NCBI GenBank assembly: GCA_902728285.1
Contig: CACVBU010000178.1
Coordinates: 682,001 to 746,000, forward strand
Length of the DNA: 64,000 nt
Source of the DNA: Clytia hemisphaerica
Taxonomy: Eukaryota > Cnidaria > Hydrozoa > Leptothecata > Clytiidae
Reading direction: 5' to 3'
Part shown: positions 1 to 64,000 of the stretch, in pieces
How the letters are laid out: each line of letters begins with the position of its first letter
How positions within the stretch are numbered: the first letter of the stretch is position 1
The notes under the pieces: generated by a model
The model's input: the letters and a program-made list of their open reading frames with translations, nothing else
Told to the model about the DNA's origin: nothing
Databases searched by the model: none
Position numbers and translations under genes: made by a program

Positions 1-76
1 CTTTTTTCCAAGCAAAAAGGATTGAAGCCAAAAAGTGCGATTGCAGCGCGCGCAAGTGGAGACCGGCCTTTAGTCT
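1..76. mobile_element. Truncated MITE end, same family as 37668-37886
   Basis: The first 76 bases match the right end of the inverted-repeat element at 37668-37886. Both carry an AAGCAAAAA-type segment, a GCGCGC core and a terminal GTGGAGAC...GGCCTTA. The left half lies outside the window. It sits in the intron before the first visible transporter exon. Seen directly by comparing the two copies; the family name is unknown. Confidence 0.6.
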
Positions 77-131
77 CCAACAACTTTACTGAGAATTGTT
101 GTCAAGTTTATTTTTGTTTCTTTCTGTACAG

Positions 132-3100
132 AAATGCCCGACCTTCGAGCTTCAGATCTGCATTGGTTCAAGTTTTCCACCTTTCCTGTATTCTTTGGCC
201 AAGTGACCAGTGCTTTTGAAGGGATTGGCACGGTAAGCTTTTTTAACTCTGTGTCCGGAAAAATTTTGTTAGCTTTTGTCTATAAACAACTGATAGACCT
301 TTTCATAAATTACGTCACGAACATCACTTGCCTCGTTTTGAAATTATTGCCATGGTGATCAACTAAATTAACTCTTATTAAACTACTTCCTATTCATAAA
401 AGAATCTATTTAATGTCTCAAGAGACATAATCACCATGATAATCGTTTGAATACGAGGCAAGTGATGTTTGTGACGTAATTTATGAAAAGGTCTATTGTT
501 TTTACATGTATAGAATTTTTCTTATACAAAATTGTATTTCGACCTTTTTTGGATAAAATAATTATCCAAAAACTTTATTTAGGAAGATAAAGGATATTGT
601 GAATTTTTTACTATTTTCCCTAAAATCACCTGGAGATGGTATACCTTAGTACCCATCCGGAGGGGGGGGGGGCACTCGATTCAAAAACGACCGTGAGTGT
701 GGTCCAAAATTAGGCCTTGGGAATCGAGAAAATTTAGCCAAATTTGAGTAAGTCTGGGTGAAAAACCGATCCTTACGGAGTATTTTCTTAAAAGTTTTTA
801 AAGGCTTTATACGGTCAGAGTGCAATTTCTTTATCTTTGTTCATTTCAAGCCTTACAATGCACTTTTGAAAACTTGGAAAAAGGACCCTTAAGGGCCGCA
901 CGTACGGTAGGTAGTTTACCTTGAGTGCCCCCCCCCCCCGGGTACCCAGCACCCACCAGTCAAGATAAAAGCGAAGACCCAGAACCGATATTATCTTATA
1001 ACGTAAGATTCAAGTGATCATCAGCCAATGTTGTTTTTCTCATGCAAGTTTTCTCTAATCTTTCAGGTGATTCCGATTGAAGGAAGTATGGCCGAGAATC
1101 GTTCCAAATATCCTGCTTTTCTGCACATATCACTTGTTTTCTTGTGTTTTATCCTCAGTGGTTTCGGTATTACTGGTTATCTGCGCTTCGGTGAAAAGAC
1201 TTGCCAGATTGTCACACAGGTAATTTACGAATCATCAAGTTATAAGTTCTATGGTTCTAGATACTATAAGCTCTGTGATTCTATTTATGAAATCATAAGG
1301 TCTATGGTTCTAGATTGCGTATTTTTGTGCATTCGAAGATAGAGAGAAAATTAGTTTTCCTCGCTCTTGCCCTTCTTAACGGATTAGCGCTTTCGGTGGT
1401 CCTGCTTGCAAGGTCGAAACAGAACTAAAACACCAATCCATAACAAAAATAACTGTGCATTTTCTTTTCTGGGGGGGGGGCTGGGAAAGAGAGAAGTTAC
1501 TTTTATGTCTTTGATTATTAGAATCTTGGTAGATTTCTCCATTCTTGGCCAAATGCAGCGATTCATTTTGTTTTGTTTTGTTTTGTTTTGGCCGTTAACG
1601 AAATATAGATCGACCTTAATTTCACTCCCCTAAATTCATAATATTCTTAACTGCCATGGAAAACTCCAACTCCAACACCTCCAACGCTATTTGAAAGTTA
1701 TTGACGATATGCACTTTTCTTGAGATTTCTATTTCTATTTGGTTGAGTTGCAGGTGACTTTGAGACCTATTTTTGCAACTATATACGCTTTCAATGACCG
1801 CCTAGTCAGCACTTTGGACTGACTACCCAATTCCCCTCACATGGCATGGGTTGACCCGGGTGAAGGTTCATTCACTTGCCAAGTGAACCGCTGCGAGTGG
1901 GAATTGAACCTCAGTCTCCTGTGCAGCAACCAAGGTCAATGACCACTATACCACAACGAGACGTATGCCTTTTTTCTTCCCTTCACTTTTTTGGAATGAT
2001 ACAATTAAATTCATATTGATTTACTCTGTTTATGAACGAAACGCGTTTTTTTTTGCACCTTGATTGGAGTCAAATATACGAATATCGCATTTCATTATTT
2101 TCATCATAGAACTTACGTGGAGATATGGCAATCATCTTACAGATATTTCTTTTCATTGGCGTTTTGTTTACCTACCCTTTACAAATCTATCCCAACATTC
2201 AAATTGTTGAACATTTATTCGTCAAATTCCGTCGGTGGAGAATCGGTCGTCAGCGGAGGTACGAGGTTATGCGCCGCGCGGCCGAAAATGAATCACTTCT
2301 CGATAGTACAGAAGATAAACCAATCGAAGTCAAAAACGTAAAGGTATCAAGCTTTTCTTCTTTGTAGTACTGGAAGAATTCTAATTTCGGCAAACGCCCG
2401 TGCGTGTGAATTTACAATATACGGGTCCCACACTGGGGCCTTGGGGCATTTTGACCATCGCGAATTAACCATTGACAACTTTAGAGGTAAAGAAACCATC
2501 ACGATTTTGGGAAAAACTTCAAATTAATTTTAGACTAGTAAACTAGTCGGTAATTACTTATAACCTTATAATAAAACTGTCAATCAAATAATGTAAACAT
2601 TAATTAAATATTCAGCGCGCGTGAGAGAAAAGGAAAATAACCGACTAGAAGCTACGTCCAACGCCTTTTTTTCTTCACCTAAAATCGTAAGGAGAGACAT
2701 ACAGATTTCTGTATGTCTGACCCGTGCGGGATTGCATTTATTTTTCTTTCTGTTTATTGCGTTTTTAGAAATCAGATCAAATCAAATCAAATCATTAGAA
2801 ATGCTCATTTATTTATATGTTCCCATGTTCAATGTTACTATGAAATATAATTTAGTCAAAAAAGTTGAATGGATTCTCAAAAACCTAAAAAAAGTTGTAA
2901 AATTTAAACAACGTTTTTTGAGGGAAGTAGCTTCTACTTTAATCGGATTAATTTTCGCGAGATTAAATTTCGCGATTTCGCGAATTTTTGCCATTTTCGC
3001 GAAATTAAAACTCGCGAAAATGCGTGAGATTCCTGACTCGCGAAATTTAATCCACCAAAAAACTTTTAAAATCGTATTTTCGGGGGAGAAACTAGTTCCA

Positions 3101-4215
3101 AGTCTCCATTTATGGCAAAAAAATGCTATTTTTCAGCTGTTTTCTGGCTTATTCGCGAAATTAAATCCATGCGAAAATTTTCAAAACTCTGTCTCGCGAA
3201 ATTAAATCCAGAAAATTTCGCGATTTTTTTAGCTCGCGAAATTTAATCTCGCGAAATTTAATCCGGTTAAAGCACCCCTTCGATTCTTTTTATTTGAAGC
3301 TTGATTTTTTGTATATGGGTCTGTTTTCAACGACTAGTTTACTAGTCTAAATTAATTTCAGTCTCGATTAAAATTGCGTTAGAATAGAATTAGTACTAGT
3401 TTGGTTTTGTTTTGAGGCTTGTTGAGATAGATTACATCTATCAACCCTCAAAACGTGAGAAGAATGGTTTTACCAGAACGTCATGGCGTATTTATGTAAC
3501 CTTTGTGGTCGATATATTCACTTGTCTCAACGATTGCTGTTGCACTTTCTTGATTTTGACTTACTTGACTTATCGGCGTAACTCTCTGATGATCCCTACG
3601 CTATTTGTTGTGTCAGTCCAGATGAGATGGAGTTTATATAAGATACTTTAGTAATTGATCATTTGAAGTAATAATAATGACGCGTTCTTTAGAAAAAGTA
3701 ACAAAATTTTTTTATTACTGGTTAACGACCAACCAAATCAAATAAGAGCTTTTAAAAACTCCATCTCGTCCCTGTCAGTCAGCCTCTTTTACACATCCCT
3801 CCCTTCGCAACTATCTCAGCCTTTGGAATTGGAAGATCAAATTTGATCGCTTCTTTGTTTTATTTACAATGAATTAACAAATGTCAATATACTTTCATCT
3901 TTTTAGCTCAAGAAATGGGAAGGAAACATCATTCGTGCTGTTCTCGTCGCCTTCACGGCCGCCTGTGCGCTCGCGTTTCGCTCCCAGTTCGCTTACATCG
4001 CTGCTCTAACTGGATCCATTGGCTCGTCATTATTATCCTATATCCTACCATGTATGTTTGATTTGGCGCTTCGTAAACGTAAGATGTCAACTGGTGCCAA
4101 AATTGTTAATATTTTCTTGATTGTGTTTGGTGTGGTACTTGGTTTAATGGGTATGGTTGTAACGCTAATGGAGATCGCAGAATCCTTTGAGAAAGGACAT
4201 CAAGTTCATTGTTAA
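132..4215 (+). CDS. SLC36-like: SLC36-type proton-coupled amino-acid transporter, 3' four exons (5' partial)
   Basis: Four exons with GT/AG borders join in frame: 132-232, 1067-1219, 2110-2343 and 3907-4215, ending in TAA. They encode about 264 C-terminal residues of a family usually near 450-500 aa; the first exon starts with two bases of a split codon, so upstream exons lie outside the window. Family hallmarks are MPD followed by FFG...AFEGIGT, then VIPIEGSM and GYLRFGE, which align with the SLC36/PAT transmembrane core of the Aa_trans (Pfam) superfamily. One membrane segment lies in exon 2, one in exon 3 (IFLFIGVLFTYPLQIY), and about three in the last exon. Exon 3 also encodes a charged loop of about 50 residues (FRRWRIGRQRR...) that looks longer than usual. 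By family knowledge it would export small amino acids with protons across lysosomal or plasma membrane; the paralogue cannot be fixed. Intron 1 holds two MITEs, intron 2 a SINE and intron 3 a CGCGAAA MITE. Confidence 0.9.
293..496. mobile_element. Palindromic MITE in transporter intron 1
   Basis: The outer ~65 bases of each side are inverted copies: ATAGACCTTTTCATAAATTA on the left reappears reverse-complemented at 477-496. It is about 204 bp with no coding potential. It lies wholly inside the first visible intron of the SLC36-like gene. Confidence 0.85.
646..952. mobile_element. MITE with G-run termini (family F copy 1)
   Basis: The left end has GTACCC followed by a G10 run and GGCACTC. The right end has GAGTGCC, a C11 run and GGGTACCC, its inverse. 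The same terminal design (GTAC next to a long G run) recurs at 25697-26007, 54286-54970 and 55700-55810, where the relationship is clearer. No ORF. Confidence 0.6.
1796..1963 (-). mobile_element. tRNA-derived SINE
   Basis: On the minus strand, 1963-1905 reads like a tRNA head: a TGGTATAGTGGTCATTGAC A-box region and a GGTTCAATTCCC B-box about 45 bases apart. After the B-box it runs into an unrelated body with a GGTTCA...TGAACC hairpin (about 1865-1890) instead of an acceptor stem. That pattern is a tRNA-derived SINE rather than a functional tRNA. Pol III promoter elements are inferred from the boxes only. Confidence 0.65.
2935..3274. mobile_element. CGCGAAA-type MITE (copy M1)
   Basis: The left end TACTTTAATCGGATTAATTT is followed by repeated CGCGAAATTAAA motifs; the right end (to about 3274) is its inverse, ending ATCCGGTTAAAGC. 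The same architecture is at 4253-4605, 9164-9395, 15623-15854, 40875-41218 and 43995-44328. It lies in transporter intron 3. The long open frame over it is an artefact of its stop-poor repeats. Confidence 0.8.
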
Positions 4216-4252
4216 TCTCATTCCCTTTGTGATGGGAGGTGTACCTAACTGA

Positions 4253-4605
4253 TACTTTAATGGGATAAAATTTCGCGGGGATTAAATTTCGCGGATTTCG
4301 TGAAAATCCGCGAAATTAAGTCCCAATGGAAATTTGGAAGGGCCTCATCCGCGAAATATTTATAAACAAAACTCAAAATATGTCAAATAAATACTATTTG
4401 AATGGTTACTTGCATCAAAGAGGTGCATATAATGTGTATTTCAATAACCAATATGCATGATTTGATAGTGAAAGTCACAAAATCGAGAAAATATTGTCTC
4501 CCAATAGTGCCACCCGCGAAATTAAGTCCCCGCGAAATTTTTGAATTTCGCGGATAGGCCCAACCGCGAAATTTAATCCCCGCGAAAGTTTATCCCATTA
4601 AAGTA
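4253..4605. mobile_element. CGCGAAA-type MITE (copy M2) just after the transporter stop
   Basis: Flanked by TA on both sides (TACTTTAATGGG ... CCCATTAAAGTA). The arms carry TTTCGCGGGGATTAAATTTC and its inverse. It starts 38 bp after the SLC36-like stop codon and contains an AATAAA at 4386-4391, so it could supply the polyadenylation signal; that last point is inference. Confidence 0.85.
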
Positions 4606-4680
4606 CACCAAGATATTATGAGCGCTAGATCGACATTATGTTCACGATCCTGTCATTTGAGGGTGTCATCGACGTTTCTA

Positions 4681-5146
4681 AGGCCATGTTCAAACGTTAA
4701 CAGTTTCGCATCACTCCGGTATGGTGTTTGTTACGGTTAGGGAGTGTTCATACTCTTTTCGGAACGTTTCAGAGCAATGAAACGGAACAGTCCCGTTCCA
4801 ATGAAAAAAATAGCGAGTTTATGTATTTGCTCTTTTGAGGACGGTGGAGATTGACTGAAGCGGTTTGGAATAACCCGCACTTCTGACCCGCAAAAATTGA
4901 GGACAGTAAAAGTGCTGATTTACCCTCGTTCTCAGTTAATCAGGATCTAATCAAATTAGAACCTTACCGTCTCCGTCACAGAAAAATACACATACATAAG
5001 AGTTTATGTACTGGAGCAAAACCGCCCTAGATCTGGCTTTGTAACGTCTTCTTTTTTTTTTAACGCTTCGAAATTTGACTTTCACACAGTGGGTGGGGAC
5101 GTTTCGTTTCGGAACGATGTGGAATCACAACGTTTGATCATGGCCT
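4681..5146. mobile_element. Inverted-repeat element with AGGCCATGTTCAAACGTT ends
   Basis: The left terminus is AGGCCATGTTCAAACGTT; the right terminus is AACGTTTGATCATGGCCT. A shorter relative with GATCATGTTCAGACG ends is at 41446-41601, and both contain GAAACG-rich sub-ends. No transposase coding seen, so it would be non-autonomous. Confidence 0.7.
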
Positions 5147-5297
5147 AATGTAATAAAACATTTGAACCTGGCCAGACAAGCTTAATTGTAAACATCACTT
5201 AAAAAGAGTTTTACGAAGTCTATGGAAAGAGGTTTAACAAGAATATTTCAGTTATTCTTCCTGTTCGGGCTTTTCCAGGAAAGATTTTGATATAGGG

Positions 5298-5521
5298 AGT
5301 GGATGGCAGGGATTTTCAGATAAAAAAAGCACTCGGAAATCCAGTCAATTTTTTAAAGTGCTACGGAAATTCCACTCAATTTTTTATTCAAACCCTTTGA
5401 GATTCCATAGAATTTTTCAAAATGATCGGAAGTTCCAGATTTGTTTGTATTGGAAATCCAGTAGGGTCAATTGCTTTTGTATTGAATGAAAATCCAGGAA
5501 ATCCGCCGTCCTCCAACCTCC
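5298..5521. mobile_element. Probable degenerate MITE with short internal repeats
   Basis: GGAGTGGATGGCAGGGATTTTC at the left is approximately inverted at the right (GAAAATCCAGGAAATCC...CTCC). Between them are three to four imperfect GGAAATTCCACTCAATTTT-like units. The ends are weak. 5522-6167 is AT-rich with nothing recognisable. Confidence 0.35.
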
Positions 5522-6167
5522 TGTACAGACATAAACTGGAAGAGCCCATTTGGAAACCTTTGTGCTCCCGAAGCTTGAAAACGAAACAGATATCAGTTTA
5601 GACATATACATTGATATTCTTTGATTCTGGTCACTGCAATTTGAGCTAAAAAATTTCCCCTCTCGTAATATTATAGGCATTATATATCTATAGAATTAAT
5701 TCATATCTTGAAAACTGAAAATTTTTGGTAGAGAGATTCATTTCGTTTAGATTTAACTTCGTAAAGTTTGCAATTTGTAATTTATTTCCTAATATATTTT
5801 AATGACATGTACCGATGTAAGTGCCTTGAATTTATCATTTTTATCTAACTATTAACAAGTATTTTTTACGGGACAGACTTTTCCTGCTTTAGAACCTTAG
5901 AAAGGTTGAAGATTTCTCTCAGGCCCCTAGCCCCCTTCGGGTTTTAAACTAAAAGGTTTGGAAGATGGTATTTCTGACGTAGGCATCTATATTAGCCAAT
6001 AAAATTATGACAAAAAATGAAAGATAACGTTTTTTTAGATTCTTTATATGTGATATGTTTTTAGTCAATTCTTTTTATGTTAATTTTTTTATATCGAATT
6101 TTTATTTTTTTAGATTGGATGTGTATGTTTTAGTGCATTTTTGAATTTTCTTGATTTTGTATCTATA

Positions 6168-6269
6168 TCCCAGCTGGCACACAACGTTGTTTCAACGTTT
6201 ATTTAGCGTTCACAACGTCCATATATAACGTTAGATGAACGTTGAAACAACGTTCTGTGCCAGCTGGGA
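6168..6269. mobile_element. ~100-bp palindromic MITE (CAGCTGGCACA family, P1)
   Basis: An almost perfect palindrome: CCCAGCTGGCACACAACGTT at the left and its inverse ending CAGCTGGG at the right, with repeated AACGTT motifs between. Relatives are at 20981-21090 and 46775-46856. Confidence 0.85.
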
Positions 6270-6339
6270 TGAATTTTGTTATTGTTTTTGTTAAATTACT
6301 TGTTTTTTACGTATTCAAATATTTGGACCCTTTGTAATA

Positions 6340-6515
6340 TACCTTATCGGCCAAAACTTAGTCGACCTTAAGTTTAGTCGACCCTAATTTTAGTCACCTC
6401 GTCAAAATTTAGTCACTAAGGGCCGACTAATAATAAAATTTTAGTCGGCCCAAATTTTAGTCACCAAGCCAAAAATTAGTCACTTAGGGCCGACTAAGTT
6501 TTGACCGATAAGGTA
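6340..6515. mobile_element. MITE with TACCTTATCGGCC ends
   Basis: The left end TACCTTATCGGCCAAAACTT is mirrored by AAGTTTTGACCGATAAGGTA at the right. The interior is built of repeated TTTAGTC and GACTAA motifs. The outer TACCTTAT.GG resembles the ends of the CGCGAAA MITE at 40875-41218, hinting at a shared transposase. Confidence 0.8.
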
Positions 6516-8138
6516 AGTAATACAGCGTGTCCCAAAAAAATTGGACAAGCTTTTGTATAATGTACAATCCTCAAAATTCATCATCTGAACTGGGCATTGA
6601 AGATTGAAATTCTATGTTCAATTAAAGGTTTTGTTTTTAAATACCGTAAACGGCCATAACTTGCAACACGGACTTAACTTGCAACAGCTTTGTTTATTTA
6701 CGTTTTCTCCACGTTGATTGCTTCGTTTTCTTTCATTTTTTCAGGGAATGTTCAAAATGGTAAACTACACGTTAATCAAGAAAAACAAGCCCGATTGAAT
6801 AATTTGTTGCGAAGATGAAGATGAAAAAGTGAAAATAATTAGGTCACTCCAATAAACCCCCACGCTTGGGCGATTGACGTTCTTTTACGATGCGATTTCT
6901 AGAAAGTTCGAAAGAAGAAAGACGAGGCCTTGCTGGGTCGAAATCCGCAGCTAGTACAGTTTTTTGTTCTTCCGTATTCTTCGATTGAAGTTGCTAGATT
7001 ACATTTCACAACGAAGAGACGTTTCGATGCATAAATTGGATAATTACCAATGCTTACATGTTAAATCAATCAACCATTGTATCTGAAGGATCTCAGCTGA
7101 AGTTCTGCCTCCTAATGTCCCATACGAAAACTAATCATGTTAATAACAAGACTGGTGTCATAAAAGTGCCTCAAAAGAAATCAATAAAATCATTCGTCGT
7201 TAAACTGTAATCATCAATTGTACGATCAGGGGGTCAAGGATTGTTCAAGTGCCTTTCTTTTATAAGAACAATTTAATTGAAATAAGTTCCACAATTCGTT
7301 GGATTTACGGAAAAATAATGACTAAAAGATAGGACGGATAAAAAAAAGCAACCCTTCAGGAATGAGGAGTAAATATCAGAGCCAATTTTGTAAGAGTATA
7401 AGAAATGCAAGAATAGGATACGAGCTTCAGAAAAGAAAAACACACCCTGTGCGTGCTAATTTTGAATTTTTCTTAAGAACTTTTTTAATCAAAAGTGATT
7501 ATTTTTCCGTCGAACCTGTTCCGTATTTAGTTAAGATACAGGGGTGTAAAAGAAAGTATATGTAACACTGTATATGGACGTTTCGTCGATCGATATAGAT
7601 TGTGAGACAGGGGTGTGCAAAGTCAACGTCAAATGAGCGTTATGAGTATTCTGATGAATATTCCGGTATCTCGTCAATGGGAACCAGAGAAGGAGTAGCG
7701 TATTAGATAATCATTTCTCAGTCTAAGAGTTGTCACTCTATGCGAACGCAGAACTCCAGGCAGACAGTGACGGGATACATGGTAAAAAGTAAATATCTGT
7801 TTTCTTCTCGAATTTTTACAAATCTCCTATATATAAATACGGTAAATCATGTCATGCCGAAACACCTGCCTCAAAGCCCCGGTGGATTTTTTCCCACAAC
7901 GGGGTCAATAATTTCTATCAAAATCTTTATGGGGATAGGAATGCTATTGTTCAAAGCTTTAAATAATACACAATGAAGATGGTTTTGGAGTGCAATTTTT
8001 TACATTGGATGGATTTCGAATGGGGATGAAATCAAAATCAATTTTTTCCAAGTGGGCATTTGGGTATTTCTTCCAACGGGGACGATTTTTTTTGTATCTA
8101 TTCAACGATTCAATGCAATAGTTAGATTCTGTAATATA

Positions 8139-8490
8139 CAATGCTGGACAAAAGGTTTATAGACTTCTGCAATATTTGCAAAATACTTCAATATCGATCA
8201 AAAACAAGTTCCCAAGAGGCTCTTTCAAGTCTTTCAAAGTCACCCACTGCAGTCGCAGTCTAACCGCAAGGGCAAACCACAAGGGCTTGATTAACTGGCT
8301 TACACCAGTATCAAAACGCTGATTTTTTGCTTGTGGTTCCCTCAAAAGCAATTCAAAAGCAATGCAACAACTTCAAAAGTGTTTTTCTTAACTTCCATCC
8401 CCTTTCAGACACATTGAAGAGTCATTTTGCTCTATTTCTCATCATTTTTCACTGAAATTTCATTTGTCTACAACCTTTTGTCCGGCATTG
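8139..8490. mobile_element. Tc1-like MITE nested in the 3.3-kb element
   Basis: The ends are CAATGCTGGACAAAAGGTT and its inverse AACCTTTTGTCCGGCATTG (one mismatch), each flanked by TA (8137-8138, 8491-8492). The CARTGCTGG start resembles that of C. elegans Tc1. It is 352 bp, non-coding, and present at the same place in both 3.3-kb copies, so it inserted before the duplication. Confidence 0.8.
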
Positions 8491-9163
8491 TATTATACGT
8501 AAGATCGAAATCACTCTCTCTCCTCTCGCACCCCGGAAGTAAAGTTCAATAGCAAAACGATGAATGAATTTGGCATACTATGACGTGGATCGGGGATTCC
8601 AACGGTAGAAGACGAAAGACTTGAAACAAATAATATATTACTTAAACCGTTATTTAAACGTATAAGCTTTCCCGAGCCTATAATCTTCCTTGATTGTCTT
8701 CATTTTGTGTTTTATCACGACCAAAAAAATGTGTCAAACTTTAACTTTGAAAGAGCAAGGTGGTTTTTTTTGTGGAAACACGCAAATAGTGATACCCAAT
8801 AATATTCGCTAAAGATTCTTCCCGGGAAAGTTTTTACGTTTTTAGTGTTCTATCCCTATGAAAGTATATATTATATATGATTGAATCTCTCCAGTCAAAA
8901 ACATCTAGTACTATATTTCGATAAAAACTTTCCATTTTGTTAAGGGAAGACTTTTTGCCTTACAAATTTGGCGAATTCGGCAACATTTTTCACTCAAAAA
9001 TTTTCATGGAAATCCATCTATACGCTATTTCCAAATTTTGAGTCCAATAAGATGGTAAACCACAATAAGGTACGGATGATGGTCCTTGATTTGTTACCGT
9101 GCGTAACCTGCTGTCGTAATCCCAACTTTTAATTCAATATTTTATTTCGTTTTCATCTCAGCA

Positions 9164-9395
9164 TACTTTAATTTGATTAATTTTCGCGAGCTGTAATTTT
9201 GCGAGGCAAAAGATTCGTTTTTTTTGAATTGTTATATTCACAAATCGGCGATTGCAAAACAAAAGTTCTGCGAGTATTGAATTTCGCAACTCGGTTTTCT
9301 CTCGAAATTTAGCAAGATTTTATTTTCGTGAATGAAAGGCAAACATTTGCAAAAAGCGAAAAAATAAATTCGCGAAAATTAATCCAATTAAAGTA
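9164..9395. mobile_element. CGCGAAA-type MITE (M3) nested in the 3.3-kb element
   Basis: TACTTTAATTTGATTAATTT with CGCGAG motifs at the left; CGCGAAAATTAATCCAATTA then AAGTA at the right. Shorter and more diverged than M2. Also present in copy 2 (15623-15854). Confidence 0.75.
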
Positions 9396-10606
9396 GACTT
9401 TATTTTGGTTTAATTGAGATAGGGGTGTAGAAGAATCATTCAACTCGTCGAAGGTACGAAATCCCAGATCTTCGTTACACAAAGCCTCTCCGCTTAGTAA
9501 TGCCCCCGTCTTTCTATCGCTGTTTTTGCAAATGTTCCCTTATCGTCATAAAAAAGCCAAACCAATTATGAATTTGCATGTGTGAGAAATAATCGTAATT
9601 CACAAACTGATACGTCTTTGTCTACAACAACGCACTCCCTCGTTGCGCCATTTTTAATTATGCTATTAAAATTTGTTGAAATCAAATTTTTTTCATGTGA
9701 TAGAGTTGGCGCGTGTTCAGTATGTTGTTGTTATGAAATTAGCACCGTTGCAAGTTGTGGACTTTGAAGAAAATTTTTTGGTCATCTTTGGATTAACGAC
9801 GTTTTCGATTGAAGTTTCTGTTTGGATCAATGTATTGTAATCTAAAAAGGAATAAGGTAGAAGCTTATTTTGTGAAAGTTTCATTGCTATAACTTTTCTA
9901 GGTTAAAAGATATAGCATCGTTTAGTCAAAAAACGCTGTTTTTCGTTGCAAGTTATGGCCGTTTACGGTAAGAGTGATATCAATTTTAATTCACAAGCTT
10001 TTTCACATTGGATTGACACGTATGTGGAGCAAGATTGGTCAGAAAGAGGAAAAGAAAAACATTTTTTTGCTTATATCAGTATAATATAACAAAAGGCACA
10101 CACTGCCCTTATATGAAATATGTGTCTGGTATGAAACGGGAACAGTTATGTAAAATAAAACCTTTAATAAATATTCTATTCTCAAGTTTTTGAGATTAAA
10201 TTATTAAGTATACTACAATTAATTAAATTTAGCATAAAATATAAGGATTTTACTTAAAAATGTGTCCGTTTTTTCGGGACACAATGTTTTTGGGATTTTT
10301 TTTCCTGATTTATTTCAGTCTACTCTCCATTTGAACGTTCAGGACCAAGTTTTATGACAAAGTTCTACAGTTTAGATTGTAAGTAAGTTGAGTCCCTTGT
10401 TTTAGGTTTATTTAGACTTTTGTTTAAGTTTCGCAATTTGTTTCATATGTTTTATTTCTATAATATTGATTCAGAAAATAAATTAATTTTACATTATTTA
10501 ACTTTAGACTTTGTGTTTTCCTTCATGTGTGCCTTCAGTAACGGTATTTGTTATTTGTCACTGCATCACTGCATCAAGATTTGTCAATATTTCTTCATTC
10601 ATCAAA

Positions 10607-10875
10607 TAGGCTATTCCAGAACAAATTTGAATATGGGGTAGGGGTTGGAGGATATCACATATTTTGGAAATTTACCCCCGGATATGAATTTTGGCCCCCG
10701 GACAACGGATCTCACCCCCGGACAAGCATCATTGACCCCCCGGACATTCAAAATCACCCCTAATCAGAGCAAGTTTGCCCCTAAAACGCATTAAAACAAG
10801 GCAAATTTTGCAGATTACAAAATATCCAATATATCCTCCAACCCCTATCTACAAAAGTTTTGTGGAAGAGCCCAA
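10607..10875. mobile_element. TIR element with internal C-rich minisatellite (family G copy A)
   Basis: Left: GGCTATTCCA ... ATGGGGTAGGGGTTGGAGGATAT. Right: ATATCCTCCAACCCCTAT ... TGGAAGAGCCC, its inverse over about 45 bp. Between them are five to six imperfect units with core ACCCCCGGACA and 10-16-bp variable spacers. The same plan recurs at 17195, 25240-25613 and 35600-35912. 10285-10606 holds nothing recognisable. Confidence 0.75.
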
Positions 10876-12380
10876 TAAATGTTTCCGATGAAAACGAAAA
10901 GGTTTTTGATTTCTGAAAAGAGTCCATTTCAATCTTGTTCTGTTACAGCATAACTCTCATCATCACTCTTTCTTAAATCTGTTCTATTTACGAAAAGTCT
11001 CGATCACTAAGGGTCGAAAAAATAGAACAATTACAACTTTTTCTCCTTAAAAATAGAAATTTGGTCAAATGAGTCCCAATGGTTTAGCCTTCTTGAAATA
11101 TTCTTAAGTAGTAGTACAGTAGTGATTCTTGAATCTTAAAAGGAGAGCAATAAGTTTTAGAATTTACAGTCAAAGCATACTTGTAATTTAGAAAAGAACA
11201 AGAGCCACAAAGATGTGGTTAAATATTTCCTCCAATAGCTCAGAGCATAGATTGTAGTCGCAGTCGAACCCCACAGATTATCCTAAAGCCCCAACTTAGT
11301 AACTTAAATTTATTAAAGCCTTTATATTAAGCAATATCCGATGCAAAACAAAATTTAACCATATTCCTGCTAAAAATTGTCTTTATTTCATAGACATGTT
11401 CACAGATGATATAAGTCTAAAAACTTGTTAAAAAATTGCATGCATTTACACCATCTACGTATTCTTTAGAATTATGTGTGATAATGTGTTGGCAAATGAT
11501 AACCATTTTGACACAAAGAAAAATGTATTTTATTCAACTAATATTGTTTTTTACCTTCATTAAGGAAATAAAATCTTAGACAAAATCTTTTGCAAGTTGA
11601 TATTATTCTAAGACTCATCTGAGTAAGAAAGTGCCAAAATATCTTGAGACTGTCTACTAAGGGACTAATATGGAAATATGGCAATATGAATTTGGGAGAT
11701 ATCGATAGGAGATATGTTGTACACATTAGTTTCATATGAAAAACTTCCTTGTCATCAATATTTTAAACCACCATATTATACCATCCACAAGTAAAAAGTT
11801 ACTTAAAAATGGATCTCCTTCTTTACAGATTTTAGATTTCCAGTGCATAACATCTGTTACATTAGTATTTATGTGATAATATACCAAATTGTCAACCTTG
11901 AAATTGTCACATTTAGTTACAGTATTGCTGAATATTTACAACACTTTCCAGCAAACTTTTTTGTGAAATTTGTGTCTTGATAAACTAAACTCCATGACAT
12001 TTTATCATTGACCATTAAATCACATCTTGGAACAATAGAGTTCCTTGGTTTAATTATTGCAAGAATGTTTATCTTTGTTCATATTCTCATTGTGTGCAAC
12101 ATTATCATTACATCATTGCCAGCAAGTTACATTGTATTGTCAGCTTTAGAGGTCGTCAAACTTTGTTGAATTTGTAATCCTGGCACCTGAATGTGAAAGG
12201 AAAGAAAAATTCAAAATTTCATAATGGGAAATAATCTCTTTACAGTAATCAATGCCAAATGTGTGGTCATTCGCTGAAATCTCCCAAAAAAAAAGGCTTT
12301 AAAAGGGTGGGACTCTGCTTGATGGTTTGACTTTGAGCTATGTTTGCCATGCATATAAACTGAGCCATTAAAGAAGTTTA
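10876..12380. other. AT-rich stretch, no gene or repeat recognised
   Basis: About 1.5 kb of AT-rich sequence with only short stop-rich frames on both strands, no clear inverted termini and no tandem structure. Plain intergenic DNA as far as can be read. Confidence 0.5.
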
Positions 12381-13099
12381 CGGGAACGTACAAAAAGGAC
12401 CACAGGGTACGTACAATAAGGTACACTGGGAACATACAATAAGGTTCACGGGGAACATACAATAAGGTTCACGGGGAACATACAATAAGGTTCACGGGGA
12501 ACATACAATAAGGTTCACGGGGAACATACAATAAGGTTCACGGGGAACATACAATAAGGTTCACAGGGAACGTACAATAAGGTACAAGGGGAACGTACAA
12601 TAAGGTACAAGGGGAACGTACAATAAGGTACAAGGGGAACGTACAATAAGGTACAAGGGGAACGTACAATAAGGTACAAGGGGAACGTACAATAAGGTAC
12701 ACGAGGAACGTACAACAAGGTACACGAGGAACGTACAATAAGGTACACTGGGAACGTACAATAAGTTCACGGGGAACATACAATAAGCTTACTACTTACT
12801 TACTGCACGGTTTAACGTCCGTTGTTCCCAGCAGCTGGGGTTGGACGCAATAAGGTTCACGGGAAACATACAATAAGGTATACTGGGAACGTACAATAAG
12901 GTACGCTGGTAACATACAATAAGGTAGACGGGAACATAAAATAAGGTTCACGGGGAACGCACAATAAGGTACACAGGGAACCTACAGGGAACCTACAATA
13001 AGGTATATACACAGGGAACATACAATAAGGTACTGGGGAACGTACAATAAGGTACATGGGGTACGTACAATAATGTATACGGGGAACGGCACAATAAGG
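12381..13099. repeat. 22-23-bp minisatellite (GGGAACGTACAATAAGGTAC)
   Basis: About 30 imperfect copies of a unit near GGGAACGTACAATAAGGTAC plus 2-3 bases, varying at ACAC/TTCAC and CGTAC/CATAC. Runs of identical neighbouring variants (for example the AAGGGG block near 12590-12700) show local homogenisation. An unrelated ~65-bp segment (12784-12850) interrupts it. The minus-strand open frames of the YLIVRSPCT type are translations of this repeat, not genes. Copy 2 of the 3.3-kb element inserted at its right end. Confidence 0.95.
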
Positions 13100-14597
13100 T
13101 ACCGTAAACGGCCATAACTTGCAACACGGACTTAACTTGCAACAGCTTTGTTTATTTACGTTTTCTCCACGTTGATTGCTTCGTTTTCTTTCATTTTTTC
13201 AGGGAATGTTCAAAATGGTAAACTACACGTTAATCAAGAAAAACAAGCCCGATTGAATAATTTGTTGCGAAGATGAAGATGAAAAAGTGAAAATAATTAG
13301 GTCACTCCAATAAACCCCCACGCTTGGGCGATTGACGTTCTTTTACGATGCGATTTCTAGAAAGTTCGAAAGAAGAAAGACGAGGCCTTGCTGGGTCGAA
13401 ATCCGCAGCTAGTACAGTTTTTTTGTTCTTCCGTATTCTTCGATTGAAGTTGCTAGATTACATTTCACAACGAAGAGACGTTTCGATGCATAAATTGGAT
13501 AATTACCAATGCTTACATGTTAAATCAATCAACCATTGTATCTGAAGGATCTCAGCTGAAGTTCTGCCTCCTAATGTCCCATACGAAAACTAATCATGTT
13601 AATAACAAGACTGGTGTCATAAAAGTGCCTCAAAAGAAATCAATAAAATCATTCGTCGTTAAACTGTAATCATCAATTGTACGATCAGGGGGTCAAGGAT
13701 TGTTCAAGTGCCTTTCTTTTATAAGAACAATTTAATTGAAATAAGTTCCACAATTCGTTGGATTTACGGAAAAATAATGACTAAAAGATAGGACGGATAA
13801 AAAAAAGCAACCCTTCAGGAATGAGGAGTAAATATCAGAGCCAATTTTGTAAGAGTATAAGAAATGCAAGAATAGGATACGAGCTTCAGAAAAGAAAAAC
13901 ACACCCTGTGCGTGCTAATTTTGAATTTTTCTTAAGAACTTTTTTAATCAAAAGTGATTATTTTTCCGTCGAACCTGTTCCGTATTTAGTTAAGATACAG
14001 GGGTGTAAAAGAAAGTATATGTAACACTGTATATGGACGTTTCGTCGATCGATATAGATTGTGAGACAGGGGTGTGCAAAGTCAACGTCAAATGAGCGTT
14101 ATGAGTATTCTGATGAATATTCCGGTATCTCGTCAATGGGAACCAGAGAAGGAGTAGCGTATTAGATAATCATTTCTCAGTCTAAGAGTTGTCACTCTAT
14201 GCGAACGCAGAACTCCAGGCAGACAGTGACGGGATACATGGTAAAAAGTAAATATCTGTTTTCTTCTCGAATTTTTACAAATCTCCTATATATAAATACG
14301 GTAAATCATGTCATGCCGAAACACCTGCCTCAAAGCCCCGGTGGATTTTTTCCCACAACGGGGTCAATAATTTCTATCAAAATCTTTATGGGGATAGGAA
14401 TGCTATTGTTCAAAGCTTTAAATAATACACAATGAAGATGGTTTTGGAGTGCAATTTTTTACATTGGATGGATTTCGAATGGGGATGAAATCAAAATCAA
14501 TTTTTTCCAAGTGGGCATTTGGGTATTTCTTCCAACGGGGACGATTTTTTTTGTATCTATTCAACGATTCAATGCAATAGTTAGATTCTGTAATATA

Positions 14598-14949
14598 CAA
14601 TGCTGGACAAAAGGTTTATAGACTTCTGCAATATTTGCAAAATACTTCAATATCGATCAAAAACAAGTTCCCAAGAGGCTCTTTCAAGTCTTTCAAAGTC
14701 ACCCACTGCAGTCGCAGTCTAACCGCAAGGGCAAACCACAAGGGCTTGATTAACTGGCTTACACCAGTATCAAAACGCTGATTTTTTGCTTGTGGTTCCC
14801 TCAAAAGCAATTCAAAAGCAATGCAACAACTTCAAAAGTGTTTTTCTTAACTTCCATCCCCTTTCAGACACATTGAAGAGTCATTTTGCTCTATTTCTCA
14901 TCATTTTTCACTGAAATTTCATTTGTCTACAACCTTTTGTCCGGCATTG
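14598..14949. mobile_element. Tc1-like MITE inside copy 2
   Basis: Positional equivalent of 8139-8490, offset by 6459, with the same termini and TA flanks. Confidence 0.8.
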
Positions 14950-15622
14950 TATTATACGTAAGATCGAAATCACTCTCTCTCCTCTCGCACCCCGGAAGTA
15001 AAGTTCAATAGCAAAACGATGAATGAATTTGGCATACTATGACGTGGATCGGGGATTCCAACGGTAGAAGACGAAAGACTTGAAACAAATAATATATTAC
15101 TTAAACCGTTATTTAAACGTATAAGCTTTCCCGAGCCTATAATCTTCCTTGATTGTCTTCATTTTGTGTTTTATCACGACCAAAAAAATGTGTCAAACTT
15201 TAACTTTGAAAGAGCAAGGTGGTTTTTTTTGTGGAAACACGCAAATAGTGATACCCAATAATATTCGCTAAAGATTCTTCCCGGGAAAGTTTTTACGTTT
15301 TTAGTGTTCTATCCCTATGAAAGTATATATTATATATGATTGAATCTCTCCAGTCAAAAACATCTAGTACTATATTTCGATAAAAACTTTCCATTTTGTT
15401 AAGGGAAGACTTTTTGCCTTACAAATTTGGCGAATTCGGCAACATTTTTCACTCAAAAATTTTCATGGAAATCCATCTATACGCTATTTCCAAATTTTGA
15501 GTCCAATAAGATGGTAAACCACAATAAGGTACGGATGATGGTCCTTGATTTGTTACCGTGCGTAACCTGCTGTCGTAATCCCAACTTTTAATTCAATATT
15601 TTATTTCGTTTTCATCTCAGCA

Positions 15623-15854
15623 TACTTTAATTTGATTAATTTTCGCGAGCTGTAATTTTGCGAGGCAAAAGATTCGTTTTTTTTGAATTGTTATATTCAC
15701 AAATCGGCGATTGCAAAACAAAAGTTCTGCGAGTATTGAATTTCGCAACTCGGTTTTCTCTCGAAATTTAGCAAGATTTTATTTTCGTGAATGAAAGGCA
15801 AACATTTGCAAAAAGCGAAAAAATAAATTCGCGAAAATTAATCCAATTAAAGTA
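15623..15854. mobile_element. CGCGAAA-type MITE inside copy 2
   Basis: Positional equivalent of 9164-9395, offset by 6459, starting TACTTTAATTTG and ending AATTAAAGTA. Confidence 0.75.
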
Positions 15855-16431
15855 GACTTTATTTTGGTTTAATTGAGATAGGGGTGTAGAAGAATCATTC
15901 AACTCGTCGAAGGTACGAAATCCCAGATCTTCGTTACACAAAGCCTCTCCGCTTAGTAATGCCCCCGTCTTTCTATCGCTGTTTTTGCAAATGTTCCCTT
16001 ATCGTCATAAAAAAGCCAAACCAATTATGAATTTGCATGTGTGAGAAATAATCGTAATTCACAAACTGATACGTCTTTTGTCTACAACAACGCACTCCCT
16101 CGTTGCGCCATTTTTTAATTATGCTATTAAAATTTGTTGAAATCAAATTTTTTTCATGTGATAGAGTTGGCGCGTGTTCAGTATGTTGTTGTTATGAAAT
16201 TAGCACCGTTGCAAGTTGTGGACTTTGAAGAAAATTTTTTGGTCATCTTTGGATTAACGACGTTTTCGATTGAAGTTTCTGTTTGGATCAATGTATTGTA
16301 ATCTAAAAAGGAATAAGGTAGAAGCTTATTTTGTGAAAGTTTCATTGCTATAACTTTTCTAGGTTAAAAGATATAGCATCGTTTAGTCAAAAAACGCTGT
16401 TTTTCGTTGCAAGTTATGGCCGTTTACGGTA

Positions 16432-16740
16432 CCCAGAAACACACAAAAAGGACAAACGGAGAGCGTACAAAAGGTACCTTGAAAGCATTCAAAAAGGACC
16501 ATGGGAAGTGTACAAAAAGGACCACACAAAACGTACCAGGACCATGCCGACGCACCGGACTTAACGAACACCGGACTTATTTTGTCCGGTGTAGCGAAAG
16601 GATACTTTTTGCCACCGGACAAATACACCAGTCAGTACGGTGCGTCGGCAGGGTCCTAACGTACCAAAGGATCCCAGAGAGCGCACACAAAAGATACAAG
16701 GGAGGGGAGCATACAAAAAGGTAAACAGGGAGTAAAAGCA
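16432..16740. repeat. Degenerate continuation of the 12.4-kb minisatellite
   Basis: Imperfect units of the GTACAAAAAGGACC / GGGAAGTGTAC type, related to the array at 12381-13099 but far more diverged. Split by the small MITE at 16538-16657. 16741-17194 that follows is AT-rich with nothing recognised. Confidence 0.6.
16538..16657. mobile_element. 120-bp palindromic MITE with 8-bp direct repeats
   Basis: The arms AGGACCATGCCGACGCACCG and CGGTGCGTCGGCAGGGTCCT are inverted with one mismatch. AACGTACC flanks both sides (16530-16537, 16658-16665), an 8-bp duplication of hAT size. Caution: GTACC is common in the surrounding minisatellite, so the duplication could be partly chance. Confidence 0.7.
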
Positions 16741-17194
16741 TCTATTATGATGATCTAGTTTTCTTTTTAGCATCTGGCATCAAGGCTAAAAATGGGGCAC
16801 TGAGAAGAGTGCAAGCTTTTCCAAGTTTTGACCATTAATATCTAGACAATATATACACAATATATACATGAAATTTATGCTCACCTTCTTCTCAAGTCAA
16901 GATAGGAATGGATTGGATTTCCATGTGTTTCAGCTTCTTTCTCCACCCTTCTTCTTCTCCTTATGGGAAAAATAAATTCAGCACACACGAGAGAAACTCA
17001 GGCAGTCCTCTGAGCTTTACACACAATCATTTGTTTTATGAAAAGCCCAAAAAGCTGGTAAAAACCCCTGCCATATTTTGATAGAAGGATACTATTTTCT
17101 TCCCCACTAAATCTTCGCGACTATTTTTAGTCACGTGACTGAAGAGCCTAGTCATAATGTGCAGCACGAATAAAGAAAACATTAACATCGAAAA

Positions 17195-17652
17195 TGGGCT
17201 CTTCCAGAAAAAGTCCGTACATGGGGGGTGGAGGATATAATGTCCAGGGGGTTCATGACTCGCTTTGTCCATGGGGTAGAAAACAATTGTCCAAGGGGTA
17301 GATATCATTTGTCCAGGGGGTAAATACCATTTGTCCAAGGGTATATTTTTTGCTGTCCATGGGTTGAATTAGACTAATTTGTCCTAGGGGTGTTGGGTGA
17401 TATGTCCATGGGGAGAACATGAGGACATGGTTGTCCATGGGGAGACCTCTGGAGACCTTAGACCCGAGGACATGTTGCAGAGGACATGTTGTCCATGGGG
17501 GAGAGAACATATGTGTTGTCCATGGGGGAGACCTGACTGTTGGAGAGAATGTCCATGGGTCGGTCGTGTCATTTGTCCAGGGGTTGGAGAAGGGTCCTTG
17601 TCCTTGTTTGTCCATGGGGGAGAAATCAGGATGTTTTGTCCATGGGTATTGA
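17195..17652. repeat. G-rich minisatellite with family-G left TIR (copy B)
   Basis: It begins with the family-G terminus (GGGCTCTTCCAGAAAAAGTC ... GGGGGGTGGAGGATAT). About 15 units of core TTGTCCATGGGG or TGTCCAGGGGG follow with variable spacers, 20-40 bp apart. No matching right TIR follows directly; an inverse ATATCCTCCACCCC is at 19022. The long open frames here (WTT, PWG, MDN peptides) are repeat translations. A (TAT)n run follows at 17667-17689. Confidence 0.8.
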
Positions 17653-17827
17653 TAATATTGATAACGTATTATTATTATTATTATTATTACCTTATTACCT
17701 TAATGTCAGAAATTTTAGCGACCAGAAAAGTTCGCAAGTTAGACCATTCACAAATTTTTTCGTATTTAGTGGGATCTTAATTTCGCGATTCAACAGTATT
17801 ACTTAAATTAATAAACCTTTTTTCTTT

Positions 17828-18785
17828 GAAAATACAAAGAATAACTACCTCTTTTCCTTTGGAAATACAAAGAAAGTTTACTTTATTTACCTTGGAAAAT
17901 ACAAAGAATAACTACCTCTTTTCCTTTGGAAATACAAAGAATATTTACTCTATTTACCTTGGAAATACAAAGAATAACTACCTTTTTCCTTTGGAAATAC
18001 AAAGAATGTTTACTCTATTTACCTTGGAAAATACAAAGAATAACTACCTCTTTTCCTTTGGAAATACAAAGAATGTTTACTCTATTTACCTTGGAAAATA
18101 CAAAGAATAACTACCTCTTTTCCTTTGGAACTACAAAGAATGTTTACTCTATTTACCTTGGAAAATACAAAGAATAACTACCTCTTTTCCTTTGGAACTA
18201 CAAAGAATGTTTACTCTATTTACCTTGGAAAATACAAAGAATAACTACCTCTTTTCCTTTGGAACTACAAAGAATGTTTACTTTATTTACCTTAGAAAAT
18301 ACAAAGAATAACCACCTTTTTCCTTTGGAAATACAAAGAATGTTCACTCTATTTACCTTGGAAAATACAAAGAATAACTACCTCTTTTCCTTTGGAAATA
18401 CAAAGAATATTTACTTTATTTACCTTGGAAAATACAAATAATAACTACCTCTTTTCCTTCGGAAATACAAAGAATGTTTACTTTAGTTATCTTGGAAAAT
18501 ACAAAGAATAACTACCTCATTTCCTTTGGAAATACACAGAATGTTTACTTTATTTACCTTTTCCTTTGAAAATACAAAGAATGTTTACTTTATTTACCTT
18601 GGAAAAAAACAAAGAATAACTACCTCTTTTCCTTTAAAAATACAAAGAATGTTTACTTTATTTACCTTGGAAGATACAAAGAATAACTACATCATTTTCC
18701 TTTGAAAATACAAAGAACCCTACGTTATTTTCCTTTGAAAATACAAAGAATAACTACTCATTTTCCTTGGAAAATACAAAGAATT
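17828..18785. repeat. 67-bp two-part minisatellite
   Basis: About 14 copies of a 67-bp unit made of two related halves. One half is GGAAAATACAAAGAATAACT plus CCTCTTTTCC; the other is GGAAATACAAAGAATGTTTA plus CTCTATTTACC. The halves share GGAAATACAAAGAAT, so a 33-bp unit duplicated, diverged and then amplified as a dimer. Edge copies are the most diverged. Open frames of the NTKNNYLF type are artefacts. Confidence 0.95.
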
Positions 18786-18837
18786 CTAACCCTTCTAACC
18801 CTCCGGGCTTTTTACTTCACTGCCAAGAATGAAAAAA

Positions 18838-19250
18838 GGGGGACCCGAAACCCCGGACAAATGCAAAATTTACCCCACGGACATGGCTTTTTTACCCCGC
18901 GGACATCAACTTTTTACCCCCCGGACACAGCAAAATGACCCCCCCGGACAACACGCTTTACTCTATGGACTTCGGTAAATTCGTATACCCCGGACAAAGG
19001 TGCTTACCCCCCGGACTAAATATCCTCCACCCCTATTATCCTCCTCTATCTTCAAATTCCAGGTTCAACCCCTGGAGAAACACTCCACTGGACATCATAC
19101 TCTTTACCCCCCCTCCGGACATGTTTCTCTCTACCCCCCGGACATGTTACTCTTTACCCCCCGGACATGTTACTCCTTACCCTCCGGACATGTTACTTTT
19201 TACCTCCTGGATATTCTACTCTTCTCATCTTTGCTCTTAACCTCTGGATA
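18838..19250. repeat. C-rich minisatellite (family-G core, opposite strand)
   Basis: About 14 imperfect units with core ACCCCCCGGACA, the reverse complement of the core used at 17195-17652. It contains ATATCCTCCACCCC at 19022-19035, the inner part of the family-G right TIR. It may close a composite element opened at 17195. Confidence 0.75.
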
Positions 19251-20980
19251 TTATTAACATGCTCAGTATAGGAAAAGGGGAGACGACTAGGAAACAAGTA
19301 AAACGATTAATTGAAGGTAAAGTCTTTATAAGTATTGGCCAAAAATGATGATGAATATGCAATGCCACTGGGCCGGGGGTTACCTTACCTCAAAAGAAGG
19401 GTACGGAGTGACGCCTTTAACGGGTGCCTTTTTGGATCTTTAAAACCCCGCTAAAAAAAACACAAAATCTAATTCCAGTCCCCTAAGGATTGTGAACAGC
19501 TGAAATTCCATATCGTGACCCTCAAAACCCTTCTAGTATAACAGTTCCAAAAAGGGTCACGAAGTTCACGAAAATTCGGGTCTTTCCTCGATTTCAGTCC
19601 CTTTAATGATCCGTTTTGGTCCCTTTAAGGACCCGACTACCAATAGTCGGGCAGCACATTTCCATTAGCCCGCAAAGCTAGTCCCCCGGATGCAATAGTC
19701 TCAATATTTTCTAAAACACCCATGTCTCATAACAACACGCTTTTTATTTAAAAATAGCTTCAATAAGAATATTAGGGTGAGAATCGGCCAAATCCAAGGG
19801 TAACCTATTATGAGATCAGATCGTGATTGCTTTCTGTCCACCATGCTCAAGCTATCTGTCCATTTCGTAAGGGCAACATGGCAACATTACACAGTAGAGA
19901 CTCCAAGTACGCAGGTGCCGTATCAGAAAAATTTTAGTTTTAATGATTTTAGTTAATGATTCCTGTCATAGAATTTTTCGCGAGGGGGACTATTTTCCTC
20001 TAATGGTGAATTTTCAAGTACATATACAGACATTTTGAAGTAAAAATGACCGTATATTTTATTTCAATGAAATAAACGAATAAATCGTCTATAATTTTCA
20101 AATGTACCTGGTATATGTAAAAGGAGTGAACCCTTTAAGACTTTGTGTCCCCGACGAGTGTCCCCAGGGCAAAAATGCTAAAAATATCGATGTCCCCCAA
20201 TTTTGATGAAATTGCTAACATATAACACCATTACATGGCATAGAATTGAATGGCAATACTGATTTTTGTGTATTTGGGACCAATGAGAGCTAAAATTAGG
20301 GGTTTTTTGGCCCAATTTAGGGCTTTTGGGGCAAAAAAAATGACTCAAAAATCAAGTTTCTCCAATTTTATTGAAACTTGCCATTTTTATTCAATTTTTC
20401 ATGTAGAATACAAAAATCAAACTCAAAATTCTTCAAAAGCCCTGAAAATCCCTCAAAAAGGGCGTTTTAGGCCCAATTTAGGTATTTTGGGGCAAAAAAA
20501 TGACCCAGGCCTGGCCATGAATGGCGTGAGAAGGCACGCGCACGCGCTGGCACACGCTTAAAATGATTTACGAGTGTGAAAATAATAGCACGCGCGTAGG
20601 AAGGAAGAGATAACAACAAAGTAGGTAAACTATAAATAGCTTATATTGGCTTCTCTCTTGTGATTCCCTTTTTCGTGTCCCATCCAGACTTTCCACAAAT
20701 CTCTCTTCTCTTTCATTTGATAGTTTTTCTTTCACTTTTGACGTCATAGGTTTTTATCATACAGATTCGTGAAAGGCTTCTCTTTTCTCTTTTATTTGAT
20801 GGTTTTTCTTTTACTTTTGTCGTCATAGTCTTTTATACAGATTATGTCTGATCTTTCTTTGTGTATGCAAGAAAGAAAAATATTTTACTTTGTGTTTACA
20901 CAAGCATTGCATAATAAATTAGTTTAAGAGTGGTTGGAGACTAGAGTATTTTTACATGAACTCGTTATTATATTTATAAC
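19251..20980. other. Repeat-like intergenic stretch, no gene
   Basis: No coding exon seen. 19370-19660 has old-element character, with a CCGGGGGTTACC start, several GTCCCTTTAA motifs and a CGACTAC...GTCGGG hairpin. 20300-20510 holds two imperfect copies of GGCCCAATTTAGG..TTTTGGGGC. 20700-20850 is an imperfect ~85-bp tandem duplication (TTTGATGGTTTTTCTTTTAC type). GAGATCAGATCGTGA at about 19812 recurs at about 28705. Confidence 0.45.
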
Positions 20981-21090
20981 ATCCCTGTCTCAGTGATTCG
21001 GCCCTAGCGTTGTTTTAACGTTCATCTAATGTTCTATGGACGTTATGAACGTTAGATGGACGTTGATACAACGTTGTGTGCCAGCTGGGG
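20981..21090. mobile_element. Palindromic MITE (CAGCTGGCACA family, P2), left arm eroded
   Basis: The right end ACGTTGTGTGCCAGCTGGGG matches copy P1 at 6168-6269. The left arm keeps the GCGTTGTTTTAACGTTCATC part but has lost the CAGCTGG terminus. 21091-21758 that follows shows nothing recognisable. Confidence 0.7.
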
Positions 21091-21758
21091 TGATTATATA
21101 AAGTACAAGTGTGAAAATTCAAGAACATTATGAATTAGTGTATCTTAGCTTTTTGTCATTTAAGGCCGTGATACACTTGTCAATATTAAATCAAGACACC
21201 GCTTTTCTTGTTTTTAAACTCTCTTTGAGTGAATCAAGATCCCAGGTTAGTATAGCCTGGGAATCCATGCTATGATTTCTTCTTGATATACTGATGGCGA
21301 AATGAATAGCAAGCAAGGCTTGGCCTGTTGATTTTAATTTCACTCTTCAAATTTTGTTTTGGTTTCTCTGTTCAAACTGACTCGGAAAAAAGCGTGATTT
21401 TTTATTGTTTATTTATTATTCTTTAGTGAGTGAGTCCTGTGCTTTTTCAACTGTAAAAATGTGAGTCACGCGTCGTATGTACAGTAGATTAAAAAACATA
21501 CGACGGGTCTCCTGTCTAAGGTTAGTAGGACCCGCACCTTAATTTCCTAAATTCTATAATAATGTTCAGAATATTTTGTTTGAAAATGAATGTTTAGAAC
21601 AAATGTTTCATTTTCAAGGATTAAAATTCACCAAGAAGAATTCTCTTGACCTCTTTACCACCCTGTTTACTTGAGTTCGGTTGGAGTAAAGTAACCCCAA
21701 TTTTGGGTTCAGGGCTCAATATAGCGAGCCAGAACATAGGGAAAAGCGAGGGCGAGAT

Positions 21759-22157
21759 TACACGCTATTTTTGTAAGAATGGTGTTTTTACATTTTATTA
21801 TGAATATTCTTAACTTTTTTGAAAAATTATCTTAAAATAATCTTAAGGCATTCTTAGGGAATTTTCAAGTCAAATAATAAAATCCAACCTCAAATAATAA
21901 AATACGAAAGAGGGTTTATGGCAATTTCCGTAAATAATACTATTTCAGTGTGTTACAAAACCCAAAAACTCTTGAAATGTTAGTGTAAATTAGGAGCAGA
22001 GTTAGACTCGAAGAAAGTTTAAAATAGAGATTTTGGGCTAGCACAAAGAAATTCATGATGGCGCTATTCTTAGGATATTTTCAATCTTTCAGCCAATTTC
22101 ATCATGAATACTTTTATAACATACAGTATATGCTTGTAAAAGAAAAAAAAGCGTGTA
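21759..22157. mobile_element. MITE, TACACG..TTTTTATAAGAA family (copy 1)
   Basis: The left end TACACGCTATTTTTGTAAGA is inverted at the right (AAAAAAAAGCGTGTA). Inside are several ATTCTTAnnnnATTTTC units and a GAATATTCTTAACTTTTTTG segment shared with 23527-23800. Confidence 0.75.
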
Positions 22158-23526
22158 GACAGACAATATACGTCCTAAATCGGGGGTCATTTCTGGGAAA
22201 TTTTGACAGATCGAATCGAATCAGATTATGAGAAGTAAAATAAAATGATATTCTTATTACCCCTATCTGTAGCGATTTCCTTCACAATATTGAAGAGGCC
22301 CAGATGTGATTTACATGTCTCCTCCCTCCTCTTATTCAAGAAGACGTTTTAAAACAAAAGAATATATTCAGTTTATTATGTAATAAAGAGATTACTGACA
22401 TTTCTTTGGTGTTAATATGAACAGCTGCGTTTTCAGTGTGATGTACGCTTTCAATAGAAGCAAAAGAAATAGAGAAAAAAACAGATTAAAATTTTCCCAC
22501 GGTTGTAAAGTTACGTATCCATTGTTTTAGAAAATAATTTTGACACTTTTTAAAATAGTTTTATAAATTATTTTATAGCAAGAGGGGGAATTCCCTGCAT
22601 ATAAAAGAGTGAAAGACAGAAAAGTTGAAATTTGAGATGAACTTCAAATAAATGAACTTTCTCAAAACATGCATGACTTAACCATTACCTAATGAGGGGC
22701 TCCTAGGTCAGTTCCCCAGAAATTTTAGACTGCCTGGTTGTCAAATCCCCCCTCTGAAAATGAAAAAATCCTTTCCTACCCCTTTTGCACTTTCCCTCCC
22801 CAGATAAGTTGAAATTTTTTCTCTCCCCCTTTTCACAATTCCGAGCAATTAATTTTTACACACCTTTGAACACCAAAATGTACTTCTTTAGAAAATAAAT
22901 TTTTAATCTAAATAAAAATCCTAGTTTAAATGTTATAAAAGATCGAAAGAATGTCAAATGATAAAATAACGAGAGAAATATCAGCCATAATGCAAAAGTG
23001 AAACGACTTTAGCAATTTCACTTTTCTGCTAAAAGGTTGAAAAGTTCTTTCCCCCAGAAAAATTTTGTTACCCCTTTTTAAAATCCCCCATGGATTTCCA
23101 TTTTTTCTTTTGCCCCCCCCCCCCTTTTTGGAAACTTTTTGAAAAACTCACAGTAAGCGAGGAGTAAATGACTACACATTTTTTTATAAGCATTACATAA
23201 ATCAAGATGAGCCTCGTGATTCTTAATTTTTCACGAATTTGATCCCTAAAAAATTCTTAAGTTTCGAAGACTGGAAAATAAAAAAGTGTATTTAACTAGG
23301 TTTGCCTGGAGGTTTGCCATAGAATTCATCGAATTTCTCTCAAAACTAAGATTTTTCCTGCAGTATATAGTACTCCCGCACAGGAACGACAATTTGAAAC
23401 TTTCTGAACAGAACCATATTTCGGTCAAAATTTGAGGCTGAGCATAATTCTACGGCTGTACTTATCACAAATTTTCACCTTCGCTGATTATGCTGATGCC
23501 ACTCGCCAAAATGAGCTCTACATACA
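22158..23526. other. Intergenic, with a C-rich repeat-like block at 22690-23125
   Basis: No gene seen. 22690-23125 alternates C runs (CCCCTTTTGCAC, CCCTCCCCAG, CCCCCATGGATTTCC, a C13 run at about 23107) with T-rich spacers, the texture of the G/C-rich element families elsewhere in the window. Termini were not resolved. Confidence 0.35.
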
Positions 23527-23800
23527 TACACGCTTTTTTTTTTATAAGAATGGTGTTTTTTTCATTTCATCATGGATATTCTCAACTTTTTGGCGAAAAT
23601 CATTCAAAAGTATTCTTACGGTATTCTTAGGTTAAGATCGAAATTGGCAATCTACAGGTTAAAATGCATGAAAAATGGCATTCTTAAGTTCAGTTGTTAA
23701 ATTCCATGATGGTGATATTCTTAGCATATTCTTAATTTTTTGGCCATTTTCATCATGGACATTCTTATAAAGTGTATTCTTATAAAAAAAAAAGCGTGTA
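23527..23800. mobile_element. MITE, TACACG..TTTTTATAAGAA family (copy 2)
   Basis: TACACGCTTTTTTTTTTATA at the left and TTCTTATAAAAAAAAAAGCG then TGTA at the right; near-perfect inverted ends. Confidence 0.88.
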
Positions 23801-23997
23801 ATAAAATACGATCGATAGGAAAAAAGAATGCATTCATTTCTGAAAGCAGAGCTACTCAGCTTTATGTGGTTAAAAATTTACTTCGGACAGTTTTTTCGAT
23901 CAAGAGAGTAGTACACAAGGGTGTGATTTTTAGGACATCGTGGAAATTCTCCCAAAATAAAAACGGAAGAAAGGTTAGAGAAATTGGCGAACTTGAA

Positions 23998-24257
23998 TAC
24001 ACGTTTTTTTTTTATAAGAACAAACTATATAAAAACATAAGGCTTCGAGGCCCAAAAATTTAAGAACATTCTAGGGACATTCTAAGGCTTTGGAGACTTA
24101 AAAACATGCATTTTCTTAAGAAATTACATCAAAATGCTCAAAAAATGCTGAAAATATGAACATTTTAAGAACATTTTTAGGCTTCAAATCCAAAAAACTA
24201 AGAACATCCGAAGGCTTCGAAAATATTTGACGTTCTTATAAAAAAAAAAAACGTGTA
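23998..24257. mobile_element. MITE, TACACG..TTTTTATAAGAA family (copy 3)
   Basis: TACACGTTTTTTTTTTATAA at the left, inverse at the right. The interior is dominated by AAGAACATTCTAAGGCTT-type repeats, unlike the TTCTTA interior of copy 2. Confidence 0.88.
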
Positions 24258-24616
24258 CATTTCGTCGTTTTTGCATAGTCAACAGAAAAAGCTTATTTTC
24301 TCTATTTTCTCCCCTCCATCTCCTAAAAACTTATTTCTAAAAAGAAATGTAAAAACGGTTTCAAAAACATGAAAGATACCGCCGGGGAAATTTTCAAAGA
24401 AATTGGTGTATTGAAAAGAGAGAGATTAAAAGAGATTAAAACCTTGTAAACACACACAAAGAAATAGAGGAGTTTTGCAACACAATCGTATAAATAGTAT
24501 TACTTAATAATGGAATTAAACAGCGTGAAGTTTTTTGTAAACAAAAAGAAGCTAAAGCTTGTTTAAAAAAAGTAAGAACATTTTTCAGTCAATGATAGCT
24601 TTTTGTGACGATAGAA

Positions 24617-24943
24617 AATGGTTAGTGTGAACACCTTATCCGTAATGATTTTCGAGACGATAGAAAACCTATCGAACGAATTTTTGTAGCAGATGTTGAT
24701 TGAGGTGTTGAGACGTCACGTTCCAGCTGTTAGTGTGAACACCCTATCCGCTATGATTTTCGAGACGATAATTATTTTTTTAGGTGAAAACATTGCTATG
24801 AGTTCTTTTTCGTTATATCGTCATATAATGTGAGCACAGTAAACAAAGGGAGCTCGTAGCGTTCCATGCCGAAAGGTGTTCACATCATAGCGGATAGGTT
24901 TTTGTACTGTTTCGAAAAGCTATCTGGTATAGTGTGAACCATA
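24617..24943. mobile_element. Composite of GTGTGAACACC..TATCCG repeats
   Basis: AGTGTGAACACC(C/T)TATCCG occurs at about 24623 and 24731; its inverse (GGTGTTCACATCATAGCGGA) is at about 24877. The flanking GATTTTCGAGACGATA is also repeated. It looks like one element partly duplicated or inserted into another; boundaries uncertain. Confidence 0.5.
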
Positions 24944-25111
24944 GTCTCAGAAGGTGTCGCTGTAGCCCTGTAGCAAAAAGGCGAAAAAAAGCTGTTTAAA
25001 CAAGAAAGTTCAATATCCCTCTTCTCTCTCTTTTTAAACTTTCTTGGTTTAAACTTCTCAGCCCGAAGATTTTTGTGACAAAAATCAAATTAAACCAAGA
25101 TTAAACTATAT

Positions 25112-25235
25112 TACACGTTTTTTTTTTATTAGAACACTTAAAATTTGGCTGAGCCTGGATGTGCTTATTTTTTTAGCAATTTTCAGCCTTAAATGTTCTT
25201 AAATGCGTTCTTAATTTTTCAGACTACTCTAAATC
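25112..25235. mobile_element. Left end of a TACACG..TTTTTATAAGAA MITE
   Basis: Starts TACACGTTTTTTTTTTATTA then GAACAC, with TTCTTAAATGCGTTCTTAAT inside. No matching right end, so it is truncated. Confidence 0.55.
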
Positions 25236-25239
25236 GACA

Positions 25240-25613
25240 AGATTGAATGCCCAAGGGGTGACTGTCCAGGGGTTGAAACTAAAGAGTATCCAGGGCATTT
25301 ATTTGTGTGGGTAGTGTTAATCAAGTGATAGTTTGAAGGACTAAATTATTTGAAGGAAAAAATAATTTATGTCTCTTTAAAGGCCAAGAGGGGTTGAGGA
25401 TGTCTTGTCCATGGGGGGAGATACCGTTGTCCAGGGGGCAAAAATTTAGTATTTTCCATAGGGTAAACAGCATTGTCCAGGGGGCTAAATATAACATGTC
25501 CATGGGTAAAAATGCAAATGTCCATGGGGTAAATTTGCACTTTGTCCATGGGGTGAGCAAAAAAAACAATATATCCTCCACCCCCCATGTACGGATTTTT
25601 TCTGGAAGAGCCC
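25240..25613. mobile_element. G-rich minisatellite with family-G right TIR (copy C)
   Basis: Units of TTGTCCATGGGG or GTCCAGGGGG with 15-25-bp spacers run from about 25240. The right terminus ATATCCTCCACCCCCCATGT ... TCTGGAAGAGCCC matches, inverted, the left end at 17195. The left TIR is eroded (GGGGTTGAGGATGT at about 25388 may be its inner part). Confidence 0.78.
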
Positions 25614-25696
25614 AATGGAAGAAAAGACGGAAAAAGGCCGTTTTAACAAATATTCCCCTATAGTAGGGAAATATTTAAAAATAATCAATCTCAAAC

Positions 25697-26007
25697 CCCC
25701 GGGTCCCGGGGGGGGTACTATCCTTGTCGACCGACGGGGGTGCTCCGCTGAGGTTCGAAAAATGGACCCTACGTGGGACTCGAAATTTGCGAAAAAAATG
25801 ACCCTGAATGGGACTGAAATTCCAAAAATTTCTCAAATTTTCTACTTTTTCCCCAAATTTTCCAAAAATAGGCACCCTACGAGGGACTGATTTTTCTATT
25901 TTGGTGTTTTTACGACCCTACCTGGGACTCGTGGAGGTTAAAAAAGGTACCCTGACCAGCGGAGCATCCCCGTAACCCATCTTGCCCTAGTACCCCCCCC
26001 CCCCGGG
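25697..26007. mobile_element. hAT-like MITE, G-run termini (family F copy 2)
   Basis: A perfect 8-bp duplication TCTCAAAC (25689-25696 and 26008-26015) flanks it. The termini carry CCCCGGG, a long G or C run and GTACTA, inverted. The sub-ends GGGTGCTCCGCTGAGG and CTGACCAGCGGAGCATCCCC are also inverse. Inside, ACCCTA(C/A)(G/C)(T/A)GGGACT-type units repeat. An 8-bp duplication is the hAT signature. Confidence 0.88.
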
Positions 26008-26015
26008 TCTCAAAC

Positions 26016-26790
26016 AAAGGAAACAAAAACTGATGCTTTCAAATTTCAAAGACCTGCCTCAATAATGTCTAGTTTAGGGCGGTGAGGAGGTGGCGTCGAT
26101 GATGGGCGTAACAAAAGAAAGGGCGGTATGTGGCAGTTTTTTGCTTCCATTTTTAAAATTTCTCAGAAATTTGGAGATAGCCAGTAAGGCTCTTTTGGAT
26201 ACGATCCTCCTTCGGCAAACGTCTATCAATCTAACAGCCTCCGTCTTTAAGTTGATTGAGCGTGGTACGTCCAATGATAATCCCACACTGAATTTTATAA
26301 GGCAACAAGTAAGAGACATGACAAAATCAAAACCACATGACAACACGTGGGTTTGTTTTGGTTTTGTCAAACTTGTCAAACATCTGCTGAGCTGTTTTAT
26401 TTTGTTATCATTTCATTGACAGAGAGTTCCTATCAGGAAAGTATTTAGTATTTCATTTGATTAGCTAAAATTCTTTCTATATGAAGGAGCCTTTTTGTCT
26501 GTTTGTTGTTTTGAATTCTAACATTTTGTTATGAAAGTTTGACTGTTTGATGTTTGACTGGCGGTCTGACTGAAATTTATTTATTTGGTGGGCTGGCAGT
26601 TTGGTCAATAGGGTCTTTTCTTTGTTGCGTTTAATTTAAAATGATGTATTTTTTCATTCCACCGTAAAAGTAGTAAAATAACTTGCATCAGTTGAGGGAA
26701 ACTTGCTTGCATATACCCATCAAATGCCTGACCAACCAAAGCAGAAAAATTTCAAAACAAATGAACTATACAGCTCCGCTCGCAGCTCTA
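26016..26790. other. Intergenic, no gene recognised
   Basis: Open frames of about 100 codons exist on both strands at 26074-26419, but they overlap antisense, resemble nothing known and have no splice context. No inverted termini found. Confidence 0.4.
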
Positions 26791-26796
26791 CTCTAC

Positions 26797-27732
26797 GTGG
26801 GGGGCGTACGATCTGGCGGTACTCGGGATAAGGCCTAGTTTAGGGCCGGGAAGCGGTAAAAACGATAAAAAGTATTCGGGAAACGGTATTTTGAAAGAGC
26901 CATGGTGACGGTAAAACACCTGATTTTTCGTCCGGGATGAGGTAATTCTCATAAAAAACAACGGTATTTCGGTAAAGTCATAAAATTTAAAATTTACATA
27001 AAATTTTCGGACTATAAAAAAAGCTTGTCACAGGAGTCAGCAAAAAGGTAAAAAAAACGTGAAAAACTCCCCCTCCCCCCAAAAAAAGGCTTTTTGAGGC
27101 TTTTTAATATACAGGGAGGAGAACGTTGAGTTTGTAAAGTTGAGCTAGAATGTCTGTCTGTCACCTCAAAACTTTGGGGTAGGCTGGAGTCTTCAAAAAT
27201 GAACGAATTCGGCTGATTGCAGTTTTAACCTTTATCCAGCAAAAAAAAAAATAGGTTTGGTAGAGCAATCAAGATAAACTCGAAACTCCTTTCATGAAAC
27301 TGTGCAATTTTTGAACATTTTTGAACATTTTCAAAAGCGTGCTTTAACTTTAACTCAATGAATAATGATTCAAATTGAAAACAGGACCCACCAAGTTTTA
27401 GTACCACATTAACATAAAAAAGTCTTTCTATTCGAAACATTGCCACCTTGACATAACCAAACGTCCGGACTTTTTTCTGGGACACCCGGTACATTTTTTA
27501 CTTTAGAAAGGTAGTTTATCTCTGTAAATTTTTGCAATCAAAAGAAAATATGAAAATAATGATCTATCTCATACACATTCTATTCCATTTTGCCGAATTT
27601 TTGACTTCTAGTCTTTAAAATTTTATGGGAAAAATAGCGGGACCGGTATTTTCGTAAATTTTGGACGGGATAACGGTAATTTTCAAAAAAATGGCCGGGA
27701 TGGCGGTAATTCAAAACCTCGTACGCCCCCAC
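26797..27732. mobile_element. 0.94-kb element with GTGGGGGCGTACGA ends and 6-bp flanking repeat
   Basis: The left GTGGGGGGCGTACGA and right TCGTACGCCCCCAC are inverted. CTCTAC flanks both sides (26791-26796, 27733-27738). The interior carries scattered CGGGA(A/T)A(A/C)CGGTA and GGCGGTAATT motifs on both sides, and a mariner-like end near 27493. No transposase. Confidence 0.65.
27112..27493 (-). mobile_element. Mariner-like fragment nested in 26797-27732
   Basis: On the minus strand 27493 starts TACCGGGTGTCCCAGAAAAA, a typical mariner-type terminus. The other end near 27112 (TACAGGGAGGAG) is only a weak match. An 89-codon minus-strand frame covers it but has no DDE features. Confidence 0.45.
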
Positions 27733-27891
27733 CTCTACCATTATCGTTTTGATTTAACTTTTTATTTTAAATGACCAGCCAGGTCATTCATTTGGAGGGC
27801 TATGCATGTTAGCCACTGATGCAAGTTACCCGATCTCACAGTACAGTAGCTAGTGATACATATGCACTTTGGTGAAAAATTCAGAACACAG

Positions 27892-27968
27892 ACAGGAGGC
27901 AGGACACAGGATACAGAAGGCAGGAGACAGGACACATGAGACACAAGACACAGGAGACAAGATGCAGG
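27892..27968. repeat. Short (CAGGAGACAGGACA)n minisatellite
   Basis: About ten imperfect 7-8-bp purine-rich units such as CAGGAGA and CAGGACA, immediately upstream of the LINE remnant. Confidence 0.75.
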
Positions 27969-28025
27969 TCATACAAACTACAAATCAGAAAATTGTAACA
28001 TAATTGTAACCTATAACCTATATTT

Positions 28026-31000
28026 CGTAAGTCTCACTCTACTGAGTATACACTCATTAATATTGTCGAACGTATCCGAAACTATCTTGACAATGGTGAA
28101 TTTGCCTGTGGTGTATTTGTCAATGGTGAATTTGCCTGTGGTGTATTTGTCAATGCTACAAAAGCTTACAACACAGTTGATCACAAAATTTTACTTGTAA
28201 AACTCGATCACTACGGAGTCAGAGGCAGTGTCAATGACTGGTTCCGATCTTACCTCACAAACCGCTCCCAGTATGTTTCTCTTGCAGGCTCAAATTCCCT
28301 TTTAAAACCTATTAATCATGGAGTTCCTCAGGGTTCAATCTAGGGCAGTCAGGACCTCCTTTCACTTCATTAATATTACGCAAACGGCAGTGTGCGCTAA
28401 ATTATTTTGCTTTCGCTTTTGATTTCAAGCAAATGTCTTAGCAACAGGGCGCGCGTACATAGCAACGGGGCTGGGTAGAAACATCTAAACATAGAATTCA
28501 AAAAAAATACAAATCATCGTATAGAGCATTAAAAAATACTCCCTTTCTATGTTTAGTTTGTTCTACCTTGGATTATAACTGAATATATCTTCAAATAACC
28601 TTTGTCCGCTATCAGCCCGCATGGTAATCTTTGCTCGCTTCAATTATTAGATAATGAATAAGAGAGGTGCGCTTAACTAAGCCTAGCCTGGGAATCCTAA
28701 CCTGAGATCAGATTGTGAATGTTTTCTGCACACCACGCTGAAGCTCTAAAGGGATGTGTGAAAACAAACAATCTGACGAATATGCAATCTCGAAATCGTA
28801 AGGACCACGTTCGTCTAAAAGGACTGGGAATGACAACAAAGTTGCGCGATTGTGTTTATGAATAGCAGTTAGGAACATTTGGGGAGTTCCTGTACGCGGC
28901 CGCAATCAAAAAAATCATAACGTCACTCAATAAAAAATGGCGTTCGTGTCTTTTCACACTTTTTTTAGCCTAGACGATGTAGCAAACATAGTAAGTATAA
29001 GCACACTGTGCTTTTAATTGGCTGACAATTTCTTTTGCGTCGGAAAAACTTTTTCAAACTTTCAGCAATGATTGATCAAACTGTTACAATGAAAATTATC
29101 CAGCGCATTTTTTATCTTCTTACCTTCTTCATCTTTAATGAAGCACTTGAAGTTTACTGAAAGTAAGCACATAAGATATTCTTATAATTAATGATATTCA
29201 TTTAAACACACTTCGTTATGCGCTGCGGTGGAGTGCATGACGTAACTGGCGCGGCAACTAACTCGTCTTCTGTTGGAAGATCATATTGGGCGTTTTGGCG
29301 TTACCACCCTCGACGCAGCGAGCGCCTTAGTCTTTCCGCAACTCTTTCCACCATTTTAGATGGCCTTAACAATAGATCCAAAAGGGCGCCATAATCTTGG
29401 AAGATAATTTGTTTTGGTCTCCGACTTTGGGAAGTAGCAATGTTTTTGGTTGTTTTCGATGGAAAATGGTAAGAAACTTAAGTTTAAAAGTGTCATTTAG
29501 TTTTTGCTGGCTTATAGAATGGCAGGATCCTGGATGGTTTCCCTAACTGAATAGGGCGCCGTATTAGTTTTTATTTTTCCGGCGCACAACAAGTGCCTTT
29601 AGAGGGATAAAATAAAATAATCAAATTTAATATTTGTTTCCTATGTACATTATATTAGCGTTAGAATACAGTAAATTTTCACCAAAAATATTTCCTAATG
29701 ACGGTACGCCCAATCGCGCCCATGGGAAAGTTCCAATTTTTAATTATCAGGAAATCGGGGAAGCCGGTTCACCACAAGGATAAAAACCCTACGGATTAAA
29801 ACCCGACAGAAGGTTTTCAACCAGATTTATTCAGATAAAGCTATAAAAGGTTCATTACTTGTGGATTTTAAAACCTACAGAAGCAAAAACGAAAGTTGTT
29901 GGGAAGGAAAGAGTAAACGCAAGACAAAAGGTTTGGTTGTGTTGATCAGGTATGTTTTTATTCTATCCAAACTAATGTTATAAAAGACCCTGACTGGTCT
30001 TGGGTCCTCTGCTGTTCTTGTTGTATATAAACGATCTTCACCGCTGTATAAGAACCTCTGAAACATATCATTATCCTCGATACTCATTTACTAAACTTTT
30101 CAAAAACTGTATGGAGTCTTTGTGGGAGGGTTAATGCTGATCTCAGAGTCTTAGTCAGTTGGCTTAATGCCAACAAAATTTCCTTGAATGCTAGCAAAAC
30201 TGAGCTGTTATTTTTCGTTCCCCTTGGAGACAAATGGGCTGTATTCCAAGAAGTAAGCTTTGCGGGAAAATTCTATCACCAAGTAAGAGTGTGAATATTT
30301 GGTCGTTCACCTTGACTATCATCTAAACTGGAAGGTTTCATACTTCTTTCGTTCCTGTAAATTGAGAAGGGCAAATGGGGCAATATCCAAACTTTGTCAC
30401 TATGTTCCAATTCACATCCTTCTAAACATTTATCATGCAATTTTTGCCTCCAACTTCTGCCACTCCCCTGTTTGCTGAGCTTGAATTACTCAAAATCTTT
30501 CATCAGGTTACTTTTAATGAATGTCTTATTTATTCAAAAATACTTCCAGGGTGATCTTCCGTCTGATGTCCTATCAACACTTAATTTGGATAAAATTGAT
30601 CACAAAAATGGCACCAGGGGCAAAGCTATTAAAACTGCTAAAACTTTCAACGGTCAAAACCACAAACTTTGGACTTAACTCTTTCTCTCGTCTTTCGTCA
30701 AAACAATGGAATGAGTTACTATTACTAATAAATCATCCTGACACTGATTTTCACAACCTTGATACTGATGAACTAAAATCTTTAGCTACGAAATTCTATT
30801 TAGACAAATACAAAGCTGAAGAGGAATAATCTTGTGTTTTTTTGTTCGAATGTGTGTGTGTGAACTTAGTGTGTTTTCCCAGAGTGGGAGGGGGTGGGTG
30901 GTGTAACAGGAAGAACTTTTCAAATAAAGCTACTCAAAGAAATTGTCATAAAATAAAAGTAAAAATATTTCTTATATTCATTATTTTGTTGTTACTATTA

Positions 31001-31170
31001 ATATTATGATAATCGTTTATTCATTTTTTATTATTATTATTTCTTTTTTCTTTAGTTCTGTAACAATCTTTCAGTTTCTTCTAGGTTCCCCATTGTATTA
31101 GAGAAATCTATTTTTTTTGTAAGGGGCTATCCTGCTGCGTTACAGCAAAAATATATTCAATTCAATTCAA
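28026..31170 (+). mobile_element. Decayed CR1/L2/Jockey-type LINE, reverse transcriptase fragments
   Basis: 28028-28337 encodes a reverse-transcriptase finger and palm piece: SHSTEYTLINIVERI, CGVFVNATKAYNTVDHK, HYGVRG, DWFRSYLTNRSQYVSL and HGVPQGS. After a 1.65-kb insertion the same frame resumes at 30000 (LGPLLFLLYINDLHRCIRTS). The catalytic FADDT motif is eroded (about 30073), then come LLNFSKTV and VSWLNANKISLNASKTELLF. The C-terminal part (about 30640-30829) ends in a stop. The 3' end shows the short-motif tail ATTCAATTCAATTCAA (31153-31168) typical of CR1/L2-type elements. A 30-bp tandem duplication (28090-28149), frameshifts and stops show it is dead. The 5' part including the endonuclease is absent. 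Confidence 0.85.
28346..29996. mobile_element. 1.65-kb hAT-like insertion inside the LINE
   Basis: It breaks the LINE within the PQGS-I-LGP motif. The ends are CAGTCAGGACC and, inverted, CAGTCAGGGTC. The flanks ATCTAGGG (28338-28345) and GTCTTGGG (29997-30004) match at 6 of 8 bases, and restoring the LINE codons predicts ATCTTGGG, so an aged 8-bp duplication fits. The CAG...CTG ends plus 8 bp suggest hAT. It has only short frames (65 codons at 28708-28905, minus) and no recognisable transposase, so it would be non-autonomous. Confidence 0.7.
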
Positions 31171-31954
31171 TAATTCACAATGTTTCTAAAAATATTATGG
31201 AAATGTTATACCGTCAACTGCGCTAACTTGGGACTATCTGACAAAACAACGAGAATTTTTGAATTTTTTCTCAGAAATAAAATCAGTTAAAATTCATAAA
31301 AAATACATCAAATGTGGGTTTTCGAGGTATATCCCAGCCCTTCATAGACTTTATCCAGTCTAGAACCCAAAATCTAAGGAAAATTCTGGTAAAAGCAAAT
31401 TAAAATAATTTTGATGAAGATTTTAAACCCTGTCAACCCTTCAGTTTCAAAATTTATACGTCTTATTACTGAAAAATGCTCTTAATCATGAACGAATGCC
31501 AATTTTTAAATTTTTGATACAGTAGGTTGATTTTTGACGTTTTTGAGCTCGAAAAGTAAAAAATTCTAATTGAATAAAAAAGTTGCTTTCAGAAAGTGCT
31601 CGAAAAAGCATAACTTTTGGTCTAATGAATCCGGTAGATGTCTCAGGATGTTTTCTATGAAAACAAATGTTTTGATATAAATCATGTTGAAATGAATGAA
31701 AGTTTGATCATGTCTGAATTGGCACCTAACATGCATACAATTACAATACTATTTCTTTGCAGTTTTCCTTTGAGCCCCTTGCAAGATAATACCAATAAGG
31801 GTAAAAAGTCAAAATTTGAACTTGTGCTATAATAAGCTACAATTATTTTTAAGAGTCATAATATAACAAAATTTATTTCAACAACTATTTTCTCCATTTT
31901 TTGACAGCAAATAAAAAGATTAAGAATTAAATTAACAGTCATTATTGCTATTAG
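31171..31954. other. AT-rich stretch upstream of a candidate exon
   Basis: No repeat termini seen. TTTGCAG at 31756-31762 could be a splice acceptor but no clear coding follows. This would be intron if the exon at 31955 belongs to a gene on +. Confidence 0.35.
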
Positions 31955-32107
31955 AAGATTTCTAAACATTTGATGGGCGAAGTAGTGGAGACTAAGGTCA
32001 TTGACACCGTTAGACGAAGCACAATCATAGAATCTATTGTCAAAGAGGAGATCATCCACAATGCTGCTGGCAAAGAATCTGATGAAGACGAAAGCAGTGA
32101 TGCCAGG
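31955..32107 (+). CDS. Orphan internal coding-exon candidate, product unknown
   Basis: TGCTATTAG is a fair acceptor and AGG|GTGAGA a strong donor. The 153 bp between them are open in one frame (51 codons, phase 0 at both ends). The peptide starts KISKHLMGEVVETKVIDTVR and ends in an acidic run (GKESDEDESSDAR). Its codon make-up differs from the stop-rich surroundings. I do not recognise a family. No neighbouring exon could be joined with confidence, so it may belong to a gene with long introns or a transposon remnant. Confidence 0.4.
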
Positions 32108-32535
32108 GTGAGACATTTATTTACTTTTATTTAAAAGGTATTTTGTTAATCAACAAATGTGTCTTTTTTCTTTCGGTTATCACTACCAAAAGTTGTTTCT
32201 ATTTAGAACATTACTTTTTGAAGTGGTTTCACTTCTTTGATTAAGGAAATTGCCAACTTTGCCTGCCCAGTGTTCAACAGACCTGCTTTGCTAGGGAAAT
32301 GCTGGAACTATGAACTTAGCCATATGTGTAATCAGCACTTGATAAAATGCTGTGGTAAAAGTGTCAACGTAAATATCTAAAACTAGTAACCATACTTGGG
32401 AGGTTTTCATCTTCTCCTCGTAGAGTGCTCGAAGGTTAATAAATAGAGCTGTAGTATCATTATAAGAGTTGACTGAAATTAGTCAATTCTTACTTATTAT
32501 AACACTAACACTAACCATTACTCTGATACAAGAGT

Positions 32536-32742
32536 GTGGGTGATATGCCGGACAATGTGGTGTGTGGTGGCACTCATATCCCGTTCTACGCTTGCGACGA
32601 GCACTGTGCTCTCCCGCGTAGTCCGAGTGTCATCACTATGCATCATGGTATCTGTGTGTCGCGTGCACAGAACCAGCAATGTCTGGATAGCGCTAAGAAT
32701 TCCTACTTGAAAAAGGAGGAATTCCTACGTCGTAAGGCGTAG
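32536..32742 (+). CDS. GC-richer open frame, Cys/His-containing, unknown
   Basis: The frame runs from the ATG at 32548 (or earlier in frame) to TAG at 32742 in DNA clearly richer in G+C than its flanks. It reads DMPDNVVCGGTHIPFYACDE followed by HCALPRSPSVITMHHGICVS, with several Cys and His that could bind zinc. Directly after the stop is a CCCATTCCCCAATGGGGAGGG hairpin (about 32748-32768). ATAACACTAAC occurs on both sides (about 32499 and 32777), so this may be one small mobile or domesticated piece. I cannot assign a function. Confidence 0.3.
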   Translation: MGDMPDNVVCGGTHIPFYACDEHCALPRSPSVITMHHGICVSRAQNQQCLDSAKNSYLKKEEFLRRKA

Positions 32743-32769
32743 GACCCATTCCCCAATGGGGAGGGCTCA

Positions 32770-34059
32770 TATCATCATAACACTAACCATAAACATCTCT
32801 TAAAATCTTCAAATTGTTAAATTTTTGGGAATCTAAACATTGAAAATAGATGGGCTTTCTTCTACATTTTTATGTTTAGAATTTTCGAGTCTTATAAGTT
32901 TTATGTTTTCTTTGAAAATAAAGATCCGAAGTTCCCCATTTATGAAAGTGGATCCTATTTCAAAGTTCGAAACCAGCATAATTCTTTAGATAAAAGTTAT
33001 TTAGATGCAACTTCAGTTTGTAATATTATTATTCATGCTGACGTAATTTGGATTGAATTTTATTGGAAGCTACAGTTCATTTCAATTTTTCTGCTTCCCT
33101 TAAAGTCACAATCCCAAAATTTTACCTAACTTCAAAGCAGTGTGCTAACATTATAATTAGAGTCGGATCAGTTCTTATACCTTTCTTATAAAAAAAACAA
33201 CAGTTTTTTTCACTACACTAAGATAAAAATCTTTTTGCGACGGTAAAGGTATTTCGCAATTTATAATGAATATAAGAGTTAATGTTATAGAGAAGGTTTT
33301 GTAGAAGCATCCAACGTTTGATATAGTTTGCAAAGATTGTTGATGATAACTTAGTTCGCTCTACAAACTATTGGTAGTTTTGTGTGATGCCCTGTTGCTC
33401 CTTAGAATGGGTATGTATTTCTTCAAGTTTATAAAGTTAATATAATTATATGGAATTCATTAAAATACTGCTCAGCTCAAATCAGCTTTTACATTAAACT
33501 TATAGTTTCCATATTCGATACATTCATCATCCATCCCACTGTTTCATGCGTTTTGGAGTTTACTTGACAAGTTTTTGTATCTTTTGAGTTCAATTCAAAA
33601 TTCCATTGTAATTTTTATTTGAATCTTATTCCAGTTGTCTAATTGCAAACTTTTCAATCTTTCAAAATTTCAGTCTCTATCAATTTACTACTCATACCAT
33701 CACGCTTGTTCAAGTTCATCAAGAAACAATACTTTTCATTTTTGTTTTTACCGAAAATAAAAACCAAAGAGTACACCCTAGACCATATAACACATCATTC
33801 TAACCACTTTTATTTCAAATGATAAATTACAACAATCAAATAAGTGTAAAAGAGCTTGCTTTCTTTTTCGTGCATATTGCTAATCCCTACCCTTTGCTTG
33901 TCCTTGAATTTGTTACATTCCAGAAATTCGCACATGTCTCCTTCACATGGAAGCTCAGTAGATCTGTTTACCTGCCTATTTCTTACAGAATGGTCATTCT
34001 GGAATTTCCCAACGTTTCGTATTCAAATAATAAATTGAATCTTGTTGCACACAAATGAC
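32770..34059. other. AT-rich stretch, nothing recognised
   Basis: Only short stop-rich frames; no inverted termini or tandem repeats stood out. Confidence 0.45.
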
Positions 34060-35400
34060 GGATTTGTACCTAATTATACATTTTGTACGCTTTAATAGGT
34101 TATTTCCTTCACGTGTTGTGAAAGTCTGTTTATTGCTTGGGAATTCTGATACGTGTAAGTAACATGATTTTTTCACATGACAGAGATGACCTCCTTTATC
34201 AAACCCAATATCCACCTATTTTAGGTTTATTTCTAATTCAGTATTTTCTTTCTTAAAAGCTCTGCTTCCAGTTTGGAGCTATCATATTAATATGCTTGCT
34301 TCACATGATGTGTTGTTATATAGAGGCAACGTCATTTAGCGTGACCGCCCAAGACCGCCAATATCCGCCCCTAATTTGGTACTTCCTTCTCGTGTAACTT
34401 GACTAAGTTGATCTAAAGCGCGTCTTTGACACGGAATTCTAATATACAAACCACGTTGTTTCGCAAGAGAGAATTTCAATGTTTATCCAAAATAGCTCCT
34501 CTGTCTTACCCAGCATCCACCTTTCTATTATCATGATTCATTTTATCACATGGTTTATCGTTCTTTAGAGGCAACCTTTAGTGGGGGCATCTATCCTGCC
34601 TGTCATCCATATTTAATTTGGTATTTCCTTCATGTGAAACTTGGCTAAGTAAGTCTAACGCGCTTCTTTAACATGGAATTATCATATACATACAACGCTT
34701 GGTTCAATGTTTATCCAAAATAGCTCCTCTGTCATGCCAAATATCCACCTTTTTAATATCATGATTGATCGCTTCTTTAACCTACATGTCAATAAAATCA
34801 ATCTTCAAGACGTTTCTAGCTTCATATCGTGATAACAACGTCATGCTTGCTACACATGGTATTATAGCTCTTTAAAGGCAACCCCCTTGTCATGCCTATC
34901 ATCTACCTCTAATTGGGTATTTCCTTCACGTGTAACTTGACTAAGTCGATCTAAAGCGTGTCTTTAACACCGAATTCTAATATAAACACCATGCTTGTTT
35001 CACATGAGACAATTTCAACGGTTATCCAAAAAAGCTCATTTGACCCATTTTGCCCAATTTCCACCATTTTAATATCATGATTGATCGCTTCTTTAACCTG
35101 CATGTAAATTAAGTTAATCTTCAAGACGTTTCTAGCCTCGTATCGTGATAACAACGTCATGCTTGCTACATATGGCATTATAGCTCTTTAAAGGCAACCC
35201 CCTTGTCATGCCTATCATCCACCTCTAATTGGGTATTTCCTTCACGTGCAACTTGACTAAGTCGATCTAACGTGGAATTCTAATATACACCGCACGCTTT
35301 TTTCACATGAGAGAATTTCAAAAAATGCTTCTCTGTCTTGCCCACCATCAGTGTCCGACTTTAATTGGGTATTTCCCTCGCGTGCTTATTTATGAAGTCG
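34060..35400. repeat. Degenerate satellite, 250-310-bp period
   Basis: About five copies. Each contains TAATTGGGTATTTCCTTCAC, then CGTGTAACTTGACTAAG, GATCTAAAGCG, GAATTCTAATATA, CACATGAGA, TTTATCCAAAA and TATCATGATT in order. Copies start near 34095, 34373, 34615, 34912 and 35219, with a partial near 35352. Spacing varies because of indels. Confidence 0.8.
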
Positions 35401-35599
35401 TTTGCCGTCAGATCCATGCACATGTGCGTTAAGTGTAAACAGCCTGTTGAGTATAGAATATGCTAAAGGGAATAGGGTTAGAAAATCTCAATTCCCTTAG
35501 GCTGGGGAGGAGACTTCTTTCGTCCGCTTAAACTCAGGAATCTGCTAGATTTAATTTAAAGTTCACCTTTTTCATGCGTCTTATTCGACTAATCACAAT

Positions 35600-35912
35600 G
35601 GGCCATTCCATTTTATGACCATACAGGGGGTGGACGAACATTCCAAGGGGTAATCCGAGAAGATTTTCCAGGGGGTCTAAAGAAGTGTTTTTCATTTTTC
35701 CAGGGGGTGAAAAGTTATTCTTGAATTTCCAGGGGGTGAACAACTGATTTTAGTTTGTCCACCCTCACTTTAAGACATGAAAATAATTTTTTCCAAGTGT
35801 TCTTTTGCAAATTTTGCCATTTTCCAGGGGGTATCTACACTTTTCCAAGAAATTTTTTTTCACTTGAAAAGATTCGTCCACCCCCCTGTATGGAAATTTT
35901 ATGGAACAGCCC
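35600..35912. mobile_element. TIR element with G-rich minisatellite (family G copy D)
   Basis: Left TGGGCCATTCCATTTTATGA ... ACAGGGGGTGGACGAA; right TTCGTCCACCCCCCTGTATG ... ATGGAACAGCCCA, inverted over about 40 bp. In between are about six units of core TTTCCAGGGGGT with 15-30-bp spacers. This is the cleanest copy, with both termini intact. 35401-35599 and 35913-36286 hold nothing recognisable. Confidence 0.85.
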
Positions 35913-36286
35913 AATACCAAACTTAATCCCTTCAGTAACCATCTAATTATAGAATTCTTAAATTCAGTTACTTTTTAATCAAGTCTGTTTTGGTGTACGT
36001 TATATAATAATCGATGTTATATCCATAAGTCACCTTTTTTGCACGAAATTGAGGCATGATTGCTACATGTTTATCACGTGGTATGTTTGTTTACAAACAA
36101 TATAGTAACAGCTGTAATCTGAAGAATTTGAATGAACTCCACCGTTAATTATCTTGCTCAATTATAAGGAGTTAAAAAAATACTTTTCTAAAATTCTCCC
36201 AATTAAGTACTCGTGGTTTAAAGAAAATATTTTTCATTTTTTTCAAAACCAATATGATATAGCATGCTATTTCTAGTTGTTAGGAA

Positions 36287-37041
36287 TCGTTCGTTCGTTC
36301 GTTCGTTCGTTCGTTCGTTCGTTCGTTCGTTCGTTCGTTCGTTCGTTCGTTCGTTTCGTTCGTTCGTTCGTTCGTTCGTTCGTTCGTTCGTTCGTTCGTT
36401 CGTTCGTTCGTTCGTTCGTTCGTTCGTTCGTTCGTTCGTTCGTTCGTTCGTTCGTTCGTTCGTTCGTTCGTTCGTTCGTTCGTTCGTTCGTTCGTTCGTT
36501 CGTTCGTTCGTTCGTTCGTTCGTTCGTTCGTTCGTTCGTTCGTTCGTTCGTTCGTTCGTTCGTTCGTTCGTTCGTTCGTTCGTTCGTTCGTTCGTTCGTT
36601 CGTTCGTTCGTTCGTTCGTTCGTTCGTTCGTTCGTTCGTTCGTTCGTTCGTTCGTTCGTTCGTTCGTTCGTTCGTTCGTTCGTTCGTTCGTTCGTTCGTT
36701 CGTTCGTTCGTTCGTTCGTTCGTTCGTTCGTTCGTTCGTTCGTTCGTTCGTTTCGTTCGTTCGTTCGTTCGTTCGTTCGTTCGTTCGTTCGTTCGTTCGT
36801 TCGTTCGTTCGTTCGTTCGTTCGTTCGTTCGTTCGTTCGTTCGTTCGTTCGTTCGTCCGTCCGTCCGTCCGTCCGTCCGTCCGTCCGTCCGTCCGTCCGT
36901 CCGTCCGTCCGTCCGTCCGTCCGTCCGTCCGTCCGTCCGTCCGTCCGTCCGTCCGTCCGTCCGTCCGTCCGTCCGTCCGTCCGTCCGTCCGTCCGTCCGT
37001 CCGTCCGTCCGTCCGTTCGTTCGTTCGTTCGTTCGTTCGTT
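36287..37041. repeat. 755-bp (TTCG)n / (TCCG)n microsatellite
   Basis: A pure TTCG tetranucleotide array to about 36855, broken only by an extra T near 36353 and 36750. It then switches to about 40 TCCG units (about 36855-37015) and returns to TTCG for the last ~7 units. TTAGGAA just before (36280-36286) and TTCCTAA just after (37040-37046) are inverse. The 260-285-codon frames in three frames and both strands are artefacts; 4 is not a multiple of 3, so every frame stays open. Confidence 0.98.
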
Positions 37042-37667
37042 CCTAATTTTTTTGTTAGCCCACTCTTTTGAGTGTCTTAGTTCAAATTTCATCATTTTTT
37101 TCTTTTCGATTTGGCACCTTCCTACGTTGAAAAACATGTGAAAAATGATGTCGTAATAATTTTGTAAGAATTTTCAAGAGAAAATGAAAGATCGCTTAGT
37201 TATGATATCAGATGAACAGCTGTGAAAGTTTCATGAATCTAGACCCGTGTTGCTCAAACCTCCGGATACTTCGCGTTCAAGCATCAATTAATTTCTTCTT
37301 TATGCCCACGATTATATCACACGTTCGTACCGCAGTGCTTTTTCTTATGGCGTCACAATATTGCCCTGAGAATTTAGTACTTATATAGATAGATCTTGCT
37401 TACCAGAAATTTGAATAAAAGAGATCTCTATTTAGATACCTTTTTACCAGTCATATCTTCATTTTGAAAAAGAGCACAATGTAAGTTATTTGAATTATAA
37501 ATTTCATAAATTTGTGATTTGAAACTTTCGAGCCTTTAGAATTATGGGTTAGAGTTATGGGTTTCTGTATATGGGCTAGAGTTAAGGGTCAGTTATGTGC
37601 CATATCGTTTGGAGAAAAAAGGTAAAAACAATTCGTTTTGCATCTCCTTATGTTTAGCAGAGTTTGT
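37042..37667. other. AT-rich stretch, nothing recognised
   Basis: No convincing frame or repeat, apart from short TTAGGGTTAGAG-like repetition near 37540-37590. Confidence 0.4.
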
Positions 37668-37886
37668 ATAGGTCGGTCTCCACTTGCACTTTTTCGAGCA
37701 AAGCTACCACGAAAAATGAAGTAATTCATTCCATTGGCGCGATCTGACGTAACGGTTGAAAAAAGTTGAAATGTGTTAAATCGAGCGCGTGCTACATTTT
37801 AATGACGTAATCTTTTTTCCAAGCAAAAACGATTGAAGCCAAAAGGTGCGATCGCAGCGCGCGCAATTAGTGGAGACTGGCCTTAT
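37668..37886. mobile_element. MITE with AGGCCAGTCTCCACT ends (complete copy)
   Basis: The left TAGGTCGGTCTCCACTTGCA and right GCGCAATTAGTGGAGACTGG then CCTTA are inverse with mismatches. The right 80 bp match the truncated copy at the window start (1-76). Confidence 0.7.
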
Positions 37887-38779
37887 GTATGTTCCATTTT
37901 CCTTCTTCAAAGATTTTAAAAATGAGAAGGTGTGAATCATTTATTAAATAAAAACTACACTCCTTTGCTAGCGAGTCAGAGAGTTTTTGATATTAGGCCA
38001 ATTTACGTTACTATGTTATGTAAACTTTGAAAAATTCAATAATCAACTTATGTACAATTCCCAAACATTAAATGACAAAGCACAGGTCGAAGAATAATAT
38101 CCAGGCCGGCTGTCTGTCTGACGGTCTCCCTGAGTCCCTTTAAATGTTCCTACAAACAAGAAACTTATTCAAATGGTTGACAGTATCTACGAGTGAGCAC
38201 TATGGTCTTTGTTTCTGTTCTCAAAGTTTTTATAAAAACACTCCATACCATTTATAGTTATGACTTAATACCATTCTTACATACTAAGTGTATACTGGTA
38301 CTTTCCCCAGTGAATTTTTGATTAAGTTTGTATTTTGTTACTATGGGTTTTTCCCATTTGTACACACATATAAGATATTAGCTTCACTGATTAAAAAAAC
38401 CGGTTTTGATTTTTCCTCAACATTTCAAAGTTCATTTACAATAAATGGCTGGTTCAATGCTACATATTCAGTTCATTCATATATTTATCTATTCACTATT
38501 ATCATATAATTGTTACCGAGCTTTGACGTAACACTAGGAATTCCTCCTCTGATTATATAATTTTCTTCTGCTTTGAATTATGACCTAGGGCAAGTTTTTA
38601 ACGAGCAAGAAGTGAGCCTTTTATTATTGACATCAGTCAGTGGAGATCAGCGTGATCACAAGCTCGCCCGCCCTCCCGCCCACCCGCCCACCCGCGCCAC
38701 TAACGGAGCTGGCAGGGTCTTACGTTCTTCGCAAAGAAAAGTTTAATTTAATTTAGCCTTTAAAAGTCTAATCTCTTGA
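37887..38779. other. Intergenic, with short C-rich tract
   Basis: No gene seen. 38664-38698 is a (CCCGCCCA)n-like tract. Confidence 0.4.
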
Positions 38780-39031
38780 TACACGTTTTTTTTTATAAGG
38801 AACACGTTTATAAGGAACTCGAGGCTGAAAATGGTTCACAAAATAAGGAATTGTTAAGGAACTGCTCAGGCTGAGAATAAGAAAACGAGTTCCAATTTTT
38901 GCGAATCCAAACTGAGCAGCTATGTAAATAAGGAACTCGATAAGGAACTTTGAGGCTGAAATTCTCTGTAAAAATAAGGAACTCCAGGCTCAGAGCAAAG
39001 TTAAGGTTCCTTATAAAAAAAAAAACGTGTA
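38780..39031. mobile_element. MITE, TACACG..TTTTTATAAG family (copy 4)
   Basis: TACACGTTTTTTTTTATAAG at the left, inverse at the right. The interior has repeated AATAAGGAACTC(G/C)AGGCT units in both orientations, a G-for-A variant of the ATAAGAAC motif of copies 2 and 3. Confidence 0.85.
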
Positions 39032-40874
39032 GAAACAGTCTAAAAGTAGGGCCATTGGTATATAATCGAAATTGGCTCCTGACGGGGTAAACCATGTTTG
39101 TGGCTTCTAATTTGCCACGGTTTGGTATTTTAACATTTTGAAATTGCTATGTTCACACTATTTAGAAGCGTGATTGGTTAATCATGCTGACGTATTACCG
39201 GTCTATTTCTCCCCTATAGAGTTGTGGCTCCTTAACCCGAACCCGCTTGGGGAACGCAAAATTGTTCGAGTTAAGGAAATTTCGTGCTATGTGAAGATTT
39301 ATGAGGCATTGTTAACGGAAGGGACCTTAAAACTTGTTCGATTTTAAGTCATTCGAGTTTGTAGAGGTTCGAGCTCACTGTAGTAGCAGCAATCAAGCCA
39401 TGACAAGTCGACACCATTTGTTTTGAAACACTTGAGCAAGTCTTTGTCAATCTTATACGGATTTTTAAGTTGAAAACTGTTTTCTTGCTGAGCGCTTTCT
39501 TTTTATCATATCACATGACGCTCAAAGTTTAACAACGAATGTCTAAAAGTGACATGTCTCGAAGAATTACGGAAATATCTGAAATTTTTGCTTTAGATCA
39601 AAGCTCTGTCAAACTATTTCTATACTCACTTAGATCAGCATTAGTACGTGTTAATTTTCTTTACAGTTTTCTAACACAATCTTTAAGAATCATTAAGCTG
39701 TCATAAACATATTGTCATTGTCTTTGATGTACGTGTTAGGTGTCACGAACACAACCTCAGCTACCTGAACATTGATCTAAATTTTGTTAAGACGGTATTT
39801 TGAAATTAAAAGAAATACGGTGGGGACTAGCCTGTATCAACCTAACTTTTTTCCTACCGTATGTCGCACTTCCCGTTCTTTTTCCGGCGAAGAAAAGTTT
39901 GGTACAGGCTAAGCGACAACGTGGCAACAAATTCCCGATTCTTGAAATAGTCTGGGCAATTTAGGGTTGAAATGAGTTCATTAGGTCCCTATGAGTGAAA
40001 AACTGTCGAGTGCCACTTTTCTCACATTGGGCACTTTCCATAATGGCGGAATTTCGCCGTGGGAAGAAAAGTTTGCTGAAATACTTTGAGCGTTCATTTA
40101 GTCAATCAGAAAAACCCCAATCAAACACACCAAAGTATAAACCAGCTAGATTTTCCGTGGTGTGTCTCCACTGGTTATATTTTCGTTCAATGTCGTCATT
40201 CAGAAAAGTCCCATTTACAATGTTTTTATATATAAAAGTCACGAGTTTAAAACAGAGAATGGTAAAAATTTATAATACTTCGCTGACTTAATATTTCTGG
40301 CTTAAGATTTTAATATGTACTCTACTCACTGATAAAATTGAAATAAAGTTGTGGTTTAGATAGTGCTATTGGAGTTATGGACAAACTGAATTGAAAATCT
40401 TTTTACGATAATTTGGATTCTATATATCGGTCAAATTTAGTCAAATCAACTTTTGAATAGAATCAATCACTGGCCTTCTCACTATCATACAGTTGACGCT
40501 CACTAATTCGATTTTCAAAGAGGAAACTGATTTTCATCGAATAATGGAACGTTTCGAAAATTAGAACATCGAACTAGAGAGCGTTAGCTGTATTTTGCAG
40601 AATAATCAAGAAATAAGAGAGAGAGAAAAACTTCAAAGAAACAACTGACTTGGCCTTCTATATGTAAAGGGCTTCACTTACATCCTAATGATTTGATTAC
40701 CATATTGTGGAGTCTTGGGAATGTCAGTTTATGTTGTCGTCTTGAAAGGATCATCTCTACCAGTACCTCCAACAAGCACGTAAGTTAAAAACTCTAGTGG
40801 CGGATGTGAGGGGGTCTTAAAATTTTTATGAGGAGTATAAGAATTAGTTTAGACGACCGACATTCTCCCCTGTC
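39032..40874. other. Intergenic, small hairpins only
   Basis: 39829-39912 has inverse ends (TAGCCTGTATCAACC / GGTACAGGCTA), a possible small MITE. 39225-39380 and 40490-40590 contain TTCGAGTTA and ATTCGA motifs resembling ends of pogo/Tigger-like elements. A 98-codon frame at 39995-40291 is not convincing. Confidence 0.35.
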
Positions 40875-41218
40875 TACCTTATTGGAACTAATTTTCGCGG
40901 GAATTAATTTTAGCGTTTTTTGCGGTTTTTCGTCAAAATCGCGAAAATTTGATCCCGCGAAAAATTTTGAGAGTTAAAAACCGCGAAAATTAATTCCCGC
41001 GAAATACAATTTTTTCCAATTTTATCGAAAAATTTGAAAAATCCCTAGGAAAATGAAAGAAATTTGTCCAAAAAAGGGCAAAACCGCAAAAATTAAAACC
41101 CGCGAAAATTCCCGAATGGAAAAAAACCCGAAAATTAAAACCCGCGAAATGCAATTTTTCGGATATTTTTTTTAGAACGCGAAAATTAGTTCCCGCAAAA
41201 ATTAGTTCCAATAAGGTA
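40875..41218. mobile_element. CGCGAAA-type MITE (copy M4)
   Basis: TACCTTATTGGAACTAATTT with TCGCGGGAATTAA at the left; TTAGTTCCAATAAGGTA at the right. The long inverted arms contain many CCCGCGAAAATTAA motifs. It is followed by a 31-bp tandem duplication (41321-41382) inside another small inverted-repeat stretch (AATTGTTAGAGTAGGCAG ... inverse). Confidence 0.85.
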
Positions 41219-41445
41219 TTCTAATTGTTAGAGTAGGCAGAAAGAGGGCACAAAGTTGGTTGTTAAAACCTTTGCTCGGAAAGGTTTGAAAGAAGACATT
41301 GCATTGACATCAAAAGAGGGCTATGCATCGACTTTAGACAGCCCACTTTATCTATGCATCGACTTTAGACAGCCCACTTTATGCCCTCTTTAATTCACAA
41401 TTAGAATAGGCAGGGCAAAAAGTGGGCCGTCTAAACTAGAGCTAA

Positions 41446-41601
41446 GATCATGTTCAGACGTTACAATTCCGTACCGCTCCGAAACGAAATGAAGCCATTC
41501 TATTGGTTACATTCAAGTTTTACGTCACGTCACTTCTAACCAATAGAATGGCTTCATTTCGTTTCGGAGCGAAACAGAACCGTCACGTGCGAACATGGTC
41601 T
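41446..41601. mobile_element. 156-bp palindromic MITE (CATGTTCAGACG family)
   Basis: AGATCATGTTCAGACGTTAC is mirrored by ...GCGAACATGGTCT. The internal arms GAAACGAAATGAAGCCATTC, continuing ATTGGTTA, are inverted perfectly. Related in its ends to 4681-5146. Confidence 0.85.
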
Positions 41602-41831
41602 AAATAAAAGAAACACTCTCCACCAGAAATTTTTGACCCACCTCAGATACACCACTGACCTTTGAAAAAAGTAATTACCAAAATATCAAAACTGTTGACA
41701 ACATTTTTTGAAATACTTTTTAGTCGTAATGTCACAGTTTGGGTCTCATGGTCCTCATCTCCTTCGAGCGAAAATGGCAATTTCAAAGTTATTGTGGATA
41801 GGGCCTTACAAGACTTTGCCGTCCTATTCAA

Positions 41832-42082
41832 ACACCCCTGTCTCACAGCCCCGGTGGAACTTTTTTCCACGATGGGGGTAAAAGTTTCTATTGAAATCCC
41901 AATTGGGTTGGAAATTCTATTGTTCCAAGGTTAAAAAATTCAATGGGGCTGGTTTGAAATCCGAATGGGGATGAAATCAAAGTGAATTTTCCAGTGGGGA
42001 TGAAATTTCAGGGTGTTTTTCCTACCGAGGAAAATTTTCCAGTTGGGCTGGGGTTCCCGGGGGTTCTGTAACACAGGGGTGT
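41832..42082. mobile_element. MITE with ACACCCCTGT ends, TATTCAA duplication
   Basis: ACACCCCTGTCTCACAG at the left and ACACAGGGGTGT at the right. The direct repeat TATTCAA occurs at 41825-41831 and 42083-42089. The interior has repeated AATGGGGATGAAAT-type units. An internal region resembles 7866-8080 of the 3.3-kb element, and the termini resemble 59004-59146. Confidence 0.8.
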
Positions 42083-42089
42083 TATTCAA

Positions 42090-43032
42090 GGTCTTGATAT
42101 TTGGAATTTGACAAAAAATGTGTCTCGAATAATTAACATTTCAAAATCCATCTTCACCTCTTTGCAATGAATTTACACACACAAAAAAAACAAAAAAAAC
42201 ATGCAATATTTTTTCTAGTGCCTCTTCATTCTATGCCGTCTTCTTTTCATATACCACACCAGTTCAAATTCACATGGAAATAATTGTATATCTTTTTTTG
42301 ATTTTCTGTTTCCTCAAAATTCTTAAAACAGATGGTTGATTTCGCATCGAAATTCAATTCTCAATTTTTTCAGGAAAAGAGTTTCTCTGCGGAGAAGAGT
42401 TTTATATTCCTTATTTTCAAGCAATCTCGAAATTTAACGCCTCGCTCTCCCTCATTTGCCTCCTTGCTCTTCTCTAGAGCTATAAAAAAAACAGGTAGAA
42501 TCCCATTTCTATGATAAAGCTTCTCTGACTTAAAGTAGCACTACTACTTTTAGTCTAGTTAGCTTTAGTGTTGAAGTTTTCAGGTAAGCACAAGATTATT
42601 TGATATACGTAGGATGGATAACAAAAATGAGGATACCTTTTGTTTTGTGTTTTCAGAATTGAGAATCCTTTCGTATAGATACAGTACCTTTTTTAAAGGA
42701 CGTTATTTTCTAAAACTTATTGCTACAAAATTCATACACAGTTCGATTTTTTTTTACCGTAACTATCTTTTAGAGAAATTCTTAGTCGAAATAAGTTGAA
42801 TTATTTTTAAATGTCGTAGCTGAGTAATTCCTGAGTTGAATCACACACCAATACAATTTAGAAATGTTTATCATCTCCAAGCAGACTTTTTTACTCTTTT
42901 TTATTTCCTGGCTCTACAGAGATATTAAAGATGAGATGCGTAAGCTGTTTTTGCCTGAAAATTAATCGCCTCCTATTATTTAGATTTCTCACTTTTGGTT
43001 TTATCCTTGAAAACTCATAAATAGAACATACA
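42090..43032. other. AT-rich stretch, nothing recognised
   Basis: Only 60-codon frames without support; no termini or tandem repeats found. Confidence 0.4.
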
Positions 43033-43237
43033 GTCACCTCTCTCTAATTCGAACCTCTACAATTCTGTAATCTCTGTAACTTGAACTAAAATACCGGGCT
43101 CTTTAGTTGCGAAAATAGACCTCAAAGCCTCCTGCAACTCAACCAAATAAAGATTGGAAGGTGGTATAAAATACTCTCTGTAGTTCGAATATCTCTCTAA
43201 TTTGAAGCAAAATCAAAATCGAATTAGAGAGAGCCAA
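43033..43237. mobile_element. Inverted-repeat element with CTCTCTAATTCGA ends
   Basis: CACCTCTCTCTAATTCGAAC at the left and TCGAATTAGAGAGAG at the right. The ends are reminiscent of pogo/Tigger-like MITEs; no coding. Confidence 0.6.
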
Positions 43238-43732
43238 TTATACGCCTATGCACGGAGATAAATTATCCAACCGGGATACCTTGTGTTTTTCTAATCGACT
43301 CCAACTCATTATCAAGCGCGCCACGTATTATCTCCATTCGTCAAGTATTGTATTTATTTAACCTAATTCAACTGCACTGATGACAAATTAATGCATGTAC
43401 CTACTTGATTAATGTTGTCAATAGCACATAAGTTATTTTGATCTCATCCAAACGTGTTTTACTCTCCTTTGTATAACCGGTTTTACCGGCATTGACATTT
43501 GTAAACGTCTAAACATTTTTTAGCGAATCAATTTGTCCTCGTCCAGCCTCATCTGTTGGAAAATATTATATAAAATTGATCACTTCTCACCCGTTATTTT
43601 CATTATTATTAAAATCTAGGTCATATCATTTTATATTTATACAAGATTTATACAAGCCGGTGACTAAGAACTAATGATGATGCCTCAGAGTTCACCCCCT
43701 GTTTCCAAATTTATAGGCTGAACGAGTGTCTT

Positions 43733-43958
43733 TTAGCCTGAGTGTCGCAGCTGGGGGTCTGGCGATCTGTGGTCGTTGAATGTTGCCGTTGTCGCCATCT
43801 CCTCATTGTCCTTCGATTTAGGCCTGAGAAGACCTAAATCGGAATAGAAAAACAGCGAACCATCCCTATACAGCTCACGGTCGACTATCGGTGTCTCCGA
43901 CTCTCCAAACTCATTAAGCCCTGTATTTCGTTTTAAGATATCTAAGAAGGTGTTTCTA
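43733..43958 (-). CDS. Candidate 3'-terminal exon on the minus strand, unknown protein
   Basis: Reading on minus, a pyrimidine-rich tract and CATAG acceptor end at 43959. The exon then stays open for 75 codons to TAA at 43733-43735. The peptide begins RNTFLDILKRNTGLNEFGES and continues with TPIVDRELYRDGSLFFYSD; the tail is polar (KDNEEMATTATFNDHRSPDP). Codon balance looks coding, not repeat-derived. The CGCGAAA MITE at 43995-44328 sits immediately upstream of the acceptor. I do not recognise a family and found no upstream exon. Confidence 0.35.
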
Positions 43959-43994
43959 CTATGGACCAGGAGGGCACCAGAAAAGGCAGAGAGA

Positions 43995-44328
43995 TACCTT
44001 AAGGGAAGAAATTTTCGCGGGAACAAAATTTAGCGGTTTTTGCAGATTTTGCCTAAAACTTTTACAAAATCGTCAATCCGCGAAATTAAATTCCCGCGAA
44101 ATTTAATTTATTTCACGCATTCCCCCAAATTTGTACTATTTCAAGCCTTAAAACAGGTTTTTTGCTTAATTAATAACGCTTTTGGCCAAAAATATCATGC
44201 AACCGCGAAATTAAATTCCCGCGAATTTTTCGAAAATCGATGAACCGCGAAATTAAATTCCCGCGAAAAAAAAAATAATTTGACCAACTGCGAAATTAAA
44301 TTCCGCGAAAATTTCTTCCCTTAAGGTA
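43995..44328. mobile_element. CGCGAAA-type MITE (copy M5)
   Basis: TACCTTAAGGGAAGAAATTT with TCGCGGGAAC at the left; GAAATTTCTTCCCTTAAGGTA-type inverse at the right. The interior repeats ACCGCGAAATTAAATTCCCG. Confidence 0.88.
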
Positions 44329-44643
44329 GTAGTCACAGATGAGACCTCCTCAAAGAAATTCCCCTTGTGGGAAATATTTTCATCTTATTCATATTATTCA
44401 CGTACGTTTGCTAATGAACTGTCTTCCCCCCTCCTTTGAGGGAAGTAAATTTTAAGGTACTAATTTTTGCGGTGCGAGGGAATGAAATTCGCATTTTTGG
44501 GTATAGTTTTGATAAATTTAGCTTTTAACTTTCTCAAACAAAATTCTGATTACTCAAAGTGCTTTTTTGTTCAAACTAAATATGATTAGCAAATTGAACA
44601 AGGTGTTAATTAGTAGTTGTGGGCCCTAGTAGGGGCATCTATA

Positions 44644-44881
44644 TACACATTTTTCTATATGTGAACAAGCTAAAATAACATTTTAATATTTAAAATTTAA
44701 AAACAGTTAAGCGATATATTTCGGAGGTTGCGGACTCTAAAACACCTAATTTCTTAGGAAAATGGACAAGAATAAACTAAAAAATAAAGAAAATGAGAAG
44801 ATGTTAGGAATAATTTTAGGTTTAATACTCAAAAAGTTAAGAACATCCGAAAACTTTGAATGTTCTTATAAAAAACGTGTA
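44644..44881. mobile_element. Eroded MITE, TACACG..TTTTTATAAGAA family (copy 5)
   Basis: The right end TTCTTATAAAAAACGTGTA is clear; the left TACACATTTTTCTATATGTG is a worn version. The interior has AAGTTAAGAACATCCGAAAA like copy 3. 44329-44643 and 44882-45708 hold nothing recognised. Confidence 0.6.
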
Positions 44882-45708
44882 GTCCTTCACTCTTCTACCA
44901 AAGCCATTTACCTTACCGAGCAGATTCTGATACTTCAATGAAGGCAATTGCACCATAAGAGAATCTGCCTAGAATAGCGGAAGAGGCTTCGATCTTTTTC
45001 AACCACATTTGAGAGATGAATATTTTAAATAAGATTTTGAGCGCGGTGACTGGCTAAAGCAAACCATTCTCACCGAAATAGTAGGGGCCACTATGTCGCG
45101 AAAAAGCTTCCCGTGTACAGCAGCAATGATTGAATATTGTTCCTTGAATGTAGAAGATCAAAATTTAAGAGGTGGGACCAGGCGTGACCACCCTTTGCTA
45201 TGGAAACTGACGTCATTGGTTACTATGGCAACCAAAATAAAAAGTCGTTAAAATTGAAAAATTTTTGTTCCATTCGAAAGAGCATGAAAAACTTATAAAG
45301 AAAAAGGTCACAACCTATATCTGAAAACGAATATATCAGGAGATATTAAGGAAATAAGCCAAAATGACGTCCTGAAAAGATGACGTTATCGAAAAATAAA
45401 ATTGCCAAAATTCAAAAAATTTAGTTTTTTTGGAAAGAATACCTTCCAGTAAACATAAAGTATTTTAACGAAAAAGTCTGAAAATCCTTTTTAAGAAGTC
45501 TATTAGCCAAAATTGATATTTTAAAATTTTGCCTGTAATGTGCTAGCTGCTGCGCGTAACCTTCGACAGGCAAAAATTGAAAATCTCAATTTTGGCCAAG
45601 AGACTTTTTGACAAATTTTCAAACGTTTTCGTAATAATGACTTTCGCAGAATGGATGATCTGTTGTTTTTTTTCGGGACTTTCTGCTTAAAAATGTAACA
45701 GGAATATC

Positions 45709-45889
45709 AATAGACCTTATCGGAGTTTTTGATTTTTCTAAAGAAGTGATGCAATGTGGGATTGTTTCGGGAGTATTACAATAGAAATCTGTTAGGAATT
45801 CCTCGAGGGAATTCTATTGTAATACTCTCGAAACAATCCCACAATGCATAGCTTTTTTAGAAAAATCAAAACCTCCGATAAGATCTATT
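45709..45889. mobile_element. 180-bp palindromic MITE
   Basis: Arms of about 75 bp (TAGACCTTATCGGAG..., ATGTGGGATTGTTTCGGGAG) are inverted with few mismatches around an AATTCCTCGAGGGAATT centre. Confidence 0.88.
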
Positions 45890-45994
45890 ATCTGTATCCG
45901 GGCAACTCTTTATAATGGACTTCACGGCCCTGACGGTTCACGGCGCTCTAAATCGCCACGTCACGGTTACACAGCAGGTTAAGTTTAGGTAGCA

Positions 45995-46173
45995 ATTAAC
46001 AATAGACGATATCGGCTTAAAACTTGAAAACTCAGATTTGACCCCCGAGAATTCCCCACAATGCTTTGTGCGGAAAAAAGTTCACGGTGAAATTTTTTCC
46101 GCACAAAGCATTGTGGGGAATCCTCGGGGGTCAAATCTAAGTTTTTATGTGACGCCGATATCGTTTATTATCA
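45995..46173. mobile_element. Second ~180-bp palindromic MITE
   Basis: ATAGACGATATCGGC...CAGATTTGACCCCCGAGAAT and TTCCCCACAATGCTTTGTGC are mirrored in the right arm. It lies about 105 bp from the previous palindrome; the sequences differ, but both share CACAATGC near the middle of the arms. Confidence 0.88.
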
Positions 46174-46774
46174 ACACCCTGACCTCATCAACACCCTGAT
46201 CATCATGACTCAATTAGCTATTATCTGATTTACGGTTCCGGCTAGCCACTTGTTAATCACTCTCATTATTATAAAGAGCACGTGATTCGCACGTGCTCCC
46301 CAAAAGGCTAATTAATAAATTACTGTTACATTTTCCTGCACTTTAACCCCTGACTGTTCATTCTTCTCACGTTGAAAGTGCTATAAATTCTGGTACTTTT
46401 CCTCTGAGAACTTCAGTCACTGATTTTCAATAGTTTCATCTCACTTGGAGAAGAATTTAGAACTTACACATTATATATTTAACAGTATCTTCATCTTTGT
46501 TTTGATTTCAAACTTCTACTCCATCTTAACTTCAAGCTGATCTTTATTTCTCGGTAAGAGTCACTGTTTATTAACTTTTCTTCGACCTCGTTTCCAGGGT
46601 GTTTTCACCGATGATACGCTGGGAACGAGGTCGACTTTTTTTTGTTTACCCCTGTCTCGGTTTCTTACAATGTCAAATTGTTAGATTGTTCTTTTTCAGG
46701 GGGGTTGTAGCGAGTGAGCTGGTTTTTTGTTTTGTCTTGGATTCAACCCTCGAAAGAAATGTCTTCCCACAAAA

Positions 46775-46856
46775 CTGTTTCAACGTTCATCTAACGTTAT
46801 ATGGATGTCGTGGGCGTTAGATAAACGTCGAAACAACGTTGTGTGTCAGCTCGGAT
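46775..46856. mobile_element. Palindromic MITE (CAGCTGGCACA family, P3), partial
   Basis: ACTGTTTCAACGTTCATCTA ... and CGAAACAACGTTGTGTGTCA then GCTCGG match copies P1 and P2; the left terminus is lost. Confidence 0.7.
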
Positions 46857-49026
46857 ATTACGAGTGGTATCAAAAACGGAGATGTTGCGTAAACCTTTCG
46901 CACCTTTACACCTATATTCATACAATCTATAGATAGCATAACTGTAGACATTAGCTTTGTGAAGAATGAATTTTTCATTTTTTGACACTTTTCTTTGTAT
47001 ATTATTTGAATAAAAGCTGTCAATGTAACGGGAGCCTAGTGGAAATGATTCTAAATTTTTTATTGTGAGAAAGTGTAAATTTTGAAAACAAATGCGATGC
47101 TAACGGATTATTTTACTATGATTTTACTATTTCCATTGAAACTGAAAAATCAGCCAAACATCACATGCTTCGGTTATTCTTCAAAAATTTATCAATAAAA
47201 AACACTAAATTTTTAACTTTACTACTCTTTGTCCCCATTCTACTTATTCAGAAGATTTTTAGACGGAAATTAACGATTTGATACATTGCTTCGTCGCTTT
47301 TTTGCGATCAGCCAATCAAAATACAGCTTGTAGAAAAGGCCTAAAGCTTACTGGGTCATGAGAACGACATCAATTTTAATATTTTCCTATACCCTCATGT
47401 GATAAAATGAAGACATTTGTTTGTTTCTTATTTTGGAATTCGATTCTCCATTTTTTTTCGCTATATTATCCAATGAATATTTCACTTTAGCTTCAGTTTA
47501 AGAATTTGATTTATGAGTGCTGTAGTTGTATATCTAAACTTTATATTTGTTGGATTTCTAGAAGGTACTGATTTGATTTTCTTTTTTTGAAAATTTGGAC
47601 CTCGAATTTCTGCAGATTTAGTACAACGTATGTATAGTGCATATGATAGTACCATAGTACATATGATAGTACTTTACTTTTTACTGCCCTCTTTTGCGTT
47701 GTAGAATTTCTCATTGGGAATTGCGACTTTAACTTTGATTTTGAATAAATCAATCCTTCCATACATCTTCAGTAAAAGATTAAAATAACAGAAGCTGCTT
47801 TTGGTTCATTTTTTCAATTTATTTTTCTAAACGTTTCGGTCTGAACAGAGTACCAACATCAGTAAAAATTTCAAAAATGAACCCAAAGTAACTTTGATTT
47901 TTAATATTGTAGATTATTTATTGTCTCAAATTTCTGAAATAGGCAAGAAAAACTGTTTGATTTACTTAAACTGCAACACGAGGCTCTGTCCTCATTCCCA
48001 ATGTCTCTATAGTTACCATATGGATTGCCAAGAGGTCACAGAAAATCTCATTCCGTGGGTTAATAAAATGCAGAAGTTAGCTCGTCCAGGTCTTTTTTGA
48101 AAAAAAACAAGGAAATAAGTCAAACATTTTGAAATGATCATTTTTTTCCTCTTTTGGTTTTTGGATTCAACTTTATTTCCTTTTTAAGATTTTTTTTTCT
48201 ACCTTGTGGTTTAATTTTTCTTAAAATAAACATTTTTACAAATTAGCAAGAATGTTGGGCACAGCTAGGGGTATATCAATATCATTAATTGCCTCCCATA
48301 CGAAAATTTAATCAGGATTATCCTCTAACCGATTGAACTCTTTGAATAGACAGACTTTTTAATTAGTTCTTTTCTATTGACAACTGTTTTTTTCTTCAAA
48401 CTTTTTTGATTAATATTTCATCATTTCAAATTTCAAATCGACAGTTCAAAGCTTAGCTTCCCAACCAATATATTTTTTCCTCGTACGAACATAGATAACT
48501 TTTTGTAAGAATTTTCATAAAATCTTTTTCCTATCTATGATTTGATTGATTTAAGCCTTCAGTCTCAGAGTCATTCATGTCAAATTCTACTACATAAATT
48601 TTTTCACTGAATTTCTCACAAAAAATCTTTAAGATGTCTTAAGAGGCTCAAGCAAAAATAGGACCCTTCCTTTTTTCCACAGTTTCTTATAAATTTCTAA
48701 TTCTTATAAAAATCTTCACTTGTTAGCAACGAATATCTCAGAAAAAAAGAAAATTTTATTTTTTTCGTATTCAGGTTAATGGAAACTTGTTTGACAGGGC
48801 TATCATAGTTATCACATGAGTTTTAAAAACGTTCCTCTATAATGAAAAGAAAATCAATGTACCATGATAAATTATTCATTAACTGTCCATAGACCTCGTC
48901 AAACCGGTTTTTTAAACAAAATGCTTATCACTGATTGGTTCGTTTGTGTTAAGCTCATCTTTGATTGGTCGTCTCTATTGTTTTGTATTGACCGTTTTCA
49001 AGCACGTGGTTACTTTTCCGGGACGC
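46857..49026. other. AT-rich intergenic DNA upstream of SLC25A38
   Basis: No convincing coding frame or transposon terminus. A short imperfect duplication, (A)GTGCATATGATAGTACCAT and AGTACATATGATAGTACTTT, is at about 47636-47673. Confidence 0.45.
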
Positions 49027-49153
49027 TTTAAAAGGCAGTTGTCAACCCTCATTCCACAGTCAAACTCACAGTTTCTTATAGCTCCTTTGCTACTACTAAA
49101 CTTTACTCTAAGAGAAATTCCTTAGAAACTCTTTATCTCGACATATCTAACAG
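49027..49153 (+). promoter_or_regulatory. Likely promoter and 5' non-coding exon of SLC25A38
   Basis: TTTAAAAG at 49027-49034 is a TATA-like box. About 25-30 bp downstream is a plausible start region (CCACAGTCAAAC). CATATCTAACAG|GTAGAAAT at 49153 is a good donor, and CCTTGTGTAG at 49549 a possible acceptor. The second part of the leader would run from 49550 to the ATG at 49671. Inferred from signals only. Confidence 0.45.
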
Positions 49154-49670
49154 GTAGAAATCTCTATTTTCTCATTATTTCGTTTTCATATCATTTTTTT
49201 GTTGAGGTTTTTTTGTGTGTGAAATAAGTTTCTTCTCGTTGTAGCGTCTTTTCTATTCTCAGTCTTCTTCTTATGCAAAGTGAAAGCGTCTTTTTCTACT
49301 GTTGCGTGACCATTTTATCTATTATATGTGTTCAATTTCAGTATGTACTTTTTTTGGCACAATAAAATGTCACCTTCAACAAAATCTTAACCAAAGAAAA
49401 TCAAAAATTTGAACGTTTTCATCATTACCATAATCACACACAAACACACAATTTAGAAGTAGAAAGAAATTCAAAAAAAAAAATCACGATTTTAACAATT
49501 TTCACTAAAACTTTCTTTTTTTCTTTTCTCTTTTTTGATCCTTGTGTAGGGACTATAGGTTTGAATTTCGAGAATCAAGCTCGCTCGCCTGCTCGCTCAC
49601 AACTTTAACACTCTAAGGACTCACTCACTCGGTTTTATCAGCACACTGTGTGGACACACTCACCCAAACA

Positions 49671-52427
49671 ATGGATTCAATATGGCAGACGCCTGCATTC
49701 AAACCAACCAACAAAAACCAGAGTGTCCTTAAATTATCTGAAAGGTATACAGTAGAGTCCAGGACCCGGACTCGAACCCAGGTCCCTAAACCTGGGACCC
49801 AACTCCCAATTTTTAATTATTATTTCATTCTTCAGGGTGTCTCGTTTATAATGGCTTCCTCTTACTTAAATCTAACTAAATCCTCATATTTCTCATTTCT
49901 TCAGAGACCAAATCCAATGGAATCGTTCATCGCAGGATCCACAAGCGGAGCAATCTCATGCTTTTTGTTCCAACCTTTGGACTTGATCAAAACTAAGCTC
50001 CAAGCGCAAGTTTCAACTGCTACTTCACTTCAACAAGCTATTGTCGACGGTAGACTAGCTCCTAAACATAATTACAGGTACCTTTGCTATATTACTCTTT
50101 ATAAGATTTTTAAAGGGATCAACAGGGCTCAAATGTTTAAAATTTATGTCATTTTTACCCCAAAATAACAGGAGGCAAAAACTCAAAGTTCACTGTTTTA
50201 TCGGAAACAAACTTACTTGTTCCTTCAGAAAATATTTAATTTGATCAGGAAGAATTTGCCAAACTTTAAGTTTTTCTCTTCCTTTTCATTTTTACTATCA
50301 TTCTACTATCGATTGTTCATTTTGATGATAGTAAGAAAAGTAGTAGCAAAAATAATACTGTTAAATTATTCAAAAATTTGAAATTTTGTCTATTCCCATT
50401 GGAAACACACGTTCTGTAGGTAGCTTGAAATTGTAAATTTGAAGAGTGGAAAATCTAATTTTTTTTATTTTCTTTTTCCCTTTTTTTTAGTCAAAGTTCT
50501 GTTGCCTCTTTGCTCACCCAAGTTGTTCGTGAAGACAAAGTGCTTGGACTATGGAAAGGTTTAACACCTGTAAGTATTGCTCCTTGTTATGATCAAGTGT
50601 AAGAAAATATAGAACTGTGTTGTGGAGCAAGCATTATTCAAAAAAGGTTTTCTATACCAGCCAAGACAGCTCGTTTTGCCGTGATGTTTGAAATATCTTT
50701 AGCGCTATTTTTTCACCAAATATTTTTTCCGCTAAAGCCTTTCAAAAACGTCAATTTCTCTTTATCATGCTCACGATGAAGTTTTTAATCTTCGAAAGGA
50801 GCTTCATTCTGATAAGCAAGATTCTTATCAATAGTTTATTGCGAACCTCTTTCTTACTAAGTAAATTCAATTTTCCTAGAAACCAAAAGTGATTCTTTTT
50901 CAGAACGTGACAAGAAATTGAAAACCCTAATAATACTGTTTTCTGTTAGCAGCAATACAAATTCCTTAAATTACTCTCAGATATTACTGTGGGATCGAAT
51001 GACTCAACGAATGACTGGAATTCTAATTTTTCTTATTTTCTTTTTTAGTCGCTGTACAGAACTGTGCCAGGCGTAGGGATGTATTTCTGTACACTACACA
51101 CAATGAAAAGTGTTTTAGAGTAAGTAATAGTAATAACTATGATCCCTTTACGTCCATTCATATTCATTACTGAGCTGTTAGGTTATGTAAATCACTTAAA
51201 GACGCATTTTATCTTTTATAAGAATTTTGAACCGCAGTCAAAATGTAATCTGTTGTGATCTGTTTTTACATAATAGTGACTTTGCAAGGGAAGGACTAGC
51301 GAGCACCTCTCTAAAAACCGGGATTTTTCATCTCGTTTCTTAGTGAGTTCCACTTTGACGATATTCGAAAAATAGAAGCCTTTTAAGTGCTTTGACGCAA
51401 ATTCGATTTTTTCGCTACTGCAGGAGCTTCGAAAGTTAAAAGTGACGTCAAAAAATCGAATGTTTAGAGCCCGAAAACCCGGGCTCAAAACATTCGAAAA
51501 AGTCGCAAAGTGGAATAGACAAAAAAGTCGCAAAGTGGAATAGACGTTAATTGCGTAAAAAAACGCGAGTGACGTCTAGTATAGGCCAGGGAAGGACTGT
51601 TTCATTCAACACGCTTTGGTGATTTCAGCTTAATAATTTTTTTTGAATGCTTACTATAAAAATACTTGGTTACGCATACATTGTAATTAAAGAAACCTCG
51701 TTTATAGCGAGAAAAAAAAATTTAAATTCTCATGCTGAAAATGTCATTAAAAATTATTTAAAAAAGCATAACAACCCTCAGATAAGCCTCTCGCCAAACC
51801 GGTTTGACAACATTACAATGTCATCTTTACTATTTCAAAAAAAAAACGAAACGAAATTTCATAATGATGTTTTAATCGCCTTACTATTAAGCAACTAATT
51901 TTCTCAAGGGGTCTATGAGTAATTAACTTTTTTTGAATATCTAATGGTCTGACAGCCAGCCCTTCCGTTGCAAAGTCACCATTATGTAAAAACAAATCAC
52001 AACAGATTAGATTGAATATTTCGAGGCCTTAGTTACCTATGAAAGGATAATACCTTTCCGTAAACAACCCTAGTGCAAAAGGAAATTGTAACTAAAAACT
52101 GATTAAGTTCGAAATGTTTTGTCAAACTCTCATGCAAGTTTTTGTGACTTATAAACATTCACATTGAAGCAAAACAAAAACTGTTAGGCTAAGAAACCTT
52201 CTCTTTCGAGTGTGTTGTACTAAGCATTGGTCTAAGATAAATACACTTGAGAGTTTGTCTTAGCCTAACCATGAAAGAATCTGTTTATTTAATCTCAACG
52301 TTTTTCTTCTTATTTTACAGTGAAGAACCAACCTTCTATCAGAACTTAATGCTTGGATTCACAGCTCGCGCATGCGTAGGAACAGCTGTTTTACCTATGA
52401 CCGTCGTCAAAGCACGCTATGAGGTAA

Positions 52428-52523
<96 letters not shown>

Positions 52524-53331
52524 GACGTAGCCTAAGATTTTGTCTAGTTTTTTTTCCAAGAGATAATTTGAAACATGTACATTCTCATGAAGCTTACAGT
52601 GTGTTCTTACAAAGTTTTCTCTCCTTCTTTTTCAGAGCGGAAAATACAAATACAAAACCGTATCTGACGGATTACGTACCATCTGGCGTGCAGAAGGACT
52701 CCGTGGTCTATTCAGCGGATGTACAGCAACTATTTTACGGGATGCACCGTATTCCGGAATCTACCTCATGTTTTATTCACAAGGAAAGAAAACTATGAAA
52801 GGTAAATGATTATTTTTTGACATGATTGGGAGGTTGGGGAGTTTGACGTACAGTATCTTATCTTCTGTTTAAATTCTATGCGTTAGGTGAAAGTGAAACG
52901 AGCAGCACTTATATAAACAATAATATCAGCTTCATACCCATTTCAACAATTTTTGAAACGCTAGCGGACACTATCCAAGAAAAAATTGTCTTCTTTTTTG
53001 TTGCTTTTACTCATCCTTCTTTTCTCTTTTATCCACAGATTTCGCGTCTATCGATGAAAAGGATACAAAAGTTCATTTCATCTGCGGTATAAACGCGGGA
53101 TTGATGGCATCATTGGTCACACATCCTTTTGACGTCATCAAAACACAAATGCAACTCTACCCAGAAAAATACCGCGGTACTCAACACTGTATCAAAGTGA
53201 TTTTCTCACAATATGGATTTGCTGGTTTTATGCGTGGACTCACGCCCCGCTGCGTGCGTAGGACACTGATCTCTGCTTTATCTTGGACCGTTTTTGAGGA
53301 GATTATGAAACGACTAAAATTAAGGATCTAA
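49671..53331 (+). CDS. SLC25A38: Mitochondrial glycine carrier, SLC25A38
   Basis: Seven coding exons, all GT/AG and phase-consistent: 49671-49744, 49907-50077, 50491-50569, 51049-51119, 52321-52423, 52636-52801 and 53039-53331. They give 318 aa, against about 304 in human. Three carrier repeats show the mitochondrial signature: [20 protein letters not shown] and [10 protein letters not shown]. The Thr in place of an acidic residue in repeat 2 (P-x-T-x-x-K) is typical of SLC25A38/Hem25. [39 protein letters not shown] and [20 protein letters not shown] are further family blocks. By family knowledge it sits in the inner mitochondrial membrane and imports glycine for 5-aminolevulinate and heme synthesis. 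The ATG at 49671 was chosen because the exon splices in frame into the first carrier repeat; the retained intron 49745-49906 is open in frame. No breaks seen. Confidence 0.96.
52430..52523. repeat. (GATT)n microsatellite in SLC25A38 intron 5
   Basis: About 23 perfect ATTG units, starting six bases after the GT of the exon-5 donor (exon ends at 52423). Confidence 0.97.
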
Positions 53332-53399
53332 AAAAAAAGAAAAATATATATTTTCTTAAAAACCTTTTTTGATATGACAAAATGATGTAAATATATGTA

Positions 53400-53405
53400 A
53401 ATAAA
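53400..53405 (+). terminator. AATAAA polyadenylation signal after SLC25A38
   Basis: First AATAAA 69 bases past the stop codon; a second is at 53797-53802. Either could end the transcript. The DNA between them is AT-rich and without other features. Confidence 0.45.
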
Positions 53406-53947
53406 TTTTAGTTATTTTTGCAAAAAGAGATATATTCAGAAATTTATGGCTTATATATTATTATTACTTCACAAAACAAAATACAATTACTATTATTTTT
53501 TTTACATTGTCGCTATGAATGTTATAAATAGAATTTATTATTGTTGTAGCCCTGTAAAATTAGGTCGTTTAAAAGTATCTTTAGCGTTTTGACTTAATTT
53601 TACTAGAGATAAGGATTTTTTGCTGTGGAAAAGCGTTTTCGTAGTAAAATGAAAATGTTTTCAAAAAGGAGATGATCTGGTCAGATATTTGGCTCTTGTT
53701 TTTTCCCTTGTGTATTATTGAACATGTAAAATTATGATATATATAAAATCAAGAAGAATTATTTTCACAAAATGTAAATAGGTTGATGTAAATAACAATA
53801 AAATGTATGATAGATAGAAATCGTTAGAGAAGAAATATGATTTGTATTTTAGATTGAAACAATTTGTTTATCTTATATTTATATTTTTCAAAACACTGCT
53901 CCAAATTTCTACACCTCAAGTAAAGCAGACACTGTTGTACAGACAAT

Positions 53948-54020
53948 TGTACACTATTTTTCTCTTATAAGAACAACGAGGCTCAAAATTGTCAAAAAAT
54001 AAGAACAATGCTGAGCCTAG
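53948..54020. mobile_element. Left end of a TACACG..ATAAGAAC MITE
   Basis: TACACTATTTTTCTCTTATA then AGAACAACGAGGCTCAAAAT resembles the left end and interior of the 23998 and 38780 copies. No right end found. Confidence 0.45.
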
Positions 54021-54285
54021 AATTATCCAATTTCAAGCAATTAAAGGGTCAAAGTCGTAAAACTTGAGTATAAATTCTAAAATACTTCGATTTCACCCGA
54101 AAGTCACGAATGTATTCAAAGAAAAGTCGTTTACGTCTCAATTATGGAACCCTTACAGAGACACAATTGCTTCTTAATATACCCTTTAATGGTTTTTATA
54201 CATTTTAAAAGGAACTCTCGACGATGTGAAAAAGGACCGTCCGGTTCTATAACTTTGCCACCCCTTCTGTTGAATCGATTTCACC

Positions 54286-54970
54286 GGGGGGGGAGTACTT
54301 GGGCAAAAAAGGATATGGGGATATGCTGCTGGTCAGTGTACCTTTTTTCACCTCCATGAGTCTCAAGAGCAGCCACCGGCTAGGATATATGAAATATCTG
54401 TTCTTGAGGTCCCTTTCTCCTGGAAAAAACTATCTGTTCTGTATCCTGGGCTCTCCTGGATTATATCATCTGCTCTGGAAAATAATGGGACTCCTGGAAA
54501 ATATATATCTGTTCCCTAGAAATATTATGCTCCTGGAAAAATATAACAGCTATTCTCTAAGAAAGTTAAAATGCTCCTAGAAAATGAGACCTTTTAAGAA
54601 AATTATGAAGCTCTCTGGAAAAAAAATCTGGCATCTGGCTGTGTTTTTCACAATTTAGCTCATGGATTTTTTGAACAGATTGTCCGCTGGAAAATTGTAT
54701 GTGTTTTTCCTTAAAAATGTGCTCCTGGATTTTAGGAACAGATGTTTTTAAGGCGACCCCTGGATTTTACCTGGGTGTTTTGAGGAAAGTCTCTCCTAGA
54801 TTTATCCATAAAATTTACTTTCCTGGAAAAAAAGAACAGATATTTCAAAAAAATCTGCCGGCGGCTGCTCTTGGAGTCTGTTGAGTCCCAGGAAGGGTCG
54901 CAAAAACACCAAAATATATATAAAAATCAGTCCCTCGTAGGGTACCTTTCGACGGGCTTCTTTCGACCTT
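54286..54970. mobile_element. Family-F hAT-like MITE carrying a minisatellite expansion
   Basis: The left end (G run, GTACTTGGGC, GATATGCTGCTGGTCAGTGT, ACCTTTTTTCACCTCCATGAGTC) equals the inverted right end of the MITE at 25697-26007. From about 54880, GAGTCCCAGGAAGGGTCGCA, AAAACACCAAAATA and CAGTCCCTCGTAGGGT continue the same element. Between these parts about 510 bp of CTCCTGGAAAATATATATCT-type units (20-30 bp, roughly 18 copies) have been added. Confidence 0.75.
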
Positions 54971-55699
54971 TTTTGCGTAATTCGGAAAAATTTTGTCCCA
55001 TTTACTTTAGGATCACTTTTTTCAAAAAAACGAGTCCAAACGAGCGATTTCAAATTCATTGCATAAGCCATAAGCATAGCTAGCTCGAGCTTTTACAAAT
55101 TTTCGTAAAAACGGTTGAATGAACAATGAAAGTGAAACCTGAAAGCCGAATTTTCTTGCACCACCATTGCACCGATGGAAGGGTTTTTATCTCCCTAATA
55201 TCATATTTACCTCTCTAGTATTTCAAAAAGTATACCCCGAATTTAGACTATTATTAAGACTAGATACTTTACACACTTTATTATTAGTTCGACCTAAGAT
55301 CTTTTGTTTGTTGATGCTATTATTTTTGGGAGAAATGATATTTTCTTTAAGTCTATATACAGTGAGCGAGCGCAAAAGTTTCAAACTTTTTGCATGTGCA
55401 ACTAGATACATTCGACATTCTCAACTGTCAGCTGCCCATACGATTCCTTCTGCTGTGAAAACCAAGAATATATAGTAAGGTGATACTTTCTATACCCGTG
55501 GGTCCTCTGATCCCGCGAGGAAGCTTCCTTCCAAAAATTTCGTACCCTGAGATTTTTTTTAGGCTATATTATATCTAACTAAGTGATAAGTATTTGTGAA
55601 GATTTGTGAATGGACAGAATTCTGTCGTGTTTTGTTGGCGCAATCGGTTAGGGATTGGGTTTGTAAATGCAAGGTTGCTTGCATTTGGTAGTTCGAGCT

Positions 55700-55810
55700 G
55701 AGGTGGGAGACCCTGGGGGGCACTGACCTTGACAACCGACAGGGACGTGCCGCTGGAGTTTCAAAAGTCGATCCTGTCAGAAATGAAATTTGATGAAAAA
55801 TAGACCCTGT
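55700..55810. mobile_element. Family-F MITE, left half, interrupted by the 6.5-kb transposon
   Basis: GACCCTGGGGGGCACTGACC, then ACCGACAGGGACGTGCCGCT and CCTGTCAGAAATGAAATTTG match, unit by unit, the left side of 25697-26007. The other part resumes at 62344-62473 with four more ACCCTGTCAGATTCTAC-type units. 54971-55699 before it holds no gene. Confidence 0.7.
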
Positions 55811-55838
55811 CAGTCAGGGAAATCCCTCAATTGCGGTA

Positions 55839-55966
55839 TACCGCAATTGCGGTAGTGGAATTTTCATCGGAGAATCATTTTACCGCAATTGCGGTATCTA
55901 TTTTCCATTTCAAATAAGTACCGCAATTGCGGTATAACGAACTTTTCATATACCGCAATTGCGGTA
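55839..55966. promoter_or_regulatory. Left array of TACCGCAATTGCGGTA palindromes
   Basis: Four perfect copies at 55839-55854, 55881-55896, 55919-55934 and 55951-55966; an imperfect copy lies at the TIR edge (55824-55838). Spacing is 42, 38 and 32 bp. A TTATAATA box at 55987-55994 and the transposase ATG at 56032 follow, so the array is both sub-terminal and promoter-proximal. A 16-bp palindrome suits a dimeric DNA-binding protein; which protein binds is unknown. Confidence 0.8.
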
Positions 55967-56031
55967 AAATAAATACTTAAAACTTGTTATAATACATCAG
56001 AACACTTCATTTCCATCATAATAACATAACA

Positions 56032-58926
56032 ATGAAGCGGAGAAGTTGTGCATCAGAAAGTGACTTTTCAAAAGAGTGTAAGTGTATTGTTCACGACAAA
56101 ACGGTATCATCAGAAAAGGCATGGCATATTGAGACCTCGCGAGTGTTCCGGCCCGTCATTATAGACGAGTTGAAAAAACAAAACCTGCTACCAGAGAGGG
56201 CAAATTTCTTGTGCGCTACATGTTACGGGCGATACGGCAAACGACTTTGCCCTATATCCTCTGCGTTCACCCGAACAGACAAGTCCGTCGAACCACTTTC
56301 AAATTTCATCCCACCAATAAACCCACCCACTGAACAAGCGTTGAATTCGACTTCACCAACAGTCCAACCTATCGAAACCCCAGATGGTTCATACCCAATT
56401 AGTTCCTCAAATTTTCAATTCGTGATGCACTTTTGCAAATGATCAATGTTTTGATGAATCACTCGTCAGACAACCTCTTGGAAGGAAACGAATCTCTCTG
56501 GTCGTCGTTACTATATCTTTTGGGAAATAAGATTCTCAATAAAGCAATATACGAAGACGGTATGTTAATATCAAAACTCTACAAGAATTCTAAATTTTTA
56601 ACAGAACAAAATGTCGAACAGTATATTTTAGATAGAAACAGATTTCTCGTGTTATTCTTGTGTGGTGCCACCGGACTGAACGTTCTCGACGCGTCAGCAC
56701 GGCAAAAATTTGCATTTGTGAATACAATTGAATGTATTTATCATTTAAGAAATCTGACACTTGTACTGCCATTTTCTTTCATTGAAAACTTACTCCAGTC
56801 AGCCATTTCAGGCTCAAAAGTCGTTTCTGTTGTCAATGGAAAAACAACCCCTGGAGGAAGCTATCCCACTTATCGAAGTTGGATTAATGAGAAAGGTGCA
56901 ATACCACTTCAAATCATGGGTCGACCAATTGATCTCTACTTTGATAACATTGGAAAATATAATAAAAAACTATCGTATTAGTATTCACAAAACTAAAACA
57001 GCTGACGTGATTACAACCGGCATTCAAATTTCTTTAAAAACCGATGACAATGACCTTCAAAGAAGACCTGACTTAAAACCGATTCGATTATTCGACGTGA
57101 AGAATTCCCACAAGGCAATGAATGCGGAAATCGAAAAAGCTTCTTCAAATTTTCAAAAGTTTCGGTATGAATTCGTGAAATCTATCTTCGACTTGATCGA
57201 CGTTGGTGATAGATATGACAAAAGCATTGACGATAATATTAAGGTAACTAAGCTTTTCAATATAGGCCGAAATCTTTTTACATTGCGTTACTATTTTTGT
57301 CACCATTTTGTTACGATTCTCCTTTTGTTACGCTGTGAAATTTTTATTTCATTTTTTCCCAGAAAATGGACACGAAGCGTGAATGTCTTGATTGTGGAAA
57401 AACATACGTCAACCTTAAACGTAAATGTACATGCGGAAGTGAGAACATCGTAAAACCCTCAAACAGCAAATCTCCGAAAGTTAAATTGTCAGCCGACATA
57501 AACAGCTTTGTAACGTCGAAAAATAACGAAAACAATCCCGAAATCAAAATGGTCGATTCGATTATGTTGAACCCCAACAGCTACAAAAATATAGAATCGA
57601 TACTTTCAGAATTGAAAATCATTGCTGGTATATATTTAAATTCTTTTAGTTCTAATTCATTTTGACGAAATAAAGGGGCTTCTTTGTATACATCAGATTC
57701 CGTGATTTTTGCTTCCCAATGGTTTTCCCGAATGTTTTTTTCTACCGGTTCATCTAAACGTGTTTAATATGTCCAGCCTAAAAGATAGCTATTATCGATT
57801 CACTTGTTATCTTTAATTTTTTTTCAGGAATCGGCAAACAACGAGAATGGGTTTTTTTGGGTTGTGATGGACCTCCGTATTGTCTCTCTGAGCGGATTAT
57901 ATCGAAGAACACAAAGTTTGATTTTGCTGCAATGACCCCTGGCCTAGGACATCTGCACATGAATCAACAAAAAACCATTTTAAAGATACTCGACGAAATA
58001 ATCTTGGAGCCACTTGCCAAAGATGTCCTTAACTTCAATTCGCAGGCGGCTTATCAAGTTTTTGTTGATTCAAAAGATACGCATAAATCTTGGCAAGCTA
58101 TTCAAGTACTCTTGGTCGGGACACCCTAGAGCTCGTTCGTCTATTCAAATCAACCAACCCTGCAGCTAAAACCCCGATTGGTTTCCTAAATTGGATAAGT
58201 TACAACGAAAACGTAACATTAAAGATGATCGGAAATCTCATCCTGACATATGTACTAGCCATCTATTTATTCAAGGCAGGCGTTCGCAGCAACGACGTTA
58301 TATTGATCAACGCCGCGAGATACAAATTTGATGATCTATTTTATGCCTTCCCTCATCCTATCTACAGGGAAGTTGAATATTGTGACCTGAAAAACCGCGT
58401 CAATTATAAGCCAGAAGTACGAAAGGTTCGAGATGAAAATATGTCTTTCAGTGAGAGTAAAAACAAGCTCAAAAGTCAAGGCGGTGACTTTATATTGGAG
58501 GGAAAAGTTAAAAGACAGAAACTACTTGCCCCAAATGGTCCAGTAAAAGCAGACACGTGGAAAACTTTGGCTCGTTGTCTTGACGAGTTTGAAGAAATTT
58601 ACTCAACTTCAAACAAATTTTTGAATATCAAATCGTCAGAGGAAAAATCTCTTGACCTTAAATCGGAAATCTCTATTTGGCAGTCTGTTCTGAGATCCTC
58701 AAAGTTTCTGGTCGCAGAAAATTTTTCGAACTCTCCTAAGAATATTTTTGGTGAAATCCTTTCTGAGGAGCTTGTGAATCTTCCTGACAATGCAATGAAA
58801 AAGAGGCTCGAAGTCTGGAAAATGATTGAGAAGTCCACAGACATGAACATTTGCAATGCTAAAGTCGATTTCATTAAAGTCAATCCTCACAAAGATTTGG
58901 TAAATTTGTTATATATTAATGATTAG
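56032..58926 (+). pseudogene. Transposase-like gene (DDE-type candidate), 3 exons, 3 frameshifts
   Basis: Exons 56032-57243, 57363-57627 and 57828-58926, joined by GT/AG introns in phase, would give about 858 residues. The N terminus has a Cys/His cluster (KECKCIVH ... FLCATCYGRYG); a second zinc-ribbon-like CLDCGKTY...KCTCGS opens exon 2. Candidate acidic catalytic residues: Asp in DLYFDNIGKY (about 56940), Asp in WVFLGCDGPPYCLSERII (57848-57901) followed by MTPGLGHLHMNQQKT, and Glu in GGDFILEGKVKRQ (about 58486-58524). DTHKSWQAI and HPIYREVEYCDL are further conserved-looking blocks. The frame breaks three times: between 56403 and 56442 (near a TTTT), in the A6 run at 56964-56969, and at CCC 58124-58126, where TAG follows in the old frame. 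Each needs only one or two bases to restore, so slippage mutation or assembly error are both possible. I recall similar blocks in unnamed invertebrate proteins but cannot name the superfamily. Confidence 0.75.
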
Positions 58927-59003
58927 TCTAGCCGTTACATTTTTCCCGAAGTTTTATTATTTTTGATCATCTTCTTTTTTTGTAATTGAAATAGTTTAAC
59001 ATT

Positions 59004-59146
59004 ACACCCCTTTCTCACAGACCCACTGGGAACCCTCCCAATCGAAAAATTAGCCAAAATATTGTTCCCGGTGAAACAATATCAATTTTTGTCTTTAAAA
59101 TAATGAAAATAATCAAATCAATTCCGGGTCTGTGAGAAGGGGGTGT
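59004..59146. mobile_element. 143-bp MITE between the convergent transposon genes
   Basis: ACACCCCTTTCTCACAGACC and GGGTCTGTGAGAAGGGGGTGT are inverted. AACATT flanks both sides (58998-59003, 59147-59152). The termini resemble the MITE at 41832-42082. It lies 77 bp after the transposase stop, in the only non-coding gap between the convergent genes, and disrupts nothing. Confidence 0.85.
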
Positions 59147-59334
59147 AACATTTTAATGTCTTAAATATACTCAACCAATAGTGTTTTGAACATTTTTAAA
59201 ATATATTAATACAATTTCATGTAGTCGCAAACGATAGTGGCTAACGATTCAAACTCAACTGAAATTCAAACATTGTATCAAAATTAAAGTAGCCATGTTA
59301 ACATTAACAATAACAAGAAAGTTCAATTCTTGAA

Positions 59335-60321
59335 CTACTTTTTCTTACTCGGCTTCGTTTTCTTCTTTTTCGTGGGGGACGCGGGTGGTGGTCTAGGTGT
59401 ATGCATCGGGCATGTCCAAGTTACACTCTTAACTGCCCTTGGCATAGTAATACCGGAGCATTTCATGTGGTGCCACACTTCACATTTTGGATATTGGCAT
59501 CCGATCCATTTTGAATCCCAATCTTGATCTCGTTTAGAGTTTTCAATGATACCACATAGCTGACAAACATTCATCTTTCGCTTTCTTGCTCGTGAAGGCG
59601 AAGAAGCTTCAAGCTCTTGGAGTGTAGGCTCGTCGTACATGTTCTTTGTTGTTTGATTATAGTCAGCGTTGAAAAGATGTTTGTTTGTTGCGTAGCGAAT
59701 GATTTGGGGTGGTCTGTTCGGAAAATGTCTATGATGTTCGATCAAAGTATCATCGTCTGTTCTGAACTTTAAATCCCGCATCTTAGAAATAAGTCCATTA
59801 ATATGGTTGCTTCGTGATTTAGCAGCCTCGAAACTATTCTCACATCTTTTTTGGTATCGTTTCCCTCTCACTTTATCTTTGGGCGTCGAAGCCTGGATTT
59901 CTTGTTGGTGTTGAGTTAGTTTGCGTTTTTTGGATGTCACGCATGTTCCGTCTTCTTTGTAAACATTGAAATCGTCGAGCGACGGAATTTGCTCTTTAGT
60001 TATCGAAGAAGTAGGTCGGTCTTTAGTTATCGAAGAAGTAGGTCGGTCTTTAGTTATCGAAGAAGTAGGTCGGTCTTTAGTTATCGAAGAAGTAGGTCGG
60101 TTAATGATTGAAGATATTGGTGATGCTGTCGATACCAAAATTTCTGAATCTTCATCATAAAAAGGAATTTGCGTGTCTGCATGAGTAGGTGTTAATAAAA
60201 AATTTTCTGAATAGTTTATCGATTTTAAAGGCGTTGAAGTATGTTCGTTTGTATCAAAAAGTGATGTTTGCGTGTTCGAGAATTGCTCTATTATATCTGT
60301 GATATCTTCAAATTGACTCAT
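59335..60321 (-). CDS. Transposon-encoded PHD-finger protein, 328 aa
   Basis: Single intact exon on minus. Residues about 253-307 form a PHD-like zinc finger: CQLC, GCQYPKC, then H-x2-C in HHMKC, then TWTCPMH. This is C4HC2H spacing with the last ligand His instead of Cys and the usual Trp two residues before the final pair. PHD fingers typically read histone-tail lysine methylation, so the protein may steer integration to marked chromatin; that is inference. The N-terminal 120 residues are Ser/Thr/Asp-rich and include four tandem copies of RPTSSITKD (27-bp DNA units, about 59990-60100). Basic stretches (KRKLTQ, RGKRYQKRC, and a Lys-rich C terminus) suggest nuclear localisation or DNA binding. 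Stop codon 59335-59337. It sits tail to tail with the transposase-like gene. Confidence 0.85.
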   Translation of the reverse strand: MSQFEDITDIIEQFSNTQTSLFDTNEHTSTPLKSINYSENFLLTPTHADTQIPFYDEDSEILVSTASPISSIINRPTSSITKDRPTSSITKDRPTSSITKDRPTSSITKEQIPSLDDFNVYKEDGTCVTSKKRKLTQHQQEIQASTPKDKVRGKRYQKRCENSFEAAKSRSNHINGLISKMRDLKFRTDDDTLIEHHRHFPNRPPQIIRYATNKHLFNADYNQTTKNMYDEPTLQELEASSPSRARKRKMNVCQLCGIIENSKRDQDWDSKWIGCQYPKCEVWHHMKCSGITMPRAVKSVTWTCPMHTPRPPPASPTKKKKTKPSKKK

Positions 60322-60568
60322 TTTATGTTCTATTCACGCTGAAACGAAATAAGTAATGAGTTTTAAGAATATTAATTTATCAAAATCAGACGCAAACGAT
60401 TCTATCATTGATTGTATAAAAAGTTTTATCCTACTGACTAATAATTAATTGAGAAGCAATAATAACTAGGGTAAAAAGGCACAAAGTTAATTTTAGACAA
60501 TATCGTGATATCAACCCAGATTTTTTTTCATTTAACAAAATTATGTTTAGATCGTAAAATATAACATT

Positions 60569-61000
60569 TTAGTAACAAATTCTTTCAATGTCTTGTTTAG
60601 GGATGTTGCACTCGAAAAGCTTTTTGATTTCCTCCAAGTCTTTGATTTTATAGGTAAATTCATATTTACAATCCAAAACAGCACCGCCACCATTTTTATC
60701 ATACGGACGACCTTGCTCAAACTTACCAGTGTAGTTTTTTAGCCTGTGCACATTGTTCAAATAAATACACCTGAAGTCTTTGCCTAGACTGTGGAGCTTT
60801 AGCATACGAAAGGCGCGACAGAGATTCGCCGGGACTCTACCGACGGTTTTTCGTTCTTTTTTTGTCTTAACTAGGACAGCATAAGGGTCGTATTTGTTGT
60901 CGTTCTCCTTGTAAAGAAGCATTTCCTCATTATCATTAGGTCTAATTTTGAAAACGTGATAGCCACTTACAAACCAGTGTATTTCGGCCTTTTTTTCCAT
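60569..61000 (-). CDS. Small HIRAN-like domain protein, 143 aa
   Basis: Intact single-exon frame on minus, upstream of and co-directional with the PHD gene; 247 bp separate them. The core VSGYHVFKIRPNDNEEMLLY, then ENDNKYDPYAVLV, then KTVGRVPANLCRAFRML fits the HIRAN pattern: beta strand, xExxNxYDxxAVxV, G-x-(I/V)-P. HIRAN domains are known from HLTF/Rad5 helicases, where they bind single-stranded 3' DNA ends, and as stand-alone proteins in invertebrate genomes. Here it could protect or process transposon ends (inference). The C-terminal third carries GGGAVLDCKYEF. No break seen. Confidence 0.8.
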   Translation of the reverse strand: MEKKAEIHWFVSGYHVFKIRPNDNEEMLLYKENDNKYDPYAVLVKTKKERKTVGRVPANLCRAFRMLKLHSLGKDFRCIYLNNVHRLKNYTGKFEQGRPYDKNGGGAVLDCKYEFTYKIKDLEEIKKLFECNIPKQDIERICY

Positions 61001-61610
61001 TTTTTAATCGAAAACTACAATAGAAAGAAAGACAATGTAAAGGACCCTGTCGCAATTAGTGACCTGACCTTATCAATCAACATAAAAGCTCCCTCTCAAT
61101 GTAATTTAAATAGACCTTAACAAACATTCGAACACATTCGAAAAAAAACAACATTCGAACGAAAAGATTCCTTTCCTTGTCAAAATAAAAATAAAAACAG
61201 ATAGAGCTAGAAGGGAAAACATGGAAAATGTGAAACAGTATTTTTAACTTTCAAAAGAACTTTTTTGAGATTATTTCAAAAAGAACCTGGCAGCGCTTTA
61301 TCATTTGAAAGAGAGAGAGGTAACATCGTTTTAACCCATTATACCCAGAGAAAGAGTGGAAAGACTATGAATTTAATTTCTTGTTAACTTTCAACAAGAT
61401 CTCCCAACCGTCATCCGTTCATTTTTAATTTACAACAGATTAGATAAAAACTTGATCAAACATGCCATAGTATTAATCATTTCCCATTTTTCATTGTAAC
61501 CAGCCCACCAATCTTTTCCACTTTTCTGTGTTCTTTACTTCCCAAAAGTTTATTTAAAAATGGGTCGTATCGATAATTTTATAGTTATTTATACCACAGG
61601 GAAGATTCAC

Positions 61611-61920
61611 TTTAAATAGGCATTGGAATCAGTTTGTTCCTTTAAATAGACGTTCGAATCAGTTTGTCCTTTTAAATAGACGTTCGCTTTAAATAGGCAT
61701 TGGAATCAGTTTGTTCCTTTAAATAGACGTTCGAATCAGTTTGTCCCTTTAAATAGACGTTCGAATTAAATAGACGTTCGAATCAGTTTGTCCCTTTAAA
61801 TAGACGTTCGAATCAGTTTGTCCCTTTAAATAGACGTTCGAATTAAATAGACATTCGAATCAGTTTATCCCTTTAAATAGACGTTCGAATCAGTTTGTCT
61901 CTTTTAAAAGACATTCACGA
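61611..61920. repeat. 30-bp minisatellite in the transposon's right sub-end
   Basis: About ten copies of a unit near TTTAAATAGACGTTCGAATC plus AGTTTGTCCC, with some truncated AATTAAATAGACGTTCG joins. It lies between the HIRAN-like gene start and the right palindromes. 61001-61610 has no other feature and would hold the minus-strand promoters. Confidence 0.9.
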
Positions 61921-62014
61921 ATCACGGTGTCCCGCCCTTTTGAAAAAACGTTCAAACGAGTCTGTCGTAATAAATAGTTATTTGAAATGTAAGTTCGAGT
62001 TGAAAAATGTTCGC

Positions 62015-62315
62015 TACCGCAATTGCGGTATAAGTAGATAATTGACGTCAAACCTACCGCAATTGCAGTAGATAAAAACCCAAAACTTTTTTTGGACTTC
62101 TTTTATGTTACATAGGGTCACAGATTGGCTTATAAAAAAAAAATGCATAGATAGATTTTTTTTTCCGTAGATGAAATTCTAGACGAATAAATTATCTTCC
62201 TTAAGTTGTAATTTTTGTTAGGCGATGACCGTTTGTTTTCGTCGACCAGCACTATACGTTTTTGTTACAACCTTTTTCAGGCTAAACAGAAAATTCCACT
62301 ACCGCAATTGCGGTA
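62015..62315. promoter_or_regulatory. Right set of TACCGCAATTGCGGTA palindromes
   Basis: Perfect copies at 62015-62030 and 62300-62315. One copy has a single change (GCAGTA) at 62055-62070, and one imperfect copy lies at the TIR edge (62316-62330). Fewer and more widely spaced than on the left. Confidence 0.8.
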
Positions 62316-62343
62316 TACCGCAATTGAGGGATTTCCCTGACTG

Positions 62344-62473
62344 CCTGTGTCAGAAGAAAAATTTGATGAAAAACCTACCCTGTCAGATTCTACTGTGAAA
62401 AACCTATACCCTGTCAGATTCTACCCTGAAAAACCTACCCTGTCTGATTCTATGTTAAAAACCTACTCTTTAT
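62344..62473. mobile_element. Family-F MITE, second part, after the transposon insertion
   Basis: Continues the element of 55700-55810 with CCTGTGTCAGAAGAAAAATT then TGATGAAAAACC, and three more ACCCTGTC(A/T)GATTCTA units. Its right terminus is missing, replaced by the CAATCGA element. Confidence 0.65.
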
Positions 62474-62690
62474 CCAGACGATCTCAATCGAACGGAATCG
62501 ACGATCGAACCAGTCTAACCAAATCGAACGCAATCGACCGATTGAAATTCGATTGTCGAAGCCAATCGAATTTCCAATCGAATATTACCGCAATTTTCAG
62601 ATTCGATTGATGTTCGATTGCGTTTGATTGATGTTCGATTGCGTACGATTGCGTTCGATCGTCGATTCATTGACCCCCGGATTGTTCATC
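62474..62690. mobile_element. CAATCGA-rich element, incomplete copy
   Basis: Starts CCAGACGATCTCAATCGAAC and consists of CAATCGA motifs in the left half and TCGATTG in the right half. The right terminus is lost near 62675. Confidence 0.65.
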
Positions 62691-62774
62691 GCATAATTTC
62701 TACGGGAAATCGAAAGTAATTTCATTCGGCTTGTGATGTTTGAGAGTTTGGATGTTGGGAAGCTGCAAGATTAA

Positions 62775-62980
62775 AGCCAGACGATCTCAATCGAACGGAA
62801 TCGACGATCGAACCAGTCAAACAACAATCGAACCAATTGAATATTACCCAGAATTTTGACGTTCGATTGAGATTCGATTGCGTTCAACAATCGAATTTCA
62901 ATCGGTCGATTGCGTTCGATTTCGTTCGATTGGTTCGATTGGTTCGATCGTGGATTCCGTTCGATTGAGATCGTCTGGCT
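62775..62980. mobile_element. CAATCGA-rich element, complete copy
   Basis: AGCCAGACGATCTCAATCGA and its inverse TCGATTGAGATCGTCTGGCT bound 206 bp almost entirely made of CAATCGA/TCGATTG heptamers, with strand bias switching in the middle. Confidence 0.88.
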
Positions 62981-62984
62981 TTAT

Positions 62985-64000
62985 ACACGTTTTTCGTTTT
63001 TCGTAAAGTATAACGTGAGATCAACATTTCCAGGCTAAAAACTACAGCATTGCATAAACATTAAACCTCAATACCTGGAAAACCGACCAAAAGAATCGAC
63101 GACGAGAGTTATGAAATTACAAAGTATATAAACATATCTTTAAGGTTGTTGTTTAAGGTCAAAATCATCACTCTCTACTTCCACAAAATGTGTTTCAAAG
63201 CTAGAAAGGTCATACAATATTATAGATGTACAAGAACAAATAGAACGCTAAAGTTTCAAAAAACGTAATAATGAACGTAGATAAATTTCAGATATCCATT
63301 TCCAGGATTACTGTAGGATCACATATAGTCAGGGAGCAGAGCGCCAAAAAAAATAAATAACAATCCGGACAATTTGAAACTTTCAGGGATTGTTTATTAG
63401 GTCTAAGACGTTTCAAAAATGTTTACTTGCCTTTCTGAAATTACTTGAGGCGCCTTGTAGGACAAAATGTTGACAAAAAGATAATTCCCGGGGGGGGGGC
63501 CAAAAATGACCCCACCAATATCTCCGAATAGAACGTCGTTATGGATCTCAAATTTTGAATAACAGTTAATAGTTAACATAAAAATCAATTGGTTGATGTT
63601 TTAGAATGGCTAAGGAACTTTAGATGTGTATTTTACAGACCAGAATATCCTCAAAATATGTAAGTTTTTGAACAAATAAATTAATGATCATTTGATTACA
63701 TTACATATGAGAATGGTGATCTTTCTTTGAACTCTTATCTTAGATCAAAAATTATCATAAATAGCAGCAATAACCCTAAATAAAAGTGTGTATTTTAAGG
63801 ACAAGAATCGACTTAGAGAATAGAATCAATGGGATTGAAAAAACGTCGTCTCTAAAGAAAAAATATATTACCATAAAGTTGGTGAACAAAAAAATACTAA
63901 CGTTTTAAGTGACCATATGTCTAAATATTGGAAATAGACTACAAAGATATCAAATATACTATTGTTCGTTCTCAAACTCGGAGGAGTCATCTTCACTCGT
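62985..64000. other. AT-rich stretch to the window end, nothing recognised
   Basis: No coding exon, inverted termini or tandem array seen. A G9 run at 63490-63498 is the only oddity. Confidence 0.45.

Follow-up and report, generated by a model that had tools for sequence, protein, structure and literature searches.

Among the closest described counterparts of the element reported here are the RAG-like (RAGL) transposons, in which the gene pairs are invariably convergent, target site duplications are almost always 5 bp, and the terminal inverted repeats (TIRs) start with CAC (PMC7204232, excerpt). The Ginger1/Ginger2 elements (Gypsy-integrase-like) have duplications of 4 or 5 bp, and a PHD motif is present in one Ginger1 transposase (PMC2836005, PMC10045372, excerpts); Ginger termini are TGTNR (PMC2836005, excerpt). 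Academ elements are TIR DNA transposons with additional enzymes in some lineages, and have duplications of 3–4 or 9–10 bp (PMC10045372, excerpt). For hAT elements, the reference list of PMC12730594 (excerpt) cites a group with 5-bp duplications (hAT5), and C/DxxH is given as the signature after the second Asp in an excerpt of PMC9587614, which lists twenty eukaryotic superfamilies with a DDD/E transposase.

A 64-kb stretch of the Clytia hemisphaerica genome (the window, meaning this whole stretch) contains a full-length copy of a DNA transposon of the cut-and-paste type at positions 55811–62343. We consider it likely that this eukaryotic element belongs to a superfamily unnamed in the libraries used (Pfam, PDB sequences), and that it would move by the mechanism set out below. 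Its features are as follows:

55806–55810, no strand: target site duplication CCTGT, left copy, 5 bp
55811–55865, + strand: left TIR, 55 bp, starting CAGTCAGGGAAATCCC, identical to the right TIR over 55 bp
55825–55964, no strand: five clustered CCGCAATTGCGG palindromes, of which one has 1 mismatch, located in the left TIR and immediately internal to it
56032–57243, + strand: transposase exon 1, coding for the Cys/His-rich N-terminal part and, at 56943–56945, for the first conserved Asp; two frame-breaking indels
57363–57627, + strand: transposase exon 2, zinc-ribbon-like cysteines
57828–58926, + strand: transposase exon 3, second conserved Asp at 57866–57868, one frame-breaking indel
57950–57952 and 58498–58500, + strand: further sites in exon 3 from family conservation, a conserved His and the likely catalytic Glu, respectively
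58983–59167, no strand: foldback segment with inverted-repeat arms of 42 nt (76% complementary), lying between the transposase gene and the PHD gene
59335–60321, − strand: PHD-finger gene, finger at ~59407–59565 (Pfam PHD, E 8.4e-5, 23 bits; cut-off 24)
60569–61000, − strand: HIRAN-domain gene (Pfam HIRAN, E 2.1e-5, 24.7 bits; cut-off 24.7)
61582–61946, no strand: tandem array within the element, towards its right side, with repeats at 30- and 17-bp intervals
62017–62329, no strand: right-end group of four clustered CCGCAATTGCGG palindromes, two of which have 1 mismatch
62289–62343, − strand: right TIR, 55 bp, exact inverted match of the left TIR
62344–62348, no strand: target site duplication CCTGT, right copy, 5 bp

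A first-pass annotation had described a complete transposon with matching TIRs of ~55 bp, a flanking repeat CCTGT, a multi-exon transposase-like gene and two accessory genes. The TIRs are indeed identical as inverted repeats over 55 bp, CCTGT is present at both ends, the transposase-like gene resolves into three exons with GT-AG introns, and Pfam matches the open frames of the two accessory genes to PHD and HIRAN. The element is complete in length, but its transposase gene, unlike its PHD and HIRAN frames, is not open: compared with copies L009 and L011 it has three indels that break the frame, and the window copy is therefore probably not autonomous today. In the relatives L050 and L051, the transposase is encoded by one uninterrupted frame, of 855 and 882 codons, respectively.

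The first-pass annotation had also left the duplication length and TIR conservation to be settled from other copies. All 17 copies with both ends readable, among 18 that were end-checked, have an exact 5-bp duplication; copies with a different length or without TIR conservation were not found (in the remaining copy, L075, the right end was not found within its 411-bp stretch); mismatched flank pairs, used as a control, agree over 5 bp in 4/272 cases. This check left out L017, in which the L016 insertion is represented a second time on a different contig, as well as L009–L015 and L019, where paired ends were not located. A genome search with a 39-bp TIR pattern, tolerating ≤3 mismatches, gives 134 hits (75 forward, 59 reverse) against 0 with the pattern reversed, which excludes a chance origin of the TIRs. 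The family is multicopy, and the TIR is also borne by many MITEs. The TIR ends are CAGTCAGG in both the window family and the L050 family; L050 has TIRs and a 5-bp duplication of its own, and over the portion of the transposase encoded by the last exon it is ~52% identical to the window element. In L009, most of the window arrangement is present and the right end was not found. The palindromes are putative transposase binding sites: CCGCAATTGCGG, with ≤1 mismatch, has 9 matches in the 64-kb window, all near the element ends (0.07 expected), and L050 has an equivalent layout with CCGCGATCGCGG (8 matches).

D/D/H/E (D275, D484, H513 and E702) is conserved across the transposase family, and the GxxH motif after the second Asp is near-invariant (G510 in 31/31 sequences, H513 in 32/32); zinc-ribbon-like cysteines sit between the first and second Asp. 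The D, D, and E positions proposed earlier fit both this family-wide conservation and a DDE-like, weakly matching structure model. A confident match to a named superfamily, sought as a check on the first-pass reading, was found neither in Pfam nor in a profile search of PDB sequences: no transposase family is named by Pfam for the intact transposases of L050 and L051 (E ≤ 5) or for all 57 alignment members (E ≤ 0.01), nor by the PDB profile search (E ≤ 10). Tc1/mariner, piggyBac, Harbinger, MuDR, P, CACTA, KDZ, and Merlin each have a Pfam model, and none of these domains was matched in the same two Pfam searches. Eight Pfam models match 1–4 of the 57 members each at E ≤ 0.01, including several zinc ribbons and DUF6589, a domain of unknown function (4 members; all others 1 or 2). 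Foldseek returned nothing at E ≤ 0.001 for a first structure model (pLDDT 51.5, from 17 sequences) or for a second model against PDB and BFVD. The best rows of the structural comparison are the hAT transposase Hermes, a weak match; RAG1 is not among the structural matches listed, an absence that proves nothing. Among the literature matches listed, no title was recognised as describing this element.

The PHD gene is convergent (tail-to-tail) with the transposase gene at 30/30 loci near a transposase match, and the transposases that keep a PHD partner diverge down to ~24% identity. Of 30 HIRAN loci in the genome, 14 have a transposase match no more than 8 kb away. The PHD proteins have no kelch match in Pfam.

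We propose that the first gene encodes a DDE transposase with an RNase H-like core, in which an all-helical insertion separates the second Asp from the Glu. The N-terminal Cys/His-rich part of this protein would bind the palindromes that lie within the TIRs and immediately internal to them. Two transposases would pair the element ends (synapsis) and catalyse cleavage adjoining CAG...CTG; the 3′ ends would then be joined to the target strands at a 5-bp stagger, thereby generating the 5-bp duplication. By analogy with RAG2-type PHD fingers, the product of the convergent gene probably reads histones, guiding the transposase or integration complex to histone H3-marked chromatin, and probable roles of the HIRAN protein are DNA-end binding or assistance in repair. 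We give an even chance to the broader proposal that these elements are two-component transposons forming a new superfamily: across widely differing families, a DDE transposase unrelated to RAG1 and a PHD chromatin reader would have stayed together, with a tail-to-tail arrangement and 5-bp stagger like those of RAG1–RAG2.

The same features could denote a divergent member of the RAG/Transib group (RAGL, ProtoRAG, TransibSU), with a RAG1-like transposase diverged past detection and a PHD protein equivalent to RAG2 minus the kelch propeller. The 5-bp duplication, TIRs that begin with CA and flank the genes, and the convergent transposase and PHD-bearing accessory gene are common to both; nevertheless, we regard this as quite unlikely. 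RAG1 was matched neither in Pfam nor in PDB sequences in the searches above, a result that leaves room for deep kinship, and PF12940 (RAG1) is matched neither in this genome nor in 14 control genomes. Further differences from RAG-like transposons are the TIR start (CAG, within CAGTCAGG, vs. CAC), the lack of kelch repeats recognised by Pfam, the zinc-ribbon-like cysteines between the first and second Asp, the palindromic subterminal repeats, and the HIRAN gene added in the window family. A divergent hAT element is improbable to a similar degree. hAT ends often begin with CAG, the hAT5 group shares the 5-bp duplication, and Hermes tops the structural rows, hAT transposases having a helical insertion like the one proposed here; however, no hAT transposase or hATC dimerisation domain is matched in Pfam among the 57 members (E ≤ 0.01), GxxH would stand in place of C/DxxH if, as we read it, the two positions correspond, and a PHD partner is not, to our knowledge, a hAT trait. 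Ginger differs in having the PHD motif within an integrase-type transposase; here, the ends are CAGTCAGG rather than TGTNR, and no integrase is matched in Pfam (L050/L051; 57 members). Academ differs in its duplication lengths, and in encoding a helicase or nuclease, neither of which was matched here.

A somewhat less unlikely placement, and one compatible with our preferred reading of a superfamily unnamed in the libraries used, is in a group around DUF6589, the proteins of which would be unrecognised transposases, perhaps already listed by Repbase without a name or under a different one. The best of the four DUF6589 matches has E 5.3e-6, three matching members rescanned give colinear stretches (profile 128–240 and 288–376), the motif order DN, GDQLT, WHTK, E is alike by eye, and DUF6589 has at least 105 matches in this genome. 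Against this, the rescanned scores are at most 24.5 bits vs. a curated cut-off of 27, comparing profiles with four DUF6589 proteins from this genome yields no match, a reverse search with six such ORFs gives none above shuffled controls, and no TIRs were seen around these ORFs in stretches of only 2.1–2.4 kb. A chance composite of host genes flanked by two TIR-family MITEs would be in keeping with the many TIR-bearing MITEs and the broken window transposase, but it is extremely improbable; we reject it because the arrangement recurs: most of it is found again in L009 and in L050, which bears TIRs and a 5-bp duplication of its own, and the transposase–PHD pair is found at 30 loci.

If confirmed, the element would add one superfamily to the twenty listed, may suggest a transposase function for DUF6589 proteins, and would be a second case of pairing between a transposase and a PHD protein. 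If the two-component proposal is true, the RAG plan of cutter plus histone reader arose, or was kept, more than once. Comparison of the systems could then test what a histone-reading partner gives a transposon, including integration targeting to active chromatin, a long-standing question for RAG.

No relatives beyond this genome were confirmed in viral_contigs, genome_contigs, or phages. An empty site sought for L016 gave no continuous match; C378 matches only query positions 1–43 and 131–180. The tail-to-tail layout of a cutter and a chromatin-reader-like gene is one known from the transposons ancestral to the antibody-shuffling enzymes.

The element in the window belongs to a real transposon family that is present in many copies and consistently makes a 5-bp duplication. 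The limits of the element are exactly those proposed in the first-pass annotation (55811..62343): the inverted repeats at 55811-55865 and 62289-62343 do not differ at any of their 55 positions, and CCTGT is present on either flank. The window is part of contig C128, and a search of the 417-Mb assembly with a 39-bp TIR pattern (≤3 mismatches) gave 75 forward and 59 reverse matches genome-wide, with 0 matches in the genome for the reversed pattern used as a control. Ends were checked in 18 copies, in 17 of which both lay within the fetched DNA; the 5-bp duplication is exact in all 17, as had been proposed for the window copy, and mismatched flank pairings agree over 5 bp in 4 of 272. Outside this sample stood L017, which is the L016 insertion again on a second contig, and L009-L015 and L019, copies that yielded no end pair. 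Eleven of the 17 are MITEs of 290-379 bp, and another, L050, represents a related family (6.1 kb; ACCAG duplication; 855-codon transposase frame), the protein of which shares 52% identity with that of the window across a 255-residue stretch of the last exon. Target choice is not strict, with A or T at 68 of 85 duplicated bases. At the right end of copy L007 the last base is changed.

Within the window, CCGCAATTGCGG (≤1 mismatch) occurs nine times, five at the left end of the element and four at the right (0.07 expected), and L050 carries eight copies of CCGCGATCGCGG, at its ends and just inside. Because these repeats of two related families are different in sequence but equally palindromic, they suggest putative binding sites that co-evolve. 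Both element ends sit inside a local array of ~30-bp units with the core CCCTGTCAG (55761-55820 and 62348-62460); a short tandem repeat thus seems to have been the insertion target. A foldback with TACACCCC-type arms lies between the transposase and PHD genes (58983-59167), and since similar GTGTAAAC/GTTTACACCCC sequence also flanks L013-L017, one mobile family may have landed inside another.

Gene 1 of the family is a probable DDE transposase. The multi-exon gene of the first-pass annotation was confirmed as three exons with GT-AG introns, which mark the host as a eukaryote:

56032-57243, transposase gene, exon 1
57363-57627, transposase gene, exon 2
57828-58926, transposase gene, exon 3

The frame of the window copy is broken by three small indels relative to L009 and L011, both of which have exon 1 as a single open frame, although L009 carries further deletions and the L011 match is limited to the first 2.6 kb. 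Because of the broken frame, the window copy is probably no longer autonomous. Genome searches with two parts of the transposase gave 76 and 122 matches, merging to 107 loci among the matches listed. Iterative profiling of the open frames in fetched loci (L050 numbering; counts are fragments covering the column) identified D275 in FDNIGKY (25/25), D484 in GCDGPPY (25/26), H513 in GLGHMHMN (32/32), and E702 in QGxDFxLE (28/29) as conserved. Because conservation is similar at E573 (29/31), E659 (30/33), D698 (29/30), and D730 (31/31), we can only infer that E702 is the catalytic Glu. Both L050 and L051 (the latter a relative with an 882-codon frame) carry a zinc-ribbon-like CxxC...CxxC between the two Asp. 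At locus L053, the first Asp is set in FDNNQ.

The family is nameless in the libraries searched, in keeping with the lack of superfamily fit noted earlier, and that overall interpretation stands. No named transposase family was found in Pfam with L050 and L051 (E≤5) or with all 57 members of the transposase alignment (E≤0.01), or among PDB sequences with the profile (E≤10), for which adenylate kinase (0.025) and ribosomal proteins ranked highest. Eight Pfam models matched some member at E≤0.01, most often DUF6589 (4/57 members, best 5.3e-6). Kinship with DUF6589 is a lead: on rescanning, matches were in colinear stretches and reached at most 24.5 bits vs. a cut-off of 27, and neither a profile comparison against four DUF6589 proteins of this genome nor the reverse search of six of its DUF6589 ORFs gave anything above controls. 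DUF6589 has at least 105 matches in the host genome, among them uninterrupted ORFs of 610-626 codons (e.g., L064-L067) that resemble an abundant multicopy family, possibly itself transposase-like.

A recurrent convergent PHD partner belongs to the family. The PHD finger of gene 2 matched at Pfam E 8.4e-5 (23 bits vs. a cut-off of 24), and that of the L050 partner more weakly (E 0.015; best PDB sequence match an MLL5 PHD construct, E 0.049). Visual inspection gives C-C-C-C-H-C-C-H as the ligand type, and Trp stands two residues N-terminal to the His in 5/5 aligned proteins. When part of the L050 PHD protein was searched against the genome, 59 matches were obtained; they merge into 48 loci, of which 30 have a transposase match within 8 kb. 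The 8-kb surroundings of the transposase loci amount to 0.44% of the genome. All 30 are convergent, with no divergent or same-strand case; these are not 30 independent events, because the layout was known beforehand at some and several are related insertions (e.g., contigs C96 and C303). No transposase match lies within 8 kb of the other 18 loci, which include an internally deleted copy (L018, on C398) and one with a same-strand match 8.1 kb off (C36). A distant transposase group, 24-25% identical to L051, is represented on C118, C417, and C853, where the PHD matches are weak (E 1.9e-5 to 5.5e-4) and lie ~4 kb from the transposases.

RAG-like transposons are described as having two convergent genes, duplications almost always of 5 bp, and TIRs beginning CAC, with RAG2-like proteins that combine kelch repeats and a PHD finger, the latter missing in amphioxus (PMC7204232, PMC4411706). 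The window family shares the gene layout, PHD finger, and 5-bp duplication, but has neither RAG1 sequence nor a TIR beginning CAC, and no kelch domain was recognised in it. RAG1 (PF12940) had no match in the host genome, although the control genomes gave none either. The family resembles a RAG-like element in plan, a likeness short of established membership.

HIRAN, matched in gene 3 at the Pfam cut-off, is a recurrent companion, and a less constant one, because 14 of 30 merged HIRAN loci have a transposase match within 8 kb and 16 have none nearby; some of the weaker ones may belong to other HIRAN genes. Seven of the 14 are convergent; the remaining seven accompany distant transposases, on the same strand as these and upstream of them. 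At the L053 locus (C33) and on C69, C613, C781, and C898, HIRAN matches 0.5-2.4 kb upstream of distant transposases on the same strand are perhaps a fused or neighbouring gene.

Elsewhere in the window, a long simple repeat (36218-37173) is open in several reading frames, giving (NERT)n and (SFVR)n, and an ORF at 49617-50168 resembles, by its motif, an SLC25-type mitochondrial carrier.
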